This document shows positions 1 to 64,000 of a stretch of 64,000 bases of DNA, in pieces. The notes beneath the pieces were generated by a model that had not been told where the DNA came from, did not search any database, and saw only the letters and a list, made by a program, of their open reading frames with translations. The translations under genes were made by a program, and so were the position numbers. Positions within the stretch are counted from its first letter, which is position 1. Every line of letters begins with the position of its first letter. This stretch comes from an uncultured bacterium (GTDB taxonomy: Bacteria > Cyanobacteriota > Vampirovibrionia > Gastranaerophilales > Gastranaerophilaceae), in the NCBI GenBank assembly GCA_902788575.1, contig CADAKY010000008.1, positions 1 through 64,000 of the forward strand, written 5' to 3'.

Positions 1-187
1 AAGAAAAATGAAAGTGCCAAATGAACAAAAAGCAATATAAAAAAGGCAACAAAGAAACACAAAGAAATACAACAAAAGAGATATTTTGATGTATTCTGCT
101 GACCAGCTACATTATTACATTTACTTAGAATTGTAAACTTTTGTAAAAAAACTTTGTTAAAATAAAGCATTTTGTATTGAGTTAGTC

Positions 188-193
188 TATAAT
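188..193 (+). promoter_or_regulatory. possible -10 box of the first flagellin gene
   Basis: A TATAAT hexamer lies about 95 bases before the flagellin start. I see no convincing -35 at the right spacing, and the box differs from the promoter element shared by the three flagellin genes near 51-54 kb. The rest of bases 1-288 is AT-rich with no supported gene. Confidence 0.35.
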
Positions 194-257
194 GTTTCTA
201 TACAAGGATATGTGATATATATATAAACTTGTAGAGAGAGTTAAGTATTAGGGATTA

Positions 258-272
258 GTCTGCATTGCAGAC
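258..272 (+). promoter_or_regulatory. small hairpin in flagellin 5' leader
   Basis: GTCTGC-ATT-GCAGAC forms a perfect 6-bp stem just before the Shine-Dalgarno-like AGAAAGG. Unlike the hairpins in front of the three downstream flagellin genes it does not present a GGA loop. Confidence 0.4.
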
Positions 273-288
273 ACAGAAAGGTTAGCGG

Positions 289-1137
289 ATGGCGCTTACT
301 ATCACGACTAATTTGTCATCAAAAATTGTTCAAAATAATTTGAACAAGGCTACTATTGCTCTAAATACAGCAATTGAACGTATGACAACAGGGTATAAAA
401 TTAATTATGCCTCTGATAACGCTGCGAACTTTTCTATTGCTACAAATTGGATAACAAAGCTGGGTTCAATTGATGTAGCGGCATCTAATGCTTCTATGGG
501 TGTGGATTTACTTTCCACAGTTGATGAGAATTATACGTTGATTTCATCACATCTTCAAAGAGTTCGTGATTTGACAGAGCAGGCTGCTAACGGAACTTAT
601 GGTTCTCAATCTTTGGCTGCGATTAAATCAGAAATAACTGCAAGGTTGGATGAAATTGACAGAATTGCCGATAATACTGAATTCAACGGAATAAATCTTA
701 TGTCTGATTCTGTAACTTCGATTCAGCTGCAGGTAGGTATTAATGACGGTACAAACAGCAGAATCACTTTAGGTTCGGATGTGTTTGGTTCGGCAAGAGC
801 AAGTATTCTTTTGGGCAATATGACTAAATCTGCTTTTGTTAATTCTGCTACAGCTACAAGCACTGCGCCTTCTATGCTGACCGTAATTGATAATGCTTTA
901 AAGAAGGTTTCAGACAGAGTTACAAATATAGGCTCTGCGCAGAATAGATTGAATTCTGCAATTGATTCGCTGAATGTTCAGTCATTAAACTTGACATCAT
1001 CGTTATCAACAATAAGAGATACAGATGTTGCTCAGGAATCTTCGGCTTATATAAAAGCTCAAATATTGCAACAGGCTTCGACAACGCTGCTATCTACAGC
1101 GAACCAGTCCCCGAGCGTTGCTCTGAACCTGATATAA
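289..1137 (+). CDS. fliC: flagellin, divergent copy
   Basis: Structural subunit of the flagellar filament. The N-terminal D0/D1 helix starts MALTITTNLSSKIVQ and includes the conserved ERMTTGYKIN segment; the C-terminal D1/D0 part ends in SVALNLI. The middle is short (282 residues total), so the exposed D2/D3 domains are largely absent. It is more divergent than the three flagellins at 51-54 kb: it has NFSIATNW where they have GYSIARNW and lacks their conserved RDADVA (RDTDVA here). It stands alone, with its own terminator downstream, so it may be a minor or differently expressed filament subunit. Start chosen by homology and a weak AGAAAGG ribosome site. Confidence 0.95.
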   Translation: MALTITTNLSSKIVQNNLNKATIALNTAIERMTTGYKINYASDNAANFSIATNWITKLGSIDVAASNASMGVDLLSTVDENYTLISSHLQRVRDLTEQAANGTYGSQSLAAIKSEITARLDEIDRIADNTEFNGINLMSDSVTSIQLQVGINDGTNSRITLGSDVFGSARASILLGNMTKSAFVNSATATSTAPSMLTVIDNALKKVSDRVTNIGSAQNRLNSAIDSLNVQSLNLTSSLSTIRDTDVAQESSAYIKAQILQQASTTLLSTANQSPSVALNLI

Positions 1138-1180
1138 AATTTAATTAATTTGTTGTTGATTGGGATATGTACTTATATAT

Positions 1181-1208
1181 GAGATTGGAGAAATTCAATC
1201 TCTTTTTA
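1181..1208 (+). terminator. intrinsic terminator after flagellin
   Basis: GAGATTG, an 8-base loop, then CAATCTC followed by TTTTTA. Perfect 7-bp stem 58 bases after the flagellin stop. Confidence 0.7.
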
Positions 1209-1291
1209 TTATTCATTTTTGTTGATTTAAAACTGTTTTTTTGATAATCTTTTATCATAATCAGTTTAATTGTATAGAAGGAGATATATTT

Positions 1292-2095
1292 ATGGATTTG
1301 ATGAAAGGGAAAAAGGGTATAATTTTTGGTGTATCTAATACTCATGGTATTGCGTACGGTATCGCAAAACAGCTCCACGAAGCAGGTGCTGATATTGCAT
1401 TTTCTTATGCAGGTGAAGCTATGGAAAAACGCGTAAGACCGATTGCCGAAAGTATGGGAGCTAAGCTTATTATGAGCTGCGATGTTACTAAAGAGGATGA
1501 AGTTGCAGCTGTATTTAAAGAAGTTGAAAAAGTGTACGGTAAAATTGATTTTGTTGTACACGCTGTAGCTTTTGCTCCGAAAGAAGCGTTGATGGGCAGA
1601 TTTATTGATACAACTAAAGATGCTTGGGATACAGCTTTGGGTGTAAGTGCATTTTCGCTTGTTACGGTTGCAAAATACGCTGAACCTATTATGAATGAAG
1701 GAAGTTCTATTCTTGCACTTACTTATCTGGGTTCAATATTGTCTGTTCCGAGCTACAATGTAATGGGTGTAGCGAAAGCAGCACTTGAATCAGCTATGAG
1801 ATTCTTGGCAGTTGATTTAGGTCCTAAGGGAATCAGGGTTAACTGCTTGTCATCAGGTCCTGTTAAGACACTTGCATCAATGGGTATCAGCGGATTTTCA
1901 AAAATGCTTAAGGCAGCAGTGCTTCGTTCACCGTTAGATAAGAATGTTTCTCTTGATGATGTTGGTAAAGCAGGTTTATATTTAGCTTCTGACTTATCAA
2001 GCGGAACAACAGGCGAGGTTGTTTACTGCGACTGCGGATGCCATTCAGCTTATGCGTCAGCAGAAGAAATGGATATTTTAGGTTCTGCAGAATAA
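1292..2095 (+). CDS. fabI: enoyl-[acyl-carrier-protein] reductase (NADH), FabI
   Basis: Last step of the fatty-acid elongation cycle: reduces trans-2-enoyl-ACP. It is a short-chain dehydrogenase fold of the FabI class, 267 residues as expected. The N-terminal nucleotide-binding stretch is GVSNTHGIAYGIAK. Catalytic Tyr145 (TYLGS) and the Tyr155-x6-Lys162 pair (YNVMGVAK) are present, followed by the FabI-type GPKGIRVNCLSSGPVKTLA. The reading frame is open 51 bases further upstream, but the ATG at 1292 follows a strong AAGGAGAT ribosome site (1278-1285), so I take that start. It has its own terminator and no fatty-acid genes beside it. The C-terminal Cys-rich CDCGCHSA tail is slightly unusual. 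Confidence 0.95.
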   Translation: MDLMKGKKGIIFGVSNTHGIAYGIAKQLHEAGADIAFSYAGEAMEKRVRPIAESMGAKLIMSCDVTKEDEVAAVFKEVEKVYGKIDFVVHAVAFAPKEALMGRFIDTTKDAWDTALGVSAFSLVTVAKYAEPIMNEGSSILALTYLGSILSVPSYNVMGVAKAALESAMRFLAVDLGPKGIRVNCLSSGPVKTLASMGISGFSKMLKAAVLRSPLDKNVSLDDVGKAGLYLASDLSSGTTGEVVYCDCGCHSAYASAEEMDILGSAE

Positions 2096-2111
2096 AGTAT
2101 TTATGTAATAT

Positions 2112-2142
2112 GAGGCTTGTCAGTGAGACAAGCCTCCTCTTC
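2112..2142 (+). terminator. intrinsic terminator after fabI
   Basis: GAGGCTTGTC-AGTGA-GACAAGCCTC, a perfect 10-bp stem followed by a pyrimidine-rich CTCTTCT rather than a pure T run. Confidence 0.6.
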
Positions 2143-2160
2143 TAGGAAAGAAGGTATTGT

Positions 2161-2544
2161 ATGAAAAAGTTTTTTTTAGGTCTTATTTTAAGTTTATTAT
2201 GTGTGTTCGGAGTGGAAAAAGTTTATTCCATGACTTTTGAAGAAGGTATGAAGCAGTCCAAAGCAATGGCATTATATATTTATGCGGATTGGGCTGATAA
2301 TGCGGAACAAGGGAAAGCAGTTTTTCAAGCTATGGAGCAAAAATACGGCAATAAATATAATTTTGTTACATTAGATATAGCATCGCCGGAAGCAAAAGCT
2401 TTTAACAAAATCTATCATATTTATCCTAATCTTCCGTACGTATTATTATTCAGAGACGGTGTAAGATTTTCCCGCTATTTAAAAATGGATTGTGTATTGG
2501 ATAGTTCATGTTTTGGCGGAAAGCTGGATGTTTTTGTAAATTAG
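2161..2544 (+). CDS. exported thioredoxin-fold protein lacking the CxxC site
   Basis: 127 residues. It starts with a signal peptide (MKKFFLGLILSLLCVFGVEKVYS) and continues with a thioredoxin-like layout: a strand ending in ALYIYADWAD, a helix, FVTLDIASPEAKAFNKIYHIYPNLPYVLLFRDG. The position where thioredoxins carry WCxxC reads WADNAEQ, so no redox-active dithiol is visible. The cis-Pro-like P in NLPYVL is kept. A redox role is therefore unlikely; a binding or scaffold role is possible. Ribosome site AAGAAGG precedes the ATG. The next gene follows after 12 bases, suggesting co-transcription. Confidence 0.7.
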   Translation: MKKFFLGLILSLLCVFGVEKVYSMTFEEGMKQSKAMALYIYADWADNAEQGKAVFQAMEQKYGNKYNFVTLDIASPEAKAFNKIYHIYPNLPYVLLFRDGVRFSRYLKMDCVLDSSCFGGKLDVFVN

Positions 2545-2556
2545 AAGAATCATTTT

Positions 2557-4308
2557 ATGAAAACAGAATTACTGTCACCGGCTAAGAATAAAGAAACAGC
2601 ATTTGCCGCAATTGATTGCGGTGCGGATGCTGTTTACATTGGTGCGCCGAATTTTGGCGCAAGACAGAATGCGTCTAATTCTTTAGAAGATATAAAAACC
2701 GTTGTTAATTATGCGCATAAATTTTGGGTAAAAGTTTGTGTAACGGTAAACACGATTTTAACTGATGAAGAATTGGAAGATGCTGTTACATTGGTAAAAG
2801 AGCTGGATAAAATTGGTGTAGACGCTGTAATTGTTCAGGATATGGGGCTGGTCAAAAGGCTTGCGGATTTAAACTTGCCGATAGAGATTCATATGAGCAC
2901 TCAATGTGACAACAGGACTGTTGAAAAAGCGGAGTTTTTTAATGATATCGGTGCAAAGCGAATTGTACTTGCACGAGAGTTGTCAATTGAAAAAATCAGG
3001 GAAATTCATAAACTTTATCCTGATTTGGAAATAGAATTTTTTGTGCATGGTGCTTTATGTGTATCTTATAGCGGTCAGTGTTATTTGAGTTATTATATAG
3101 GCGGCCGTTCTGCAAACAGAGGTGAATGCGCACAGCCATGCAGAAAGAAGTATACCGTTATAAATGAAAGCGGTGATGTTATCAGTGAATCGTATTCTTT
3201 ATGTTTGAAAGACTTTAATGCATCTGAATATTTGAAAGAAATGGCAGAAGCGGGAGTATATTCATATAAAATTGAGGGCAGATTAAAAGATATTAGTTAT
3301 GTCAAAAATGTTACCGCATATTATCGTCAAAAACTTGATGAATTTTCTCAGAAATCTTCTTCAGGAAAAAGTTTTTATTCATTTATTCCGGATGTGAATA
3401 AAAGTTTTAATCGGGGATTTACATCATATTTCTTAAAAGGGCGCACAGATTGTTTCAGTCCGCAAACCCCAAAGTCAAGAGGAGAGTTTTTAGGTAATGT
3501 AATAAAATGTGAAAAGGATTACATTCTTATAAGAACCGATAAGGAAATTCATTCTCAAGACGGACTTTGCTTTATTGATAATAATGATTTGCAAGGCTTT
3601 TTGGTAAATAAGGCAGATGGGAAAAAGATTTATCCGAATAAAAGAATTTATATCAAAAACGGAACAAAAATATTCAGAAATACAGATGTAGAATTTGAGA
3701 AACAACTATCGGTAAAACGTCAAATCGGTGTAAAAATTGAATATAAAGATAAAAAACTTTATTTGACAGATGAAGACGGAATAAAAATTCAAACAGAGAT
3801 TACTGATTCAGAGCATGCGAAAAATCAGGAAAAAATGAGAGAGACATTTGTAAAACAGTTTTCTAAAACCGGCGAAAGCGATTTTTATATTCAAGATATC
3901 AATATTGATTCTAATTTGCCGTTTATGCCTGTTTCACAAATCAATGAATTGAGACGGAATCTTTTTAATAAACTGATGGAAAAGAGAGTTTCCGAATACA
4001 GACGAAATCCCCAAAAACCACTGAAAAAGGCAAAGTATTACCAAGCGGAAGTTGATTACAGAGCGAATGTTTATAACAAAACGGCTAAAGAATTTTATGA
4101 AAATGCCGGATGCACGGTAAAAGAAATGTGTCCTGAGTATTCAAAACCAAACCATCAAATAGAATTAATGCGTACGAAACATTGTATAAAATATGCTCTT
4201 AACATGTGCAAGTCTCCTCAAAAATTATTCTTAAAAGACGAAAAGGGGACAATTTATCCTCTGAAATTTGATTGCAAAAATTGTGAAATGATTGTTTTAA
4301 GCTGTTAA
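2557..4308 (+). CDS. peptidase U32 family protein (RlhA/TrhP-like RNA hydroxylation type)
   Basis: 583 residues. The N-terminal TIM-barrel U32 domain starts ELLSPAKNKETAFAAIDCGADAVYIG; the family signature is around EFFVHGALCVSYSGQCYLS. Four conserved cysteines, C168, C175, C191 and C195 (GECAQPC), are the iron-sulfur ligands known in this family. The long C-terminal extension fits the DUF3656-type architecture of E. coli RlhA (23S rRNA C2501 hydroxylation) rather than the short TrhP/YegQ type. Proteins of this family are often annotated as collagenases, but the characterised members modify RNA using prephenate-derived chemistry. Substrate here is inferred. Its 3' end overlaps the convergent next gene by 12 bases. 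Confidence 0.85.
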   Translation: MKTELLSPAKNKETAFAAIDCGADAVYIGAPNFGARQNASNSLEDIKTVVNYAHKFWVKVCVTVNTILTDEELEDAVTLVKELDKIGVDAVIVQDMGLVKRLADLNLPIEIHMSTQCDNRTVEKAEFFNDIGAKRIVLARELSIEKIREIHKLYPDLEIEFFVHGALCVSYSGQCYLSYYIGGRSANRGECAQPCRKKYTVINESGDVISESYSLCLKDFNASEYLKEMAEAGVYSYKIEGRLKDISYVKNVTAYYRQKLDEFSQKSSSGKSFYSFIPDVNKSFNRGFTSYFLKGRTDCFSPQTPKSRGEFLGNVIKCEKDYILIRTDKEIHSQDGLCFIDNNDLQGFLVNKADGKKIYPNKRIYIKNGTKIFRNTDVEFEKQLSVKRQIGVKIEYKDKKLYLTDEDGIKIQTEITDSEHAKNQEKMRETFVKQFSKTGESDFYIQDINIDSNLPFMPVSQINELRRNLFNKLMEKRVSEYRRNPQKPLKKAKYYQAEVDYRANVYNKTAKEFYENAGCTVKEMCPEYSKPNHQIELMRTKHCIKYALNMCKSPQKLFLKDEKGTIYPLKFDCKNCEMIVLSC

Positions 4309-6207
4309 TTTTCTGTTAGCATCTTCTAATGCCGTAATTTCATTTTTAATTGCACTTTCTGCATCAGTAAAGTTTTTCAAAAGAGCTGTTAAACGTGATT
4401 CTTCTTCGGTAACCTCTTGTGCGGTTAATACTTTATCCGCATTCATTTCATGAGGGGACGCAAAACAAGTCATAACATTGATTGCATGTTTTGCAGGACC
4501 TGCAACTTCATAAGCAAGGAAACTCGGGTCTGCAATTACGAATAATTGTGTTATACCTTTCCAGGCAAGACCTTTTGATAATGATAGTTTACTATCAAAA
4601 CCACCGGTAAAGGTTTTCCAATAATTTATCAACTGACCTTTAATTCCTGTCCAACCTGTACCGTCTTTGTATCCGAAATCAGCTACATCTTGTGAAAATG
4701 ATTTATGAGTAGCCATTTTTTTCATGCTCTCCAACCTTTGTTTTTTCAATCCGGATATAAGCTTTGTAATTTCTTTATTTTTTCCTGTTATCTCTTTTAT
4801 GATTGATTTCAGTTCCGCTGCATCTTCGGTTTTAAACGTACGGCCGTTTATTTCTACCTGACCGTCTTTTTTTAGCGTATCTTTGTACCCTTTTAGCTGT
4901 TCCATAAAAGATTTGTTTCCGCCTGTTGCAGCTTTCCAAGATGTGTAGTCTTTAGCATTATCCAGAGCATCCAGATGATTTAATACCGTATCCTGCTTCA
5001 TTTTTAATGTCATCGCAAGTTTAGTATTTCCTGCGGTTTCGGCAGTTCTGATTTGAGCTTCTAAATCTGTTGCTTCATTCCACAAATCTTGTTTTGCTTT
5101 ATTCAGACTTTGCTCAAATGCATTGTTTTGTTTATCAATCGGTAATTTTAATGCAGCTTCTCTTCCGACTTTAATATGTTTCCAGAGAGAGGAATTTATA
5201 TTTTTCAGTGAAACTGATGTCGGATTTCCTGCTGCATTGGTATTGTATACAACCTGTTCCCCTGCTGCTGTCAGCATGCTTTCAGCGGCAGTATTCATGC
5301 TTGCTTTTCCTATTGCAAACGGGTTAAATTTAGCAGCACCGCTTAAGCCGGCAGCATTTCCCATCCCCTTTAATCCGCATAATGATGTTCCTCCGATAAA
5401 TACACCGGCACCAATATCTTGTGTCGCATTATCAAATTCTTCTATAGTTTTAGCTTTGCTTGTATCAACTGCACCTTTAACAGCCATATATCCGCCAGTT
5501 GCAACACCGGTTGCTGCAAGTATTGCAGGAAGAGATGCTACCGTTGTTCCTATTGCCGTAGCGACGGCTCCGCCGCCTAATGATGCGGCAAGTGCAGCTC
5601 CTACCGGTGCTAATACACCTGTTGCGCAGAGAGCAATTACTCCGGCTGCTATACCTACGTTAATTGCGCATTTTACAGGATTCCATTTTCCGTTTTTGTC
5701 AAAACCTGCAAGAGATTTAAATACATTTGCCATTCCTGAGAAAGCATTTATTGCACCGCGTTTAATTTTGTCACCTGTTGTCATTTTTGTAAAATTGGTA
5801 TCATAAACCGCTACAGAGCCGTCTTCTTTCTTATGTCCGTTTTTAATTGCATTTAATTGTGTTGCGGTACTATCTTTGGTTATTATATTACCATTTTCAT
5901 CTGTAGTACCTTTCTTAAGGTCTTCGAGTTTTTGCTTTAATTCTGCAAGTTTTTCGTTATTTGCTTTGCGTGCTTTTTGATTTTCTTCAGCTTTTTTAAT
6001 TCTTTCTTTACGAATTTCTTCTGCTGATTTTTCTTTGGTTGAAGCAGCAGAAGTACCGCTTCCCCACACACTTCCGCTCCAATTGGAATTCCATGAACCT
6101 GTATTCCAATTCCAAGCACCTGAATTATTCCAATTAGAATTTGTATTGGTACTCCAATCCCAATTTGACCAGTTATTATTAAATGTGTTTCCAAATGAGT
6201 ATGGCAT
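4297..6207 (-). CDS. unknown protein with Trp/Asn-rich N-terminus and glycine-zipper segment
   Basis: 636 residues that I do not recognise. Residues 1-52 are a low-complexity stretch of W, N, S and G with about ten tryptophans, for example NNWSNWDWSTNTN. Residues about 53-95 are highly charged and probably coiled coil. Residues about 165-245 hold Ala/Gly-rich hydrophobic runs (GVLAPVGAALAASLGGG) like glycine-zipper membrane-active segments. The remainder is charged and helical. There is no classical signal peptide. The start ATG has a weak CAGGGAT ribosome site. Its size and composition suggest a surface or secreted protein, but that is inference. It is transcribed alone, convergent with the U32 gene. 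Confidence 0.75.
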   Translation of the reverse strand: MPYSFGNTFNNNWSNWDWSTNTNSNWNNSGAWNWNTGSWNSNWSGSVWGSGTSAASTKEKSAEEIRKERIKKAEENQKARKANNEKLAELKQKLEDLKKGTTDENGNIITKDSTATQLNAIKNGHKKEDGSVAVYDTNFTKMTTGDKIKRGAINAFSGMANVFKSLAGFDKNGKWNPVKCAINVGIAAGVIALCATGVLAPVGAALAASLGGGAVATAIGTTVASLPAILAATGVATGGYMAVKGAVDTSKAKTIEEFDNATQDIGAGVFIGGTSLCGLKGMGNAAGLSGAAKFNPFAIGKASMNTAAESMLTAAGEQVVYNTNAAGNPTSVSLKNINSSLWKHIKVGREAALKLPIDKQNNAFEQSLNKAKQDLWNEATDLEAQIRTAETAGNTKLAMTLKMKQDTVLNHLDALDNAKDYTSWKAATGGNKSFMEQLKGYKDTLKKDGQVEINGRTFKTEDAAELKSIIKEITGKNKEITKLISGLKKQRLESMKKMATHKSFSQDVADFGYKDGTGWTGIKGQLINYWKTFTGGFDSKLSLSKGLAWKGITQLFVIADPSFLAYEVAGPAKHAINVMTCFASPHEMNADKVLTAQEVTEEESRLTALLKNFTDAESAIKNEITALEDANRKLTA

Positions 6208-6312
6208 AAATATCCCTGTGTTAGTTTCCCTTATATTAATAAAGTTTCTTTATTCGTAAAAATTGCTTTTTTCGTAACAAAAGTTTACAAATAGGTATTC
6301 TTATGTTTCTGA

Positions 6313-6318
6313 TATAAT
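6313..6318 (+). promoter_or_regulatory. extended -10 promoter of era, start codon at the predicted +1
   Basis: TGATATAAT is an extended -10 ending seven bases before the era ATG at 6325. No Shine-Dalgarno precedes the ATG. The predicted transcript would begin at or next to the start codon (leaderless). No clear -35. Confidence 0.5.
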
Positions 6319-6324
6319 AATTAT

Positions 6325-7221
6325 ATGAAGTGTGGATTTGTAACGATTATAGGGCGTCCAAACGTGGGGAAATCTACTCTTTTGAATCAGGTTTTGGGAC
6401 AAAAGATAGTTATTACAACAGACAAGGCGCAGACAACTAGAAAACGTATTAAAGGGATTTTAACTGACGATAACGGGCAGATTATTTTTGTTGATACTCC
6501 GGGAGTACATAGACCACTTAACAAGCTTGGGGAGTTTTTACTCGATGAAGCTAAGGTTGCGGTTCCGGATGCGGATTTAGTTTTATTTCTTGTAGACGGA
6601 ACAGAACCGGCAGGAAAAGGGGACAAATGGATAGTTGAAAACATTTTAAAAAAATCTGAAATTCCCGTAATTCTTGTAATGAATAAGCTGGATAAAATTA
6701 AAAATATACAAAGAGTAGAAGAAAATCTTATGAGTTATAAAACTCTGTTTGAAGAAAATATTCCGATTGTAAGAATTTCTGCAAAGACAGGTAGAAATAA
6801 AGATACACTTCTTTCAAATATTTTGAAAAAATTGCCGGAGGGAGAAAAACTTTATCCTGATGATGTTGTGACAGAAGAGAGCATGCGTTCTGTTGCAGAA
6901 GAAATAATCAGAGAAAAAATTCTTATTAATACACAGGATGAAATTCCGCATTCTGTTGCAATAAAGATTGAGAAATATGAAGAGACGGATGAAATTGACA
7001 GAATTTATGCAACAATTTTTTGTGAAACAAAAAGCCAAAAAGGAATTCTTATCGGAAAAGGCGGAAATCTGCTAAAAACTGTTGGGACACAGGCAAGACT
7101 TGAGTTGGAAGAAATTGCAGATAAAAAAGTTTTTTTGGGATTAGAGGTAAAGGTCGAAAAAGACTGGAGAAAAAAAGATAAAGTTTTAAAAGATTTTGGA
7201 TATTATAATCCGGAAAATTAA
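6325..7221 (+). CDS. era: GTPase Era, ribosome assembly
   Basis: Essential GTPase that binds the 3' end of 16S rRNA during small-subunit maturation. 298 residues, the normal length. G1 is GRPNVGKST (residues 10-18), G3 is DTPG from D57, G4 is NKLD at 120-123 and G5 is SAKTG. A C-terminal KH domain carries GKGGNLLKTVG. It stands between an unrelated minus-strand gene and a GH13 gene. The start has a -10 box directly upstream and no ribosome site, so leaderless translation is likely. Confidence 0.97.
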   Translation: MKCGFVTIIGRPNVGKSTLLNQVLGQKIVITTDKAQTTRKRIKGILTDDNGQIIFVDTPGVHRPLNKLGEFLLDEAKVAVPDADLVLFLVDGTEPAGKGDKWIVENILKKSEIPVILVMNKLDKIKNIQRVEENLMSYKTLFEENIPIVRISAKTGRNKDTLLSNILKKLPEGEKLYPDDVVTEESMRSVAEEIIREKILINTQDEIPHSVAIKIEKYEETDEIDRIYATIFCETKSQKGILIGKGGNLLKTVGTQARLELEEIADKKVFLGLEVKVEKDWRKKDKVLKDFGYYNPEN

Positions 7222-7287
7222 TTCTAAATAACTAGCAAAAAAAGATTTGAGAAGTTTTAAATTATATATATAGGAGTGGTGTATCAT

Positions 7288-9516
7288 ATGCGGGTACAAA
7301 GGATAGAAAGCAACAGTATAAATCGTAACAGACAAAACAGAACATCTTTCAAAAGACAGTGGGCGGAGCATGTGAGCTGGGGGGCGAATTATATAAAAAA
7401 ATCAGGAAAAACGAATTTTAAGTTGTTTACGTTTCCGGATGCGCAAAAAGTGTTTGTTGAAGTAGCTGACAGAGCGGTCGTAGGCTTATCCGGAATGAAA
7501 GAAAGAATTGTACAGGTTATGGCAGTTGCCGGTGCGGCACTTTCTATTAATCAAATTTTACCGAAAGATAAAAACTCTAAAATATATGAAATGGAACATA
7601 AAGGTGACGGAATTTATGAAAAGAATGGTGTTTTGTCAAAAGCCGGTGATAAGTACAGATATATAATTATTGATAAAAATAATAATGTAAACTTAGTAAA
7701 GGATCCTTATTCAAAAGAGCAGGATGATATAAACGGATGGAGTTCTGTATATGACCAGTCTGAATATACTTGGAAAAATACAGTGTGGGATAAAGACCCC
7801 AGAAAAATTAAAAGAATTCCGTCTGAAAAGCAGCGCGGATTGGAAAGACTTATTATTGATGAAATAAATATACCGACTTTATCAAAAGAAGGTACTTTTG
7901 AAGCTGCATTGTCAAAAATTGATGAAATAGCTGAACAGGGAATTGCAACCGCAATAGAACTTTTGCCTGTAGAAAATACGTATTCACTTCAGTGGGGATA
8001 CGACGGCGTAGATAAATTTGCGGTTAATTCAAAAATGGGCGGTCCTGATAAGTTAAAAGAATTGATTGATTATGCACATGGAAAGGGGTTAAATGTAATA
8101 ATGGATATGGTTCCGAACCATATCGGGCCGGATGGTGATTATCTTCCCCAGACCGGACCTTATGAAAGAGGGGCAGGAATTTTTGGCGGTGAATTTAATT
8201 ATGAAGGCAAAAATAACAAATATGTCAGAGATTATATGGTAAATGCTGCGCTTTGGTGGGCTAATGAATTCAAAGTAGACGGTATAAGACTTGATATGAC
8301 TAAAATGTGCGGTTCGGATTATTTGTTAAAACAGATTGTTTCAGAAGTTAATGAACATAATCCAAATGTATTTCTTATTGCGGAAGATGCACGAGAAAAT
8401 AAAGAATCTGTAACCAGATATGATATTGAAAAATCCGATCATAAAGATGAATTGGAATTTATTGATACACAGGTGGATTTTATAGCAAATAAAGGCTGGC
8501 GTTCGACCCCTGGTGATATCGGTTTTGATTCAGAATGGGATTTTAGATTTATGCATACTTTGAAAAATGCTGTTATTAGCGGCACAAATTTGGAAACGCT
8601 TGATGACAGGATAAAGAATTCCGGATTTAGAGTAAAATACGTAATGAGCCATGATGAAATCGGAAATGAAGACGGAACAAGGTTAATACCGAAAATTATT
8701 TCACGGCACTTGGATTTATACAATAAAGTAATCGGCAATAATGATGCAGAAAAAGGACAAAGAGCCGCATATGCTGCTCAAAAAATTTGCGAACTTGCTG
8801 CAACGGAAGAATTTCTTAATATGGATAATGATGCTCTTAAGCAAGCTGAAGAATCAATCGGATTGTGTACATTTGTAGAAAAAGAAGAAATTATAAAGGC
8901 ATTATATACTGCTCTTGCAAGACAAAAATTGGCATTCGGAACTGTAATGACAGTTCCCGGGCCTAAAATGTTTTTTCAGGGGGATGAATTTGGTGATTTT
9001 TCGAATTTTAAATTTTTCCGTACTTTCTCAAATCCTCAAGCAGAGCAGCAACGTTCAGAAATTATAGCGCAAAAAGGGTATGATACAGCAGAAGATGTTG
9101 CAAGACCTGATTGTATTTTGGGAAGAGTTTCTCATGAAGGATTACTTGTGAATGTTCCGACAAAATTACGTCATTTCAATAAGACGCTGGTAAATCTTCT
9201 TCAACAGCATCCTGCATTAGCAAAAGGAGATATTGTAGGTACTTTTAATGACTATAACCATAATGTTCATATTCATCACTTAAAAGATGGTAATGAAGAA
9301 ATATTGGTAATTAAAAACTTTGGTGAAGGTTTTCATGATAAAAGCTACAGCTATTATGGATTCCCTCAAAACAGTACTTGGAAAGAAATATTTTCAAGTG
9401 ACTGTGAAGAATTTGGCGGTTCAAATTATGCAAATAAAGGTCGCTCAGATATAACAAATACAAATCAGAATCTGTCGCTTGCACCAAACAGTTTTATTAT
9501 TCTTGAAAAGATATAA
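7288..9516 (+). CDS. GH13 alpha-amylase family enzyme (branching-enzyme/trehalohydrolase-like)
   Basis: 742 residues. An N-terminal beta-sandwich (CBM48-like, about residues 25-140) is followed by a GH13 barrel. The four conserved regions are present: MDMVPNH (272-278), GIRLD with nucleophile D336, IAED with acid/base E366, and SHDE with H455-D456. The YDGVDKFAVNSKMGGPDKLKELIDYAH stretch fits the GlgB/TreZ subgroup, so glycogen branching or trehalose-type hydrolysis are the main options; I cannot choose. The frame opens at GTG 7276, but AGGAG at 7272-7276 places initiation at ATG 7288. The N-terminus (NRQNRTSFKRQ) resembles that of the GH77 enzyme at 56510-58297. Confidence 0.88.
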   Translation: MRVQRIESNSINRNRQNRTSFKRQWAEHVSWGANYIKKSGKTNFKLFTFPDAQKVFVEVADRAVVGLSGMKERIVQVMAVAGAALSINQILPKDKNSKIYEMEHKGDGIYEKNGVLSKAGDKYRYIIIDKNNNVNLVKDPYSKEQDDINGWSSVYDQSEYTWKNTVWDKDPRKIKRIPSEKQRGLERLIIDEINIPTLSKEGTFEAALSKIDEIAEQGIATAIELLPVENTYSLQWGYDGVDKFAVNSKMGGPDKLKELIDYAHGKGLNVIMDMVPNHIGPDGDYLPQTGPYERGAGIFGGEFNYEGKNNKYVRDYMVNAALWWANEFKVDGIRLDMTKMCGSDYLLKQIVSEVNEHNPNVFLIAEDARENKESVTRYDIEKSDHKDELEFIDTQVDFIANKGWRSTPGDIGFDSEWDFRFMHTLKNAVISGTNLETLDDRIKNSGFRVKYVMSHDEIGNEDGTRLIPKIISRHLDLYNKVIGNNDAEKGQRAAYAAQKICELAATEEFLNMDNDALKQAEESIGLCTFVEKEEIIKALYTALARQKLAFGTVMTVPGPKMFFQGDEFGDFSNFKFFRTFSNPQAEQQRSEIIAQKGYDTAEDVARPDCILGRVSHEGLLVNVPTKLRHFNKTLVNLLQQHPALAKGDIVGTFNDYNHNVHIHHLKDGNEEILVIKNFGEGFHDKSYSYYGFPQNSTWKEIFSSDCEEFGGSNYANKGRSDITNTNQNLSLAPNSFIILEKI

Positions 9517-9519
9517 CGC

Positions 9520-9547
9520 TTTACAAAAATATTGAGCGTGTTATCAT
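9520..9547 (+). promoter_or_regulatory. promoter before the His-rich leader ORF
   Basis: TTTACA (9520-9525), 16-base spacer, TATCAT (9542-9547). Transcription would start near 9554, just ahead of the AAAAGGGA ribosome site of the leader ORF. Confidence 0.45.
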
Positions 9548-9569
9548 AGAACTATAAAAGGGAAAACCA

Positions 9570-9626
9570 ATGACATTTAATCTAAGACATCATCATACTC
9601 ATCATACAGACCCGAAAGAGTCTTGA
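9570..9626 (+). CDS. His-rich leader peptide ORF (attenuator-type)
   Basis: 18-codon ORF encoding MTFNLRHHHTHHTDPKES, preceded by AAAAGGGA at good spacing. Five of six consecutive codons are His. It resembles the enterobacterial his operon leader peptide in having a short N-terminus, a His run and then Asp-Pro. Codons 2-6 contain one arm of an 11-bp stem (9575-9585 with 9696-9706) and the last codons contain one arm of a 10-bp stem (9611-9620 with 9664-9673), so translation would alter the RNA structure. The downstream gene is not a known histidine gene but an unknown membrane protein. Translation is inferred, not shown. Confidence 0.65.
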   Translation: MTFNLRHHHTHHTDPKES

Positions 9627-9706
9627 GTTTTGTTGTTGTCTTTTCTAAAACTCTTTTAATCGGCTCTTTCGGGAGAATTTAAAAGACCAAATGAGTTAGA
9701 TTAAAT
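9575..9706 (+). promoter_or_regulatory. structured RNA leader overlapping the His-rich ORF
   Basis: Nested perfect stems. P1 pairs ATTTAATCTAA (9575-9585) with TTAGATTAAAT (9696-9706). P2 pairs CCCGAAAGAG (9611-9620) with CTCTTTCGGG (9664-9673). P3 pairs GAGTTTT (9625-9631) with AAAACTC (9647-9653). A competing stem, TCTTTTAA (9652-9659) with TTAAAAGA (9679-9686), cannot coexist with all of them. The ribosome site GGAG of the downstream gene (9707-9710) directly follows P1. There is no strong T run, so the control may be translational or Rho-linked rather than intrinsic termination. Confidence 0.6.
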
Positions 9707-9717
9707 GGAGAAAAAAG

Positions 9718-10890
9718 ATGTCACTAGTAAATATAATATCAGCTATCGGTAATAATTCGAGTATTTATCCTCTTATCGTCAGGGATTGCGGGATTGAAGT
9801 CCCTTCAAAGGTTGCGCTGACTTATCGTCAGAATCTTAAAGATTCACCGGAAATGGCAAAGAATGCTACAAGAGAAAGATTAATTGATGAATACACAACA
9901 TCGGCAGTTTGGCTCGGCGGGATTCCTGTTATCAATAAACTTTGTGATTGGGGGATTGAAAAAGCAGGCTTCAATCCGGAAATTAATGCGGAACTGTATA
10001 AAGAACGCTCCAATCAGGGAATCAAATTTAATATAGAAAAATTTAAAGGTAAAGCAGACAAAGAAGTTGCAGAGCTTGAAAAAGCACTTGCTAAAAAATC
10101 AACTTATCAAAAACTTTTTGCAGGAAAATTTATTCTTTCTACTGCAATTCCGATTGCTTTAATGGGATATATTATTCCGAAATTAAATTTCAAACTTACT
10201 GAAAGCCTTCGAAAAAACCAAAAGAAAACAGATGAAAAGAAGGGGCAGAATGTTTCTTTTAAAGGCTTAACATCTGTTCTTGCAAATATGTCCACAGTTA
10301 ATAAAATGGCGGTTACAGACGGAGGATACGCCGTCGGAAGAGTTTATACGGGAAGAAATAAATATGAGCAACTGGAAATGTCTTTCAAAATGGCAGGCAT
10401 GATGTTTTTAAACTTTCTTGCTCCGATTTGGATAGCAAACGGTTTGGATAAACTTTCAAAAATATTATTTAATACAAATGTTAATCTTGACCCCAAGCTT
10501 TTAAACAAAGGAAGTGAATTAAAAAATATTGAAATTCCCAAAGAAAATATTATTGAATTTTTGGATAAAAATCCCGAATCAAAATTTGCAAAACTGTGTG
10601 AAGAATATTGTGGTGTTAAATATCTGAAAAACAGAATCAGAGACCCTAGAGCTTACGTTGATGAAAAGAAAATTGAAGCATTTAAAAAAGAATTACAAAA
10701 ATTTATATCTGAAGCAAATAATAGCGGAAATATTGAAAAATATTCAAAGAAAGCATTAAAAGTAAAATCTGCAAACATAATAGCAAATATTGGTATAAGT
10801 AGTTTTCTGCTTGCTTTTGCGCTTCCGAAAGCTACATTCTGGCTGAGAGAAAAAGTTACAGGTTCAAAAGCTGAACCCGGACTTATGTAA
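9718..10890 (+). CDS. unknown membrane-associated protein, paralogue A (His leader)
   Basis: 390 residues, unknown function. Probable membrane segments lie near residues 136-156 (STAIPIALMGYIIP), 226-245 (FLNFLAPIWIANG) and 356-378 (ISSFLLAFALPKATFWL). It is homologous to the 483-residue protein at 40112-41563: shared features are the LVN-x-IS start, a GI(E/D)-(V/L) plus TY segment, an F(K/T)G...GR...N-x-x-(Q/E)L-x-E block before FLN(F/W)L, and a C-terminal LPK-x3-W-(L/M). It has a GGAG ribosome site and lies directly after the His-rich leader ORF. Possible roles such as transport or effector function are guesses. The gene is followed by a strong bidirectional terminator. Confidence 0.75.
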   Translation: MSLVNIISAIGNNSSIYPLIVRDCGIEVPSKVALTYRQNLKDSPEMAKNATRERLIDEYTTSAVWLGGIPVINKLCDWGIEKAGFNPEINAELYKERSNQGIKFNIEKFKGKADKEVAELEKALAKKSTYQKLFAGKFILSTAIPIALMGYIIPKLNFKLTESLRKNQKKTDEKKGQNVSFKGLTSVLANMSTVNKMAVTDGGYAVGRVYTGRNKYEQLEMSFKMAGMMFLNFLAPIWIANGLDKLSKILFNTNVNLDPKLLNKGSELKNIEIPKENIIEFLDKNPESKFAKLCEEYCGVKYLKNRIRDPRAYVDEKKIEAFKKELQKFISEANNSGNIEKYSKKALKVKSANIIANIGISSFLLAFALPKATFWLREKVTGSKAEPGLM

Positions 10891-10901
10891 AATTTGCTTA
10901 A

Positions 10902-10937
10902 AAAAGAGGTTGTCCGCTTTTGGGGACAACCTCTTTT
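10902..10937. terminator. bidirectional terminator between paralogue A and hppA
   Basis: AAAAGAGGTTGTCC (10902-10915) pairs perfectly with GGACAACCTCTTTT (10924-10937). The stem is 14 bp with A and T runs at its ends, serving both converging genes. Confidence 0.85.
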
Positions 10938-10956
10938 GGGTTCTTTACAAAAACAA

Positions 10957-13374
10957 TTACTCATCCTTTTTTGAAGGAATTCTCATTGCATAGAATGAAC
11001 GAATTACAAAGAACAATGCAAGAATTAAGAATACAACGCCTGCTATTTTTGCATTCTCTTTAAATGCAGGAGCAATGGCAATTTCCATTGCCAAAAGTCC
11101 GAACAGAGTTGTAAACTTGATAATCGGGTTCATTGCAACAGATGATGTGTCTTTGAAAGGGTCACCGACCGTATCACCGACAACTGTCGAAGCGTGAAGG
11201 TCAGTTCCTTTTTCCGCCATATCAACTTCTACAATTTTCTTTGCGTTATCCCAGCAGCCGCCTGCGTTTGCCATAAATACAGCTTGGAACAAACCGAATA
11301 CCGCAATTGCAATCAGATAGCTTACAAAGAATGCAACAGGAGCGTTGTCTTCACCCATCGGTGCAGACAAACACGCAAGAGCAAGCGCGAATGCAAATAA
11401 TGCGATAAAGATATTGTACATACCTTTTTGCGCATATTGAGTACAAATCTTAACAACTTCTTTTGAATTTGAAAGGTTTGCGCTCTTTTCATCCGCTTCG
11501 CCTAATTTGATGTTGTCTTTAATATATTCAACAGCTCTGTATGCACCTGTTGTAACAGCCTGCATAGAAGCTCCTGAGAACCAGTAAATTACAGCGCCGC
11601 CGGCGATAAAACCAAGCAGTGTGTATGGGTTCAGTAAGTTTAGAATCATTTCCGGTGTAATACCCAATGTTTCTTTGATTACAAGAATCAATGAGAAAAT
11701 CATTGTTGTAGCACCAACTACCGCAGTACCGATAAGAACCGGTTTTGAAGTAGCTTTGAATGTGTTGCCTGCACCGTCGTTTTCTTCAAGGTATTTCTTT
11801 GCATTATCGAAATCCGGTGTGAATCCGTAGTATTTTTCAATACCTTCTTTTACTCCGTCAATTTCTTCTATCAAAGATAATTCATAAACTGATTGAGCGT
11901 TATCTGTAACAGGGCCGTATGAATCTACCGCAATTGTTACAGGTCCCATTCCCAAGAAACCGAACGCAACAAGACCAAATGCAAATACTGACGGGTAAAT
12001 CATTACATCTGTAGGAATGTTTAAGCTTGCAAAGTATGCAAGACCCATCAATAGTACAACAATTGCGCCTATCCAGAAACCGGAGAAGTTGCCTGATACA
12101 ATACCTGAAAGGATTGTAAGAGATGCTCCGCCTTCTTTTGAAGCTACAACAACTTCGTGAGTGTGTTTAGCTTTAGGTGAAGTGAATACCTTTGTTGCTT
12201 CCGGTATAAGTGCAGCACCCAAAGTACCGCAGGAAATTATGATTGAAAGAACCAGCCACAAGTTTGCAGGAAGTTCGCTCAATAAATAATTACTTACACC
12301 AAATGTCATGCAGATAGAAAGGATTGATGTTATCCAGACTAAATTTGTCAAAGGTGCTTCAAAATCAAATTTCTTAGTTATTTTTGAATAAATTTTTGTA
12401 ATAAATCCGTTAATTTCGTAAGAAATTACAGATGTAATAATCATCAGGAATCTCATTGTGAAAATCCATGCAAGGAGTTGAACCTGATAATCTTTAAATA
12501 CGCCGAGAAGAATGAAGCTTACTAAAGCAACACCAGTTACACCGTAAGTTTCAAATCCGTCAGCAGTCGGTCCGATTGAATCGCCGGCATTGTCACCTGT
12601 GCAATCTGCAATAACACCGGGGTTACGCGGGTCGTCTTCTTTGATGCCGAATTGAATTTTCATCAAATCTGATCCGATATCTGCAATTTTTGTAAAAATA
12701 CCGCCTGCAACACGAAGAGCAGATGCGCCTAATGATTCACCTATAGCGAAACCAATAAAGCAAGCACCGGCAAGTTCACCCGGAACAAATAAAAGGATTA
12801 CAAGCATCATAATTAGTTCTATTGATACAAGTAATACACCAATACTCATACCTGCTTTTAAAGGTATGTTCAAAATATTAAGCGGGTTGCCCTTAAGAGC
12901 GGTAAATGCAGTTCTTGAGTTTGCAAGCGTGTTCATTCTGATACCGAACCAAGCTACCAAATATGAGCCTAAAATACCCAGAATTGACCATCCCAAGATT
13001 ATAAGAACGGATTTGATTTCCATTCCCTGAAGATACCAGAAATAAAACGCAATACATAAACCTATCAAAACTTCTAACATAAGTAAAAATTTACCTTGTT
13101 GTACAAGATAAGTTTTGCAGGTTTCAAAAATTGTGTTACCTACAGAAGCCATTGCTTCGTGTACTTCTACTTTTTTAACTCTTGTGAATGCCCAAAGTCC
13201 CCAAAGCACACCGCATACAGATACGATTAAACCAATCAGCAAAAGATTGTAGCTGAACGGATTTTCCGCTTTGATATTCGGAACCACAAGAGAAGCTTCT
13301 CCTGCAAATACAGGAGCAGATAAAATCATTGCCGTGAGAGCCATAGCAAATGACTTAACAGTTTTTTTCAACAT
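10957..13374 (-). CDS. hppA: membrane-bound proton-pumping pyrophosphatase, probably K+-independent
   Basis: Couples hydrolysis of pyrophosphate to ion pumping across the membrane. 805 residues with about 16 hydrophobic segments. Conserved substrate-binding acidic motifs are present around DIGSDLMKIQFGIKEDDPRNPGVIADCTGDNAGD and near the C-terminus in GDTVGDPFKDTS. In this family the residue after GNT-x decides K+ dependence; here it reads GNTFKAT, with Lys, which marks K+-independent H+-pumps. The cytosolic loop before it is longer than usual (DNAQSVYELS... through a KYYGFTPDFDNAKKYLEEND segment). A hydrophobic N-terminus ending PVFAGEAS may be a cleaved signal. Start chosen at the ATG after AAGGAGAG; the frame extends 30 bases further. 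Confidence 0.95.
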   Translation of the reverse strand: MLKKTVKSFAMALTAMILSAPVFAGEASLVVPNIKAENPFSYNLLLIGLIVSVCGVLWGLWAFTRVKKVEVHEAMASVGNTIFETCKTYLVQQGKFLLMLEVLIGLCIAFYFWYLQGMEIKSVLIILGWSILGILGSYLVAWFGIRMNTLANSRTAFTALKGNPLNILNIPLKAGMSIGVLLVSIELIMMLVILLFVPGELAGACFIGFAIGESLGASALRVAGGIFTKIADIGSDLMKIQFGIKEDDPRNPGVIADCTGDNAGDSIGPTADGFETYGVTGVALVSFILLGVFKDYQVQLLAWIFTMRFLMIITSVISYEINGFITKIYSKITKKFDFEAPLTNLVWITSILSICMTFGVSNYLLSELPANLWLVLSIIISCGTLGAALIPEATKVFTSPKAKHTHEVVVASKEGGASLTILSGIVSGNFSGFWIGAIVVLLMGLAYFASLNIPTDVMIYPSVFAFGLVAFGFLGMGPVTIAVDSYGPVTDNAQSVYELSLIEEIDGVKEGIEKYYGFTPDFDNAKKYLEENDGAGNTFKATSKPVLIGTAVVGATTMIFSLILVIKETLGITPEMILNLLNPYTLLGFIAGGAVIYWFSGASMQAVTTGAYRAVEYIKDNIKLGEADEKSANLSNSKEVVKICTQYAQKGMYNIFIALFAFALALACLSAPMGEDNAPVAFFVSYLIAIAVFGLFQAVFMANAGGCWDNAKKIVEVDMAEKGTDLHASTVVGDTVGDPFKDTSSVAMNPIIKFTTLFGLLAMEIAIAPAFKENAKIAGVVFLILALFFVIRSFYAMRIPSKKDE

Positions 13375-13492
13375 ATTTCTCTCCTTATTTAAAAGTGATT
13401 TCAAACACTAATAAATATATTATATATAATTTATGAGAGAATAGCAAATTATATTTTTACCGGTTTTTATATATAAAAATGAAGGAGAAAAT

Positions 13493-13816
13493 ATGAATAG
13501 TGCAAGAATCATTACATCAACAAGAACTGTAGTAAATCCCAAAGGGCTTATACAAATAATTAATGAATTTAAAACAAAAACCGGTTTAGGTACAGAAATA
13601 ATTACACAACTGGATAAACAAGGTAATAACGGTATTCGTACAATAGAACGTGATGCTTTAGGCGTTCCGCAACAAGTTACAGATCTGGTTTACGGTAGAG
13701 TTGAAAGATATCAAAGGGCTTATCCGGAACGTGCAAATGGGGTATTTCAATTTTCCGCAGATAATATAAGGACATATTTCCCAAATATATCGTTTGACTC
13801 ATTGTGTAAATATTAA
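13493..13816 (+). CDS. small unknown protein
   Basis: 107 residues with a good GAAGGAG ribosome site. The sequence is mixed, soluble-looking and has no signal peptide; SARIITSTRTVVNPKGLIQIINEFKTKTGLG... gives no family I recognise. The next unknown gene begins 21 bases downstream, so the pair may be one transcript. Function unknown. Confidence 0.6.
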   Translation: MNSARIITSTRTVVNPKGLIQIINEFKTKTGLGTEIITQLDKQGNNGIRTIERDALGVPQQVTDLVYGRVERYQRAYPERANGVFQFSADNIRTYFPNISFDSLCKY

Positions 13817-13837
13817 ATCGTTGAAAATACAGATAAA

Positions 13838-14443
13838 ATGACAGTAAATTATTCAGATATATATAATACAGCAAATAAAATGTTTCTTCATTCTTCTGAA
13901 GGACGTGTAATGCCATCTGTTCATTATATGAATCAATTTTATAAACAAGCAGATGATATACAGGATTGTTTTGCTAAAAAACGAGGGATTCCGGAAAAGG
14001 ATACTAAAATGTATTCAACTGCAAAAATGGCACTTCAGCAAGCATACGCTGATACTTTAGAAGTTATTACAGATGATTATGCCGAGCAGGTTATTGATAA
14101 TGAAACGTTTGCTCAGAAAACAAAAAATGTTGCAATGCTTATGCTGGAAATGCAAAACAGTTCTCAAATGAAAGAGCTGGATAAAAAAATTAAACAGACG
14201 CACAGGAAAACAGGGAATAAACGGCTTGCAATTTTGCCTTGTCTTATGGATTCGTATTCAACAGGACTCGGTATGGTAAGGCACAGTAAAGGGTTTGAAA
14301 AAACGGATACACTTTTGTATAAAATAGCAAGCTATTTGGTGGTAAAAATGAATCCGGCTGTTGTTAGTCTGGAAGAAGAAGTTGTTGAAAATAAAGGAAT
14401 GAAAAAGCTTTTGTATTTTGTCCGAAAATTACATTTAGGCTAA
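13838..14443 (+). CDS. unknown soluble helical protein
   Basis: 201 residues, mostly charged amphipathic helix, for example YADTLEVITDDYAEQVIDNETFAQKTKN. No signal peptide or membrane segment and no recognised motif. Its ribosome site is weak. It lies right after another small unknown gene and right before the tRNA-Leu repeat region, so it may belong to accessory DNA. Confidence 0.6.
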   Translation: MTVNYSDIYNTANKMFLHSSEGRVMPSVHYMNQFYKQADDIQDCFAKKRGIPEKDTKMYSTAKMALQQAYADTLEVITDDYAEQVIDNETFAQKTKNVAMLMLEMQNSSQMKELDKKIKQTHRKTGNKRLAILPCLMDSYSTGLGMVRHSKGFEKTDTLLYKIASYLVVKMNPAVVSLEEEVVENKGMKKLLYFVRKLHLG

Positions 14444-14497
14444 CGTTTGACAAACATCTTTGTACTTGGTATATTCTTAGTTGTCGCAAGACTTATT

Positions 14498-14760
14498 GGC
14501 AGGGGTAAATGATTTAGATTATTTAAACTTGCTAAAACAAATGATAATTAAATATGGGCAGGGGTAAATGATGTAAATTGTTTAGACTTGCTAAACAGAT
14601 GCAAGGGCATGTTGTACTCTGCCGAAGAAAAGGTGACTAAATGTCACGTTTTCTGAGAGGGGTAGACACGCTCAAGGTCGTAAGACCTTTATGACAATTA
14701 AATAATGGCAGGGTATAATTAAGATTATTTTAGGCTTGCTGAAAACAATGTAAGGGCATG
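14498..14760 (+). repeat. three degenerate copies of a ~45-bp unit before tRNA-Leu
   Basis: Copies at 14498-14543, 14557-14601 and 14707-14750 share GGCAGGG...AAAT, GATT/GTTT and ACTTGCTAAA/GGCTTGCTGAAAA. The second is followed by CAAGGGCATG and the third by TAAGGGCATG, the latter being the start of the real tRNA-Leu. The unit thus duplicates the upstream flank of the tRNA gene. Confidence 0.65.
14605..14690 (+). pseudogene. tRNA-Leu relic interrupted by a hairpin
   Basis: GGGCATGTTGT at 14605 matches the 5' end of the intact tRNA-Leu, and GGTAGACACGCT at 14661 matches its D arm, but about 40 extra bases separate them. The insert contains a hairpin (14626-14637 with 14643-14654, 11 of 12 paired). 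Downstream the anticodon arm is replaced by AAGGTCGTAAGACCTT. It cannot fold as a tRNA. Confidence 0.5.
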
Positions 14761-14832
14761 TGGTGGAATGGTAGACACGCTAGTCTTAGGAACTAGTGCG
14801 CAAGCGTGGGAGTTCGAGTCTCTTCATGCCCA
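14754..14832 (+). tRNA. tRNA-Leu, anticodon TAG
   Basis: Acceptor GGGCATG pairs with CATGCCC plus discriminator A. The anticodon stem CTAGT/ACTAG encloses CTTAGGA, giving anticodon TAG. A long variable arm (TGCGCAAGCGTG) and a T loop TTCGAGT are typical of Leu. No encoded CCA. Confidence 0.93.
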
Positions 14833-14873
14833 GTAATAGGTGGTTTGGGATGTATCCCAAACCACCTATTACT
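14832..14873 (+). repeat. 20-bp perfect palindrome directly after tRNA-Leu
   Basis: AGTAATAGGTGG... pairs with its exact complement over 20 bp around a two-base centre, beginning at the tRNA discriminator base. It may terminate tRNA transcription, although only TTTGTGTGG follows. The long perfect stem is more like a mobile palindromic element. Confidence 0.7.
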
Positions 14874-15059
14874 TTGTGTGGAGTATTTACGAGAACTCCA
14901 CGAAGCGGAGCTTCGTCAGGAGTTCGGCGGATTTTGGCAAGGCTGAAGAGAACGACAGTGAACGGAACGCCGTCCCGGTGAGAAAACTGAAATGAGTGGC
15001 AATTTCTCGTAAGAGAAATGAAACGAATGAAAGTTTACGAACTGCCAATAATCCAAGAA

Positions 15060-15076
15060 GAGTCTCTTCATGCCCA
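15060..15076 (+). repeat. direct repeat of the tRNA-Leu 3' end
   Basis: GAGTCTCTTCATGCCCA is an exact 17-base copy of tRNA-Leu bases 14816-14832, 244 bases downstream. This is the usual geometry of attL/attR at a tRNA 3' end, though no integrase lies between. Confidence 0.7.
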
Positions 15077-15078
15077 TT

Positions 15079-15116
15079 TTGAAAGGGTGATACAGATTTC
15101 TGTATCACCCTTTCAA
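15079..15116 (+). repeat. 17-bp perfect hairpin after the tRNA end copy
   Basis: TTGAAAGGGTGATACAG-ATTT-CTGTATCACCCTTTCAA. It follows the duplicated tRNA 3' end as the other palindrome follows the real tRNA, but its sequence is unrelated. Confidence 0.7.
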
Positions 15117-15349
15117 TGTGTAATGACTATGACAATAACTTCACGAAGCGGAGTTGGTAGGTTGGGCATACCTGCCCAACAATAACTAGCCTACGAAATT
15201 ATCAAATTTATTATATAATATTTGAATAGTAGGTTTTATGAATGTAACAATTGTTATAAAGACCATAGAATTTGGTATAAAATAGCGTTTATAATTCATT
15301 CTAATATTATACAATAAGTTTTTGTCGGGTTGAAACCCGACCTATAAAC

Positions 15350-15371
15350 TGAGAATGCGGGATTCGAACCC
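15350..15371 (-). pseudogene. tRNA T-arm/acceptor fragment
   Basis: Read on the minus strand, TGGGTTCGAATCCCGCATTCTC looks like a tRNA T stem-loop (TTCGAAT) plus 3' acceptor end. No other tRNA arms follow. It is a degenerate remnant, possibly a former attachment site. Confidence 0.45.
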
Positions 15372-15474
15372 ATTAAAATTTGTTTGTATATTTAATCTTG
15401 ATATAACGAGCTTTTATTTGTATAATAACCACAGAAATCATCAAAATAATTACAATTTACTTGGAATTTTATTT

Positions 15475-16209
15475 ATGGAAAATTATGTTGAAAGAATAAT
15501 TATAAGAGAGTTGTTTCCAAAAATATTAATAATATTTGCTTCGTTATGTGGATGTTCTGCATTTATATATTTTTTAATTGACGGAATCAATTCTAATAAT
15601 TTGACACAATTCCTAGAACTGTCGGGTTTTGCTCTTTTATTTTTTATTATATTCGTAATGGCTTTACTTAAAAATAAAACGAATAAAATACAAAAAATAA
15701 TTATAAATGATAATCAAATATGCATAAAATACATTAAAGATAATAAAAATAATCAATTAGTTTTAGATAGAAAATTGATATCTTCGTCAAGATTAGAAAT
15801 TTATTTGACAAATGAAATGCAAGGACGTGGTAACATATTATATAAAGCAGATTTATTTATTAATACAACAGAAAATATTACATACAGAATTACACATAAT
15901 TCAATTTTTATTGAAGGATTGAAAAAAATCTTTATGTTTTCTAAGTACTTACCTAATTTTAAATATAATATTGATGCGTATTGGGCAATAAAAGAATATT
16001 CCCCTTATCATATAGATGTAATTAATAATATTGCAAAAACTGGCAAGAAAAAATATATTAATGCATTACTTTCTTATTTAAATAATCCTAATATATCTAG
16101 CTTGAAAAAATTACCATGGAAAATTTTTATATTTGTAATTGTAATATTTCTTTTAATATTCATTTTTGGTATCTTAAACTTATTTTTTCTAGTTTGTAGC
16201 GTGCATTAA
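15475..16209 (+). CDS. unknown membrane protein in tRNA-flanked accessory region
   Basis: 244 residues. Two N-terminal membrane segments (about residues 15-35 and 45-65) are followed by a cytosolic domain with IIINDNQICIKYIKDNKN and a C-terminal membrane segment (FIFVIVIFLLIFIFGILNLFFLVC). The topology resembles small two-helix PH-like membrane proteins, but this is a guess. The frame runs 120 bases further upstream through a tRNA remnant, so I take ATG 15475, although the ribosome site is weak. It is noticeably more AT-rich than its neighbours and lies between two tRNA loci, suggesting acquisition. Confidence 0.6.
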   Translation: MENYVERIIIRELFPKILIIFASLCGCSAFIYFLIDGINSNNLTQFLELSGFALLFFIIFVMALLKNKTNKIQKIIINDNQICIKYIKDNKNNQLVLDRKLISSSRLEIYLTNEMQGRGNILYKADLFINTTENITYRITHNSIFIEGLKKIFMFSKYLPNFKYNIDAYWAIKEYSPYHIDVINNIAKTGKKKYINALLSYLNNPNISSLKKLPWKIFIFVIVIFLLIFIFGILNLFFLVCSVH

Positions 16210-16310
16210 AATACGCGAAATATTCTAAATTACCTATTTTGTCCTTTTGTATGATTTAGATTTTGTCGGTATTTGAGCCAAATATTTACCATTTCAAAAT
16301 TCCAAATTTA

Positions 16311-16350
16311 GACTTTTGAGGACTTTTGACGGACTTTTGAGGTACTTTGA
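16311..16350 (+). repeat. short tandem repeat
   Basis: GACTTTTGAG, GACTTTTGACG, GACTTTTGAGG and TACTTTGA follow each other. The rest of 16210-16433 shows no gene. Confidence 0.6.
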
Positions 16351-16433
16351 AATTTGTATTTCCGACTATACAAAATCGCCAATATCTACTAAACTTGGCT
16401 ATTTTGCTAGCTAAATTTATTTACCCCTTAAAA

Positions 16434-16509
16434 TGGGCCTGGTGGGAGTCGAACCCACGGCAGACGCGGTTTAGGAAACCGCCGCTCTATCCTACTGAGC
16501 TACAGACCC
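16434..16509 (-). tRNA. tRNA-Arg, anticodon CCT
   Basis: On the minus strand the acceptor GGGTCTG pairs with CAGGCCC (one G-U) plus A. The D arm is TAGCTCAGTAGGATAGAG, the anticodon stem GCGGT/ACCGC encloses TTCCTAA giving CCT, and the T arm is CCGTGGGTTCGACTCCCACC. No encoded CCA. Confidence 0.93.
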
Positions 16510-16696
16510 ATATCATATTCAATTGTCTCGCAAACGGCTCCGCTCTGCAACCTGCTCGTATCGCTCACGCGACACGACACCGTTGCTCCGCTCCGTCGGG
16601 CTTACGCCCTCCTTGCCTCTCGCTCGCCGCGGGGCACTGAGCTACAGACCCATATCATATTTAATTGTCTCGCAAACGGCTCCGCTCTGCAACCTG
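16494..16696. repeat. 61-bp direct repeat including the tRNA-Arg 5' end
   Basis: Bases 16494-16554 and 16636-16696 are identical except for one position. Both begin with ACTGAGCTACAGACCCA, the 5' end of tRNA-Arg on the minus strand. The GC-rich 81-base stretch between them (16555-16635) looks unlike the surrounding DNA. The remainder to 16855 holds a promoter and no gene. Confidence 0.8.
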
Positions 16697-16819
16697 TCTT
16701 GAAGGTTCGCTTATAACGTGTCTTCGGTTGAATACTTCATAAATAAATTTATTCGTATTCAAGCCTTCGCACTTAGCTCACCTTCGCTGCTATTTATATA
16801 ATAATAACACAAAATCTCG

Positions 16820-16848
16820 TTGTAAACTTTTCAAAAAAATGCTAAAAT
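16820..16848 (+). promoter_or_regulatory. sigma-70-type promoter with start codon near +1
   Basis: TTGTAA (16820-16825), 17-base spacer, TAAAAT (16843-16848). The ATG at 16856 lies eight bases past the -10 with no ribosome site between, so the mRNA is probably leaderless. Confidence 0.6.
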
Positions 16849-16855
16849 AACAAAG

Positions 16856-17794
16856 ATGAATGAGAGAATGATTTTAGCTATACTTCCGATAAGCATTGGC
16901 GGAAGGCTTACAACATCAAGCATTATAGATGGATTAAGACAGAACGGATGCGTGGTTACTGTTTTTGATGAAATCTTTGATAACAATTTGGAAGATGTTA
17001 TCAAAAATAAATATGATGCAATTCTCGGTTATGATTATTCCGGTCTGAAAATAAAGATTGATAACGGTTTAAAAATACCCTCCATAAATTATTTTTCTGA
17101 TGATATTCGTTCCAAGACTTCCGGTCCGGAGTGGGAAAAATATTTACCATATTTGGAGGAAGATGATAACTATACATTTTACTGGGACAGAGAGCTTACT
17201 CAATATGAAACATTCAAGAATATTCACTATCTTCCGCATTTTGTAAATTTTGATATATATAATGATACCGGTGTTGAACCAAAATTCGATTTAATGTTTG
17301 CAGGAAGGCTTGATACAGACTTCAGGCTGAGTTTTTTTGAGGATTTATTGACAAAACTTCCGCACTTAAATATAGCGTGGTATGCAATAGAAAAGCATTA
17401 TCAAGATGCAAGAAACAGGGCTAAACATCCGGAACTTATAGATGCTGTTTATCAAGGTTTTATTGATAATGAACCTGACATGGCGCGTGCAGTTAATAAT
17501 TCAAAAATTGTATTTACCATGAATTCGCAGGGGATATCATCGCTTAATTACAGAACTTTTCAAACTGTTGCCTGCAAAAGGCTATTGATAAGTGATTATC
17601 GTGAAGAACTTTCTCTGTTTGAAGGATTTATGCCGTATTATGAAGATTTTTCGGATTTAGTCTTTAAAATAGAAGGCTATCTTGAAGATAAGGATGCATA
17701 TAAAAAAGTTACAGAGGAATGTTATAAAATTGCATCACAAAACCACAATTCGAAATTGTGTGTTGAATATATGCTGTCTGAGGTTAAGTTCTAG
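16856..17794 (+). CDS. CgeB-like glycosyltransferase family protein
   Basis: 312 residues. The N-terminal Rossmann-like half starts MILAILPISIGGRLTTSSIIDGL; the C-terminal half matches the glycosyltransferase 1-type domain of CgeB/DUF3880 proteins: GLMFAGRLDTDF-like region, then SLNYRTFQTVACKRLLISDYREEL and a final helix NHNSKLCVEYML. Probably a cytoplasmic sugar transferase for cell-surface or flagellar modification; the acceptor is unknown. It overlaps the convergent pheS gene by four bases and is probably translated from a leaderless mRNA. Confidence 0.7.
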   Translation: MNERMILAILPISIGGRLTTSSIIDGLRQNGCVVTVFDEIFDNNLEDVIKNKYDAILGYDYSGLKIKIDNGLKIPSINYFSDDIRSKTSGPEWEKYLPYLEEDDNYTFYWDRELTQYETFKNIHYLPHFVNFDIYNDTGVEPKFDLMFAGRLDTDFRLSFFEDLLTKLPHLNIAWYAIEKHYQDARNRAKHPELIDAVYQGFIDNEPDMARAVNNSKIVFTMNSQGISSLNYRTFQTVACKRLLISDYREELSLFEGFMPYYEDFSDLVFKIEGYLEDKDAYKKVTEECYKIASQNHNSKLCVEYMLSEVKF

Positions 17795-18825
17795 AATTGC
17801 TCCAAGAAACGTTTGTCGTTATTGAAGAATAATCTGATGTCATCAATCGCATATTTTAACATTGCAAGACGTTCAACCCCCATGCCGAATGCGAATCCGG
17901 TATAAACATCCGGATCAATTCCGACACCTTTAAGTACATTGACGTCAACCATTCCGCAGCCCAATACTTCTAACCAGCCTGTACCGCTGCAAGTTCGGCA
18001 TCCTTTGCCCTGACACATAATGCACTGTACATCGACTTCTGCAGATGGCTCAGTAAACGGGAAAAAGCTGCTTCTGAATCTTGTAGGACGTGCTGAACCA
18101 AAATATAGTCTGATAAATTCGTTTAAAACACCTTTTAAATCACCGAAGGTTATTCCTTTATCAACGTATAAGCCTTCTATTTGGTGGAAAAAGTTATTTT
18201 TTCTTGCATTAATATTTTCGTTTCTGTAAACTCTTCCGGGAGCAATAACCTTAATCGGCGGTTTTTGATTCTCCATAACATGAATTTGCGCGCCTGAAGT
18301 TTGGCTTCTTAATACAACACCATTCATATCTTTTACGTAAAATGTATCTTGTACATCTCTTGCCGGATGGTCTTTCGGTACATTTAACATATCAAAATTA
18401 TAGTATTCTGTTTCGACTTCCGGTGACAATTCCGGTGATACAACAGAAAATCCGATGTTCTGAAAAATAGAAACAATTTCATCCGTTGTAGATGTGAGCG
18501 GATGAACTTTTCCCTGCGGAGTATATTTCCCGCTTAAAGTTATATCAATTCTGTCTTTTTGAAGTTTTTCATTCAATTCTTTTTGATAAAAAGTATCGTG
18601 TTTTTCCTTCAAAAGATTTTCTAAATCTTGCGTAATTTGGTTGGCTAAAGCTCCGACGGTTCTTTTATCTTCATCAGATAAATCTTTTAAGCCCTTTTTT
18701 ATAGAATTAAATTCACCTTTACGGCTCAAATATTTAAGCCTGATTTCATCTATATCGCTTATAGATTGTGCTTGTGCAATGTCGTTTTTTGCCAAATTAT
18801 AAATATTTTCCAATTGTGCTTTCAT
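17791..18825 (-). CDS. pheS: phenylalanyl-tRNA synthetase alpha subunit
   Basis: Charges tRNA-Phe together with the beta subunit (pheT, not in this window). 344 residues, normal length. The N-terminal coiled-coil tRNA-binding arm (about residues 1-90) is followed by class II motifs: motif 2 around FRSSFFPFTEPSAEVDV and motif 3 GFAFGMGVERLAMLKYAIDDIR. An inserted CIMCQGKGCRTCSGTGW segment holds four cysteines, as in many bacterial PheS. Ribosome site AGGGAGA precedes the ATG. Separation from pheT is notable. Confidence 0.97.
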   Translation of the reverse strand: MKAQLENIYNLAKNDIAQAQSISDIDEIRLKYLSRKGEFNSIKKGLKDLSDEDKRTVGALANQITQDLENLLKEKHDTFYQKELNEKLQKDRIDITLSGKYTPQGKVHPLTSTTDEIVSIFQNIGFSVVSPELSPEVETEYYNFDMLNVPKDHPARDVQDTFYVKDMNGVVLRSQTSGAQIHVMENQKPPIKVIAPGRVYRNENINARKNNFFHQIEGLYVDKGITFGDLKGVLNEFIRLYFGSARPTRFRSSFFPFTEPSAEVDVQCIMCQGKGCRTCSGTGWLEVLGCGMVDVNVLKGVGIDPDVYTGFAFGMGVERLAMLKYAIDDIRLFFNNDKRFLEQF

Positions 18826-18907
18826 TATTAGTCTCCCTATAAATCAATATTATCGCGAGAGTAGCTAAAAGTAAAGATAGCGGAAATTTAATTTACAATA
18901 AAAAATG

Positions 18908-19513
18908 TTAAAAATCTTCGGTTTCACCTTTTTCTTCTTTTATGTATTCGCCCATAATTGATGCAAGTGAGTTTTGCCAATCATTATTTTTTTCCAAGAA
19001 GAAATCTGCCCCGCGCATTTTGCATTGCTGCTCAATTTCTTTTCTCGGAGAAGCTGTGATAACTCCTATAACGCATCTGGTGCCGTTCATTGCGGCAAGT
19101 TTTTTCAATTCTGTTAAAAGTATAAAGCCTTCTCTTTCGGTAGGAATAAATAAGTCCATTACTACGTAGCTGTAGTGGCGTTTTTTAAACTTATTTACCG
19201 CATCATAAATTTCTTGTGAACAATCTATGTCATATTCAAATTGTGACAATAAAACTTTTAACTGGTATGTTATTACACCTAAGTCATCAACAACCAGTAT
19301 TGCCGGACCTGATTGCTCTTCGTCGTTGTTATCTTCCGATTCAAACTTTGGTGTTTGAGTCTTTTTTGTGTTGTAGTTAAATTCTTTCATTATATCTACA
19401 ACTTTTATAAGTTGTCGCTTTAGTTCTACTAATCCGAGATTTTGCGGTACTTTTTCACTTGTAAGATTATAAAACAGTTCTAAAAATTCATCATCTAAGT
19501 CTACGTTTAACAT
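18908..19513 (-). CDS. stand-alone response regulator (receiver domain)
   Basis: 201 residues. About 85 N-terminal residues are charged, of unknown fold, and include an acidic linker (SEDNNDEEQSG). The receiver domain begins AILVVDDLGVITYQL; the acidic pair is DD, the phospho-acceptor is Asp in VVMDLFIP, and the conserved Thr and Lys are in VITAS and LEKN. There is no DNA-binding output domain, so it probably acts by protein contact, as CheY-type regulators do. No histidine kinase lies nearby. Confidence 0.85.
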   Translation of the reverse strand: MLNVDLDDEFLELFYNLTSEKVPQNLGLVELKRQLIKVVDIMKEFNYNTKKTQTPKFESEDNNDEEQSGPAILVVDDLGVITYQLKVLLSQFEYDIDCSQEIYDAVNKFKKRHYSYVVMDLFIPTEREGFILLTELKKLAAMNGTRCVIGVITASPRKEIEQQCKMRGADFFLEKNNDWQNSLASIMGEYIKEEKGETEDF

Positions 19514-19605
19514 GCAGCTTCTCCTAACATCTAAAGATTATATCATATTGCTTTACAAAAAGTAAGTCATATATTTGCATTATTCATGTTTAAAGAAATT
19601 TAGGG

Positions 19606-19611
19606 TATAAT
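19606..19611 (+). promoter_or_regulatory. -10 box with start codon near +1
   Basis: TATAAT lies eight bases before the ATG at 19619, with no Shine-Dalgarno between. This is another candidate leaderless gene. Confidence 0.5.
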
Positions 19612-19618
19612 CTGAGTT

Positions 19619-20473
19619 ATGAAGAAGTTTTTTACAATATTGGTTATTGTTATTTTTAGTATGTCTGCGCATGCTGCAGATTTTTCGGCTTTTAAAAATA
19701 TCAGTATTTTCAAAAATGATCAGAGGGCAATTAAGTCATTGTTAAACGCTCAGGTCAGGTACGCAAATCATACAAATTATGACAAGTTTATTTCAACTTA
19801 TGATGAAAAATATGTAAATGCAGACGGGTTTAATCTTGAAACATATTCAAATTTAGTCAAAGATATTTGGGATACATATAAAAATATAAAATACGGTATT
19901 CAAATAAAGAACATAGCTGTTAATGGAGATGAAGCAAAAGTAGAATTGACAGAAACCTCTTATGCTGATATTCCGCTTTCAAAGACAGTCGGCGGAGTTT
20001 TGAAAAGTACGGCAAACAGTGAATATTATTTGAAAAAGATTGACGGAAAATGGAAAGTTACTTATGACAGTGTTTTGGATGAAACAACATCAATGCTGTA
20101 CGGAGATGCAAGAAATCTTGACATTAAATTAACAGCACCAAATAAAGTTACACAGGGTACTGAATACACGGCATCTTTAGAATTTGAACCGCCCAAAGGA
20201 ACTTTTGCCGTAGCGTCAATCGCAAAAGATAAAGTTGAATATCCGCAAAAGCAAGCAAAGGAAGTCTTCAGAAAGATGCCTGATGATAATATATTAGAAA
20301 GATTGTTTATAGCAAATAAAGATAATGCAAATGAGTATATTATTGCATCAATAGGTTTAACAAGGGCTGATGTTGAAGACTTAAGTATAAAAATAAGTCT
20401 TGCCGGATTCGGCTATCAGATTATCAGAGTAAACGTAACAAAACCGGAAAGCAAAAATGTCAAAGCCGAGTAA
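19619..20473 (+). CDS. exported protein with NTF2/SnoaL-like domain
   Basis: 284 residues. A signal peptide (MKKFFTILVIVIFSMSAHA, then ADFS) is followed by an NTF2-like cone: a helical part (AIKSLLNAQVRYANHTNYDKF), strands with AKVELTETSYADI, and YYLKKIDGKWKVTYDSVLDE. A second beta-rich part (LDIKLTAPNKVTQGTEYTASLEFEPP) resembles an Ig-like domain. Ligand unknown. Its end overlaps the lspA start by 17 bases, so the two are translationally linked; lipoprotein signal peptidase next door is suggestive, but this signal peptide has no lipobox cysteine. Confidence 0.7.
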   Translation: MKKFFTILVIVIFSMSAHAADFSAFKNISIFKNDQRAIKSLLNAQVRYANHTNYDKFISTYDEKYVNADGFNLETYSNLVKDIWDTYKNIKYGIQIKNIAVNGDEAKVELTETSYADIPLSKTVGGVLKSTANSEYYLKKIDGKWKVTYDSVLDETTSMLYGDARNLDIKLTAPNKVTQGTEYTASLEFEPPKGTFAVASIAKDKVEYPQKQAKEVFRKMPDDNILERLFIANKDNANEYIIASIGLTRADVEDLSIKISLAGFGYQIIRVNVTKPESKNVKAE

Positions 20474-20921
20474 AATATCTTACTTTTTTATAACGTTTAT
20501 ATTTTTTACAATTATAGATTTGTATTTGTCAAATTATATATTAAAATTTGGTTACAAATTGCCGTCAAATCCGGTTTTTGATTTTATATTTATTCAAAAT
20601 GACGGAGCGGCATTTAACATCTTGCAAAATTGCAGAAGCTTTTTGATAGTATTTTCCGCAGCGGCAATTTTCGGAATTTTTGTATACGTAATTAAAAATA
20701 TTTCACGATTAAAGTTGATAGCAGTATTTTTCGCATCATTGTTATCAGCGGGCATTTTTTGTAACTTGCTGGAGAGAATTTTCTTCGGATATGTAAGAGA
20801 TTTTATAAAAATTAACTTTTTTAATTTCCCGATATTTAACATTTCCGATATTTTTATTAATTTGAGCGTTTTTGCTATTATTATAATTATTATAAAAAAC
20901 AATTATTTTAAAAAATTATGA
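20457..20921 (+). CDS. lspA: lipoprotein signal peptidase II
   Basis: Inner-membrane aspartyl protease that cleaves prolipoproteins. 154 residues with four membrane segments. Conserved blocks are NDGAAFN, NLLER, GYVRDFI with D115 and FPIFNISD with D131; the last two aspartates are the catalytic pair. The Asp of the usual NLxDR motif is Glu here. It overlaps the upstream gene by 17 bases and the downstream pseudouridine synthase by the four bases ATGA, indicating one operon. lspA followed by an RluA-family gene is a common bacterial arrangement. Confidence 0.93.
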   Translation: MSKPSKISYFFITFIFFTIIDLYLSNYILKFGYKLPSNPVFDFIFIQNDGAAFNILQNCRSFLIVFSAAAIFGIFVYVIKNISRLKLIAVFFASLLSAGIFCNLLERIFFGYVRDFIKINFFNFPIFNISDIFINLSVFAIIIIIIKNNYFKKL

Positions 20922-21835
20922 GACTGATAGCTGACGATTTAACAGAAGGAGTAAGGTTAGATTCATACTTAAAAGAATGTATGGATAATGTTTCACGCTC
21001 TAAAATATCTGCAGAAATAAAAGCGGGAAATATTCTTGTAAATTCTTATGTGCAAAAACCGTCATATATAATAAAAAACGGAGATGTAATTGATGTAAAT
21101 ATTCAGGAAAAATTTACGTTGATTGAACCTGAGAATATTTCTCTTGATGTTGTTTGGGAAGAAGAAAACATGTTGGTTGTAAATAAACCTTCCGGTATGC
21201 TGACTCATCCGACTACTATTGAAACATCAGGAACTCTTGTGAATGCGCTTCTGTTCAAATATGGGAACAATTTGTCAGATATTAACGGTGACTTTAGAAG
21301 AGGTATTGTGCATCGGCTGGACAGGAATACTTCCGGTTTACTTATGATTGCCAAAAATAATAAATCGCATGAATGGATTGTTGATAATATGAAGTCCGGA
21401 AATATTGAAAAAAGATATCTTACTGTGGTAAAGGGCGTGCTTAATGAGGACGAATTTATAATAAACAAGCCAATAGGAAGAAATCCGAGTCAGCCTCATA
21501 AAATGGCAGTTCGTGAAGACGGAAAAGAAAGTATAACAAAAGTAAAAGTTATCGAACGTTTTAAAGATGCAACTTTGTGTGAAATTTATCTTATAACAGG
21601 CAGAACTCATCAAATAAGGGTTCATATGTCATCAATCGGACATCCCGTTTTTAATGATACATTATACGGATTCGGCAAAATGAAAATCCAAACTCAGGAG
21701 CAGGTCTTGCAGTCATATCAATTGTCATTTCCAAAGCCTTTTGGCAAAGAATTGATAACATTGAAAATAGCTCCGGATGAAAAAATAAGAAAAGTTTTAA
21801 GTTTTTACGGATATGATTTATCCCTGTTCACATAA
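20918..21835 (+). CDS. RluA-family pseudouridine synthase (RluD-like)
   Basis: 305 residues. An S4 RNA-binding domain (about residues 12-75: VRLDSYLKECMDNVSRSKISAEI) is followed by the RluA catalytic domain. The active-site loop is HRLDRNTSGLL with catalytic D135. LITGRTHQIRVHMSSIGHPVFND is the other family signature. It isomerises specific uridines in 23S rRNA; RluD is the best guess from the S4 domain and lspA neighbour, but the target is not proven. Its 3' end overlaps convergent pdxJ by 18 bases. Confidence 0.92.
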   Translation: MRLIADDLTEGVRLDSYLKECMDNVSRSKISAEIKAGNILVNSYVQKPSYIIKNGDVIDVNIQEKFTLIEPENISLDVVWEEENMLVVNKPSGMLTHPTTIETSGTLVNALLFKYGNNLSDINGDFRRGIVHRLDRNTSGLLMIAKNNKSHEWIVDNMKSGNIEKRYLTVVKGVLNEDEFIINKPIGRNPSQPHKMAVREDGKESITKVKVIERFKDATLCEIYLITGRTHQIRVHMSSIGHPVFNDTLYGFGKMKIQTQEQVLQSYQLSFPKPFGKELITLKIAPDEKIRKVLSFYGYDLSLFT

Positions 21836-22534
21836 ATTTTTCATTTCTTTAACAGCTTGTTCAAGTCCGACAAAGACAGCGCGTGCTATTATTGAATGCC
21901 CGATATTTAATTCAACAAGGTTTGGAATTTCGTGCATTCTTTTTACGTTGTGATAATTTAAACCGTGTCCTGCATTGACTTTTAGCCCGAAATTTTGAGC
22001 AAAGATTGCGGCACCCTTTAAATCCTGAAAAGCTTTTTCTTCGTCCATTGTTCCGAAAGCTTCCGAATATTTTCCTGTATGAAGTTCTATAAACGGTGCT
22101 CCAGTTTTTGAAACTGCAGATATTTGATGAACGTCAGGGTCTATAAAGAAACTGACTTCTATATTTTTTGCCAAAAGCGGTTTAACAAATTTTATTGCTC
22201 TGTCCAACTGCCCTTCAACATCAAGTCCGCCTTCGGTTGTTAGTTCTTGCCGCTTTTCAGGCACTATACATATTGCATGTGGTCTTAGGCGAAGTGCAAT
22301 TTCCTGCATTTCGTCTGTCATTGCCATTTCCAGATTAAGACGGGTGTGCGGAAGCATTCTGATAGCTTCAACATCGGCATCTTTAATGTGTCTTCTGTCT
22401 TCGCGCAAATGAGTTGTGATTGATGCAACATTGCATTCTTTACAAATTCTGACCGCTGTCATAATATCAGGCTCAACTCCACCTCTTGCATTTCTTAATG
22501 TCGCAACGTGATCTATATTTACGCCTAATAACAT
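21818..22534 (-). CDS. pdxJ: pyridoxine 5'-phosphate synthase
   Basis: Condenses 1-deoxyxylulose 5-phosphate with 3-amino-2-oxopropyl phosphate in the DXP-dependent vitamin B6 pathway. 238 residues, normal length. Signature regions are NIDHVATLRNARGG at the N-terminus, ITTHLREDRRHI, and NAGHGLNYHNV near the C-terminus. The gene directly follows the glycosyltransferase upstream on the same strand, with one base between them, so they are probably co-transcribed. Confidence 0.96.
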   Translation of the reverse strand: MLLGVNIDHVATLRNARGGVEPDIMTAVRICKECNVASITTHLREDRRHIKDADVEAIRMLPHTRLNLEMAMTDEMQEIALRLRPHAICIVPEKRQELTTEGGLDVEGQLDRAIKFVKPLLAKNIEVSFFIDPDVHQISAVSKTGAPFIELHTGKYSEAFGTMDEEKAFQDLKGAAIFAQNFGLKVNAGHGLNYHNVKRMHEIPNLVELNIGHSIIARAVFVGLEQAVKEMKNLCEQG

Positions 22535-22535
22535 A

Positions 22536-23483
22536 TTATTTCCTCCCGTCTAATTCTATTTTACGAATTCTTATTTGTATGTCTTCTAATAATTTTCTGT
22601 TTATTGATAGTAAATCTCCGATAACAGCGACTATTAACAGTTGGATTCCGGAAATTAAAAATACTGCTGAAAAAATAAGTGACTGTATATGCCCGTTTCC
22701 GTTACCGTTAAAATAATAGTACAAAAATCTGAAAACCAAAATACTTCCCAGCAATCCTGATATTAAAGAGAGCAGTGCAAAAAATCTGAACGGGCGGTAT
22801 ACAATAAACATTCTTACTGTTGTTTTTACTGATTTTAGTATGTAATCGAAAATATTTTTTACAAGTTTTGATTTTCTTGTCTGAGGATTTACGCCAATCG
22901 GTACCGATATAACTTTTAACCCTTTTGCGCCTGCTTGTACAAGGGTTTCCATGGTGTATGTGTAATTGTCAAAAACATTTAATCTTATTGCCGCTTCTTT
23001 AGAAAATGCTCGGAAACCGCTCGGTGCATCTTCAACTTTTGTAGAGGATAAAAGTCTTAAAAATGCCGAACCGATTTTTTGGAAAAACTTTTTTAACGGT
23101 GAAAATTCTTTTATAGCAAGGATATCTCTTGCCCCGATTACCATGTCGGCTTCTGAATTCAGAATGGGTTTAATCAGCTTTTGTATATCGCTTGCTTTGT
23201 ATTGATTATCAGCGTCTGTATTGACAATAATATCGGCATTTCTGTTTAAGCATTCCTGCAAGCCGGTGCGAAAAGCATTAGCCAGACCTTTGTTTTGTTT
23301 TATGTTAATTACACTCGCGCCGCATTTTTCGGCAATTTGTGCAGAATCATCCGTTGAACCGTCATTGATAACGAGAATTTCTGTTTCATCAATTCCGTCA
23401 ATGTTTTGGGGTAAATCTGTTAATGTTTTTTCCAGATTTGCCCCCTCGTTAAAACACGGTATTTGAATAATAAGCTTTGTCAT
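22536..23483 (-). CDS. family 2 glycosyltransferase with C-terminal membrane helices
   Basis: 315 residues. The GT-A domain starts LIIQIPCFNEGANLEKTL; the DxD-type element is NTDADNQY; a further catalytic-region motif is GARDI and PSGFRAFSKEAA. Two C-terminal membrane segments (FFALLSLISGLLGSILVF and FSAVFLISGIQLLIVAVIGDLLS) match DPM1/GtrB-type enzymes that load sugars onto undecaprenyl phosphate. The divergent neighbour at 23521 is a GT-C enzyme that could use such a lipid-linked sugar, so the pair may work together. Confidence 0.87.
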   Translation of the reverse strand: MTKLIIQIPCFNEGANLEKTLTDLPQNIDGIDETEILVINDGSTDDSAQIAEKCGASVINIKQNKGLANAFRTGLQECLNRNADIIVNTDADNQYKASDIQKLIKPILNSEADMVIGARDILAIKEFSPLKKFFQKIGSAFLRLLSSTKVEDAPSGFRAFSKEAAIRLNVFDNYTYTMETLVQAGAKGLKVISVPIGVNPQTRKSKLVKNIFDYILKSVKTTVRMFIVYRPFRFFALLSLISGLLGSILVFRFLYYYFNGNGNGHIQSLIFSAVFLISGIQLLIVAVIGDLLSINRKLLEDIQIRIRKIELDGRK

Positions 23484-23520
23484 GTAAAATATTATATATA
23501 AAAAACAAGGGAGCGTGTAG

Positions 23521-24963
23521 TTGTATTTAATAATATTAATCGGTTTAGTTTTAAGACTCAGCTTTATAAATAAACCGGAAGGCTTGTGGAATGATGAATA
23601 TGTAAGCTGGATGGTGTCTTCAACTCCATTTGGGGAAGGGTTTTGGCAAGAGGTCCTGAAGCAGTGTCACATGCCTTTTTATTATTTGTACATAAAACTT
23701 TTTTCGGGATACTCGGATTTGGTTTTAAGGCTTACATCGGTTGTTCCGTCCGTTATTTCTATATATGTAATGTATCTTGTAGGAAAAGAATACTCTAAAA
23801 AAGCCGGAATATTAGCTTGCTCTGTGACATCTGTACTTTCGTTTTTAATTTATTATTCACAGGAGGTAAGATTTTATTCGCTTTTATTCTTATTTTCTTC
23901 ATTATCGTTGTTGTTCACAATAAGGGTCATTAAAAATGCCAGCAAACAGAATTATTTAGGCTTAATTGTTTCAAATTTCTTAATTCTATTTACTCATGTT
24001 CTCGGAATTATATATGTTGTATTTGATGTAATGTATGTAGTTTGGAAAAAAAGGGTCTTTAGTAAAAAATTTATACCATTAGTAATTTTTGTTTTTCTGT
24101 TTACGGGATTTTTTGGACTTGTTATAATCAAACAGCTTCCGGCTTCTCAGTGGTGGGGGCATTTTTCGTATACAAATATATTGTTTTTGTTTAGTGACTT
24201 TTTCTCACCGATTTTGACAAATAATGTGAATGCGCCTTCTGTATTTTTCTATAATGCAAGGCTTGCCCTATGGATGACCGTTCCTGTAATAATCGGATTT
24301 TTGGGAATGATATTCGGGTTCAGGCAAAATAAAGGAATTTTTGCAGTTTCATTGTGTACAATCGTTATTACTTCCGTTTTGGCAATAAGCGGAAAAATAG
24401 TTTTTATATCAAAATATCTGACAGAAATTCTTCCGATTTTTATAATTATGATGGTTTGCGGTTTTTGCAGGATGAAAAAATACGGGCTTATTCTTTTTGC
24501 GCTTTTCATAGCTTTTCATATTGCATCTGTTTTTACTCCAAATTATGTGACAAAGCTTCCCAGAAATGAAGGACACAGAATTGTCGGTGAAATATTAAAT
24601 TCCAGAAAGGCTGATAATATTGTTTTTACATATTATGCACCGGATCGTTTTTACAGATATTTTAAAAAACGCGGAAATCTTTATCATATAAGCAAGGTCA
24701 ATCGTTATGAATACAAGGATAATCCCGAACGAATACTTGATAAAATTAAAGCAGGAGAAACTGTTTCAGTAGTGTTATTGGATAGTGTAAGTTTTTTCCC
24801 TGAGGAGTATTTAAACTTATATAAAGATAAACTGCCGGAAATGTTTGTAATTTTTTCTCATATCAGGAATGTTTTGATAGAAGAATTAAATAACAATTAT
24901 TCTGATTTTATTGTTGATAGAAAAGGATATTGGACTGTTATAACCGCAAAAAAGAAAAAGTAA
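23521..24963 (+). CDS. GT-C membrane glycosyltransferase (ArnT/PMT-like)
   Basis: 480 residues with about 10-11 membrane segments. The first periplasmic loop carries LWNDEYVSW, the acidic (D/E) motif typical of dolichyl/undecaprenyl-phosphate-sugar-dependent transferases, and a second motif YYSQEVRFYSLLFLFS. A soluble C-terminal part of about 120 residues follows. The start is TTG at 23521, with GGGAG a few bases upstream. It is divergent from a GtrB-like transferase, so together they could build and transfer a lipid-linked sugar to a protein or surface glycan. Confidence 0.82.
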   Translation: MYLIILIGLVLRLSFINKPEGLWNDEYVSWMVSSTPFGEGFWQEVLKQCHMPFYYLYIKLFSGYSDLVLRLTSVVPSVISIYVMYLVGKEYSKKAGILACSVTSVLSFLIYYSQEVRFYSLLFLFSSLSLLFTIRVIKNASKQNYLGLIVSNFLILFTHVLGIIYVVFDVMYVVWKKRVFSKKFIPLVIFVFLFTGFFGLVIIKQLPASQWWGHFSYTNILFLFSDFFSPILTNNVNAPSVFFYNARLALWMTVPVIIGFLGMIFGFRQNKGIFAVSLCTIVITSVLAISGKIVFISKYLTEILPIFIIMMVCGFCRMKKYGLILFALFIAFHIASVFTPNYVTKLPRNEGHRIVGEILNSRKADNIVFTYYAPDRFYRYFKKRGNLYHISKVNRYEYKDNPERILDKIKAGETVSVVLLDSVSFFPEEYLNLYKDKLPEMFVIFSHIRNVLIEELNNNYSDFIVDRKGYWTVITAKKKK

Positions 24964-25037
24964 TAATATACTAAATAATATTTTACTATAGTTTACGTTA
25001 TGATATAATTCTACTGTTGAGAGATTAGGTAACAGAT

Positions 25038-25946
25038 TTGATAATCAAAGAAGATTTAGAGATAAAAAATTATACTACATACAAAATCGGGGGTAAGGTC
25101 AAAAAGGTTTATTTCCCTGAAACACAAGCTGAGTTTACCGAATTATTAAGGACTCTAAAAAATTATATTGTTCTTGGAAGTTGCTCTAATGTGATTATTT
25201 CTTCAAACGGATACAGCGGAAATATTATTTTGACAACAAAACTTAATCAATTTGAAATCAGAGGAACAAAGGTTTTTGCATCCTGCGGGGTAAAAGGTCC
25301 TTTAATTGCACAAAAAACATGTGATGCGGGGTTGAGCGGATTTGAATTTATGATAGGTTTCCCAGGCTCAATCGGTGGGGATGTTTCTATGAATGCAGGA
25401 GCACATGGACAAACTATTTCTGATAATCTTATATCCTGTTGTGTTTTTAATAAAAAAACAAAAGAAATTGAATACAAAACGCATCAGGAAATGAATTTTT
25501 CTTACAGGAATTCGCTTTTGCATTCAGGAGAATATATCCTTTTGTATGCGGAGTTTGATTTAAAAAAAGCGCCTGTTGAAGAAATTAAGAATTTAATAGC
25601 AAGAAATCTTGAATTCAGGAAAAATGTTCAGCCGTCTCTTGCTTGTCCTAATGCGGGAAGCGTTTTTAAGAATCCGCAAAACGATTCAGCAGGAAGACTT
25701 CTGGATAAAGCAGGAGTAAAAACTTTTGAAAATGCAAATGTAAAAGTTTGGGAGAATCACGCAAACTTCATTGTGAATAAAGGTGATGCAAGTTCAGAAG
25801 ATGTACTTGAATTAATGGTAAGGATGTTTAATGCCGTAAAAGAACAGTATACAATAGAGCTTGAGCCGGAAGTTATTTTTATCGGAGACAAAACTAAAAA
25901 AGAGGAAGAATTATGCAATATATTGTACAAAAAGAAGCAAAGATAG
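25038..25946 (+). CDS. murB: UDP-N-acetylenolpyruvoylglucosamine reductase
   Basis: Second committed step of peptidoglycan precursor synthesis. 302 residues. The FAD-binding domain is marked by YTTYKIGGKVKKVYFP and LGSCSNVIIS, then GFEFMIGFPGSIGGDVSMNAGAHGQ. Catalytic Ser is in CPNAGSVFKNP and Glu near LEPEVIFIG. Start is TTG, a few bases after AGGTAAC. First gene of a cluster with ddl, ftsQ and hemW; murC, often adjacent, is absent. It overlaps ddl by 34 bases. Confidence 0.96.
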   Translation: MIIKEDLEIKNYTTYKIGGKVKKVYFPETQAEFTELLRTLKNYIVLGSCSNVIISSNGYSGNIILTTKLNQFEIRGTKVFASCGVKGPLIAQKTCDAGLSGFEFMIGFPGSIGGDVSMNAGAHGQTISDNLISCCVFNKKTKEIEYKTHQEMNFSYRNSLLHSGEYILLYAEFDLKKAPVEEIKNLIARNLEFRKNVQPSLACPNAGSVFKNPQNDSAGRLLDKAGVKTFENANVKVWENHANFIVNKGDASSEDVLELMVRMFNAVKEQYTIELEPEVIFIGDKTKKEEELCNILYKKKQR

Positions 25947-26854
25947 CCGTGTTGTGCGGAGGTATGTCATCTGAACGTGAAGTATCGCTTCGCTCAGGAA
26001 AAAATGTGCACGCAGCACTTCAAAGGCTGGGGTATAAAAATGCTCAGATAGTAGATGTAACACCGGATATTATGGATGATTTGAAAGGATTTGATTACGC
26101 ATATAATACTCTTCATGGCAAATATGGTGAAGACGGATGTATTCAGGGAATTTTGGAAATTCTTAAAATTCCTTATACCGGCTGCGGTGTGATGGCAAGT
26201 GCAATTTGTATGAATAAAGAATACACAAAAAGAATTCTGTCTACAGTAAAAGAGATTCCGCTAATCAAATCTGTTTTTGTAAAAAAAGGTGAGGATGTCA
26301 AAAAGGCAGTTGAGGGTTTAAAATATCCGCTGATAACTAAACCTGTTTCAGAAGGTTCGAGCTTTGGAATGACTAAGGTTAATAAGCCGGAAGAGCTTGA
26401 ACAAGCATATAATGAAGCAGTTAAATTTAATGATGATGTACTTATAGAAGAATTTATAGACGGATTTTTTGTAACGGTAGGCGTTTTGCATGATGAAAAC
26501 GGAAAAGCCTTTGCAACAGAGATTCTTGAAATCAGAACAAAAACCGAATGGTATGATTTTGATGCAAAATATACAAAAGGATTATCTGAATTTGTTGTGC
26601 CGGCGACAGGTTTATCAAAAGCAGCAACAGAAAAAGTTAAGTCAATTGCCGTAAAGGCTCATGAAACAGCCGGTTGTTCCGGAGTTTCAAGAGTCGATTT
26701 TATGATAAAAGATGATGAACCGTATTTTTTGGAGATTAATACAAATCCGGGGATGACTGATACCAGCGATTTGCCGGCTCAGGCAAAAGTTATGGGTATA
26801 GATTATGATACACTTGTATTAATGATACTAAACAGCGTAGGACTAAATAAATAA
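25913..26854 (+). CDS. ddl: D-alanine--D-alanine ligase
   Basis: Makes the D-Ala-D-Ala end of the peptidoglycan stem peptide using ATP. 313 residues with an ATP-grasp fold. N-terminal motif is VLCGGMSSEREVSLRSG; ATP-binding elements are KPVSEGSSFGM and LIEEFIDGFFVTVGVL; the C-terminal metal site is SRVDFMIKDDEPYFLEINTNPGMT. The ribosome site GAGGAAG lies inside murB. It is coupled to ftsQ by TAATG. Confidence 0.96.
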   Translation: MQYIVQKEAKIAVLCGGMSSEREVSLRSGKNVHAALQRLGYKNAQIVDVTPDIMDDLKGFDYAYNTLHGKYGEDGCIQGILEILKIPYTGCGVMASAICMNKEYTKRILSTVKEIPLIKSVFVKKGEDVKKAVEGLKYPLITKPVSEGSSFGMTKVNKPEELEQAYNEAVKFNDDVLIEEFIDGFFVTVGVLHDENGKAFATEILEIRTKTEWYDFDAKYTKGLSEFVVPATGLSKAATEKVKSIAVKAHETAGCSGVSRVDFMIKDDEPYFLEINTNPGMTDTSDLPAQAKVMGIDYDTLVLMILNSVGLNK

Positions 26855-27717
26855 TGTCAGATGAAGAAGAACAACTGCAGAATTCTGCAAGATATAAACA
26901 AAACAGAAGATTAAAACAGGCAAGAATGCAGAGACAAGTGAGGAAATCTCAGCGGCGTCTTAATAAACTTCGTGCATGGTGGAAGTTATTTATTCTTTTT
27001 TTCATTACTGCACTATGTTTTTATATTCTGAAAATGCCCCAGTGGAGACTTCACAAAAATGCATTCGACAGGCTTGACAGTCCGGCTCTGGAAATTGTAA
27101 ATAATAAGATTGTTCCGGCGCAGAAAGTTCTTTCTGCCTTGAGGAGAAATCAGGTAGATACAAGACCAATCTTTTTGGTAAAAACTGATAATATCAAAGA
27201 AAGCATAATGAAGCTTGAACCGGTTCAGAATGTTTATATAAGAAGGTTCTGGTTTCCGGCAAGGCTCAAAATAATCATTGTTGAAAGGACTCCGATTCTT
27301 ACAATTGCACCTGATATTGATGTTGAACCTATTGCATTCTTTTCTTCGGACGGAAAGCTTATAGGAAGAGACTATATGCCTTTGGCTCCTGAGTATAAAA
27401 CCGTTCGTGTTATTACGTACGGAAGAGGAGATGATTACAGAAACTGGAATAAAACAAAAGTTAATAATTTCAGAAAATTGGCGGCATATATAGAAGCTGA
27501 TTCCGGTGAAAGTGTAGAATATATTGATTATAGAAATCCGCAGGATGTATATGTTAAAATCCCGACAGTTAATATCAGACTCGGGAATTTCAATGCAGGA
27601 ACATTTGATAAAATACATAGAATACCGTCACTCCTTCCGCAAGTGAAGATGCTTAATAAAAAAGTTAAGTATATTGACCTGAGGTGGGATACAAACTATA
27701 TAAAACTGGATGAATAA
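26854..27717 (+). CDS. ftsQ: cell division protein FtsQ
   Basis: 287 residues. A strongly basic cytoplasmic tail of about 50 residues precedes one membrane segment (WWKLFILFFITALCFYIL). A POTRA domain follows (NNKIVPAQKVLSALRRNQ ... LEPVQNVYIRRFWFPARLKIIIVERTPI), then the beta domain. It links early and late division proteins at the septum. Its position after murB-ddl is the classic division/cell-wall gene order. Both ends overlap neighbours by TAATG, indicating tight coupling. Confidence 0.9.
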   Translation: MSDEEEQLQNSARYKQNRRLKQARMQRQVRKSQRRLNKLRAWWKLFILFFITALCFYILKMPQWRLHKNAFDRLDSPALEIVNNKIVPAQKVLSALRRNQVDTRPIFLVKTDNIKESIMKLEPVQNVYIRRFWFPARLKIIIVERTPILTIAPDIDVEPIAFFSSDGKLIGRDYMPLAPEYKTVRVITYGRGDDYRNWNKTKVNNFRKLAAYIEADSGESVEYIDYRNPQDVYVKIPTVNIRLGNFNAGTFDKIHRIPSLLPQVKMLNKKVKYIDLRWDTNYIKLDE

Positions 27718-28799
27718 TGCCAAAAAGTGCCTATATTCATATTCCTTTTTGCAAAAGCAAATGCAAATATTGTTCGTTTGTATCTTTTAACAAACCGGAT
27801 TTGATAACCGGGTATATGTATTCTCTGATGAAAGAAATCTCTGAAAATTATAAAGGAGAATTGCTGAATACATTGTATTTTGGAGGTGGAACGCCTTCGC
27901 TCATACCTGCTGATTTATTAAAAAAGGTTATCAAAAAATTTAATGTTAGTGAAAATACAGAAATTACTCTGGAATTAAATCCGGATGATTCAAATGCGGA
28001 ATACCTCTCAGAATTAAAAAATATCGGCATAAACAGGCTTAGCATAGGTTCTCAGACCTTTAATGACAATATTTTAAATTTAATCGGCAGACGTCATAAT
28101 TCGGAACAAATTATTAAAGCTGTTAATGAAGCAAAATCTGCGGGGTTTACAAATATAAGCCTTGATTTAATATACGGACTTCCGTCACAAACAACGGCAT
28201 TATTGAAGACAGATTTGGAAAAAATTACCTCTTTGAATATTCAGCACATTTCAACTTATGGGCTAAAAATAGAGGAACAATCCGCATTTGGTATGAATCC
28301 TCCGGAAAATTTGCCGGATGATGATATTCAAGCAGATATGTATGAAATAATTAACAAAACATTGGAAAATGAAGGCTTTTCAAGATATGAGATAAGTAAT
28401 TTTTCAAAACCCGATTATGAATCAAAACATAATCTCAATTATTGGAATAATGATGAATATTATGGGTTTGGAGTTGCTGCACATGGTTATGTTGACGGAA
28501 TAAGGTATTATAATACTTCTTCTCTTGAAAAATATATACAAAATCCCTCAAATCATGAATACGGGAAATTTTTAACCGATAAGGAAAAGCTTGAAGAAGA
28601 AATATTTTTGGGTTTCAGAAAAACTTCCGGTATAAATATTGATTATATAAACAATAAATTTAATATAGATTTTGAAAAAAAATATGCAAAAATATTATCA
28701 AAATATAAAGACTTTTTAATAAAAACAAAAAATAGTTATTCTCTTAATCTTCGCGGTGTATTAATAAGCAACTTGATTCTTGCCGAATTCATTGATTAA
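27717..28799 (+). CDS. hemW: HemW-type radical SAM protein
   Basis: 360 residues. The motif YIHIPFCKSKCKYCSF places cluster ligands at C12, C16 and C19. GGGTPSLI and the HemN-like C-terminal region (YEISNFSKPDYESKHNLNYWNNDEYYGFGVAAHG) are conserved. HemW proteins are haem chaperones; they are often annotated as coproporphyrinogen oxidase but lack that activity. The extra N-terminal cysteine after the cluster found in true HemN is absent, supporting HemW. Last gene of the murB-ddl-ftsQ cluster. Confidence 0.88.
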   Translation: MPKSAYIHIPFCKSKCKYCSFVSFNKPDLITGYMYSLMKEISENYKGELLNTLYFGGGTPSLIPADLLKKVIKKFNVSENTEITLELNPDDSNAEYLSELKNIGINRLSIGSQTFNDNILNLIGRRHNSEQIIKAVNEAKSAGFTNISLDLIYGLPSQTTALLKTDLEKITSLNIQHISTYGLKIEEQSAFGMNPPENLPDDDIQADMYEIINKTLENEGFSRYEISNFSKPDYESKHNLNYWNNDEYYGFGVAAHGYVDGIRYYNTSSLEKYIQNPSNHEYGKFLTDKEKLEEEIFLGFRKTSGINIDYINNKFNIDFEKKYAKILSKYKDFLIKTKNSYSLNLRGVLISNLILAEFID

Positions 28800-28945
28800 A
28801 TTTGTGTAATATTTCTTAATGTTTGCTCGTAAAAAAAGCAATTTTTTCTTCTTAATATACTTTACATATAAAGAAGAGCTTTTATGCAAAGTAAGTATTA
28901 CAAAGTTTTAAAAATTGAAGTCCGATAAAAGCAAGGAGAAACGAT

Positions 28946-29098
28946 ATGAATGAAGTTTTGGCTTTAAAAAATAAACAATTGAACTCAGAAGACAATCTTA
29001 AAAAAATTCAGAAAATGAAATTCCACATTATTTCAAATTTCGGATATATTTGCAAGCGTGATTATCTGCAGAATTTTACACTTGATAACACAAAGTGA
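28946..29098 (+). CDS. small protein of 50 residues
   Basis: An ATG with a near-perfect GCAAGGAG ribosome site begins a 50-residue ORF, MNEVLALKNKQLNSEDNLKK and onward, ending YLQNFTLDNTK. It is charged and probably helical, with one Cys (YICKR). There are no similar small proteins nearby. The stop lies one base before the end of the convergent decarboxylase gene. Function unknown. The other 146 bases of the 28800-28945 gap show no further feature. Confidence 0.55.
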   Translation: MNEVLALKNKQLNSEDNLKKIQKMKFHIISNFGYICKRDYLQNFTLDNTK

Positions 29099-29099
29099 C

Positions 29100-30554
29100 T
29101 TATTTTACGACTTCAAGAAATTCATAATCGTTTAAGTAGGGCATGTGTTCTTTTGTAATCAATTCTCCCGGTAAAAGTATTGATATACCCGGAGGGCACT
29201 CAGCAACAACTTCAGCTGAAATTCTGCCAACTGCATCTTTCTTTAATATCGTTTCTTTTTCTGCATAAAAAGCTTCTCTAAGGCTCATTTTTATTTGTGG
29301 TTCAAGCATTGGCATATGCTTTCTTTTTTCAAGATAATAAATGTCCTGATATTCTTTTGAGGCTATTTTTTCAAGGCAGTCTGCCAAATATACAAAATCA
29401 GAGCGTTTGTTCCCGATATTACACAGAATTAAAACGCCAATATCCGATGCGGATTCTACTTCTATGTTAAAATCAATTTCTAAGATTGATTCCAAGCGTT
29501 TCCCTGAGAGACCGTCAATTTTAATAAAGACCTTTGTAACATCGGTTTTGTATCCAAAATCACCTTTAAGTTGATGGAGATGTGGTATATTATCAAGTCT
29601 TGTTCTTAAATATTTTGCATTATTAACTGCTCTTGACAGAAGTTTTTTGCCGTTTTCCGACTGCAAGTTTGCTCTGGCTGCGTCTAAGCTTCCGAGCAGC
29701 AATAAAGACGGGCTTGTTGTGTGTAAAAGTTTTAATGCTTTTTCTACGCTCTTTTCATCAAGAGTAGAATCTTGTGAAATGTGCAGCATTGAGGTTTGGC
29801 TCATACTTCCGCCTGTTTTGTGCAGAGAATGAACAACCGCATCTGCTCCGAGTTTAAGCGCAGTTTCCGGAAGATGTTTATTAAAATTCCACAGGCACCC
29901 GTGAGCTTCATCAACAATCAAGGGCACATTGTATTTTTTACAAACATTACTGATTGATTTTATATCTGATACAACACCTTCATAAGTAGGGTTTGTAACC
30001 CAAACCATTGAAATTGTTTTATCTTTTTTTAAAAGTTCTTCAATCTGTTCAGCTTCAATATTTCCCCAGATTGACCAATCGTCGATTCTTTTGGGACAGA
30101 CCCAAACAGGCTCTGCACCGGAAATAATAAGTCCGGTTAAAATAGAGCGGTGACAATTTCGGTTTACGATAACTTTTTGTCCTTTTTTTGTCAGCGCCAT
30201 TGCAATCGCCAAATTTCCTGCTGTAGAACCGTTAAGAAGGAAGAATGTTTTCTTTGCTCCAAAAGCCTGAGCAGCAAGCTCCTGTGCTTCTTTAATCGGA
30301 CCGGTTGCAGGGTGCAGTGTCCCGAGATTGTCAAATTCGTCTGTTGTATCAAGATTTAATGCTTTCTCTCCGATTAAGTGTTTAAAATCTTTAAAAACAG
30401 CTTTCCCTTTTGTATGTCCGGGGATGTGAAATTGATATGTCGGGTGCTCATAAGCAGTTTGCAAAGCTTCTACTATAGGCGCTTTTATTTTGGTTGATTC
30501 ATTTATTTGGTTTTCGATTTTTTCAGTCAATTCTTTTCTTCCGTTTGTATACAA
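29100..30554 (-). CDS. Orn/Lys/Arg decarboxylase family protein, PLP-dependent
   Basis: 484 residues. Fold type I PLP domain: TTDEFDNLGTLHPATGPI, then STAGNLAIAMAL, VDEAHGCLWNF, and the PLP-binding Lys in HSLHKTGGS. The C-terminal part contains RISAEVVAECPPGISILLPGE, typical of the short SpeA/YaaO-type arginine or lysine decarboxylases. It would produce agmatine or cadaverine, feeding polyamine synthesis; the substrate cannot be told. The start is uncertain: TTG at 30554 lies just after TATACT, while an internal TTG about 24 bases on has a GGAAG ribosome site. Confidence 0.85.
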   Translation of the reverse strand: MYTNGRKELTEKIENQINESTKIKAPIVEALQTAYEHPTYQFHIPGHTKGKAVFKDFKHLIGEKALNLDTTDEFDNLGTLHPATGPIKEAQELAAQAFGAKKTFFLLNGSTAGNLAIAMALTKKGQKVIVNRNCHRSILTGLIISGAEPVWVCPKRIDDWSIWGNIEAEQIEELLKKDKTISMVWVTNPTYEGVVSDIKSISNVCKKYNVPLIVDEAHGCLWNFNKHLPETALKLGADAVVHSLHKTGGSMSQTSMLHISQDSTLDEKSVEKALKLLHTTSPSLLLLGSLDAARANLQSENGKKLLSRAVNNAKYLRTRLDNIPHLHQLKGDFGYKTDVTKVFIKIDGLSGKRLESILEIDFNIEVESASDIGVLILCNIGNKRSDFVYLADCLEKIASKEYQDIYYLEKRKHMPMLEPQIKMSLREAFYAEKETILKKDAVGRISAEVVAECPPGISILLPGELITKEHMPYLNDYEFLEVVK

Positions 30555-30699
30555 ATCCTGATAGTATAATACCCGAAAAAAATTTTTTTTGCCACAAATT
30601 TAGCTGAAAACTTTAACTAAAATATTTATTACTTGGGAAAGAAGTTATTCTCTTTATATTTAGTTTCTTTTTTAAATATACAAACTGTTATATCTGTTG

Positions 30700-30705
30700 T
30701 AAAAT
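30700..30705 (+). promoter_or_regulatory. -10 box of holA, start codon near +1
   Basis: TAAAAT ends eight bases before the ATG at 30713, with no ribosome site in between. Fourth candidate leaderless start in the window. Confidence 0.45.
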
Positions 30706-30712
30706 ATCAGAT

Positions 30713-31675
30713 ATGGCAGTTTATTTTTTTTACGGGGATGAAGATTTTAATATAGATACAGAAATTGAGCGTATGCGCTCAAAACTCAATCCTGACTTTA
30801 TTTCTATGAGTTATCAGGTTTTGGACAATCCGAATTATCAAACACTCATCCAAGCTCTCAGAACCCCTCCGATGATGTTTGGAGATATGCTTATTGTTAT
30901 TAATGCAGAAAAGTATTTTGCAGGAAATAAAAATTATTTTGATGATAAAGAGCTTGATGACATTGAAGATGCTCTTAGCACAAATCCTGACGGACTTAAT
31001 ATAGTTTTTTCAGTAAAACTTCCGAGAAACGAAGGTAAAAAACTTGATTCAAGACGAAAATTGTATAAAATTTTATCTAAAACAAACTCAAAAGAGTTTC
31101 CGACATTTAAGACTTATAAAACAGCCGAAATAGCAGGCTGGATTAAAGCAAGAGGTAAAACTAAGGATATAAGCTTTAAAGATGATGCAATTGAGCTTTT
31201 TATAGAACATATCGGAAACAATTTGCGTGAGTTTGACGGTGAGATGGATAAGCTGAAATTGATGGCTTATCCGGAAAAAATAATTACAAAACAAATGGTT
31301 GAAGAAATTTGTATTTCTAATCAGGATTTGTTTAATTTTACAGAACTTATTATGCGCGGTGAAAAAGACAGGGCGCTTTTGGAATTTAAAAAACTTCTTG
31401 ACAAAAAGCATCCGCTGGAACTTTTGTCTGCGATTCAGACGATGCTGAGAAAATGGATTGTTTTAAAAACCAAAAGTTCTTCTTCTCCTGCGGAGCTTTC
31501 AAGATTGACAGGAATGCACGAGTTTGTCGTAAAGCAGACAATTCAAAAATTAAGAAATACGGCTTTATCGGATTTAGTAAAGTTAAAGTCGAATTTGTTT
31601 GATGTGGAATATAAAATAAAATCTGCAGAATCTGTTGATATGATTTCGGAGGTTGAGTGTGCGATTATCAGATAA
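30713..31675 (+). CDS. holA: DNA polymerase III delta subunit
   Basis: Clamp-loader subunit that opens the sliding clamp. 320 residues. The N-terminus MAVYFFYGDEDFNIDTEIERM is the family start, followed by the divergent AAA-like domain, the helical IEHIGNNLREFDGEMDKLKL segment and a C-terminal collar (LSAIQTMLRKWIVLKT). It overlaps holB, so two clamp-loader subunits are co-expressed. Probably translated from a leaderless mRNA. Confidence 0.9.
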   Translation: MAVYFFYGDEDFNIDTEIERMRSKLNPDFISMSYQVLDNPNYQTLIQALRTPPMMFGDMLIVINAEKYFAGNKNYFDDKELDDIEDALSTNPDGLNIVFSVKLPRNEGKKLDSRRKLYKILSKTNSKEFPTFKTYKTAEIAGWIKARGKTKDISFKDDAIELFIEHIGNNLREFDGEMDKLKLMAYPEKIITKQMVEEICISNQDLFNFTELIMRGEKDRALLEFKKLLDKKHPLELLSAIQTMLRKWIVLKTKSSSSPAELSRLTGMHEFVVKQTIQKLRNTALSDLVKLKSNLFDVEYKIKSAESVDMISEVECAIIR

Positions 31676-32501
31676 ATATCCCTTTTTAACAAATTATTTT
31701 ACCGAAGCACTCTCTAATCAAAACAGAGCTTTGCCTCAAAGTTTACTCTTTTATGGTAACGATTTGGAAGCTCAATATATTTTAGCTAAAGAAATTGCAC
31801 GGATGCTAAATTGTAAAGAAGACAAGTCCGACAATTGTGAATGTCTGAATTGTAAATGGATTAATGAAAATACACACCCTGCAGTCATGACAATATCTCG
31901 TATTGATAATAAGCCTGATGATGACGATACAACAACTGTTATTTCTACAAAACAATCTCAAATGATTAAGGAAATTCTTGTTTCGGCATCGGAATTTCAT
32001 AGGGTGTTTATATTTTGTGATAAAGATGATGAAGGAAATATTCTTGGATTAAATCCTCTTAATTTTCAGGATAAAACAGCTAATTCACTTTTGAAAATAA
32101 TTGAAGAACCGCAACCGGGGGTTACATTTATATTTTTAACCAGATATATAGATGATGTTTTGTCTACAATTGTTTCACGCTCGCAGTGTTTCTTTGTACC
32201 TTCCGGAAACAATAATGAAACTTATGATTATTCTCTTATAGACGGAATTTTTACGGATTATCTGACTTTTGAAAGGAAAAATGTTTTTGAGATTTCGCAG
32301 AAATTGCAAAATATTGAAGCACCTGTAACAGATATTTTATCTTCCATACAAAATTATATTTTGCAGCTTTTGAAACAAAATCCTAAGAGAACAGATTTAA
32401 TTAAGCATATAGAAATATTAGAAGAGGCTAAACATCAGGCAGATTTAGGGATAAAACCCATAAATATATTTGATGATATGTGTTTAAAGTTGATAAAATA
32501 G
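31659..32501 (+). CDS. holB: DNA polymerase III delta' subunit
   Basis: 280 residues. The AAA-like clamp-loader start is LPQSLLFYGNDLEAQYILAKEIARML, with a cysteine cluster CECLNC typical of the zinc module, and TANSLLKIIEEPQPGVTFIFLT before the SRC-type motif VSRSQCFF. Walker A is degenerate, as expected for delta'. The frame opens at TTG 31653, but GGAGG at 31648-31652 sits immediately before it, so GTG 31659 (six-base spacing) is the better start. The gene begins inside the end of holA. Confidence 0.87.
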   Translation: MRLSDKYPFLTNYFTEALSNQNRALPQSLLFYGNDLEAQYILAKEIARMLNCKEDKSDNCECLNCKWINENTHPAVMTISRIDNKPDDDDTTTVISTKQSQMIKEILVSASEFHRVFIFCDKDDEGNILGLNPLNFQDKTANSLLKIIEEPQPGVTFIFLTRYIDDVLSTIVSRSQCFFVPSGNNNETYDYSLIDGIFTDYLTFERKNVFEISQKLQNIEAPVTDILSSIQNYILQLLKQNPKRTDLIKHIEILEEAKHQADLGIKPINIFDDMCLKLIK

Positions 32502-32503
32502 AT

Positions 32504-33334
32504 TTACGCCTCTTCTTTTGGTGCAAGAGTTCCTAAAATATAAGCATTAACAAAAATGCTGTAAATATTTAGTATAAAAGTTATTCCGCAGTATATTAAT
32601 GCAATACTGTTTTGCAAAAAATCTTTCCCTATTGAATGAGATGATGTGATTCCAAATGCGGAGGCAATAATTATATTTATGTAATATAAAATTGCTGCAA
32701 ATAAAAGAAATTGAATAACTTTAAATAAATATCTAAATGGGTATGTTCCCATAATATGAATAGCTTTTGGCAAATTCCATACAGCGAAAACAGAATTTCT
32801 GTTCGCATAATTCCACATAAGTGCAGGTACGAACAGTCCGATGAAACAATATAACCCGATATAAGTCATTATTATTTGGGTATTGTCAAACATTAACAGT
32901 TTAAATGATTCTCCTGATGTGAAAAAAGTGAAAATGACAAACAGGATTAGAGGGTATAAAAGCATTAGAGATGCAACTATTGATGCAATCCCGCGCCATA
33001 CAAATTTTGCAGTTCCCAGTTCCGGAAGCTCAATTGTTTCAATTTCCTTTATTGAATGTTTAGCATATATATTTGATGCAGTAATATCAGTTTCACGATT
33101 TATAATTCTCTCTGTCAGTTCCCAAAAATATCCCTGCAGCATAAGAGTTGGCATTAATAAAGAAATTACTGCCAATAAATATGATATTTGTGATATTAAA
33201 GTATCATTAATTGTGTTTGAACATATAAGTAAAACAAATGTAAGAATTAAGAAAAATAGTATTCTGAAAATTAAATAAAATACATGTTCCCTGAAATTTT
33301 CAGTTTTAAACATCCAATAAAGGGGTTTTATCAT
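32504..33334 (-). CDS. unknown multi-pass membrane protein (DUF4013-like)
   Basis: 276 residues with about six membrane segments: ILFFLILTFVLLICS, ISYLLAVISLLMPTLML, IASIVASLMLLYPLILFVIFTFF, and three more. The order of segments and the WNYANRNSVFAVWNLPKA region resemble DUF4013 membrane proteins, but I am not certain. It follows the tandem TolR/ExbD genes on the same strand with a 16-base gap and may be the last gene of that operon. Convergent with holB, with two bases between. Confidence 0.65.
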   Translation of the reverse strand: MIKPLYWMFKTENFREHVFYLIFRILFFLILTFVLLICSNTINDTLISQISYLLAVISLLMPTLMLQGYFWELTERIINRETDITASNIYAKHSIKEIETIELPELGTAKFVWRGIASIVASLMLLYPLILFVIFTFFTSGESFKLLMFDNTQIIMTYIGLYCFIGLFVPALMWNYANRNSVFAVWNLPKAIHIMGTYPFRYLFKVIQFLLFAAILYYINIIIASAFGITSSHSIGKDFLQNSIALIYCGITFILNIYSIFVNAYILGTLAPKEEA

Positions 33335-33350
33335 ACTTCCTCTTTCTCAG

Positions 33351-33728
33351 TTATCTTGCAAGCGAAATACTTGTAACACCTACATTTCTTGCGCTGTCCA
33401 TAAGTTTTACTACAGCACCGTGTTCAGCATTATCATCAACCTGAATTAACATTCCGTCCGGAAAGTCTTTTGCTTTTTCAGAAACAATTTTTTCAATATC
33501 CGTTACTGCAACTTCCGCTCCGTCAAAGAAATATTTGTTGTCGTCAGTGACGGTAAAGTTCATAATCTTAGGATCTTTGGCGATTTCTTCTTTATTAACT
33601 ACCTCCGGAACGGCGAGATTTAAACCCTGCTGGTCAAGCATAGGTGCTATAACCATCATTATGATTAAAAGTACCAAAAATATATCGGTTAAAGGTGTTA
33701 TGTTAATTTCGTTAAAACTGTCTCGCAT
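33351..33728 (-). CDS. ExbD/TolR-type proton channel protein, copy 2
   Basis: 125 residues. One N-terminal membrane helix with the conserved Asp: NEINITPLTDIFLVLLIIMMV. The periplasmic domain ends LMDSARNVGVTSISLAR. ExbD/TolR with ExbB/TolQ uses the proton gradient to energise TonB or TolA. It is directly adjacent to a second ExbD-type gene (no gap), which is itself unusual and suggests a heteromeric channel. Confidence 0.92.
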   Translation of the reverse strand: MRDSFNEINITPLTDIFLVLLIIMMVIAPMLDQQGLNLAVPEVVNKEEIAKDPKIMNFTVTDDNKYFFDGAEVAVTDIEKIVSEKAKDFPDGMLIQVDDNAEHGAVVKLMDSARNVGVTSISLAR

Positions 33729-34247
33729 TTATTCACTCCAATTGTCATATTGATTGTCGCCGGGGAGAGTCGTAGAAGCCCCATTTAGTGTATTAGAATT
33801 CTGAGCTTGCTCTGCGGCTTGTTCCAGTTCTTTTTGTTCTTTTTTGTTTAAAGGTTCACCTGCAACAATCAGTTTTTTGTAGTTCGCATCTTGTGCGGCA
33901 TCCATTATTTCCAATATTATAGAACTCTTTGTTTTTTCATCAGCCTTAACAACTACTTCAGGATTTTCCGAGTTTCCTTTCAGACGTTCCAAATCTTTTG
34001 ACAACATAGGGATAGATGTTTTTGTTCCATCTACATATATAGTCCCGTCTTTTGCAACCGAAACCGTAACTTTACCTTGTTCAATTGCGGTACCGCTATT
34101 AACTTCCGGAACGGTAATTGAATTATCAATTGACTGAAAGCTTGGTGCAATAACCATCATTATGATTAAGAGCACGAGAAAAATATCCGTCAATGGTGTT
34201 ATGTTGATTTCTGTAAATAAAGCTTTTTTACCTTTTTTTATACTCAT
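33729..34247 (-). CDS. ExbD/TolR-type proton channel protein, copy 1
   Basis: 172 residues. N-terminal helix FTEINITPLTDIFLVLLIIMMV, nearly identical to copy 2 at protein and DNA level, followed by a similar periplasmic domain (VEVKADEKTKSSIILEIMDAAQ-like). It has a 45-residue Gln/Asn/Glu-rich C-terminal extension (EQKELEQAAEQAQNSNT) missing from copy 2. Lies 16 bases after the ExbB/TolQ gene. Confidence 0.92.
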   Translation of the reverse strand: MSIKKGKKALFTEINITPLTDIFLVLLIIMMVIAPSFQSIDNSITVPEVNSGTAIEQGKVTVSVAKDGTIYVDGTKTSIPMLSKDLERLKGNSENPEVVVKADEKTKSSIILEIMDAAQDANYKKLIVAGEPLNKKEQKELEQAAEQAQNSNTLNGASTTLPGDNQYDNWSE

Positions 34248-34263
34248 TTTTAACCTTTATTTT

Positions 34264-34914
34264 TTATAAAGCTACTGTTGAAGATGCTGAGCTTACTTTA
34301 ACTTCTTCTTCTGAATCAACAAAGCTCAAGAATAATAACTTGATTAATTGGAAATCGTCTTCAAATCTCTTAACCGTAGATTGGAATCCGTTGTAGCAAA
34401 CAACTGCGACAATTGCGACACCAAGACCGAAGGCAGTTGCGATAAGTGCAGAACCGATACCGAATGCTACCGCTGCGGATTGGTTTCCTTGTGCAGCAAG
34501 GTCTTGGAATGTAAACAAAATTCTTACAACCGTACCGAATAAACCTAAGAATGGTGCAACACCGCCGATGGTACCGAGAATTGTCAATCTGTGTTCAAGT
34601 TTTCTTGTAGCAAGTGCTGCTGCGATATCAAAAGAACGTGAGAACCCTTTTTTCTGCTCTGAAAGAATTCTTACCGCTTCTTCAGTTACCTCTCCGATTA
34701 TACCTCCGCACTGAATAGCAAGATTTTGAGCCCCGTTAAGGTTGTTTCTTGATAATTCTTTTTGTAATCTCGGAATAAACTCAATTACATTACGTTTGTT
34801 AGCGTTATAGTACGTAGCTCTATCGATTGCAACCATGATTGTAAGTATTGAACACAATACAATCGGTAAAAGTACCCACCAGTCCTGTTTCATTGTTTCT
34901 AAAAGTAGTTCCAT
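34264..34914 (-). CDS. MotA/TolQ/ExbB family proton channel protein
   Basis: 216 residues with three membrane segments. The first helix is WWVLLPIVLCSILTIMVAIDR; the family core is ILGTIGGVAPFLGLFGTVVRI and IGSALIATAFGLGVAIVAVVCYN. With the two ExbD-type proteins it forms the motor of a TonB- or Tol-type system in the inner membrane. Its presence implies an outer membrane. Confidence 0.94.
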   Translation of the reverse strand: MELLLETMKQDWWVLLPIVLCSILTIMVAIDRATYYNANKRNVIEFIPRLQKELSRNNLNGAQNLAIQCGGIIGEVTEEAVRILSEQKKGFSRSFDIAAALATRKLEHRLTILGTIGGVAPFLGLFGTVVRILFTFQDLAAQGNQSAAVAFGIGSALIATAFGLGVAIVAVVCYNGFQSTVKRFEDDFQLIKLLFLSFVDSEEEVKVSSASSTVAL

Positions 34915-34939
34915 AATTTATACCTCATTTCTTTTTATT

Positions 34940-35350
34940 TTATTTAGATACTGTATGTCTTTGCATACCAAAATCGAATCCTAATTCAACACTTGGTCTT
35001 TTGTATGATTCCGGAAGCGGTGAAAATTTAGTCTTGTTTGCCGCTTCTATAAGTGAATTGTTGAAACCCTCACTTGGAGACGGTGCTGCAAGTTTGCATG
35101 ATTCAAGTTCACCTTTTTTGTTTATTTTTACAACAAGTGTTGCAAAATTCTCAAATTGATCCGTTGGCGGATACCAATTATTTTTGATTTTTTTGCGAGT
35201 CAGCGCTATATAATCTTCCATATCTTCTTTTGCGGTTTGTTTTACTGAAATCTCCTGATTTTCAGTTTCTGAGTAACACGGAGCAGTATTGTATACAACG
35301 CCGGTAAGAATTATCGTCAAAGCTATCAAATAAATTTTAAAATTTTTCAT
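34940..35350 (-). CDS. exported TonB C-terminal-domain protein
   Basis: 136 residues. The N-terminus is a signal peptide or anchor (MKNFKIYLIALTIILTGVVYN). The rest is a single TonB/TolA C-terminal domain: ALTRKKIKNNWYPPTDQFENFATLVVKINKKGELESC...LPESYKRPSVELGFDF. This aligns with the C-terminal domain of the next gene upstream. The frame opens 57 bases earlier, but AAGGAG precedes the ATG at 35350. Confidence 0.85.
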   Translation of the reverse strand: MKNFKIYLIALTIILTGVVYNTAPCYSETENQEISVKQTAKEDMEDYIALTRKKIKNNWYPPTDQFENFATLVVKINKKGELESCKLAAPSPSEGFNNSLIEAANKTKFSPLPESYKRPSVELGFDFGMQRHTVSK

Positions 35351-35372
35351 AAATTCACTTACTCCTTTTATT

Positions 35373-36593
35373 TTAATATCTCGCCGCATTGAAAACGTTG
35401 TAGTCAAATGTAAACTGAATATCTATACTTTGACCTTTGAAGTCCCCCGGCAGCGGTCTGAATGGTGCTGTTAATTCTACAGCCTTCAATGCTGCCTGAT
35501 CGGCTGACGGAAGTCCTGAAGATTTATTTACTCTGCAAGATAATAATCTTCCGTCTTTTGCTATTTTGAATAATAAAACTACACGTTTTGATTCATTTCC
35601 TTTTGGAGGATCCCAATTCATTTTAATTCTGCGCTGCAACTCTCTCATATAAGGACCGAAATCCGGTTCTCTGAGTGCATCAATTCCCGGTGCTCCGCCT
35701 CCGCCTCCTGGGTTGCCTGCAGAACCATTACCTCCGGGGCTTCTGCCAAGAGAACCTTTACCTCCTCCTGATGAAGGTGATAATGTAGGTCTTGGAGCGT
35801 AGCCTCCGCTTTTACCGCTTCCGCTGCTTGCACCGGTTCCTCCTTTGCCAGTTCCTGTCGGAGCGGATGTTCCGCCTACAGGACCTGTAGCAAGAGTTTT
35901 TCCTGCAGGAGCATTTGCCGGTCTCGGAACCGTAAATGGTGATGACGGCTTTGCTGTAGGCGCAGGCGCAGATATTGGTTTATTACTTGGTCTTGCGCTT
36001 GGCGGTGCCGGTTTTGCCGCAGAAGGTTTCTTTACATTCGAAGACTGCTGTTGTACCTTTGAAGGTGCTTTTGTCTGTTGAGCCTGTGTCTTCTGTTGAG
36101 TTTTCTTTTGAGCAGCTTGCTGTTGCTGCTTTTTGATGATTTTATTTGCACTGCTTGCCGCAGCTGATGGTTTAGATGCTTTTTTGGGTGCGGGTGACGG
36201 CATTGAAACAGGACGTTTTGGGTCGTTAATCCCGCCGCTTCTTGAATTTATATCAGCTCTGTTTTTTGTATTCTTGTTCCTTGGCATTGCCTCTTTATCA
36301 ACAAGAACAAATTCTATATCCTTTTTTAGCTGTGCATTCGGTTTTTTGAACAAGCTTAAATTAATCCCCAGCAAAGCTAATGCTGTAATTATTAACCAAA
36401 TAAGAAAAACCACTGCCGGATGAAGCGCCGTTGAAATAGCAAACGACTTTTGAATCGGAATGACCTCCGGTTTTGATGTAACAAGCGATGGCATTTTATA
36501 GTCCATGCCCAAATTCTTTTCTTCATCCTCTTCGTATGTAATAAAATTTTTATTGCTTATAAAAGTCACTTTAATATTCTCACTATCTATCAA
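35373..36593 (-). CDS. TonB/TolA-type energy transducer with Pro/Ala/Gly-rich linker
   Basis: 406 residues. One membrane segment near residues 55-80 (AVVFLIWLIITALALLGINL), then a long Lys/Gln/Pro/Ala linker (QQQQAAQKKTQQKTQAQQ, later PAPPSARPSNKP) and a Gly-rich stretch, ending in a TonB C-terminal domain (YMRELQRRIKMNWDPPKGNE ... LPSADQAALKAVE). It would span the periplasm between the proton motor and outer-membrane partners. The start at 36593 is TTG without a clear ribosome site; a later ATG is possible. First gene of the operon. Confidence 0.85.
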   Translation of the reverse strand: MIDSENIKVTFISNKNFITYEEDEEKNLGMDYKMPSLVTSKPEVIPIQKSFAISTALHPAVVFLIWLIITALALLGINLSLFKKPNAQLKKDIEFVLVDKEAMPRNKNTKNRADINSRSGGINDPKRPVSMPSPAPKKASKPSAAASSANKIIKKQQQQAAQKKTQQKTQAQQTKAPSKVQQQSSNVKKPSAAKPAPPSARPSNKPISAPAPTAKPSSPFTVPRPANAPAGKTLATGPVGGTSAPTGTGKGGTGASSGSGKSGGYAPRPTLSPSSGGGKGSLGRSPGGNGSAGNPGGGGGAPGIDALREPDFGPYMRELQRRIKMNWDPPKGNESKRVVLLFKIAKDGRLLSCRVNKSSGLPSADQAALKAVELTAPFRPLPGDFKGQSIDIQFTFDYNVFNAARY

Positions 36594-36637
36594 TCATAGA
36601 ATAATTAATTTTATGATTAATTAAATTGTCCTGCTTG

Positions 36638-37390
36638 CTAATTTTCGTAACTATAATTAGAAGCAGAAGTTGTTATCGGCTGTGTCAAAAGAAGTTCTAC
36701 ACCGGCATTAACAGGGATTTCTACATCATTTCCTTTTGTCCATCCTGCTTTTGCCAAACCGCCGCCGGCACCTACTGCAGTACCTAATGCAACACCTCTT
36801 CCAAGTTTGTCACCGCTTGCAAGCGCACCGAATACTAAGCCTGAAAGCGCGCCAACAGCACTACCTGCAGCCAGATCTTTAGCGTATTCTTTTGTTACAT
36901 CCGCTTTTGTTCCGCCTACAAGTAAGCCGGTTCCGTCATCTGTCTTTATTACTGCAGAAATCGGTATTTGTGTTCCGACAGGTGTAATAATCTGAGTGAA
37001 TCTTACACAAATTTTTCCGTTAATACCGCCTCTCTTGGCTTTGGAACATTCTATTATTGAACCGTTTACAACGCTTCCTGCCGGAGCGATTAATTTATTA
37101 TTATAATAAAAATCTTTATTTAAATGCATTGTTACTACATCACCGGTTTTTGCAGTTTCAGATGTAATTGCGTTAGATAAAACTGCCCCGAATGATGCGC
37201 CAGCAGGCACAGTTATAACACTGCCTTTTAATGGTTGAGACGGGTTATAATTCATCGGCTGATTATAATTTGTATTTTGAACAGGCTGGGTAGCTGCCTC
37301 ACTGTATGAGAAATTTGTCCCTGCTATAGCTGTATTTAGTGACATTAATGATGCTAACATTACTGCTGCAATATATTTTTTTGTATTCAT
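36638..37390 (-). CDS. secreted protein, VirB10-like beta domain family, member 1
   Basis: 250 residues. A signal peptide (MNTKKYIAAVMLASLMSLNTAIAG) is followed by a beta-rich domain: VITVPAGASFGAVLSNAITSE, a (T/E)GD step, LIAPAGSVVNGSIIEC and FTQIITPVGTQIPIS. The pattern PAG/PxG...I-S...GD...IxPxGS-x-x-G...I-x-P-x-G is that of the VirB10/TrbI C-terminal beta fold. A Gly/Ala-rich segment (GSAVGALSGLVFGALASG) looks like a glycine zipper. It is the first of three related genes in tandem. Good AGGAGGAG ribosome site. Confidence 0.72.
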   Translation of the reverse strand: MNTKKYIAAVMLASLMSLNTAIAGTNFSYSEAATQPVQNTNYNQPMNYNPSQPLKGSVITVPAGASFGAVLSNAITSETAKTGDVVTMHLNKDFYYNNKLIAPAGSVVNGSIIECSKAKRGGINGKICVRFTQIITPVGTQIPISAVIKTDDGTGLLVGGTKADVTKEYAKDLAAGSAVGALSGLVFGALASGDKLGRGVALGTAVGAGGGLAKAGWTKGNDVEIPVNAGVELLLTQPITTSASNYSYEN

Positions 37391-37546
37391 AAGTTCTCTC
37401 CTCCTATAAAATCCCTATAATAATATTTTATAATCAATGAGCTATTTGTCAATTTTTTACCTTTCATACATATATCTTAACGATAAATGTATTTAAATTG
37501 TTCAATAAGGGTAATTCGACATTATACATCAGATTATTGCAGAGTA

Positions 37547-38122
37547 TTAATTTATGACGGTATGTGTCATGTGAATAGGCTCTGTTAAAACTATAATCAA
37601 ATTTGCTCCGGATGAAACGGTTACATGCTCACCCATTCTTCTTTCTGCGCCGGGAGCGTATCTATTAACGCTGTATGCTCTGAACATTACCCAGCGTTGA
37701 TAATGCGGAACTTTGATATATTTTGCGGGCTCGGTTAATTCTCCGCCTATAATATTATTGTTTGCAGTATAAATAAAAGATTTTATCGGAACTACATAAC
37801 CGTCCGGAAGATACATTTTATTAACAAACACCCTCATTGCGGCATTTGTACCTTTAATCGGTTCATTTTTTTTATCAATATATCCGGAAAGCTTTGTTCC
37901 TTCAGGTATTACATTTTTGTTGTACAGATATATGTCGGAGGTTGTTTTAAAATAAACTTCGTCTCCTTCTTCCATATATGCTGTGGAAAATTCTTGTAAA
38001 GAAATTACCGGAATATGTGTTCCTGTCGGAATATCAAATTCATCATAGTCACGCAGGTTTACTTCTGCCGCGATTGCAGAAGTCATAAACAGTATTGAAA
38101 TAAGAACAAAAAATTTCCTCAT
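37547..38122 (-). CDS. secreted protein, VirB10-like beta domain family, member 2
   Basis: 191 residues. Signal peptide MRKFFVLISILFMTSAIAAE, then FDIPTGTHIPVISLQEFSTAY, EEGDEVYFKT, VIPEGTKLSGYIDKK and MYLPDGYVVPIKSFIY, the same order as the neighbour at 36638. No Gly-zipper segment. Function unknown; the fold assignment is by pattern only. Confidence 0.7.
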   Translation of the reverse strand: MRKFFVLISILFMTSAIAAEVNLRDYDEFDIPTGTHIPVISLQEFSTAYMEEGDEVYFKTTSDIYLYNKNVIPEGTKLSGYIDKKNEPIKGTNAAMRVFVNKMYLPDGYVVPIKSFIYTANNNIIGGELTEPAKYIKVPHYQRWVMFRAYSVNRYAPGAERRMGEHVTVSSGANLIIVLTEPIHMTHTVIN

Positions 38123-38168
38123 ATACTATTATTATAATGTATATGAGGAAATTGTAAACATTTATCAA

Positions 38169-38870
38169 TTATTTGCATAATGTAATCTGATCAATCAGAA
38201 TTGCATACACAGCTTCGCCTTTTTTAGCTTTGTAGTGGCATCCCGGAGTAATTAATCCCAAAGCAAGCCCTATACCGCATCCTGTAGGAATACCGGCGGC
38301 AAGACCTACACCAATTTTAGCCGGATTCGGAATGAATGCAAAGCCGACACCTGCACCTGCTCCTATGATACCCAAAGAAATGGTTGATAAAAAGACTTTT
38401 CCGAATGTAGTCCAAGGACCTTCTTTAAGTTTGTAGTCTTTTGTAAACGGCATTGCTTTGATTTCAATACAAGTGTTATCCGGGAAAATTATTTGTCTGA
38501 ATATCAAACTTACTCTTGCATTTTTATTAAACCATTTCGGTTTTTCTATCCTTGTAACTTCCGCAACAATTTTTGTTCCGCAGGGGAATAACAACGTACC
38601 TTCTCTTGTGTACAGAGCTTCAGGAACAACAAAATTAATCATTTGTCCTGCTTGTCCTTTTTTTGAAAAGAATTTTTCATCAAAAACAAATTGCAAAACG
38701 TTTCCTTGTTCGATAACTTTACTCGTTGTGGTAATTGTTACCATATCACATGGTGCTTTTTTATGAATATCCAAATGCTCTATTTTTGTGCAGTCTGCTG
38801 CCAAAACAGGTATGGTATTCAATGCAGCTATTGAAATAATACAAATTAATGATAAAAGTTTTTTTAACAT
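38169..38870 (-). CDS. secreted protein, VirB10-like beta domain family, member 3
   Basis: 233 residues. Signal peptide MLKKLLSLICIISIAALNTIPVLA, then a domain with LFPCGTKIVAEVTRIEKP and IIFPDNTCIEIKAMPF. A Gly-rich hydrophobic C-terminal part (GIIGAGAGVGFAFIPNPAKIGVGLAAGIPTG, in two pieces) parallels member 1. Six cysteines suggest disulphides. It is the most diverged of the three. Confidence 0.66.
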   Translation of the reverse strand: MLKKLLSLICIISIAALNTIPVLAADCTKIEHLDIHKKAPCDMVTITTTSKVIEQGNVLQFVFDEKFFSKKGQAGQMINFVVPEALYTREGTLLFPCGTKIVAEVTRIEKPKWFNKNARVSLIFRQIIFPDNTCIEIKAMPFTKDYKLKEGPWTTFGKVFLSTISLGIIGAGAGVGFAFIPNPAKIGVGLAAGIPTGCGIGLALGLITPGCHYKAKKGEAVYAILIDQITLCK

Positions 38871-38950
38871 ACAATTTTCCTTTATTATTATAATTAGTAT
38901 TTACATGCTTAGTATAACTCATTATTTTAATTTATCAATCTTGTTTGTAT

Positions 38951-38956
38951 TATAAT
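38951..38956 (+). promoter_or_regulatory. -10 box of bioB
   Basis: TATAAT at 38951-38956 places the transcript start near 38963, giving a normal 28-base leader with an AGAGGGG ribosome site. Confidence 0.5.
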
Positions 38957-38990
38957 ATGATTGTATGCCGAATATAAAGAGGGGATTTTT

Positions 38991-39917
38991 ATGGATATTA
39001 CTAAAGAAAAACTTTTGGAAATGTATGATAAACCGCTTGATGAGTTGATAGAAATTTCATCAAAAATTACAAAAGAAAATTTTGATAACAGAGTAGAAGC
39101 TTGCAGTATCATAAGCGCGAAAACGGGAGAATGCTCAGAAAACTGTAAATATTGCGCACAAAGCAAGCACAATCATGCCGAAATTGAATGTCATCCTCTA
39201 ATGGATGTTGAAACTGTCAAAAAAGCAGCATTGAGTGCTAAAGAAAACGGTGCTACAAGATTTTGCATAGTAACTTCCGGCAGAGTACCGACAGGTAAAG
39301 ATTTTGAAAATATTTTGAAAATGATACGTGAAGTGGCTTCAATTGACGGTCTTCATTGCTGTGCGTCTTTGGGACTTTTATCAGAAGAGCAAATTAAACA
39401 AATTAAAGAAGCAGGTGTTGAAAGATATAATCACAATATTAACACTTCCGAAAATTATCATTCAAAAATATGTACTACTCACAATTTTTCCGACAGAGTT
39501 CGCACTGTAAAAACTATTCAAAAATACGGTATAGAAGCTTGCTGCGGGGTGATTATAGGTATGGGTGAAACTCGTGAAGACAGAGTTGATATGGCACTTT
39601 CACTCAGAGAACTTAATCCGACAACTGTTCCGATGAATTTTTTAAATCCGATTAAGGGAACTCCATTGGAAGGTTATGAGGATAAAATTGATGAAGAAGA
39701 AATTTTAAAAACAATTTGTATCTTCAGAATGGCACTTCCTAAAGCTATGCTCAGATATGCAGGCGGAAGAACGACAAGACTTAGTGAATACAATCAAGCA
39801 CTTGGTATCAAAGCCGGTATTAACTCTTTGCTTGTCGGGAATTACTTAACAACAGCGGGTTCTAAGGCTGAAGAAGATAAACAAATGCTTAAAGAACTTG
39901 ATATGGTGCTTGCCTAG
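38991..39917 (+). CDS. bioB: biotin synthase
   Basis: Radical SAM enzyme that inserts sulfur into dethiobiotin. 308 residues, slightly shorter than usual. The SAM cluster motif is C48-x3-C52-x2-C55 (GECSENCKYCAQS); other family residues include FCIVTSGR, HHNINTSE-like YNHNINTSENYH and PMNFLNPIKGTPLE. AGAGGGG at good spacing supports ATG 38991 over the TTG 30 bases upstream. No other biotin genes are in the window. Confidence 0.94.
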   Translation: MDITKEKLLEMYDKPLDELIEISSKITKENFDNRVEACSIISAKTGECSENCKYCAQSKHNHAEIECHPLMDVETVKKAALSAKENGATRFCIVTSGRVPTGKDFENILKMIREVASIDGLHCCASLGLLSEEQIKQIKEAGVERYNHNINTSENYHSKICTTHNFSDRVRTVKTIQKYGIEACCGVIIGMGETREDRVDMALSLRELNPTTVPMNFLNPIKGTPLEGYEDKIDEEEILKTICIFRMALPKAMLRYAGGRTTRLSEYNQALGIKAGINSLLVGNYLTTAGSKAEEDKQMLKELDMVLA

Positions 39918-39920
39918 GTA

Positions 39921-39950
39921 TTGACAATAATTATCCTTTATGCAGATAAT
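39921..39950 (+). promoter_or_regulatory. promoter before the Cys-rich leader ORF
   Basis: TTGACA (39921-39926), 18-base spacer, GATAAT (39945-39950). Transcription would begin near 39957, right at the AAAGGA ribosome site of the leader ORF. Confidence 0.65.
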
Positions 39951-39969
39951 ATTCCCAAAGGAAAAACAA

Positions 39970-40035
39970 ATGTATAATTTTACTAACAACTTAACTTGCT
40001 GCTGCTGTAAGATTCGATGTCGGAACTTACTTTAA
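39970..40035 (+). CDS. Cys-rich leader peptide ORF (attenuator)
   Basis: A 21-codon ORF starting MYNFTNNLTCCCCKIRC, with Cys codons 10-13 (39997-40008) and 17. AAAGGA (39957-39962) lies seven bases upstream. Its last codons (bases 40022-40033) form the antiterminator arm, so a ribosome finishing the peptide blocks antitermination while one stalled at the Cys codons leaves it free. This is the logic of trp/his-type attenuation. The downstream gene is an unknown membrane protein rather than a known cysteine gene. Confidence 0.72.
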   Translation: MYNFTNNLTCCCCKIRCRNLL

Positions 40036-40075
40036 TTTGGTATGCAGTTATTATAATAATGTTAAAATAAGTTCC
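40022..40075 (+). promoter_or_regulatory. antiterminator stem of the Cys-leader attenuator
   Basis: GGAACTTACTTT (40022-40033) pairs with AAAATAAGTTCC (40064-40075) with a single C-A mismatch, eight uninterrupted pairs being GGAACTTA/TAAGTTCC. The second strand is also the 5' arm of the terminator at 40066, so the two structures exclude each other. Confidence 0.65.
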
Positions 40076-40101
40076 TTTTACTAAGGAGCTTATTTTTTTT
40101 T
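40066..40101 (+). terminator. intrinsic terminator of the Cys-leader attenuator
   Basis: AATAAGTTCCTT (40066-40077) pairs with AAGGAGCTTATT (40083-40094): 12 bp with one G-U, followed by nine T. It ends one base before the GGAG ribosome site of the downstream gene, so it can only act as an attenuator of that gene. Confidence 0.85.
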
Positions 40102-40111
40102 GGAGATTTTT

Positions 40112-41563
40112 ATGTTAGTAAATAATATTTCAGGAGTGCTTGACGGGGCGCTTACAACAACTTTAAGAACTTTAGACAAAAATCCTATGGCAAATGCGGT
40201 CGGAATAGACCTCGTAGCTATGGTTGCGCCGAGAACTTATGTAGATACAAAAGAGAGAAATAAATATGCGGGTGCGGAAACTTTTTTCAGGGAATTTACC
40301 GGAACTTTAACTGTTTGCTTAAGCGCAAGCTGGTTTGCAAAAGGGATTTCTGTAATCGCAAATAAATTTATTGATAAGAAACATAAAATCAACACTTCTT
40401 CTTGGTTTTCGGATGAAAGCGTGAAATTTTTACAAGAAGGATATAAAAATTCAAATTCAATAAAGGAATATGTTTCAAATGTTATTAATACTCTTCCTGT
40501 AATATCAGGAAACATTGAAATCATAGATGAAAAAAGGTGGTTAAATTTTGATTGGGATAACCCTAAGTATAAAAATTTTCATAAAAAAATAAACAATAAA
40601 AACAGTCTAATTAATGTAATAACAGAAATTATAGAAGATGAAACTTTGACTTCTTCTGATAAACAAAAACTTGTAAAAATTCTTGATTTAAGGGTAACAA
40701 ATCTCACTCAATCCGATTCTGCTTTAGTAAAAATTGCTGATAAGCAATATTCAGGCTCTTTATCAAATCTGCTCAGAGATACAATTGATATGGGGCGAGA
40801 TGTGTTTTTAAAATCAAAACCTGAACAAGAAGTTCTTATTAAAAAAATTCTGAGAATTAACAGAATTAAAAGTATCGGAGCTCTTGCGGCGGCTTCTGCG
40901 CTCGGTCTTGCGAATCAATATATAAACAGAAAAATTACCGAAAAAAGAACGGGAACAAAAGGTTTTGTAGGTGATATTGACTATAAAGAAAAAGTTGCAA
41001 AAAAAGAGTCCTCAAAAGAAAAATCAAAATTATTTACACTTGAAAAAATTGCCGCAAGTCTTGGAATGGCAGTTATGGCAATAGCTGTAATGAAAGTAAA
41101 ATCACTTAAAGATTTTATAAAGAAACTTGAATTCACAGGCCCTGTTAATAGCGGAAACGTTATAAAAACAGTTTACGCATCGACTCTTATCGGCAGATTC
41201 TTAGCTTCTGACAATCAAGACGAACTTAGAGAAACTGTAATAAGAGATTATTTAGGTTTCTTAAATTGGTTGGTTCTCGGTGGTTTTGCAGCGAAAGGGG
41301 CGGCAAATATTTTAGATCCGAAAAGAGAAAATTTATTTAACGGCAATATAAAAGGTAAAGGCATAAAGAATTGGCTTGATAATATTTCATTAAAATCCCA
41401 AAATGAAATTGCAGTAAGAGGAAAAGAATTTGCGCGTAAAAACATGTGGAAAATAAATGCCGCACAAATAGCCGGACTCGCCTATTCAACGATTGCGCTC
41501 GGAATTTTATTACCTAAATTGAATATTTGGATGACAAAAAGAAAACACAAAAACGATAAATAA
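40112..41563 (+). CDS. unknown membrane-associated protein, paralogue B (Cys leader)
   Basis: 483 residues, unknown function, homologous to 9718-10890. The N-terminus MLVNNISGVL matches MSLVNIISAIG; both then have a GI(D/E)-(L/V) segment, TY, and later F(T/K)G, GR, an N-(Q/K)-x-E block, FLNWL and C-terminal LGILLPKLNIWM. Membrane segments are likely near residues 65-85, 250-265, 310-325, 395-415 and 450-470. The middle is about 90 residues longer than in paralogue A. The frame opens at TTG 40100, but that overlaps the terminator; GGAG at 40102-40105 supports ATG 40112. Expressed under the Cys attenuator. Confidence 0.75.
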   Translation: MLVNNISGVLDGALTTTLRTLDKNPMANAVGIDLVAMVAPRTYVDTKERNKYAGAETFFREFTGTLTVCLSASWFAKGISVIANKFIDKKHKINTSSWFSDESVKFLQEGYKNSNSIKEYVSNVINTLPVISGNIEIIDEKRWLNFDWDNPKYKNFHKKINNKNSLINVITEIIEDETLTSSDKQKLVKILDLRVTNLTQSDSALVKIADKQYSGSLSNLLRDTIDMGRDVFLKSKPEQEVLIKKILRINRIKSIGALAAASALGLANQYINRKITEKRTGTKGFVGDIDYKEKVAKKESSKEKSKLFTLEKIAASLGMAVMAIAVMKVKSLKDFIKKLEFTGPVNSGNVIKTVYASTLIGRFLASDNQDELRETVIRDYLGFLNWLVLGGFAAKGAANILDPKRENLFNGNIKGKGIKNWLDNISLKSQNEIAVRGKEFARKNMWKINAAQIAGLAYSTIALGILLPKLNIWMTKRKHKNDK

Positions 41564-41566
41564 AAA

Positions 41567-41825
41567 GCCGTACCACTGTCTATCGAAATATACCAAAATT
41601 GATTTTGCCTTCGGAATCTACTTCTTAAAGCTATGACACCCGCAAGGGTTACCTTAGTGCTGCTATGTTTCCATCCTGACACGGTTCGATATCTTGCGCC
41701 ATCATATTTTAAGCCATCAACAACTCCGTTGACATAGGCAATTTTGCTATACTCCTCACAACAGGCTCTGCACCTCGCATAAGCGTTCGAGTCGAGAGAA
41801 CCGCCAATTCCCCGTGGAGTACGGC
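41567..41825 (-). ncRNA. ffs: signal recognition particle RNA, large bacterial type
   Basis: The conserved domain IV is visible on the minus strand: CGTGTCAGGATGGAAACATAGCAGCACTAAG, given here in pieces as GTGTCAGG, the GGAA-type tetraloop region and AGCAGCACTAAG. The 5' GCCGTAC pairs with the 3' GTACGGC to close a long rod of about 260 nt, so an Alu domain is present, as in Bacillus-type and cyanobacterial SRP RNAs. A T run follows the 3' end. It lies between paralogue B and rpmE. Confidence 0.88.
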
Positions 41826-41831
41826 AATAGA

Positions 41832-41860
41832 ATATTAACACAAAAAAATATTTCGCACAA
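41832..41860 (-). promoter_or_regulatory. promoter of SRP RNA
   Basis: On the minus strand TTGTGC (41855-41860), 17-base spacer and TAATAT (41832-41837), giving a start near 41825. Confidence 0.7.
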
Positions 41861-41867
41861 TAAAAAA

Positions 41868-41892
41868 GAAGCTCCTAAAAGGAACTTCTTTT
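41868..41892 (-). terminator. terminator after rpmE
   Basis: On the minus strand AGAAGTTCC-TTTTA-GGAGCTTCT followed by TTTTTT; nine pairs including one G-U. Confidence 0.8.
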
Positions 41893-41913
41893 TTCATAAA
41901 TTTAATGTAACCG

Positions 41914-42114
41914 TTATTTTTGACCGTAACGTTTTTTGAATCTTTCAACACGTCCTTCTGAGTCAAGAATTTTTTGTTGTCCTGTGTAGAACGGGTGGCA
42001 GTGAGAACAAATTTCAACTGTGATATCGTCTACAACTGAACCTGTTTCAATTTCGTTACCGCATACACATTTGATAACAGTCTTTTTATAATCAGGATGT
42101 AAACCGTCTTTCAT
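41914..42114 (-). CDS. rpmE: 50S ribosomal protein L31
   Basis: 66 residues. The zinc-binding form, with C16, C18, C36 and C39 ([11 protein letters not shown] ... [12 protein letters not shown]) and the conserved [10 protein letters not shown] end. Ribosome site AAGAAGG. A zinc-free paralogue, if any, is not in this window. Confidence 0.97.
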
Positions 42115-42220
42115 TTTTACCTTCTTTCTTTTATCAAGATTCCAAACTTGAAAATATTTCGACCTTTTTCATTCTAATCTGCTAAAAAAATATTTTCAAC
42201 ATGTTTTTCTTGATAAAGAA

Positions 42221-42436
42221 TTAAGAATCAAATCTGATTTCGTTCACATCTTCATTCCGAATTTCGGATTCTGTTTCATAGTATTCCTGAGAAAGTTGCG
42301 TATCGGTAATTTTAACATCAACCAGTTTTTTCAGAACATTAATATAATCAAGGCATTTTTTACCTTTGATACCTATTGTTTCCATTTGAATTTCGCCATT
42401 TGGCAGGAGTTTTATTTTTAATTTTTTATCTGACAT
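42221..42436 (-). CDS. DUF2997-like small protein of the Ycf46 cluster
   Basis: 71 residues. The pattern KIKLLPNGEIQMETIGIKGKKCLDYINVL matches the DUF2997 family (a strand, then G-x-x-G-x-x-C). The family is found next to DUF1257 and AAA genes in Cyanobacteria and other bacteria. It follows the DUF1257-like gene after 12 bases and is the last gene of the operon. Biochemical role unknown. Confidence 0.72.
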   Translation of the reverse strand: MSDKKLKIKLLPNGEIQMETIGIKGKKCLDYINVLKKLVDVKITDTQLSQEYYETESEIRNEDVNEIRFDS

Positions 42437-42448
42437 ATTTATAATCCT

Positions 42449-42991
42449 TTATTGCTCGATATTTACTGTTAAAACAATTGTATTATCGTCTTCAACGACT
42501 TCTTCTTCAATTGACATATTGTTATCTTTAAGTTTTTCAACTATATGCAGATAAGCATCCTCCTGCACATTCATTGCATATTCGGAATTCAAATCATCGA
42601 GTTTTGATGAAGCATTTTCGTTTTCTTTGCAGGATATTCTGACTTTGTACGGTTCATCGGATGAATTTCTTTTAAAAGTCAGATTGTAGTTATCAACAGA
42701 GCCGAAAATTTCATTGCCGTTATTGTTGATATTATTAACTCCGTGTTCTTCAAGAGTTTTTATTAACAGTTCATTATCGACAAAAGGTGTTTCAAAATCT
42801 TTTTCAATAAAATGTTCTGTTGTTATTGTGTGAACTTCTTCATTGTTGTTGCAATTTGTGCTTTCTAAAAAGCTAAATTCATTTTCTACACTTTTGTTAT
42901 GAGCATTTTCTATTGCTGCAGCCGCGGCTGTTGCAACTGCTCCTACTACCCAGGCAAGTGCATATGGTACTGCTATTACTGTACAAGACAT
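42449..42991 (-). CDS. DUF1257/Ycf35-like protein
   Basis: 180 residues. The C-terminal two thirds fit the DUF1257 (Ycf35) pattern: FVDNELLIKTLEEHGVNNI, a central beta part, then NSEYAMNVQEDAYLHIVEKLKDNNMSIEEEVVEDDNTIVLTV. The N-terminus has an additional Ala-rich hydrophobic segment (ALAWVVGAVATAAAAAIENA) not usual for Ycf35. AAGGAGA ribosome site. Function unknown; in Cyanobacteria and plastids it accompanies Ycf46. Confidence 0.7.
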   Translation of the reverse strand: MSCTVIAVPYALAWVVGAVATAAAAAIENAHNKSVENEFSFLESTNCNNNEEVHTITTEHFIEKDFETPFVDNELLIKTLEEHGVNNINNNGNEIFGSVDNYNLTFKRNSSDEPYKVRISCKENENASSKLDDLNSEYAMNVQEDAYLHIVEKLKDNNMSIEEEVVEDDNTIVLTVNIEQ

Positions 42992-43009
42992 ATATTCTCC
43001 TTTTCTTTT

Positions 43010-44623
43010 TTAGAAATCTAATGTTCTTCCGCCGCGGCTTGAATTTACGCTATTTTCGTCAGTTTCTTTACCGTATGTTTTAAGATTTGATGTTTTTGTT
43101 GCTGAAACCGCTCTAACGTTTGCCCACGCTCTGAGTGCCAGAATTTGTTCTCTTTGTGTCATTGACAAAGGAACCGTTGTTTGAATATTTTTAGCTAAGT
43201 CTTCAAACTTAAGAGGTCGGTTTTCAAAGAAAGCATCACAGAGTGCTGATACTACAACTTGTTCGATTTCAGAACCTATAAAACCTTCTGTCATTTTTGC
43301 AAGTTCTTCGCACAAATTTGGGACTTGAGTAATTTCGCTTGCAACGGTTTTGTCTTTTAATCTTCTTGCAAGATGCAATTTGAAAATTTCTTTTCTTTCT
43401 TCTACGGTAGGTAAATCTACGAAGAAAATTTCATCAAAACGTCCTTTTCTTAACAGTTCAGGCGGTAAATTGCTAATATTATTAGCTGTTGCTATTACAA
43501 ATACCGGAGCTTCTTTTTCCTGCATCCATGTTAAAAACTGACCGAAGATTCTTGAAGAAACTCCGCTGTCACCGTTTGAACCGAGCCCGCTCAAACCTTT
43601 TTCTATTTCATCAATCCAAAGTATTGAAGGTGCAACAGCTTCTGCTGTAGCTAAAGCTCTTCTCATGTTTTCTTCCGAACTTCCTACAAGACCGGAGAAG
43701 ACTTTACCAAAATCCAGTTTTAAAAGCGGAAGCTGCCAAATTGTACTCATTGCTTTTGCGGTTAAGCTCTTACCGCATCCGGGGACACCTGTTACAAGAA
43801 CACCTTTCGGAGCCGGAATACAGTATTTTTTAGCCTGTTCCGACCAAGAATTATTACGTTTTAAGAGCCAGCTTTTGAGGTTATCAAGTCCGCCGATATC
43901 TTTTATTGTGTAATCTGATTTTATAAATTCCAAGATTCCGGTTTTCTTAATTACCTGAACTTTTTCTTCCAATATTATAGGCAAATCTTTAACACTAATT
44001 TTACCGTCATTTACCATAGCGAGTGCGAATGCGCTCTCTGCTTCTTGTAAAGTTAGTCCTAGTGCAGCTTTACAAAGCTTATCCTTCTCTTCGTCCGTAA
44101 GACTAACTTCTACGGCTGCATTTTGTGTAATCATGCTGTTAAATTTTGATTTAATTTCATCTAAAGTAGGGAGAGGAAAATCGTAAATTGTAATTTCTTT
44201 TTGTAAAGCTTCCGGAATTACAAGCTCTGTAGAAATAAAGAAAATAGTTTTTCTGACTGTTCCGAGCTTTAAATCAGGTACGATGTCTCTTATTTTTCTT
44301 ATAACGTTATAATCAGGCTGTCTGTTTTTGCATCCGAAATTTACGTGAAAATCATAAAGAATAAAAACGGAGTCTTTATCATATTTTCTTATGTATTCCA
44401 GAGCTTTATTCGGACAAGATGTGTCACTTACAGCCTTTCCGGTTCCGTCATTAATAATACCGTTAGTTTGAGTCCAAATGAAAACTTCTCTGGGATATTT
44501 TACTTGTGCTTCATCTGTTACAACAGATTTTATATATTTTGTTACTCTATCTTCTTCAAAAGTTGTAATGTAAATCATCGGGAATCGTGCCCTGATGAGA
44601 TTCGCAAGTTTGTATATGCTCAT
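43010..44623 (-). CDS. ycf46: Ycf46-type AAA ATPase
   Basis: 537 residues. The N-terminal domain of about 235 residues (LIRARFPMIYITTFEEDRV) is typical of Ycf46, not of classic AAA proteases. The AAA domain carries Walker A GVPGCGKS (279-286), Walker B ILWIDE (D338, E339) and the Arg finger region LLRKGRFDE, with a C-terminal lid. Ycf46 is encoded in red-algal plastids and Cyanobacteria, where it has been linked to CO2 uptake; that role cannot apply in a non-photosynthetic host. It sits in the operon with DUF1257-like, DUF2997-like and radical SAM genes. Ribosome site AGGAGT. Confidence 0.88.
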   Translation of the reverse strand: MSIYKLANLIRARFPMIYITTFEEDRVTKYIKSVVTDEAQVKYPREVFIWTQTNGIINDGTGKAVSDTSCPNKALEYIRKYDKDSVFILYDFHVNFGCKNRQPDYNVIRKIRDIVPDLKLGTVRKTIFFISTELVIPEALQKEITIYDFPLPTLDEIKSKFNSMITQNAAVEVSLTDEEKDKLCKAALGLTLQEAESAFALAMVNDGKISVKDLPIILEEKVQVIKKTGILEFIKSDYTIKDIGGLDNLKSWLLKRNNSWSEQAKKYCIPAPKGVLVTGVPGCGKSLTAKAMSTIWQLPLLKLDFGKVFSGLVGSSEENMRRALATAEAVAPSILWIDEIEKGLSGLGSNGDSGVSSRIFGQFLTWMQEKEAPVFVIATANNISNLPPELLRKGRFDEIFFVDLPTVEERKEIFKLHLARRLKDKTVASEITQVPNLCEELAKMTEGFIGSEIEQVVVSALCDAFFENRPLKFEDLAKNIQTTVPLSMTQREQILALRAWANVRAVSATKTSNLKTYGKETDENSVNSSRGGRTLDF

Positions 44624-44666
44624 ATAAACTCCTCTTATTCGATTTTAAACAGTGTCAATTATTATT

Positions 44667-45266
44667 CTATCCTTTTACTCCTCGTGTCAAATCAACTTTT
44701 TGAAGTATTTCTTTAAAATTTCCCATTCCGTTTATGAATATTATACCGTTTTTTGAAATGTTTACTTCAATTTTGTTTTTATACTTTTCAAAAATTTCTT
44801 TATTGTATCTGTCGGTTAAAAAATGATATCTTTGATTGGAAGAACCGCACCAGGGGCGGGAATAATCCGTAAGTTCTTCAATAAATTCTCCGTCTATAAG
44901 CAAGTCAATGTTTTTCAGAAGTTTTGTATTTACTGGATTTTCTTTTAGCTCTTCTATTTTGCCTCCTGTAAAACAAACAACGCTCAATCCGGCATTTTTA
45001 ATACTTTCGGCTATTTTTCCAAGAGCTTCCGCTTGTTCAAAAGGTTCTCCACCGAGGAAAGTAACACCTTCGATTTTGTCTTTGTATTTTAATATGTCAT
45101 TTATTAAGTCTTCTGTATCATACAAACTTCCGTCATCGTGCGGCCATGTATGCTTTGCCTGACAACCTTTACAATGCCTTGAACAACCCTGAACCCAGAT
45201 ACAATATCTTATGCCGGGTCCTTCTACTTTTGTTTTTTTTAAAATATTAAATACACGAAGCTTCAT
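44667..45266 (-). CDS. NrdG-like radical SAM activating protein of the Ycf46 cluster
   Basis: 199 residues. The cluster motif is C28-x3-C32-x2-C35 in VQGCSRHCKGCQ, with GGEPFEQAEAL for SAM binding. The size and sequence match the short 4Fe-4S single-cluster proteins related to the anaerobic ribonucleotide reductase activase NrdG. No nrdD lies nearby. The start overlaps the stop of the preceding gene by ATGA, so it belongs to this operon, which suggests it modifies or activates another operon product. Confidence 0.83.
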   Translation of the reverse strand: MKLRVFNILKKTKVEGPGIRYCIWVQGCSRHCKGCQAKHTWPHDDGSLYDTEDLINDILKYKDKIEGVTFLGGEPFEQAEALGKIAESIKNAGLSVVCFTGGKIEELKENPVNTKLLKNIDLLIDGEFIEELTDYSRPWCGSSNQRYHFLTDRYNKEIFEKYKNKIEVNISKNGIIFINGMGNFKEILQKVDLTRGVKG

Positions 45267-46159
45267 AAATCAACCTCGCGTTCATTATTTTTCTTGATTT
45301 CATGTTCTTCCGGTTCCGATGTTTCCGACTTTTCAACATTTGGCGACAATTTTTCTTTTAATTTGTCATTCATTTCGGAATCTTCGTATATGTACTTATT
45401 GTCGTTCGGAAATTTTATGTTACATTTTTTTGCATATTTATATAACTTTAAGAGTTTTGGATAATCAAGCATTTTATTGCGGAATTGTTTGAATTCGTTT
45501 AATATAGCTTCCGGATTATCGCATTCAATGATAAAATTTCTTGTTCCCCATATTTCTTCACACAAAATATAAAAATTGTCGCCTTCACGTTTTAAAGTGA
45601 GTCTGCAATATTCATTTTGGGCTTCATTTAAAATAAAATCAGGATATAATTGAGTTTTTGATTCATGGAAATGCGGATTGATATATCTTGCAGCAATAGT
45701 TCTTGTGAGATTGAATCTTCGTCTCTGTCCGAACCAATTTTGTCCGTATAAATCATAGGGGTCGTATTCATCAACGTCATAAATTTTCTGAGCGCTGATT
45801 TTTAGATAAAAATCCTTTAGTTTATTATATTTTGTGTTGTTTTTAAAGAATCCGTTTATTAACCCCCAGGAAGTCATTAAAGCCTCATAATCATCATTTA
45901 CATAAAAGAATCGCCCTTGTTTTTTCCCGTTTGTTCTTTCTTTACAGTAAAACATTCCGTTTACAAGTCTCAATTCGACATAAGGGTTTTTTAATTCAAA
46001 TTTAATTTTGTTGGTTTTTAAATATTTTTGAAGAGACCTAATCGCAGACATTCTTGTAAAATTGCTCTTTACTCCTTGGTAAATAGCAAAGAAAAGAATG
46101 AATGCAAAAATAATTATTAAAGTCAAAAATTCAATATCAATATTTAAAAATTGTTCCAT
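45263..46159 (-). CDS. unknown membrane-anchored protein of the Ycf46 cluster
   Basis: 298 residues. One N-terminal membrane helix (FLTLIIIFAFILFFAIY) and a cytosolic domain. Residues about 35-110 (RMSAIRSLQKYL ... YVELRLVNGMFYCKERTNG ... LMTSWGLINGFF) match the upstream gene's RMAALDAVRLYL ... CTLRLGSDGNTI ... MSAVWNMLCLNF, so the two are paralogues. The start is uncertain: GTG 46174 has no spacing to GGAG; ATG 46159 lies one base after the upstream stop and fits translational coupling. Confidence 0.68.
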   Translation of the reverse strand: MEQFLNIDIEFLTLIIIFAFILFFAIYQGVKSNFTRMSAIRSLQKYLKTNKIKFELKNPYVELRLVNGMFYCKERTNGKKQGRFFYVNDDYEALMTSWGLINGFFKNNTKYNKLKDFYLKISAQKIYDVDEYDPYDLYGQNWFGQRRRFNLTRTIAARYINPHFHESKTQLYPDFILNEAQNEYCRLTLKREGDNFYILCEEIWGTRNFIIECDNPEAILNEFKQFRNKMLDYPKLLKLYKYAKKCNIKFPNDNKYIYEDSEMNDKLKEKLSPNVEKSETSEPEEHEIKKNNEREVDL

Positions 46160-46160
46160 C

Positions 46161-46964
46161 CTACAAATCAACACTCCGTTCTTTTGAGCGTTGAATATTT
46201 ACAGAACCTTCCATTTTTTTGACACAAATCAGGCTGCGTAATTGATTTTCCATGTGTGGTTTTAACTTTAAAAACTTACATAATTCATCAATGCTTTTAA
46301 ATCCGTTAATTTCTTCTCTGCGTTTAATAACTTTTTTTGCAAGTACTATACTTATTCCCGGTAATGCTGTTATTTCAACTTCTGTAGCATTATTTATATC
46401 CAGTTTTTCATTCGGATTTTCAGAATCTGTTTTAACCGGAGTCTCTTTTTGCACTGGTTTAGCATTGTTTGTTCCGATAATTTCTTCAATATATACCGCT
46501 TGAAAAGTATTACACATTTCTAACAATCCATTATAAGAAGTAAGATGGTCAAAGTTTAAGCAAAGCATGTTCCACACTGCAGACATAGTATGAATTTTAG
46601 ACTCCACAATCTTAAATTTTCGATAAGTTGATGTGGATGTTTTCTCACTGCCTGTAATTGTGTTTCCGTCTGAACCCAATCTCAGAGTACAAAATTTGTT
46701 TGATACTCTCAGGTTTTTCCAGATAGAATTATGCGGGGCAAGATACAGCCTTACGGCATCCAGAGCCGCCATTCTTGAAGAATATGTTGTTCCGCGTTTT
46801 TGGTTTTGTATATTGAAATTCGGATTACTGTTATTTGTTCTTGTCAGCAAATACACTACTGCCGCTATGCCAACTATAGGTATAAGTATTAACGGATTAC
46901 CAAACATGAAAAACAACATAAATATTATGCCAATAATAAATGGTGCCTCAAGTCGGTTGTTCAT
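46161..46964 (-). CDS. membrane protein with helix-hairpin-helix domain
   Basis: 267 residues. Two N-terminal membrane segments (residues about 10-35) are followed by the domain shared with the next gene. A ComEA-type helix-hairpin-helix follows at about residues 190-245 (LDINNATEVEITALPGISIVLAKKVIKRREEINGF). HhH domains usually bind DNA, but this one is tethered to the membrane and could equally mediate protein contact. Strong TTAGGAG ribosome site; 11 bases after the LptF/G gene. Confidence 0.75.
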   Translation of the reverse strand: MNNRLEAPFIIGIIFMLFFMFGNPLILIPIVGIAAVVYLLTRTNNSNPNFNIQNQKRGTTYSSRMAALDAVRLYLAPHNSIWKNLRVSNKFCTLRLGSDGNTITGSEKTSTSTYRKFKIVESKIHTMSAVWNMLCLNFDHLTSYNGLLEMCNTFQAVYIEEIIGTNNAKPVQKETPVKTDSENPNEKLDINNATEVEITALPGISIVLAKKVIKRREEINGFKSIDELCKFLKLKPHMENQLRSLICVKKMEGSVNIQRSKERSVDL

Positions 46965-46975
46965 ATAAAAAACTC

Positions 46976-48103
46976 CTAACAGATTGTGTATACTTTTCTG
47001 TAATACAGTCCAATACCGGCAATTGTAAGAACTATATCCGGTAAAAATGCTGCAAGTGCAGGAGCAAGAGTTCCGGCTTCGCCAAAAGATATTGATAATG
47101 CTCTGACTAAGTAATATGCGAATATTATCAAAATACTAAACAAAAATCCTCTGTTGTAGCGTACTCTTGGCGGTGTGATAGCAAGAGGGACTCCAATCAG
47201 AACAAAAACTATAGTCGTAATCGGAAGAGCAATTTTATCAAACAAGCTTATTTGCAGTTCTCTTTTTTTAGGAATATCGGGCATTGTTAAAAATTTGCAT
47301 AATTGTATAAAATTATGTTCGTTTGCCAGATTTCTGTTCATTTCTTTTGATAAATCCATACCGAATTTTACGACTGAATCTTCAAACAAAGTTGTATCAA
47401 GAGCTTTTCCGTTATTAGTAACCGTATAAATTGCACCTTTTTGGAATTTCCATCCGCTTTCGGTTGTAGCGCCTTCTTTTGCTTGTAATATTTGAATAGT
47501 ACCCTCTTTAGATGCGTCCAAAACCGTTATATCATAGAGTTTACCATCAGTACAATTTTTTACATAGAATAATCGTTTTAATTTCCCGCCATCTTTTACT
47601 TCTTTAAAAGTAAAATTTTCTTTTCCTTCCGGAATGTTCTTTTTTGAAAATGCGTACAAGGCTAAATCTGTAGATTGTTTAGTCATAACAGGAACAACCG
47701 TTTCATTAACAAGAAAACTCAGGCATGACATAAAAATCGCAAAGATGAATATTGGCTTTGCAATTCTGTTCAAACCTATGCCGCAAGCACGCATAACAGT
47801 TATTTCAGAACTCAAGCTAAGGTTGTTCAGTGTCATAACTGTTGCAAGAAGAACTCCCATGGGGATTGTCATAACAAACACAGACGGCAAATGTAAAAGA
47901 ATAATCAAAAATGCAATTTTAAAAGGAATTCCGTACATAGAAATTTGTTTGATTAATGTTATAAAAGTATCAGATGCAAAAATTATTGATGTAAAAACCA
48001 ATACACCCATAATAAACATTTCAATAACCTGTTTAAGGATGTATTTATCAACAACTTTTAACTTCTTATAATCACGAAAAATTTTTATAATTAGTTTATT
48101 CAA
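46976..48103 (-). CDS. LptF/LptG-type permease (YjgP/YjgQ family)
   Basis: 375 residues with six membrane segments in the 3+3 arrangement around a periplasmic beta-jellyroll (DGGKLKRLFYVKNC ... GWKFQKGAIYTV). VDKYILKQVIEMFIMGVLVF and the C-terminal FDKIALPITTIVFVLIGVPLA identify the family. It extracts lipopolysaccharide from the inner membrane with LptB. Only one such gene is here, so it may form a homodimer as in some Cyanobacteria. Start TTG with GGGGAG upstream; promoter -10 TATAAT at 48127-48132. It heads the Ycf46 operon. Confidence 0.87.
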   Translation of the reverse strand: MNKLIIKIFRDYKKLKVVDKYILKQVIEMFIMGVLVFTSIIFASDTFITLIKQISMYGIPFKIAFLIILLHLPSVFVMTIPMGVLLATVMTLNNLSLSSEITVMRACGIGLNRIAKPIFIFAIFMSCLSFLVNETVVPVMTKQSTDLALYAFSKKNIPEGKENFTFKEVKDGGKLKRLFYVKNCTDGKLYDITVLDASKEGTIQILQAKEGATTESGWKFQKGAIYTVTNNGKALDTTLFEDSVVKFGMDLSKEMNRNLANEHNFIQLCKFLTMPDIPKKRELQISLFDKIALPITTIVFVLIGVPLAITPPRVRYNRGFLFSILIIFAYYLVRALSISFGEAGTLAPALAAFLPDIVLTIAGIGLYYRKVYTIC

Positions 48104-48187
48104 AATCGCCCTTTTCTCCCCAGTCTATTATACACGAAAATAACAAAATGTTATAGTTTTAATGTTCATCGCGGGGAGTTTTGTATT

Positions 48188-48733
48188 TTAAGATACCTGC
48201 AATAGATTGTTATACCCTTCTTCTAATGCTTTTATATTTAAAGGTATTAATTCTTTTTTCTTTTCGCCCAAAACTTTTTCTAATGCGCTTTCTATCGCAT
48301 CCTTTGAAACAATTCCGCAAACAGATGCCAATACTCCGAGAGCTGCTGAATTCGTGACTTTACTTGTGCCAAGCGAGTTTGCAATATCACCCATTGGCGC
48401 AAACACATATTTTATATCATCCCTTGGTTCGGTTTTAGCTACAAGTGTAGAATTTGCGATGATTGTACCGCCTGATTTTACACGATTAACAAACTTGTCG
48501 AATGATTGCTGATTCAGAACAAGAGCATAATCGGTATCCTGCTTGTGAACAGAGCTTACTTCGCTATCGGAAACCACAATTTCACAATTAACTGTTCCTC
48601 CGCGCATTTCAGCACCATAGCATGGATACCATGTAACATTTTTGCCGTCAAGCATAAACGCGTTTGCTAAAATTGTTCCTGCTAACAAAATTCCCTGTCC
48701 GCCAAATCCTGCTAATATAAAATTCTTTTCCAT
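48188..48733 (-). CDS. 2-oxoacid:ferredoxin oxidoreductase, gamma subunit
   Basis: 181 residues. GFGGQGILLAGTILANAFMLDGKNVTWYPCYGAEMRGGTVNCEIV is the VorC/KorC gamma-domain pattern, shown as two pieces GFGGQGILLAG and GAEMRGGTVNCEIV. Together with the preceding three genes on this strand it forms a four-subunit enzyme. The ribosome site is GAGGGG. Last gene of the operon. Confidence 0.92.
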   Translation of the reverse strand: MEKNFILAGFGGQGILLAGTILANAFMLDGKNVTWYPCYGAEMRGGTVNCEIVVSDSEVSSVHKQDTDYALVLNQQSFDKFVNRVKSGGTIIANSTLVAKTEPRDDIKYVFAPMGDIANSLGTSKVTNSAALGVLASVCGIVSKDAIESALEKVLGEKKKELIPLNIKALEEGYNNLLQVS

Positions 48734-48780
48734 TTCTACCCCTCAAGTCTTTATTGCTTGGTTATACTCACCCTGCCGGC

Positions 48781-49524
48781 TTATTTAGTTATATCTTTAA
48801 ACACTCCTAACGGGAAGGTTTCAACCATTTTTGTTCTGACGTGTTCATGCGCTTGCTCCGGTGTCATATGCCAGTTTGTCGGGCAGGTAGATAGAATTTC
48901 CACAAATCCAAACCCTGTTCCGTCAAGCTGCACCTGAAATGCTTTTTTTATAGCTTTTTTAGCTTCATTTATATGAGGAATTGAATCCAATGCTACCCTT
49001 GCGGAAAAAGCCGTACCGTCACAAAGAGCCAACTGTTCCGCCATTTTTACGGGATATCCGTAGTATTCACGATTTCTTCCTGTCGGAGATGTTGTTGTAA
49101 TCTGCCCCATCATTGTTGTAGGCCCATGCTGACCGCCCGTCATACCGTAAGTTGTATTGTTTATCATAATTGCGGACACTCTTTCTCCGCGAAAAGCAGT
49201 GTGCATAGTTTCTGCCAAACCTATTGACGCAAGATCTCCGTCACCCTGATATGTAAATACAAATTTGTCCGGTCTTACTCTTTTTATTCCGGTTGCTGAC
49301 GCCAAAGCTCTTCCGTGCGGAGCTTCCACACAATCAATATCCAAAAAATCATAAAGAAAAACTGAACATCCTATTGATGTAGCTGATATTGTCTTTTCTT
49401 GCAATCCCATTTCATCAAGAAGTTCGGCAACAAGCCTTATCGCAATTCCGTGGTCGCATCCCGGACAGAATGTGTAGCGCATATTTTCTTTTATTGATTT
49501 TGGAATACTAAACACTTGCTGCAT
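48781..49524 (-). CDS. 2-oxoacid:ferredoxin oxidoreductase, beta (TPP-binding) subunit
   Basis: 247 residues. The thiamin-diphosphate site is GDGDLASIG followed by MINNTTYGMTGGQ; FCPGCDHGIAIR holds conserved cysteine. The reaction oxidises a 2-oxoacid with CoA to the acyl-CoA, reducing ferredoxin. It overlaps the alpha gene by 17 bases. Confidence 0.93.
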   Translation of the reverse strand: MQQVFSIPKSIKENMRYTFCPGCDHGIAIRLVAELLDEMGLQEKTISATSIGCSVFLYDFLDIDCVEAPHGRALASATGIKRVRPDKFVFTYQGDGDLASIGLAETMHTAFRGERVSAIMINNTTYGMTGGQHGPTTMMGQITTTSPTGRNREYYGYPVKMAEQLALCDGTAFSARVALDSIPHINEAKKAIKKAFQVQLDGTGFGFVEILSTCPTNWHMTPEQAHEHVRTKMVETFPLGVFKDITK

Positions 49525-50608
49525 AATTTTTCTCCAATATTTTTTCTACAGAAGATACAATTTCTTCTACGCTCAGCCATTCACCGCAGGGTCTGTTGAT
49601 TAAATCAATTTTTGTGAGACCGTTTACGGCACATTTTACATCTTTGAACATTTGTCCCATATTCATTTCCACAACAATAAAGTTTTTAACGTTTTGGGCA
49701 AGCTCCGCAATCTTTTTGGTCGGAAACGGATTGAGCGTAATCGGTCTGAAACAGCCGACTTTCAAGCCTTTTTCTCTAAGAACTTTCATTGCGGCTTTAA
49801 TGTTCCTTGTCATAGAACCAAACGCAGTAAGAATTATATCAGCATCTTCTGTTTCAAATTCTTCGTAGCTTGTTTCATTTTCCGTTATTACATCAAACTT
49901 TTTAAACAAATCATATATACGCTGAATTTGTTTCTTTTCATCAGGAGCACAGGAATAAATTGCCCTTGACGTTCTGTCTTTTGCGCCTGTTAATGCCCAT
50001 TGAGACGTATCAACCTCAGGATAAGGATAATTTCCAAATGTTGCAGGTTCCATCATTTGCCCGAGTAGTCCGTCTGCCAGCATAATAACCGGATTTCTGT
50101 ATTTTTGTGCCAGATAGAATGCTCTGTAGGTATAATCTATGCACTCCTGAACAGTTGAAGGAGCCAGAACAATAATCTTGTAGTCTCCGTTGCCTCCGCC
50201 GGTTACAGCTTGATTGTAGTCTCCCTGTGCCGGATAAATATAGCCTAATCCCGGACCTGCTCGCATAACGTTTACAAGTACAACCGGAAGCTCATTCGCA
50301 GAAGCATAAGAAAGTGCTTCCTGCATTAATGCAACTGCGCAAGAAGAAGAGGATGTCATTGCTTTTGCTCCGGTTGAAACGGCGCCCATTACCATGTTTA
50401 TTGCGGCGAGTTCACTTTCTGCGCAAACATAACCTCTTCCGAGCTCCTGCATTTTAGCACTTAAATATTCTCCAATCTCCGTTTGAGGAGTTATCGGATA
50501 CCCAAAATATGCTTCACATCCGGCGTTAATAGCAGCTTGTGCTATTGCATAATTCCCCTTAATAAGTACCTTTTCGGAATTTTCCGCTTTCCAATTTTTA
50601 TTTTCCAC
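49508..50608 (-). CDS. 2-oxoacid:ferredoxin oxidoreductase, alpha subunit (VorB-like)
   Basis: 366 residues. GYPITPQTEIGEYLS at the N-terminus, AESELAAINMVMGA, MRAGPGLGYIYPAQGDY and DGLLGQMMEP match the VorB class (2-oxoisovalerate) better than KorA (2-oxoglutarate), so branched-chain 2-oxoacids are the likeliest substrate; 2-oxoglutarate remains possible. Start is GTG with GGAG upstream inside the ferredoxin gene end. Confidence 0.9.
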   Translation of the reverse strand: MENKNWKAENSEKVLIKGNYAIAQAAINAGCEAYFGYPITPQTEIGEYLSAKMQELGRGYVCAESELAAINMVMGAVSTGAKAMTSSSSCAVALMQEALSYASANELPVVLVNVMRAGPGLGYIYPAQGDYNQAVTGGGNGDYKIIVLAPSTVQECIDYTYRAFYLAQKYRNPVIMLADGLLGQMMEPATFGNYPYPEVDTSQWALTGAKDRTSRAIYSCAPDEKKQIQRIYDLFKKFDVITENETSYEEFETEDADIILTAFGSMTRNIKAAMKVLREKGLKVGCFRPITLNPFPTKKIAELAQNVKNFIVVEMNMGQMFKDVKCAVNGLTKIDLINRPCGEWLSVEEIVSSVEKILEKNYAASV

Positions 50609-50613
50609 TTAAT

Positions 50614-50820
50614 TTATCTCCAAACTTCAATTGCCATATCAGGACAGCGTTTTGCACACATTGCGCATCCGATACAGTCTTGATTTTTATCATCAAATTC
50701 GACCATAAAATCTCCAAGCCGATTTGTTTTTTCACTTTTTTTTATTAATTTTTTAGGACAAGTTTCCGTGCAAATGTAACATGATTTGCATCTCTCATTA
50801 TCAATAACAATTTTTCCCAT
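50614..50820 (-). CDS. 2-oxoacid:ferredoxin oxidoreductase, delta subunit (2x[4Fe-4S] ferredoxin)
   Basis: 68 residues with two cluster motifs, C11-x2-C14-x2-C17-x3-C21-P and C49-x2-C52-x2-C55-x3-C59-P. First gene of the four-gene operon. The frame opens 132 bases earlier, but AGGAG at good spacing supports the ATG at 50820. Confidence 0.95.
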   Translation of the reverse strand: MGKIVIDNERCKSCYICTETCPKKLIKKSEKTNRLGDFMVEFDDKNQDCIGCAMCAKRCPDMAIEVWR

Positions 50821-50900
50821 TTCTACTCCTAACATGAAAAGTATAGCAAAAATAATATTTTCAGACCTGTATTGTAAAGATTTGTAACAATATGAATCGG

Positions 50901-50937
50901 TTAGCGTTACTAAAATCAAAAAATGTGGAATATACAC
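50901..50937 (+). promoter_or_regulatory. flagellin promoter element, copy 1
   Basis: TTAGCGTTACTAAA, about 12 bases, then GTGGAATATACA. The same block precedes the third tandem flagellin (53130-53166) with few changes, and upstream TTTGTAACA is also shared. Layout TAAA-N12-GGAATATA recalls a sigma-28 promoter but does not match its GCCGATAA box. Confidence 0.5.
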
Positions 50938-50945
50938 ATGGAAGT

Positions 50946-50961
50946 TATGCAAGGATGCATA
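50946..50961 (+). promoter_or_regulatory. GGA-loop hairpin in flagellin leader (CsrA-like site)
   Basis: TATGC-AAGGAT-GCATA. The loop gives GCAAGGAUGC, close to the known CsrA consensus, about 20 bases before an AAAGGAG ribosome site that could be a second CsrA contact. Confidence 0.5.
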
Positions 50962-50992
50962 CGAAATACTTATAGCCAGAAAGGAGTATCAC

Positions 50993-51931
50993 ATGGCACT
51001 TACAATTAACACAAACTTGTCATCAATGATAGTTCAGTCTAACTTATCAAAGGCTACAACTTCATTGAATCAAGCAATCGAAAGAATGACCACAGGTTAC
51101 AAGATTAACCACGCTTCAGACAACGCAGCAGGTTATTCTATCGCAAGGAATTGGGAAGCTAGATTGGGATCATTAGATGTAGCAGCAGATAACGCAGCAA
51201 CAGGTGCTGACATGTTATCTACTCTTGAAGATCATTATGCATTGATTTCTACACACGTTCAACGTGTAAGAGACTTGACCGAACAAGCCGCAAACGGAAC
51301 TTACGGCTCACAATCACTCGCTGCAATCAACTCAGAAATCACTGCAAGATTGGAAGAAATTGACAGAATCGCTGCAAACTGCGAATTCAATGGTCAAAAC
51401 ATGATGGATGGTACTTTGAAAAAAGGTATCGGTATTCAAGTCGGTATTGACGGAAACTCTGACAAATCACAAATCTTTTTGGATGGCAGTTTGTTCAGAA
51501 GAGCTGATGTTAAGGCACTTTATGAAAACAAATCTAAAGATCAAGAAGGCGATGTTGTTCCATCTGAATTAATAGCCGCAAGAAAAGAATTTGCAAAGAA
51601 ATGTACAGGATATGATCCTTCTGCAAATGACGGTAAAGGCGGAATGTCAACAGATGACCCGAAAGCAATGCTTAATACAATTGATACAATGATTAACACA
51701 ATTTCAAATCGTATTACAACATTAGGTGCTGCTCAAAACAGAATTGAATCAGCAATCGAATCAATCGGTGTTCAGTCAGAAAACATAACATCATCACTTT
51801 CTACATTACGTGATGCTGATGTTGCCGAAGAATCTTCTAACTACATTAAGGCACAAATTCTTCAACAAGCTTCTGCAACATTGCTTGCAACAGCTAACCA
51901 AACACCAAGTATTGCATTGAACCTCTTATAA
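50993..51931 (+). CDS. fliC: flagellin, tandem copy 1
   Basis: 312 residues. D0/D1 helices MALTINTNLSSMIVQ and ERMTTGYKINHASDNAAGYSIARNWE; C-terminal SSLSTLRDADVAEESSNYIKAQILQQAS and ending SIALNLL. The variable middle (about residues 140-215) is short and carries TGYDPSANDGKGGM, shared with copy 2. Ribosome site AAAGGAG. Expressed from its own promoter block. Confidence 0.97.
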   Translation: MALTINTNLSSMIVQSNLSKATTSLNQAIERMTTGYKINHASDNAAGYSIARNWEARLGSLDVAADNAATGADMLSTLEDHYALISTHVQRVRDLTEQAANGTYGSQSLAAINSEITARLEEIDRIAANCEFNGQNMMDGTLKKGIGIQVGIDGNSDKSQIFLDGSLFRRADVKALYENKSKDQEGDVVPSELIAARKEFAKKCTGYDPSANDGKGGMSTDDPKAMLNTIDTMINTISNRITTLGAAQNRIESAIESIGVQSENITSSLSTLRDADVAEESSNYIKAQILQQASATLLATANQTPSIALNLL

Positions 51932-52058
51932 TTTTACCTTTTACCCCGAGTGAATAAAGCTTAAAAACAAGCCCTTTTATCAAGGGGTTAGGTGAAACTG
52001 TCCAAAAACACAAAAATAAGCAGAGTAGTAGTTATAAAAAAGTATATTTTGGGAATTT

Positions 52059-52084
52059 AAGATGTGCAAGGACTGGCGCATCTT
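52059..52084 (+). promoter_or_regulatory. GGA-loop hairpin in flagellin leader (CsrA-like site)
   Basis: AAGATGTGC-AAGGACTG-GCGCATCTT: nine pairs with one G-U and a loop presenting AAGGA. A TAAA-N13-GGAATTTA block upstream resembles the promoter element of the flanking flagellins. Confidence 0.5.
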
Positions 52085-52115
52085 CCCCAAAATAACTGCC
52101 AGAAAGGAGTAAAAA

Positions 52116-53036
52116 ATGGCACTTACAATTAACACAAATTTATCATCTATGATTGTACAAAACAACTTGGCTAAATCAACAAACCAATTGAACAGCGCAA
52201 TCGAAAGAATGACCACAGGTTACAAGATTAACCACGCAGCAGATAACGCAGCAGGTTATTCAATTGCAAGAAACTGGGAAGCAAAAATCAGTTCTTTAGA
52301 CGTAGCCGCAGATAACGCTGCAACAGGTGCAGATATGTTATCTACTCTTGAAGACCATTATGCATTAATTTCTACACACGTTCAACGTGTCAGAGACTTG
52401 ACCGAACAAGCCGCAAACGGAACTTACGGCTCACAATCACTCGCTGCAATCAACTCAGAAATTACTGCAAGACTTAAAGAAATTGACAGAATCGCTGCAA
52501 ACTGCGAATTTAATGGAATTGATTTAATGGCAGGCGGTTCTTCAAAGCAAGCTACAGATGGTCTTGATATTCAGGTTGGTACAGAAGGTACTGCTTCAAA
52601 GAGCAGAATTCATTTGGAAGCTAATTTGTTTGCAAGCGGTGCTGTTAAAGATTTGTTTGAAGCAGGCGGTTTGACAAATACAAGCGTAGAGGATGTTGCA
52701 AAAAGATGTACAGGATACGATCCTTCAGCAAACGGAAACAAAGGCGGTATGGTTGACAATAATCCTGCAGATATGCTTTCAAAAATTGATAATGTAATCA
52801 ATAACATTTCAAAGAGAATCACTACATTAGGTGCTGCACAGAACAGAATTGAATCATCAATTGAATCAATCGGTGTTCAGTCAGAAAACATAACATCATC
52901 ACTTTCAACTTTACGTGATGCCGATGTAGCAACTGAATCTTCAAATTACATTAAAGCTCAGATATTACAACAAGCTTCTGCAACATTACTTGCAACAGCA
53001 AACCAATCACCAAGTATCGCATTGAACTTACTGTAA
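52116..53036 (+). CDS. fliC: flagellin, tandem copy 2
   Basis: 306 residues. The same N- and C-terminal cores as copy 1; the stretch from DHYALISTHVQRVRDL through the NSEITARL helix is nearly identical in DNA as well as protein. The middle has its own TEGTASKSRIHLEANLF and shares TGYDPSANGNKGGM. Ribosome site AAAGGAG. Followed by a strong terminator. Confidence 0.97.
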   Translation: MALTINTNLSSMIVQNNLAKSTNQLNSAIERMTTGYKINHAADNAAGYSIARNWEAKISSLDVAADNAATGADMLSTLEDHYALISTHVQRVRDLTEQAANGTYGSQSLAAINSEITARLKEIDRIAANCEFNGIDLMAGGSSKQATDGLDIQVGTEGTASKSRIHLEANLFASGAVKDLFEAGGLTNTSVEDVAKRCTGYDPSANGNKGGMVDNNPADMLSKIDNVINNISKRITTLGAAQNRIESSIESIGVQSENITSSLSTLRDADVATESSNYIKAQILQQASATLLATANQSPSIALNLL

Positions 53037-53050
53037 ATATAATTACCGCA

Positions 53051-53096
53051 GCAAAAACAAGGACTAAGGAAGTCCTTGTTTTTGCAAGGTTTTTTA
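53051..53096 (+). terminator. terminator after flagellin copy 2
   Basis: GCAAAAACAAGGACT-AAGGA-AGTCCTTGTTTTTGC, 15 perfect pairs, then a T-rich AAGGTTTTTT. Confidence 0.9.
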
Positions 53097-53129
53097 ACAC
53101 TTTTGTAAATTTTTGTAACAAATTTTTAT

Positions 53130-53166
53130 TTAAGCGTTACTAAATCTTAAAAATGTGGAATGTACA
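53130..53166 (+). promoter_or_regulatory. flagellin promoter element, copy 2
   Basis: TTAAGCGTTACTAAA, TCTTAAAAAT, then GTGGAATGTACA, matching 50901-50937 almost base for base. Confidence 0.5.
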
Positions 53167-53194
53167 TGATGGACGCAAGGACGCAATTAATCAT
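53166..53194 (+). promoter_or_regulatory. GGA-rich hairpin in flagellin leader (CsrA-like site)
   Basis: ATGAT (53166-53170) pairs with ATCAT (53190-53194) around a loop containing GGACGCAAGGACGCA, two GGA motifs. The stem is short but the GCAAGGA element is shared with both preceding flagellin leaders. Confidence 0.4.
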
Positions 53195-53215
53195 AAGAGC
53201 CGGAAAGGAGCAAAA

Positions 53216-54121
53216 ATGGCACTAACGATTAACACAAACATATCCTCGCTGATTGTACAGCAGAACTTAAGTAAATCCACAACTCAATTGAATAACGCAA
53301 TTGAGAGAATGACAACAGGTTACAAGATTAACCACGCTTCGGATAACGCAGCAGGTTATTCAATAGCAAGAAACTGGGAAGCTAAGTTAAGCTCCCTCGA
53401 CATCGCATCAGAAAATGCCGCAACGGGTTCTGATATGCTTGCAACATTAGAAGACAACTACAGTCTTATTTCATCACACCTTCAACGTGTCAGAGATTTG
53501 ACAGAGCAAGCGGCAAACGGAACTTACGGTAAAACATCCAAGGAAGCTATCCAATCAGAAATCAAAGCAAGACTTGAAGAAGTCGATAGAATTGCAGCAA
53601 ATTGTGAGTTCAATGGCAAATCTATGATGGACGGTTCGATAACAGCGGATTTGGCAATTCAGGTAGGTACAGACGGTACAGAATCTAAAAGCCAGATAAA
53701 ACTTGAACAGTCAATTTTTTCAAGAGGCGATATCGATGCATTATTTAATAATGCAACCGGAGCTGCAACAGAATCTTCCAAGGCGGATGCAAGAAATGCA
53801 ATTGCAAAGCAATGTGCAGATTTGAAAACAGAAAATACTGAAAAATCAGCAGCTGAAATGTTAGCAAGCATTGATTCCGTAATTGAAAAAATTTCAAGCA
53901 GAGTTACAAAACTGGGTGCGGCTCAAAACAGAATCGAATCCGCAATTGAGTCAATCGGTGTTCAGTCTGAAAACATTACATCATCACTTTCAACTCTCAG
54001 AGATGCGGATGTTGCTAATGAATCTTCAAATTACATCAAAGCTCAAATTCTTCAGCAGGCTTCTGCAACATTACTTGCAACAGCTAACCAGACCCCGAGT
54101 ATTGCACTTAACTTGTTGTAA
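53216..54121 (+). CDS. fliC: flagellin, tandem copy 3
   Basis: 301 residues. Same core as the other tandem copies but with a distinct middle (ITADLAIQVGTDGTESKSQIKLEQSIF) lacking the TGYDPSAN motif. The frame is open 63 bases further upstream, but GGAAAGGAG at 53201-53210 supports ATG 53216. Followed by a terminator and a divergent function (helicase). Confidence 0.97.
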   Translation: MALTINTNISSLIVQQNLSKSTTQLNNAIERMTTGYKINHASDNAAGYSIARNWEAKLSSLDIASENAATGSDMLATLEDNYSLISSHLQRVRDLTEQAANGTYGKTSKEAIQSEIKARLEEVDRIAANCEFNGKSMMDGSITADLAIQVGTDGTESKSQIKLEQSIFSRGDIDALFNNATGAATESSKADARNAIAKQCADLKTENTEKSAAEMLASIDSVIEKISSRVTKLGAAQNRIESAIESIGVQSENITSSLSTLRDADVANESSNYIKAQILQQASATLLATANQTPSIALNLL

Positions 54122-54149
54122 AGATTCAAAAATATACATTAATTCCAAT

Positions 54150-54183
54150 AAGCAAGGGTATAAAAACCTTGCTTTTCTTTTTG
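54150..54183 (+). terminator. terminator after flagellin copy 3
   Basis: AAGCAAGG-GTATAAAAA-CCTTGCTT then TTCTTTTTG; eight perfect pairs. Confidence 0.8.
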
Positions 54184-54231
54184 AATTTTAAATTTTATGC
54201 TACAATACAAAACAGGGATAGCGAGGTTGAT

Positions 54232-56526
54232 ATGTACGAATTTCCTTTTGAATTAGATGAGTTTCAAAAAGAGGCATGTGATTGTATTACAAACGGTAAA
54301 AGTGTTGTTGTGTGTGCACCTACCGGTGCCGGAAAAACCGTTATTGCACAGCATGCAATCCACTGCGCACTTGAAAAAGGAGAGAGAGTATTTTATACAA
54401 CCCCTCTAAAAGCTTTGTCTAATCAAAAGTTTAGTGATTTCTCAGAACAATACGGTGCTGAAAAGGTAGGTCTTTTAACCGGTGACAGTTCTCATAATCG
54501 TGATGCGCAGATTGTTGTTATGACAACAGAGGTTTTCAGAAATATGCTTTACGGAACAAATTTCGGTTCAGTTAAAGACAATATGAAAAATGTCAGATAC
54601 GTTATTTTAGACGAAGTGCATTATATGAATGATGAACAGCGCGGAACAGTTTGGGAAGAGAGCATAATTTACTGTCCTACAAATGTTCAGATTATTGCGT
54701 TGTCTGCAACAGTTGCAAATGCTGATAAATTAACGGAATGGATAAATACGGTTCATTCAAAAACAGAACTTATCAATACGGATTTCAGACCTGTTCCGTT
54801 GAGATTTTATTATTTTGATTCATCACAACCCCATACTATTTTACCTCTTTTAACGCCCAGCGGAGCATTAAATAACAAAATTCGTCCCGAAAAGAAGCAT
54901 TTTAAATCAGGTAAACCCGTTCAAAAAAGAAACACAGTAAAAGATGTTGTAAGAGTTTTGCATGAAAAAGACATGCTTCCGGCAATTTATTTTACGTTTT
55001 CCAGAAAGAAATGTGATGAGCAGATGGAAAAATGTGCGGAATTGTGTTTGGTTTCACCGAAAGAACAGGCTCAGATAAGGGAAATAATTGATGATTATAT
55101 TGCTGAAAATCCTTATCTGTACAAAAATAAACATATAGAATACTTGCTTCAGGGAGTAGCTTCACACCACGCAGGGCTTTTGCCGGGGTGGAAAATTTTA
55201 GTCGAAAAACTTTTTCAGAAGGGACTAATAAAGGTAGTTTTTGCGACAGAAACTCTGGCAGCAGGAATCAACATGCCGGCACGTTCAACGGTCATAAGTT
55301 CTATAAGCAAAAGAACCGATACAGGTCACAGAACTCTTACCCCGAGTGAATTTTTGCAAATGTCAGGAAGAGCCGGAAGACGCGGGATGGACGAAATCGG
55401 GTATGTAACAATAGTGGGAACAGCTTTTCAAACACCGGAGGAAGTTGCAGAACTTGTTTTGAGTGACGCAAATCCTCTTGAAAGCAAATTCTCGCCAAGT
55501 TATTCAATGGTCTCAAATCTTTTACAGAGATTTACTTTAGATGAGGCAAAAGAACTCGTCTTGAAAAGTTTTGGATATTTTTCTTCAAATTCCAGAATAG
55601 AACCGCTTTTAAAAGTTCAGAGAGAAAATCAGGAAAAAATTGATGAAAGCAATTCTTTTGTTTGTCATTATAAAAGAACCAATCAGGATTTAATGGATTA
55701 CAATAAAGTAAGAGAAATTTATGTCCAGAACAGGCGTGTATTTAAGACTATACAAAAGCAGGAAAAGAAGAAAAACAGACCCCTGAATGATGAAGCAAAA
55801 GAATTCGGACGTCAGACAAAAATTATGCTTGACAAAATGCACTCTTATGAGTGTGATACCTGTAAGCTATTCAAAAAGCACATGAAAAGTATAGAAATAT
55901 TAAACAGGTATGAAGCGAAGCAAAAACAATTATCAAAGGAAATTGAGCGTCAGAAGGATATTTTTTGGAACAGATTTTTATCTCACAGAGCCGTTTTAAC
56001 CGAAATGGGCTATTTAAAAGACGATTATCCGACAGAAAAAGGTATAACTGTTTCTCAAATTCGTTCAGAAAATGAGCTTTTTCTTGCAGAAGTTATATTC
56101 TCGGGAGTTTTGGAGGGGCTTACGCCTGCAGAACTTGCGGGTGTGATTTGCTCATTGACAACAGAGGATATGAGGGCTGATTTGTTTTCACAACTTCCGC
56201 TTTCGCCGAATGTAAGGAAAAGATTGAATAAAATAAAAGATATCAAACGCTCACTGGATAAAAAACAAAAGAATTATGATGTCGAAGATCCGATGTATAT
56301 CAACGCATTTTATTCCCCGTTAATAGAGCTGTGGGTTACAGGTTCCGAGTGGGACGATATTATTGATCAGGTTGATATGGGCGAAGGTGATATAGTAAGA
56401 ACTTTTAAACGTGTAATTGATGTTCTGAGACAATTCTGTACAATTGAAAATATTCCGGAAGATTTGGCATTCACGGCAAGAGAAGCAATAAACCTTATTA
56501 ACAGAAGTCCTATTGATGTTGATTAG
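54232..56526 (+). CDS. Ski2/Mtr4-like DExH RNA helicase
   Basis: 764 residues. Motif I APTGAGKT, motif II DEVHYM, motif III SAT, motif VI QMSGRAGRRGMDE. The C-terminal DSHCT-type domain is present (PLIELWVTGSEWDDIIDQVDMGEGDIVRTFKRVIDVLRQ region), as in Ski2, Mtr4 and the cyanobacterial/plastid ISE2-type helicases. A Cys pair (YECDTCKLF) lies in the linker. Role probably in RNA turnover or ribosome assembly. GAGG precedes ATG 54232; the frame opens 63 bases earlier. Overlaps the convergent next gene by 17 bases. Confidence 0.9.
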   Translation: MYEFPFELDEFQKEACDCITNGKSVVVCAPTGAGKTVIAQHAIHCALEKGERVFYTTPLKALSNQKFSDFSEQYGAEKVGLLTGDSSHNRDAQIVVMTTEVFRNMLYGTNFGSVKDNMKNVRYVILDEVHYMNDEQRGTVWEESIIYCPTNVQIIALSATVANADKLTEWINTVHSKTELINTDFRPVPLRFYYFDSSQPHTILPLLTPSGALNNKIRPEKKHFKSGKPVQKRNTVKDVVRVLHEKDMLPAIYFTFSRKKCDEQMEKCAELCLVSPKEQAQIREIIDDYIAENPYLYKNKHIEYLLQGVASHHAGLLPGWKILVEKLFQKGLIKVVFATETLAAGINMPARSTVISSISKRTDTGHRTLTPSEFLQMSGRAGRRGMDEIGYVTIVGTAFQTPEEVAELVLSDANPLESKFSPSYSMVSNLLQRFTLDEAKELVLKSFGYFSSNSRIEPLLKVQRENQEKIDESNSFVCHYKRTNQDLMDYNKVREIYVQNRRVFKTIQKQEKKKNRPLNDEAKEFGRQTKIMLDKMHSYECDTCKLFKKHMKSIEILNRYEAKQKQLSKEIERQKDIFWNRFLSHRAVLTEMGYLKDDYPTEKGITVSQIRSENELFLAEVIFSGVLEGLTPAELAGVICSLTTEDMRADLFSQLPLSPNVRKRLNKIKDIKRSLDKKQKNYDVEDPMYINAFYSPLIELWVTGSEWDDIIDQVDMGEGDIVRTFKRVIDVLRQFCTIENIPEDLAFTAREAINLINRSPIDVD

Positions 56527-58297
56527 AATTTGTTTTGTGCGTAAATAAATACCAAGACGCAGCCACAACTCCAATTAATGCGATTGAGCCTGCAATAATA
56601 AACATTTTTGTATTTTTCGTTTCGGTTTGTTCAAGAATTTTTCTGTATTTTTTTATTTTGTTAAACAATTCCGGCTTTTCTTTATCCAGTCCTTGAGCAA
56701 TAAATTGTTTTTCAAGAGCATCCATCGGATTAAATGCTTCACCTTTTTGTAATGCATTATGGTAAAAATCTTCAAAATTTGCAGGAATTTTCGCGGTGTA
56801 ATTTTCCGTTGGTGCGGGATTATCCTTGTACTGTCCGCCCATTCCGAGTGCGTGCATAAAAAATAACATTACGTTTTTACTGCTCATAGGTTCAGCGAAT
56901 TTTGCTTTTAAAAATTCGCTGTAGGTTTTTAATTTTTCCGAAGGTATTTTTAAAATTTGACTTAAAATGTCAGCTTGTTCTTTTGAATATTCAATTTTAT
57001 GCGAATCGTGGTTTGACGCGCCTAAAACATAATTTTTCCAGCCTCTTCTTTTAAAGGCACTATCGCATCCCCAGTCTTCTTTTATATAATCTGAAGTTAT
57101 GTATTGCATCCTCTCTGCAATATAAGGTTTTAAATTAAATTTATCAAACATTGAAAAATGATTTGGATCAGCAGTAAATTCGTAAATTATGTTACTTAAA
57201 TCAAAGTTATTTCCTTTTGTTTTAATGGTTTCTTCCTCTATAATTTTCAGGAATTTATCCTGCCAATCAAATTTTATCAATTGTTTGGCTTTTGGGTTTA
57301 TAATAACAGGCTCGGTATAAGTCCAGGCTGCGTCCACTCTGAATCCGTCAAAATATTTTGCGTAAAATTTTGTTTTTTCTCTCAAAATTTCTTCTGCCTC
57401 TTTACTCTTAAAATCTAAAGCCGGCAGTCCCCAACCAATGCTGTAATCTTTTAAGAAAGCCTTTGGGTGCGCCCATTTTTCATCGGCAGAAAATCCGCAA
57501 GGCATATCACCAAACAGCTTTATTCCTTTTTTGTTTAATTTATCTTTTGCCTTTAAAAAGTGTTTTTCAGCAAGAAACTGCTTAAATAAATAAAAATCTG
57601 CCTGAGGCATTTTTTTGAGTACAGCTATTCTCTCTTTTCTTTTCATTGCGGGCACAATTGTTTCATCATAAAGGTTTGCATCTAATTCAGCCCAATTCTT
57701 TGTATTGTGTGTCCCGTATAAATCTGTCAGCGCGTAAAAAATACTTTTTGCTTCCAGACGATTAGCATTTTGACGCTTAAAGTATTCAAACTCAAGCTGC
57801 ATGTTTAATGGGAGTTCATTATATATATTTTTTAAAAGTTTTTCCTGCTCTGATTTTGAATCAACAACATTTGAAAAATTAACTCTGTCTGAAATATTAT
57901 TTGTATTCACAAGTTTTTTAAAATCTTCATTCGATAAAATTTCTTTTGCATCAATAATATAATTTCCAAAATCCATAGATGAGCCGGAATACAGCGGATA
58001 TTGTTCATGATTTTTATGACATTGTCCAATAGGTAAAAGCTGGATTTCGTTAATTCCCCAATATTTCTTTGTAAAATCAAAAAATCTTTGGCTTTCATCA
58101 GAATTTAAATTCCCGACACCCGTATTATTTTGAGATGATTGCGGCAGCGAAGAGGCAGGGAGTATGAGGATATTTTTACCGTTTTTTTGACCGGAAGCTG
58201 TTTCTCTTGCTTCTTTTAAAACGTTAAAATAGTCGGCTTCTTCATTTTTTCGGAGCCTTCTTTGAAAAGAAACTGATGTATTGTAATTTATTCTCAT
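56510..58297 (-). CDS. malQ: 4-alpha-glucanotransferase (GH77) with C-terminal membrane anchor
   Basis: 595 residues. GH77 motifs: ILPASSLPQSSQNNTGVGNL near the N-terminus, KLFGDMPCGFSADEKWAHP, DYSIGWGLPALDF, and DGFRVDAAWTYTEP with the nucleophile Asp. It transfers alpha-1,4-glucans between acceptors. Unusually, the last 30 residues form a membrane helix (MFIIAGSIALIGVVAASWYLF) plus a short polar tail; typical MalQ is soluble. The N-terminal NTSVSFQRRLRK resembles the N-terminus of the GH13 enzyme at 7288. Confidence 0.88.
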   Translation of the reverse strand: MRINYNTSVSFQRRLRKNEEADYFNVLKEARETASGQKNGKNILILPASSLPQSSQNNTGVGNLNSDESQRFFDFTKKYWGINEIQLLPIGQCHKNHEQYPLYSGSSMDFGNYIIDAKEILSNEDFKKLVNTNNISDRVNFSNVVDSKSEQEKLLKNIYNELPLNMQLEFEYFKRQNANRLEAKSIFYALTDLYGTHNTKNWAELDANLYDETIVPAMKRKERIAVLKKMPQADFYLFKQFLAEKHFLKAKDKLNKKGIKLFGDMPCGFSADEKWAHPKAFLKDYSIGWGLPALDFKSKEAEEILREKTKFYAKYFDGFRVDAAWTYTEPVIINPKAKQLIKFDWQDKFLKIIEEETIKTKGNNFDLSNIIYEFTADPNHFSMFDKFNLKPYIAERMQYITSDYIKEDWGCDSAFKRRGWKNYVLGASNHDSHKIEYSKEQADILSQILKIPSEKLKTYSEFLKAKFAEPMSSKNVMLFFMHALGMGGQYKDNPAPTENYTAKIPANFEDFYHNALQKGEAFNPMDALEKQFIAQGLDKEKPELFNKIKKYRKILEQTETKNTKMFIIAGSIALIGVVAASWYLFTHKTNSNQHQ

Positions 58298-58447
58298 ACA
58301 GCAAACCTTTTCTATATCAAAACCAATAAATAAAAATTTTTGCGCTTTTATGTAGAATTGTTAAAACTGATTTAAATAAAATTGCATTATAAATATCTTT
58401 AATATAGTATTGAATTAAAGAAGAAGAATGAAAAAGGAGGACGCTTA

Positions 58448-59584
58448 ATGTTCAAAAAATTACTTAAGGGTTTATTTGTTCTATGTGCTTTAATTGTTAT
58501 GAATGCACCTGCAAATGCCTTTTATACAGATATGGATGAAAGCCACTGGTGCTACCAGTCTGTAAAATTCTTGACTGAAATCGGTGTTTTGGTAGGTTAT
58601 CCGGACGGAACATACAAACCTGACATTCCGGTATCAAGAGCAGAATTTGCATCAATGGTTATAAAATCATTAGGACAGGAAAATGCAAATATCACCCAGC
58701 CGATTGATTATGCTGATATCGAGCCGGATTTCTGGGGCTACAATATTATACAAAAGGCTGTATATTTTGACTTGATTCCGAACGGAAAAGGACAAAATTT
58801 CAGACCTTATGACCCTGTTACAAGGGCAGAGGCAATTTCTATTGCTGTAAATGCGCTGACAACTTCACAAATCAGTGAACAGAGAGCGCAAAACATAATT
58901 TCAAAAAGCTATGAAGACTATACTCAGTTGCCGGCATGGTTTATGATGGCAGCTGCAAAATCTCAGCTTCTTGACTTAGACCCGATTATTCCGGGACACG
59001 AAGGTAAGATGGAACCGAACAGACCGATGAACAGAGCAGAAGTTGCGGTTCTTCTTTATAAGATGATGCAGGAAGCTAAATTGAATCCTAATGCAAAACT
59101 TGCAGAAAATATGCAAAAAAGAACAGCAGACGGTTATATTCTCGATAACGTAAGAGTACAGGGTTCAATTGGTGTTATTCCGGCAGGAGCTATTTTCCCG
59201 ATTAAACTTGAAAGCGTTTTAGGCTCTGCAATCTCTAGCGCTACAGATGTTTATACAGCAAAAGTTCCTAACAACATTGTTACAAAAGAAAGATACTTGC
59301 TTGTATCAGAAGGCAGCGACCTTAAAGGTCAGGTTAAATATGTACAAAGAGGAAAACTCTTTAAACAAAACGGTGAAGTAATCATTAAGAATGAATTGCT
59401 TGTAACTCCGAATGACCAAGCTGTAATGTTATACGGTGTAGCAACACTTGATCCTGAAGTTAAAGGTTTCTGGAGAAAGTTATTCAAAGGAAAACAAGTA
59501 TTAACAACAAACGGTCAAATTGTTAATATCAGACTTCTCGGACCATTAAAAATTGACCTTACAAACGGTTATATTTACGAATAG
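58448..59584 (+). CDS. SLH-domain surface protein with VirB10-like C-terminal domain
   Basis: 378 residues. Signal peptide MFKKLLKGLFVLCALIVMNAPANA. Three SLH-like repeats follow, with WCYQSVKFLTEIGVLVGYPDGTYKPDIPVSRAEFASMV as the clearest (here quoted only as GYPDGTYKPDIPVSRAEFA). The C-terminal third holds IPAGAIFPIKLESVLGSAISS and a PN-x-I-V pattern like the three secreted proteins at 36.6-38.9 kb. SLH proteins anchor to the wall or to peptidoglycan-linked polysaccharide. Strong AAAGGAGG ribosome site. Confidence 0.85.
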   Translation: MFKKLLKGLFVLCALIVMNAPANAFYTDMDESHWCYQSVKFLTEIGVLVGYPDGTYKPDIPVSRAEFASMVIKSLGQENANITQPIDYADIEPDFWGYNIIQKAVYFDLIPNGKGQNFRPYDPVTRAEAISIAVNALTTSQISEQRAQNIISKSYEDYTQLPAWFMMAAAKSQLLDLDPIIPGHEGKMEPNRPMNRAEVAVLLYKMMQEAKLNPNAKLAENMQKRTADGYILDNVRVQGSIGVIPAGAIFPIKLESVLGSAISSATDVYTAKVPNNIVTKERYLLVSEGSDLKGQVKYVQRGKLFKQNGEVIIKNELLVTPNDQAVMLYGVATLDPEVKGFWRKLFKGKQVLTTNGQIVNIRLLGPLKIDLTNGYIYE

Positions 59585-59604
59585 TTAAAGTATAATTTCT
59601 AATT

Positions 59605-59638
59605 AAAAAGGATGGCTTTTAAACCATCCTTTTTTTTG
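59605..59638 (+). terminator. terminator after SLH gene
   Basis: AAAAAGGATGG-CTTTTAAA-CCATCCTTTTT within a run of T; 11 pairs. Confidence 0.88.
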
Positions 59639-59747
59639 TTTGTGTATAAATACTGCGAAGAGATGAAAAATATGCAAAACTCTTTACTTTTAAATTCAAA
59701 AATAGTAAAATAAACGGGTTAAACTATACAAAAGAGAGGTATAATAA

Positions 59748-61073
59748 ATGAAATTTCATATGCAGGTGCTGATTGCACTTGGGTTAGGCTTAAAACGTAA
59801 TTGGCATATTTTTGCAGGGCTTGTACTGGGTGTGTTTGTAGGTATTTGGATGCATGCACATCCGAATGAATTAGTGACTACAATTCTTACTTTTATAGGT
59901 CAGGTATTTATAAGATTAATCCAAATGGTTGTTATTCCGTTAGTAATTTCAGCTATTGTTATCGGTATAACTTCTGTTGGTGACAGTAAACAAATAGGTA
60001 AACTCGGAACAAAAATGGTACTGTATTACGGTATCATTACAGCAGCTGCTGTAACAATCGGTACTGCATTGGCATTGATTTTCCAGCCGGGGCTTGGTGC
60101 GGCACATTATATCAATGCAGATGTAGCGGGAGATATTCAGGCACAGGTTGCTTCAACTATCGAAGCTCAAAGAGGAAATCTTTTGAATATACTTCTCGGT
60201 TTTATTCCTAAGAATCCACTTGCATCAATTTCAAGCGGAGATATGGTTCCGATTATAGTATTTGCTTTAATGTTTTCAATAGCGCTTGCAAGAGTCGGTG
60301 AAATTAACAGACCGTTTGTAAGCTTTTTCGAGTCAATTTTTGCCGCAACAATGAAAATTACAGACTGGATAATGAGCTTTGCTGCTCCCGGTGTATTTGC
60401 TTTGACAGCAGTTGCTGTTTCATCATTTGGTGTAGATATCTTTACAAGTATTTCAAAATATTTGGGAGTGTTAGCATTAGGTTTTGGTATTCAATTCTTT
60501 TTAGTGTACCCTATATTTTTAAAGATTTTTTCAAATGTACCTGTTTGGATGCTTTATGCGGCAATTGCCGAAGCTATGATGGTTGCTTTTGGAACGGCAA
60601 GTTCGTCTGCAACGTTGCCATTAACTATTGCATGTTGTGAAAAACGCGGAATTTCTCATAAAGTTGCAAGTTTTGTACTTCCGTTAGGTGCAACATTAAA
60701 TATGGACGGTACTGCGATGCTTCAAACAGTTGCGGTTATATTCTTAACTCAGGCATACGGTGTAGCGTTGACTCCGTTCTTGATAGTACAAATTGCTCTG
60801 CTTGCAATAATTGCATCATCAACTTGCGCCGGTATTCCGGGGGCTGGTTTGATTACAATTGCACTTGTGCTTAACGGAATGGGATTAAGCCCTGAACAAT
60901 TGGTTGCAGGATTTGCATTCTTATTCACAATCGAAAGAATTACAGATATGATGCGAACACTGCTTAATGTAACTTCTGATGCGGTAGTTGCGGCAGCTAT
61001 AGCTGATAATGAAAATGAAATTAATTATGATTTATTGAACAATCCGGAAGAATACGGAGATATAATTAACTGA
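59748..61073 (+). CDS. dicarboxylate/amino acid:cation symporter (DAACS)
   Basis: 441 residues with eight membrane helices and two hairpins. Family motifs are FGTASSSATLP in hairpin 1, the NMDGT in helix 7, GIPGAGL in hairpin 2 and RITDMMRTLLNVTSD in helix 8. It imports glutamate/aspartate or C4-dicarboxylates with H+ or Na+. Preceded by a GAGAGG ribosome site. Its end overlaps convergent mtaB by eight bases. Confidence 0.92.
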   Translation: MKFHMQVLIALGLGLKRNWHIFAGLVLGVFVGIWMHAHPNELVTTILTFIGQVFIRLIQMVVIPLVISAIVIGITSVGDSKQIGKLGTKMVLYYGIITAAAVTIGTALALIFQPGLGAAHYINADVAGDIQAQVASTIEAQRGNLLNILLGFIPKNPLASISSGDMVPIIVFALMFSIALARVGEINRPFVSFFESIFAATMKITDWIMSFAAPGVFALTAVAVSSFGVDIFTSISKYLGVLALGFGIQFFLVYPIFLKIFSNVPVWMLYAAIAEAMMVAFGTASSSATLPLTIACCEKRGISHKVASFVLPLGATLNMDGTAMLQTVAVIFLTQAYGVALTPFLIVQIALLAIIASSTCAGIPGAGLITIALVLNGMGLSPEQLVAGFAFLFTIERITDMMRTLLNVTSDAVVAAAIADNENEINYDLLNNPEEYGDIIN

Positions 61074-62316
61074 TTATATTGTCATAATTAAGAATAACTT
61101 TTTGGAGGGTGTTAAATTCACCCTCTTTTAGTCTGACGTTGATATAATTTCTTGTAACACCTTTGAATAAACCTGTATATTTATCAGGACGTTTTTCAAT
61201 CAGAACTTCCTGCTCCTTGCCTATATTTGAATCGATAAATTTCTTAAATTTTTCTGAAGATATTTTCTTTATTATATCTGCACGCTCTTCTTTTATTTTA
61301 TCAGGAAGGTGTCCTTCCATTTTTTCAGCGGCAGTGCCTTTTCTTATTGAATAAGGAAATGTATGAATCTTTGATAATTTTGATTTTCTGAGGTTTTCAA
61401 CCGTTATTGAAAATTCTTTTTCAGTTTCACCTGCGAATCCTGCTATAATGTCACTGCCCAGAAACGGGTTTTTAAAGCGCGACACAATATCTTCCATCTG
61501 TTCAAGGTAGTATTCAACAGTGTAATGTCTGTTCATTCTTTTAAGAGTGCTGTTGCAGGCTGATTGAAGTGAAAGATGAAAATGCGGGCAAAATTTTTCA
61601 CTTGTCTGTAAAAAATCCAGTAAATCTTTAGTTATTTCGTGGGGATTAAGTGAGCCGAGGCGATATCTTGGGATTTTTGTTTTTTCTTCAACCTCTTTTA
61701 ATAAATCCAATAAATTAAGCCCCCGTTCTTTACCCCAGAGCCCGATATGGATTCCTGTAAATACAACTTCTTTATATCCGATTTCGGTATATCGGTTAAT
61801 CTCATTTATGATAAAGTCACTGTCTGCACTTCTGGACTTTCCTCTGCCGAAAGGGATTATACAATATGAACATCTGTTATCACATCCGTCCTGAATTTTT
61901 AAACTTACACGAGTTTTGGAGGTGTCATTCAATTTTGCTTCACAAAAATCGGATTTCATCATCAAATCTTTTACCGCATATTTTTTGTTTTCTTTAATGA
62001 AATCGGCAATGTTATACTTGTCTTCGTTACCAAAGACATAATCTATAAAAGGTTCTTTTAAAAGATTTTCTTTTTCAATTTGAGCAATACATCCGGTTAG
62101 TATTGTTTTTAAACCCAGAGAGTGAGCGTGTCTGAGGAGGTACATTGCTTCATTATCGCTTTTTTGTGTAACCGAGCAGGAATTTAGGATATAAAAATTC
62201 GCGTCAGGTTCTTTAGTAACCTGTTCAAACCCTGCTTCAACAAGTTTTTCGGAAACAATTTGCCCTTCAAACTGATTAGATTTGCATCCCATAGATTTCA
62301 AATAAAATTTGTTCAT
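61066..62316 (-). CDS. mtaB: tRNA t6A37 methylthiotransferase MtaB
   Basis: Adds the methylthio group to t6A at position 37 of ANN-decoding tRNAs. 416 residues. N-terminal UPF0004 cluster Cys: C11 (MGCKSNQFE), then LNSCSVT and TGCIAQ. Radical SAM motif C-x3-C-x2-C in DGCDNRCSYCIIPFGRG. A C-terminal TRAM-like domain ends it. GCK-x-NQ-x-E is the MtaB rather than MiaB variant. Confidence 0.9.
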   Translation of the reverse strand: MNKFYLKSMGCKSNQFEGQIVSEKLVEAGFEQVTKEPDANFYILNSCSVTQKSDNEAMYLLRHAHSLGLKTILTGCIAQIEKENLLKEPFIDYVFGNEDKYNIADFIKENKKYAVKDLMMKSDFCEAKLNDTSKTRVSLKIQDGCDNRCSYCIIPFGRGKSRSADSDFIINEINRYTEIGYKEVVFTGIHIGLWGKERGLNLLDLLKEVEEKTKIPRYRLGSLNPHEITKDLLDFLQTSEKFCPHFHLSLQSACNSTLKRMNRHYTVEYYLEQMEDIVSRFKNPFLGSDIIAGFAGETEKEFSITVENLRKSKLSKIHTFPYSIRKGTAAEKMEGHLPDKIKEERADIIKKISSEKFKKFIDSNIGKEQEVLIEKRPDKYTGLFKGVTRNYINVRLKEGEFNTLQKVILNYDNIIS

Positions 62317-62386
62317 ACATTCATTCTACCATAGACGATTACCCTTTAACAGGATTATGGATTAAAAGGGTATAGGGGGTAACATT

Positions 62387-63814
62387 TTATTTTTTTAATA
62401 TTAATCCAAGACCGGCTTTAAAATAATTTTTTAATTCTGCAAAAGTTCTCAGACTAAATAACGTTTTAAGAATAAATTTCGGTCTCAGATAGTAACGTTT
62501 TATTGCTTGTTTATGAAGTTCAAAGATTCTTTCTTTTGATAAATCATGCGCACGCACAACGGGCTCATAATAAGCATTTGTAAAATCAAGCTGACCTGTG
62601 ATTAATTTGTTCATCATAGCGTAAGCAAAATATTTTGTCCCCGGAAGCGGTGTCGCTGTGTAGAAGCTTATAAAGTTACTATCCAATTCAATTGCAAATT
62701 TTATTGTCTCTTCAACGGTTTTTTCGGTTTCCCAAGGAAGTCCGATTACAAAATAATTGTAGATTTTTATTTTATTCTTTTTTAGAATTCTAACAGTGTT
62801 TCTGATTTCATCGAGTGTAATTTTTTTACCGATGCTATCCAAAATTTCCTGAGAACCGCTTTCAACGCCGATACTGCATAGTCGGCAGCCGGATTTGTAC
62901 ATCCACTGTGCCATTTCATCATCCATTGTGTTAGCTCTTGTATTCGCTGACCACGTTATCTTTAAACCGCTTTCCACAATTTTTTTACATAAATCAATTG
63001 TCCAGTCTCTATCAATATTAAAAATATCAGACCAGAAAATAAAGTTTGTAATGTTGTATTTTTCTACACACTCTTTTATTTCTGCAATTATATTCTCTGC
63101 AGAACGTTTCCTTACATTTACCCCCGAAACAGGTGTTGCAAGGCAAAAGAAACAGTGATAAGGACATCCGCGCGAAACTTTTATAACTGCCTGAACTTTT
63201 TCGTTATCAGGACGGCGGTAGACGGAATTATCGATTAAATGCCTTGCGGGAAACGGTAAATCATCAAGATTTTCGATAAACGGTCTGGGTTCATTTTTTA
63301 CAGGCTGAAAATTATCGTCTGTGTAGCAAATTCCCAAAATTTCTTCATTAGGAACACCCTCTAAAATATCTTTCAGAGTCATTTCCGCTTCGCCATATAT
63401 TACGTAATCAACAAACGGATTTTCATAAGTTACGTTTGTGTTATAAGTTAGAAACGGCGCGCCTTTTACAATTATTTTTACTGAAGGAAAAGCTTGTTTG
63501 ATTTTTGCTAAAGCTTCCATATCAGATTTATAAGTCGGCATTGCAATATTTGCAACAATATAGTTTGGTGCGTATTCTTGTATATCTTTAAATAAGTCTC
63601 CCCCTTGACTATAATCTTTCACTTCTGCTTCGTATCCGCATTCTTCCGCAATTGCTGCCAGATATAATAAATCCGTAGGCGGGAGAGGCGGAATAACAAT
63701 CAAATCCTTTGTAGGCTGCTGACACCTGTCTTCTCTGTTTAGAACAGGTGAAGGCGGGTAGATTAAAAATACCCTGCCTCGTTTTTTATTAAATTCTTTA
63801 TTATTGTTTACCAT
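62387..63814 (-). CDS. B12-binding radical SAM protein
   Basis: 475 residues. The N-terminal cobalamin-binding Rossmann domain (RVFLIYPPSP ... LPPTDLLYLAAIAEECGYEAEVKDY) is followed by a radical SAM domain with VSRGCPYHCFFCLA (C-x3-C-x2-C). Such proteins methylate or rearrange hopanoids, lipids, antibiotics or peptides; the substrate cannot be inferred here. It follows the membrane-protein gene upstream after 18 bases. Confidence 0.88.
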   Translation of the reverse strand: MVNNNKEFNKKRGRVFLIYPPSPVLNREDRCQQPTKDLIVIPPLPPTDLLYLAAIAEECGYEAEVKDYSQGGDLFKDIQEYAPNYIVANIAMPTYKSDMEALAKIKQAFPSVKIIVKGAPFLTYNTNVTYENPFVDYVIYGEAEMTLKDILEGVPNEEILGICYTDDNFQPVKNEPRPFIENLDDLPFPARHLIDNSVYRRPDNEKVQAVIKVSRGCPYHCFFCLATPVSGVNVRKRSAENIIAEIKECVEKYNITNFIFWSDIFNIDRDWTIDLCKKIVESGLKITWSANTRANTMDDEMAQWMYKSGCRLCSIGVESGSQEILDSIGKKITLDEIRNTVRILKKNKIKIYNYFVIGLPWETEKTVEETIKFAIELDSNFISFYTATPLPGTKYFAYAMMNKLITGQLDFTNAYYEPVVRAHDLSKERIFELHKQAIKRYYLRPKFILKTLFSLRTFAELKNYFKAGLGLILKK

Positions 63815-63832
63815 CTTCTTTGTCGGATTAAA

Positions 63833-64000
63833 TTAATTATTTTCGGTTTTATCCTTAACTCTAGAAGCAATCAAAGATGCTGCAATCAAGCAGATTGCGC
63901 CTATTATGAATGTGTATTCCCAGTGGAAATTTACACCATCCGGAACAGAGAATGAGCATCTATTAATAAACCAAGATACTAAAGTGCATACAAAAACCTG
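63833..64000 (-). CDS. C-terminal end of a membrane protein (incomplete)
   Basis: Only the last 55 codons are inside the window, ending ...KDKTENN. Two hydrophobic segments (VFVCTLVSWFI and FIIGAICLIAASLIAS) and the pattern suggest a multi-pass transporter, possibly MFS. Same strand as the radical SAM gene, 18 bases upstream of it. The start lies beyond the window. Confidence 0.7.
   Translation of the reverse strand, partial: QVFVCTLVSWFINRCSFSVPDGVNFHWEYTFIIGAICLIAASLIASRVKDKTENN

Follow-up and report, generated by a model that had tools for sequence, protein, structure and literature searches.

The enterobacterial his leader (HisL, RF00514) is a short ORF with consecutive His codons, followed just downstream by alternative structures and induced by a lack of charged tRNA-His. 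In Gram-positive bacteria, according to PMC9413887, histidine T-boxes, HisR, and His attenuators are found, and histidine auxotrophs possess T-box-controlled transporters (hisXYZ, yuiF). The LEU element of Actinobacteria, as described in PMC1262725, responds to leucine and lies upstream of leuA, its codon run itself pairing with the Shine–Dalgarno sequence.

The window, i.e., the whole stretch of 64,000 nt analysed here (positions 1-64,000 of contig CADAKY010000008.1, assembly GCA_902788575.1, from an uncultured Gastranaerophilaceae bacterium), contains at 9520-9717 a leader sharing these features with HisL, the induction being predicted. Unlike HisL, it governs a single membrane-protein gene rather than histidine biosynthesis, appears in this genus to hide the Shine–Dalgarno sequence instead of terminating transcription, and has an extra pseudoknot. 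At 9480-9780, the Rfam matches down to an E of 10 did not include His_leader (RF00514), nor did the window contain one at the gathering score, and the T-box covariance model gave no match at 9480-9780 or in the window. The LEU element (PMC1262725) differs from the window leader in its amino acid (leucine, not His), in the pairing of its codon run with the Shine–Dalgarno sequence, and in its lineage. The T-box-controlled histidine transporters (PMC9413887) follow the same physiological logic as the window locus; T-boxes, however, bind tRNA directly, whereas at the window locus the sensing of tRNA would fall to a translating ribosome, and the window gene belongs to no known transporter family. 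In the open-licence PMC literature (titles and abstract starts), no description of these leaders in Gastranaerophilales was found.

We propose, with a probability of roughly 0.8, that the region would act as a ribosome-mediated histidine attenuator on translation and that the His-free membrane protein would help auxotrophs acquire histidine, the latter part being the less certain. On comparative grounds, the assignment of a putative histidine attenuator to 9520-9717 is close to certain, and a translational output is likely in the window's genus. This would extend ribosome-mediated histidine attenuation to the Gastranaerophilales and to a gene outside histidine biosynthesis.

Organization of the locus and conservation of the leader ORF

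The leader and its gene form a single-gene unit (9520-10937), closed by an intrinsic terminator and flanked by a glycoside-hydrolase-like gene and a convergent H+-pyrophosphatase gene (Table 1). The HisL-like, His-rich ORF of 18 codons with its own ribosome site, which a sequence-only reading of this DNA had pointed out, is present. A promoter box similar to that of the window (TTTACN, 15-19 nt, TANNNT) precedes the leader in 23/29 genus leaders.

Table 1. Coordinates of the features at and around the His leader of the window.
Feature	Position	Strand	Remarks
Glycoside-hydrolase-like gene (5' neighbour)	7276-9516		Pfam alpha-amylase
Promoter	9520-9547	+	TTTACA-16-TATCAT, TG ahead of the -10
Ribosome site of leader ORF	9556-9563	+	AAAAGGGA
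His leader ORF	9570-9626	+	MTFNLRHHHTHHTDPKES; 18 codons; ATG 9570, stop TGA 9624-9626
His codons in leader ORF	9588-9596 and 9600-9605	+	
P1, 5' arm	9611-9622	+	CCCGAAAGAGTC; 5' half of the anti-sequestor; within leader ORF, directly 3' of His codons
P2, 5' arm	9625-9631	+	GAGTTTT; paired in relatives
Pseudoknot, 5' strand	9638-9644	+	GTCTTTT; in P2 loop
P2, 3' arm	9647-9653	+	AAAACTC; overlaps anti-Shine–Dalgarno side of P4
P4, 5' strand	9651-9666	+	CTCTTTTAATCGGCTC; sequestor
P1, 3' arm	9662-9673	+	GGCTCTTTCGGG; GGCTC common to P1 and P4
Pseudoknot, 3' strand	9681-9687	+	AAAAGAC
P4, 3' strand	9693-9710	+	GAGTTAGATTAAATGGAG; includes the gene's Shine–Dalgarno GGAG (9707-9710)
Regulated gene, 390-aa helical membrane protein	9718-10890	+	ATG 9718; matches no known family; zero His
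Intrinsic terminator	10902-10937	+	3' of membrane-protein gene
Convergent membrane H+-pyrophosphatase gene (3' neighbour)	10960-13404	-	

The leader DNA was retrieved from 28 of the 57 relatives searched (own genome counted), all 28 belonging to the window's genus, where it occurs in 28/34 members, in a single copy per genome save for one genome with two. Among the six remaining members, one (G031) has the leader according to the ORF search, and five lack a close orthologue. All 30 readable leader regions of the genus encode the His ORF, whose common form is MTxxxxKHHHTHxNPKGLGVL. One genome (G030), with leader and gene on separate contigs, was excluded from the 29-row alignment, and two gene fragments (L030, L032) were set aside.

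A wider scan yielded 80 loci in MAGs of rumen or gut origin. Many of these carry the name Gastranaerophilales or Melainabacteria, and the remaining ones bear general or evidently wrong labels; the protein identity is 60-83% in a nearer group and 46-52% in a second one. Two loci without upstream DNA (L117, L118) were excluded before counting, leaving 78. With any start codon allowed and no ribosome-site rule, an ORF containing three or more His lies upstream of the orthologous gene in 78/78 readable GTDB loci, and the same is true of 39/39 further orthologue loci in other genera of this family. The His codons are thus kept in frame among homologues, and the refuting outcome named by the sequence-only reading, a CAT run not conserved in frame, did not occur. 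Under a stricter rule (an ATG start, a ribosome site, a length of 8-45 aa, and no fewer than three His within 220 nt), an ORF was recovered from 62/78 orthologous upstream regions, 13/3,900 dinucleotide shuffles, and 1/78 reverse complements; the His codons of these 62 leaders are CAT 262 times and CAC 7 times. Leaders outside the window's genus have little in common apart from the His codons, and those of the second group retain almost nothing else (e.g., MFTPSVKRHHHNHHHCH, MENIKFAQKLHFAHHRIPKGF, and MKKLFDLKFHRHHHSDLI). The locus thus has the conserved, translatable small ORF rich in codons for a single amino acid that is expected of an attenuator.

Alternative structures of the leader RNA

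Covariation was assessed on the 29 genus leaders by comparing the pairing energy of each arm with its own partner and with the partners from other genomes, using 20,000 permutations for each element. For P1, the pseudoknot, and the whole P4, no permutation out of 20,000 was as good; related sequences not being independent, these figures are not strict probabilities and the tests show coupled variation. No excess covariation was detected among the 29 leaders for P2 (1,839/20,000 permutations as good) or for the upper, Shine–Dalgarno half of P4 (3,995/20,000). The pseudoknot pair changes from GTCTTTT/AAAAGAC in the window to GTTCTT/AAGAAC (G008) and CCTG/CAGG (G015), and the P4 core ATCGGCTC/GAGTACGAT becomes TGTGCTC/GAGTACA in G023. 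Since P1 and P4 both use GGCTC, they are mutually exclusive. The fold of the window leader as a single sequence is only modestly better than that of shuffles (z -1.43, 17/200 as good), so that the support for the RNA comes from comparison.

Both nested perfect stems described by the sequence-only reading exist, and they differ in their conservation. The 10-bp stem (9611-9620 with 9664-9673; 12 bp counting G-U) corresponds to P1 and displays the compensatory changes that were looked for. The outer 11-bp stem (9575-9585 with 9696-9706) is not conserved: it is strong only in the window sequence among the 29, with 8,918/20,000 permutations as good, and it was rejected as a functional element. The pseudoknot and the helix reaching the Shine–Dalgarno sequence had been overlooked.

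The first His codons are located 20, 17, and 14 nt 5' of P1 in the majority of the genus leaders aligned. The leading edge of a ribosome lies about 12-13 nt ahead, so a ribosome waiting on these codons should leave P1 free. The P1, P4, and pseudoknot permutations and this spacing agree with what an attenuator needs, i.e., exclusive structures whose first arm is free under a His-stalled ribosome. According to the proposed mechanism, under a shortage of charged tRNA-His the ribosome would wait on the His codons and leave P1 free; P1, P2, and the pseudoknot would then form, P4 would be blocked, and the membrane-protein gene would be translated. With plentiful histidine, the ribosome would run across the P1 arm, P4 would form, and the Shine–Dalgarno sequence would be hidden.

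Each of the 29 leaders was then folded with the ribosome footprint masked, a model that leaves pseudoknots and ribosome bulk outside. The Shine–Dalgarno sequence was more accessible with the ribosome on the His codons than with the ribosome on the P1 arm in 29/29 leaders (medians 0.26 vs. 0.00007). Simple masking, however, yields no clean OFF state across the 29: the median accessibility is 0.024 for the free RNA and 0.43 for a ribosome on the stop codon, the latter exceeding the His stall in 21/29, mostly because the anti-Shine–Dalgarno arm is covered. The window's own sequence is consistent with the model (0.25 for the His stall, 0.002 for the P1 arm, 0.003 for the stop codon, 0.024 free); elsewhere the OFF state might be kinetic, with P4 nucleating while the ribosome covers P1 and closing on its departure. 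The anti-Shine–Dalgarno pairing beats shuffles at the 5% level in 12/29 leaders, the window's own sequence (0.41) not being one of them.

A transcription terminator was found in 0/29 leaders of the window's genus by a strict rule. This fits the earlier remark that no T run follows a stem, the T run being missing, in our interpretation, because attenuation is here translational rather than transcriptional. The situation is different in other genera, for which 65 distinct upstream regions were compared with 1,300 shuffles. P1 again begins just after the His codons, with a median of -27.0 kcal/mol vs. -15.0 for shuffles, and falls below the 1% shuffle quantile in 50/65 regions. The strict terminator occurs in 22/65 regions (43/65 failing the rule) and in 4/1,300 shuffles; in 22/22 cases the 5' arm of this terminator shares sequence with the 3' strand of P1, both features occurring together in 1/1,300 shuffles. 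An example is G142, where CCTGAAAAGACTG with CGGTCTTTTCAGG stands against AAAGCGGTCTTTT...AAAAAGACCGCTTTTTT. A looser terminator rule, satisfied by 47/65 real regions and also by 557/1,300 shuffles, was abandoned, and a third rule gave 49/65 regions, with no shuffle control. Judging from the sequences, P1 is a predicted antiterminator in many relatives and a predicted anti-sequestor in the window's genus, orthologous leaders ending in either a terminator or a Shine–Dalgarno sequestor. Taken together, the conserved His ORF, the covarying P1, pseudoknot, and P4, and the terminator pairs of the relatives argue for a histidine attenuator whose output is probably translational in the genus and, in many of the relatives, transcriptional.

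The membrane protein and the loss of histidine biosynthesis

The 390-aa protein retrieved nothing over the cut-off from Pfam and NCBIfam (the top Pfam hit had an E of 0.16, and the top NCBIfam hit scored 15.9 bits against a cut-off of 100), in agreement with its previous description as an unknown membrane protein, and a sequence search gave no solved relative. The best model (52-row alignment) is all-helical, with a mean pLDDT of 79.5 and a pTM of 0.69. About four segments are strongly hydrophobic. An internal repeat is likely, since hhalign aligned one half of the protein to the other with a probability of 89.5% (E 2e-6). Fold searches with two models vs. PDB and BFVD returned no significant match (best Foldseek E for the first model 0.88). 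With VIA-align, the top row reached a Z of 7.4 (101 residues, rmsd 5.3) and a Na+-PPase one of 5.8 (197 residues), both in a range common for helical models; the Na+-PPase rows were not accepted as relatives. The weak structural rows include membrane pyrophosphatases, and the convergent neighbour is an H+-pyrophosphatase, probably a coincidence. Transport by this protein was backed neither by a family or sequence match nor by a convincing similarity of fold in Pfam, NCBIfam, PDB, and BFVD.

The amino acid composition is peculiar: among the 18,351 residues of 45 His-leader orthologues, 6 are His, and the window's own protein contains none. By comparison, seven homologues without His leaders have 30 His in 3,106 residues (0.97%), and the 39 ORFs of the window that are 250 aa or longer, taken from a mechanical list and not from annotated genes, average 1.22% His, 2/39 lacking it. 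Fisher's test vs. the three pooled comparison groups gave p 6e-44 for the depletion, on residues that are not independent. A scarcity of the cognate amino acid has been described for amino acid biosynthetic pathways (PMC4209129).

The distribution of the gene was checked in 241 genomes of the order, calling it present at a best E of 3.3e-69 or better and absent in the 16 genomes with weaker homologues only. The gene occurs in 142 genomes and hisD in 76, the genomes with hisG being exactly these 76. Among genomes with the gene, hisD is absent from 139 and present in 3; among those without it, hisD is absent from 26 and present in 73 (p 2.5e-35). The trpA gene, over the cut-off in 39 genomes, never accompanies the gene (0/142), which implies that general genome reduction contributes to the pattern; the association nevertheless persists in trpA-negative genomes (139, 3, 26, 34; p 7.7e-19). 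Genera g30, g33, and g36 hold both states, and the association is also internal to them (p 1.9e-9 among the genomes listed). ArgG was unusable as a control family, partial matches being widespread. The host family of gut bacteria is mostly unable to make histidine.

The exceptions are the 26 genomes with neither gene nor pathway and the three gene-bearing genomes that keep hisD and hisG, all three of which retain the His leader. In one genome, G193 (contig C10, 29015-30756), the hisG frame has 231 aa vs. roughly 290-300 aa in most others, and the adjoining hisD scores 601 bits vs. at most 515 elsewhere. This far higher score, beside a short hisG, suggests a re-acquired operon; the his genes of G193 look like either horizontal re-acquisition or contamination.

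The sequence-only reading had called the regulated gene a non-histidine one. Given that its distribution follows the loss of the histidine pathway and that its product lacks His, this label probably does not hold in substance. The pathway and composition data are best read as pointing to a role in histidine acquisition: most likely, the protein would be made under histidine limitation and would help histidine auxotrophs, possibly through uptake of histidine or of His-containing peptides. The substrate prediction draws on three lines, namely the regulatory codons, the pathway loss, and the depletion of the same residue. If it is right, histidine auxotrophs among these gut bacteria would possess a new kind of protein dedicated to acquiring histidine and induced by starvation.

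Cys and Ser leaders and the alternative readings

The window harbors another locus of this sort, in which a leader with a CCCC run (MYNFTNNLTCCCCKIRCRNLL, 39970-40035) precedes a gene for a 484-aa membrane protein (40109-41563), with an antiterminator/terminator arrangement of GGAACTTA with TAAGTTCC vs. AATAAGTTCC...GGAGCTTATTTTTTTT. It is probably the Cys counterpart of the His locus. Among 20 homologues of this gene, 6 have Cys-run leaders and 14 have Ser-run leaders (11 by script, 3 by eye). The 6 Cys-leader proteins contain 3 Cys in 2,818 residues (0.11%) vs. 0.77% in 11 Ser-leader proteins, which in turn are low in Ser (4.5% vs. 6.7%); these compositions support a residue depletion tracking the amino acid of the leader. 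Paralogues of the Cys-leader gene with Ser-run leaders were observed at L195-L207 and L209 (e.g., MKNLHFELANNSSSNSSKLQSGLE). His-type and Cys/Ser-type proteins may be remote relatives (hhalign probability 31%, E 5e-4, 59 columns; 5% with a single sequence). Tentatively, and with slightly less than even odds, the Gastranaerophilales might have an undescribed family, or several related families, of membrane proteins acquiring single amino acids, each with a cognate leader attenuator (His; Cys, 39970-41563; Ser paralogues) and purged of that residue. If so, the regulatory code would reveal the substrates of a transporter class absent from family libraries.

It is also conceivable, though unlikely, that the leader is a histidine attenuator and that the protein is a general envelope or stress protein made during histidine starvation. 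The matchless family and fold searches would suit such a protein, as would the four or so hydrophobic segments with an internal repeat, which correspond to no recognised transporter plan. However, the presence of the gene tracks the loss of the histidine pathway itself, within genera too, and the Cys and Ser leaders on relatives of the Cys-leader gene fit an amino-acid-specific supply better.

Two further explanations concern the leader. The peptide itself, through its own sequence or a metal bound by His, might arrest the ribosome, in place of a lack of charged tRNA-His; His clusters can indeed bind metals, and the genus leader is conserved beyond His (KHHHTHxNPKGLGVL). We consider this very improbable: NPKG is encoded by the P1 arm, so that RNA pairing explains its conservation, the flanking residues vary in distant relatives while the His run persists, and metal binding leaves the loss of hisD and hisG and the His-poor protein unexplained. 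As for a chance CAT repeat near unrelated hairpins, the weak single-sequence fold and the unconserved 11-bp stem would speak in its favour, yet a CAT microsatellite is ruled out by the in-frame conservation in the 78/78 and 39/39 loci, together with the shuffle counts (13/3,900), and covariation tells against it as well, so that this idea can be taken as already refuted.

A third kind of leader ends in WGL followed by the stop codon, mostly as LMNLxWGL-stop, and was seen by eye in 11/14 regions upstream of distant His-type homologues. These leaders are close to the gene start (L054-L058, L060, L061, L063, L065-L067); L063, on contig C5 of the window's own genome (G000), belongs to that genome's own paralogue of the His-type gene. 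The proteins downstream are only slightly low in Trp (0.61%), and the conservation of the C-terminus ahead of the stop codon hints at either an arrest peptide or a constraint imposed by a hairpin.

Follow-up and report, generated by a model that had tools for sequence, protein, structure and literature searches.

The gene at 40112 to 41563 (plus strand) of the window, the 64,000-nucleotide stretch of DNA analysed here, is preceded by a leader that very likely acts by ribosome-mediated, cysteine-codon-dependent transcription attenuation of the trp/his type. It has a leader ORF bearing a run of regulatory codons, a terminator between that ORF and the gene, and an antiterminator with one arm in common with the terminator; in modelling, a ribosome stalled on the run exposes this antiterminator. 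The layout, its conservation, the covariation, the codon choice and the homology of Cys and Ser leaders are established from sequence. With no expression data, the steps of the mechanism are inferred: that the leader is translated, that the ribosome stalls, that transcription terminates or reads through, and in which direction the gene responds. The homologous element comes in two specificities, that of the window leader for Cys and another with a run of Ser codons.

The promoter (39921 to 39950, plus strand) has a -35 box TTGACA (39921-39926), a spacer of 18 nt and a -10 box GATAAT (39945-39950), which together give 11 of 12 consensus matches. It begins four bases beyond the end of bioB (39917), and the start of transcription was placed near 39957 in the model. 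The leader ORF (39970 to 40035, plus strand) has 21 codons, from ATG at 39970 to TAA at 40033-40035, encodes the peptide MYNFTNNLTCCCCKIRCRNLL and has AAAGGA, a possible Shine-Dalgarno sequence, upstream. Four Cys codons in series (TGC TGC TGC TGT; 39997 to 40008, plus strand) form the regulatory run. The intrinsic terminator (40064 to 40101, plus strand) consists of a 14-bp stem (40064-40096) and nine T (40093-40101), its fold having a z of -3.4 against shuffles (1 of 200 shuffles). The T run is abutted without a gap by the ribosome site of the target gene (GGAG, 40102 to 40105, plus strand). The antiterminator 5' arm, R2 (GGAACTTA; 40022 to 40029, plus strand), lies at the 3' end of the leader ORF, within its last codons. 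Its partner, R3 (TAAGTTCC; 40068 to 40075, plus strand), is part of the terminator 5' arm and can pair either with R2 or with the terminator 3' arm (40083-40096). In minimum free energy folds a protector (1:2) hairpin (39998 to 40048, plus strand) pairs the Cys codons with the region around and 3' of R2, masking the antiterminator arm (z -2.2 for the fold of 39997-40062).

An earlier note, made without database searches, had described a promoter, a short ORF with four Cys codons, an antiterminator arm and a terminator before the ribosome site, all of which are present. It gave the terminator 12 bp and nine T; the nine T held and the stem is 14 bp. It had 40066-40075 common to terminator and antiterminator, and this sharing held with the core pairing placed at 40068-40075. 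Its view that 40022-40033 is free on stalling and covered by a ribosome at the stop codon is supported in silico, with the arm placed at 40022-40029. The protector hairpin was missed.

An Rfam scan of the window at gathering score matched only SRP RNA and two tRNAs; a T-box or amino-acid riboswitch was rejected, there being no match at the leader. The large bacterial SRP RNA (RF01854; 41568-41824, minus strand) is convergent with the target gene and lies five bases beyond its stop codon.

Three folds are predicted in the window: the protector hairpin, the antiterminator in a transcript cut at 40088 and folded without the Cys codons, and the terminator once the transcript is complete. While the terminator 3' arm is still unmade, pairing of R2 with R3 wins (-13 kcal/mol). 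Folding with and without a ribosome mask, proposed in the earlier note as a check, showed in silico that a mask on the run exposes the antiterminator. Before the terminator closes, the probability of the antiterminator in the window is 0.88 with a stalled ribosome, 0.02 without a ribosome and 0.00 when the ribosome sits at the stop codon. In the family as a whole, this probability exceeds 0.5 in 82 of 87 leaders with a stalled ribosome, in 28 without a ribosome and in 29 with one at the stop codon. The last figure is not lower probably because about one leader in three has R2 ending 18 to 22 nt short of the end of its ORF, so that a ribosome at the stop codon would cover R2 incompletely. Equilibrium folding of the complete transcript favours the terminator whatever the state of the ribosome; the switch must therefore depend on kinetics, as it does in trp.

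In the mechanism proposed, RNA polymerase would start near 39957 and a ribosome would translate the leader ORF. With charged tRNA-Cys ample, the ribosome would reach the stop codon and mask R2 (40022-40029); R3 (40068-40075) would then join the terminator 3' arm (40083-40096), ending transcription around 40098-40101. With charged tRNA-Cys scarce, the ribosome would stall at the Cys codons and open the protector hairpin, and the freed R2 would capture R3 before the terminator 3' arm was made, leading to expression of the membrane-like protein. A Ser-run version (mostly UCC/UCA) would control paralogues and orthologues across Gastranaerophilales.

The target-gene family was found in 55 of 57 related genomes. 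Leaders were surveyed in family members of at least about 42% identity, taken from the search of related genomes and from 80 loci of named genome records; the homologues are mostly Candidatus Gastranaerophilales from gut and rumen. The window itself derives from a relative of this group of non-photosynthetic Cyanobacteriota living in animal guts, the named genomes closest to it being from rumen and gut. The leader ORF, a Cys or Ser run and the terminator are kept in 88 of 89 family loci, with ORFs of 17 to 30 codons and the target start codon soon after the terminator. In the sole exception (L099), leader and terminator have been lost together. A homologous locus that kept the terminator and lacked the ORF or the run, which would have refuted the earlier note, was sought in the 89 loci and not found. 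A complementary antiterminator arm is present in 87 of 88 leaders, and one leader (L058) has a poor terminator. The -35 box TTGACA lies 5' of 78 of the 88 leaders and a good promoter match was obtained for 81. In 28 of 81 leaders the -10 box ends 6 to 9 nt 5' of the ATG (for example, L069, L100 and L117), so that a leaderless ORF is predicted; the remainder, including that of the window, have a short 5' UTR. Four loci carry the labels Brachyspira (L077), Acinetobacter (L104), Clostridiaceae (L125) and Heliobacteriaceae (L129); as their proteins fall among Gastranaerophilales in the protein tree, they probably come from mislabelled genome bins.

A strict, ATG-only scan found a run-bearing leader before 77 of 80 family genes, compared with 1 of 245 controls (genes outside the family at those loci, scored for a run-bearing leader ORF alone). 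A covariance model built only from 23 Ser leaders gave strong hits that all precede family genes. Outside the family, the weak full-length hits (L186 and L187) and the partial hits inspected proved to be plain terminators with no leader ORF bearing a run. Elsewhere in the 57 genomes, the CCCCK codon pattern at the loci read outside the family was either an out-of-frame chance occurrence within another gene or lacked the leader layout. Five genomes were inspected for leaders before cysE, cysK or serA and none was seen, and more distant tandem paralogues (about 30% identity) are without such a leader. One such pair (G000:C4:3768-6683, L042), present in most related genomes, is likewise of unknown function. 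As far as has been seen, Cys and Ser leaders are devoted to the target family.

Pairing of R2 with R3 is supported by covariation. Cognate pairing of R2 with R3 scores 20.4, against 15.2 with permuted partners (sd 0.45), and none of 20,000 permutations reached the cognate score (50 distinct cores). In an alignment of 23 Ser leaders, changes on both sides were present in five of nine antiterminator pairs and six of nine terminator pairs, and pairing was retained in 92% and 98% of cells, respectively; slid controls gave 24 to 60% and 23 to 58%. The pairing corresponding to the protector hairpin of the window is retained in Ser homologues without covariation. The distance from run to R2 is 5 to 20 nt, and mostly 6 to 14 nt, in nearly all leaders, which is the clearance needed by a stalled ribosome. 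The trp/his logic put forward in the earlier note is thus supported by homologues, covariation and masking; a response to starvation is inferred only. Points that weigh against it are the protector hairpin without covariation, the incomplete cover of R2 in a third of leaders, the equilibrium preference for the terminator and the poor terminator of L058.

The run is of Cys type in about 26 leaders and of Ser type in about 62. The covariance model built from Ser leaders alone detects the Cys leader of the window (E 3.8e-7) and another Cys leader (E 3.2e-5); the two types are therefore homologous. On the protein tree, the Cys and Ser labels need only 2 changes, compared with 21.8 in shuffles. Cys lineages branch first; of the two appearances of Ser, one is in a clade of 61 and the other in L052. 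Cys is therefore likely to be ancestral and Ser to have been derived at least twice, although the tree is midpoint-rooted and some branches are long. L052 (3827-3937; leader MNYTTYSTCSTKTVGSSSSSGYRNLF) represents an independent Cys-to-Ser change within the window's own Cys clade, and the tail of its leader still resembles CRNLL. Six genomes (G000, G005, G009, G013, G018 and G030) have both a Cys-type and a Ser-type copy. In the genome of the window a second family copy (G000:C4:33622-35079, L032) has the Ser-run leader MTAHFEFTNSSSSSSKFQSGLE and a terminator.

Within the runs, synonymous changes are favoured. In close pairs of leaders, 49 of 84 codon differences inside runs are synonymous, compared with 58 of 344 outside (Fisher p about 1e-13, the pairs not being independent). 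Comparison of leaders in relatives, another check from the earlier note, showed that the run is kept and other parts of the peptide drift, with Ser and not Cys in most. Ser runs are 98% UCN and 57% UCC, compared with 68% UCN and 6% UCC for Ser in the target genes; UCC is at 7% in the long ORFs of the window. In B. subtilis starved of Ser, ribosomes slow down at UCN codons and not at AGY codons (PMC3862929). A preference for UCN is what a serine sensor needs, although RNA pairing of the run may contribute and the two were not separated.

The target gene encodes a protein of 483 amino acids, helical and with several hydrophobic helices, whose function is unknown. It has no match in Pfam, NCBIfam or PDB sequences and no significant match in PHROG, and no phage or plasmid match was found. 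The AlphaFold2 model is almost all helical (pLDDT 87, pTM 0.84), and Foldseek searches with it gave best E values of 0.15 (PDB) and 0.12 (viral library). The membrane pyrophosphatase fold (best VIA-align Z 6.4) falls inside the range given by unrelated helical proteins as background, and no fold is assigned. The protein is likely to be a polytopic membrane protein; its function and starvation response are inferred only, and a role in uptake is no more than a possible inference. Neighbouring genes, among them some which we take by eye to be alaS-, murC- and adk-like, vary between genomes and therefore give no operon hint to function. The target, in the earlier note no known sulfur gene, has no known link to Cys or Ser, which weighs against the attenuation reading.

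Three rival explanations were considered. The strongest is that both leader types mainly gauge serine, low Ser draining charged tRNA-Ser and tRNA-Cys alike, so that both would read a single pool. Serine is a cysteine precursor, and in B. subtilis its starvation raises ribosome density at Cys codons and slows ribosomes there too (PMC3862929). A link between the two pools could possibly explain, by inference, why Ser and Cys runs swap in homologous leaders and mix within one run: Cys occurs inside the extended run in 18 of 62 Ser-type leaders, where it makes up half of the non-Ser letters. Matches to the cysE, cysK and serA families in the genome fit this rival; they also led to rejection of the idea of auxotrophy (serC was not matched in a search of G000). 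Against it, the label is stable over large clades, with 2 changes on the tree, and the presence of both a Cys-type and a Ser-type copy in six genomes suggests two distinct signals. On balance, the serine-pool reading is slightly disfavoured.

The second rival, that a Cys-rich nascent peptide senses metal or redox state and arrest is caused by the chain rather than by empty tRNA, is very improbable. CCCCKIRC does resemble a metal ligand, and arrest peptides of other kinds exist. However, Ser replaces Cys in most homologues with the architecture unchanged, the bias of Ser runs to UCC and against AGY would be invisible to a peptide, and the rest of the peptide drifts. The last, that the hairpin is the terminator of bioB and the Cys-run ORF accidental, draws on the nearness of bioB to the promoter and can be all but excluded, as a promoter of its own (81 of 88 with a good match), ORF, run and terminator are retained before family members and the upstream gene is on the opposite strand in 32 of 74 scored loci.

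With Cys-codon-dependent attenuation as the preferred reading, a bolder one can be offered, towards which the evidence tilts modestly. An ancestral attenuator would have been respecified from Cys to Ser at least twice with its RNA switch retained, forming a private Cys/Ser starvation circuit of Gastranaerophilales, with both types present as single copies in some genomes, that serves one hitherto undescribed membrane-protein family and not biosynthesis.

The closest known system, uORFC-8-2 (PMC8632094), lies before cysS in Rhodobacterales and is a Cys attenuator that has an intrinsic terminator. The earlier note had called Cys attenuators of such form rare, which is amended by this example. 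Like the window leader, uORFC-8-2 has Cys codons in its leader ORF, enclosed in the first stem, and an intrinsic terminator, and ribosome-mediated attenuation has been proposed. It differs in having two tandem Cys codons rather than four, a cysteinyl-tRNA synthetase as target and a host in Alphaproteobacteria, and no Ser counterpart has been reported. The window leader does not belong with it, as its target is not an aminoacyl-tRNA synthetase and its run is of four. Cys leader ORFs in Actinobacteria have no conserved terminator (Seliverstov et al. 2005, PMC1262725), and polycysteine leaders of mycobacteria act by translation attenuation (Canestrari et al. 2020, as cited in PMC13236596). The latter share with the window a short Cys-run ORF before the gene controlled, and several Gastranaerophilales leaders are, in a further likeness, predicted to be leaderless. 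However, they are translational, control cysteine metabolism and lack a conserved terminator hairpin, whereas an intrinsic terminator is conserved in the window family.

Leader-peptide attenuators of trp, his and leu operate in Enterobacteria, where attenuation has been modelled (PMC1183508). They resemble the window in their regulatory codons, their 1:2, 2:3 and 3:4 alternatives, a terminator before the first gene and biased codons; they differ in responding to other amino acids and in controlling their own biosynthetic operon rather than a single gene of unknown function. The UCN sensor in B. subtilis sinR (PMC3862929), like the Ser leaders, reports Ser starvation by slowing at UCN and not AGY codons, but lies within a coding gene and has no leader ORF or terminator. 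The literature searched, coverage of which is incomplete, yielded neither a Ser-run attenuator nor any case of leader-peptide attenuation in Gastranaerophilales or of Cys/Ser respecification. What is new is thus the Ser version, the respecification, the bacterial group and the target; neither the kind of mechanism nor a Cys attenuator with a terminator is new.

An attenuator family that alternates between two amino acids is a natural experiment on the evolution of regulatory codons, in which the choice of Ser codons and the separation of the run from RNA pairings are open to study. It extends leader-peptide attenuation to gut-dwelling, non-photosynthetic relatives of cyanobacteria. It also offers a way into a large family of proteins that are unknown so far and are probably wanted when Cys or Ser is short; by inference, such a need under shortage suggests that the target may have a role in uptake, export control or starvation.
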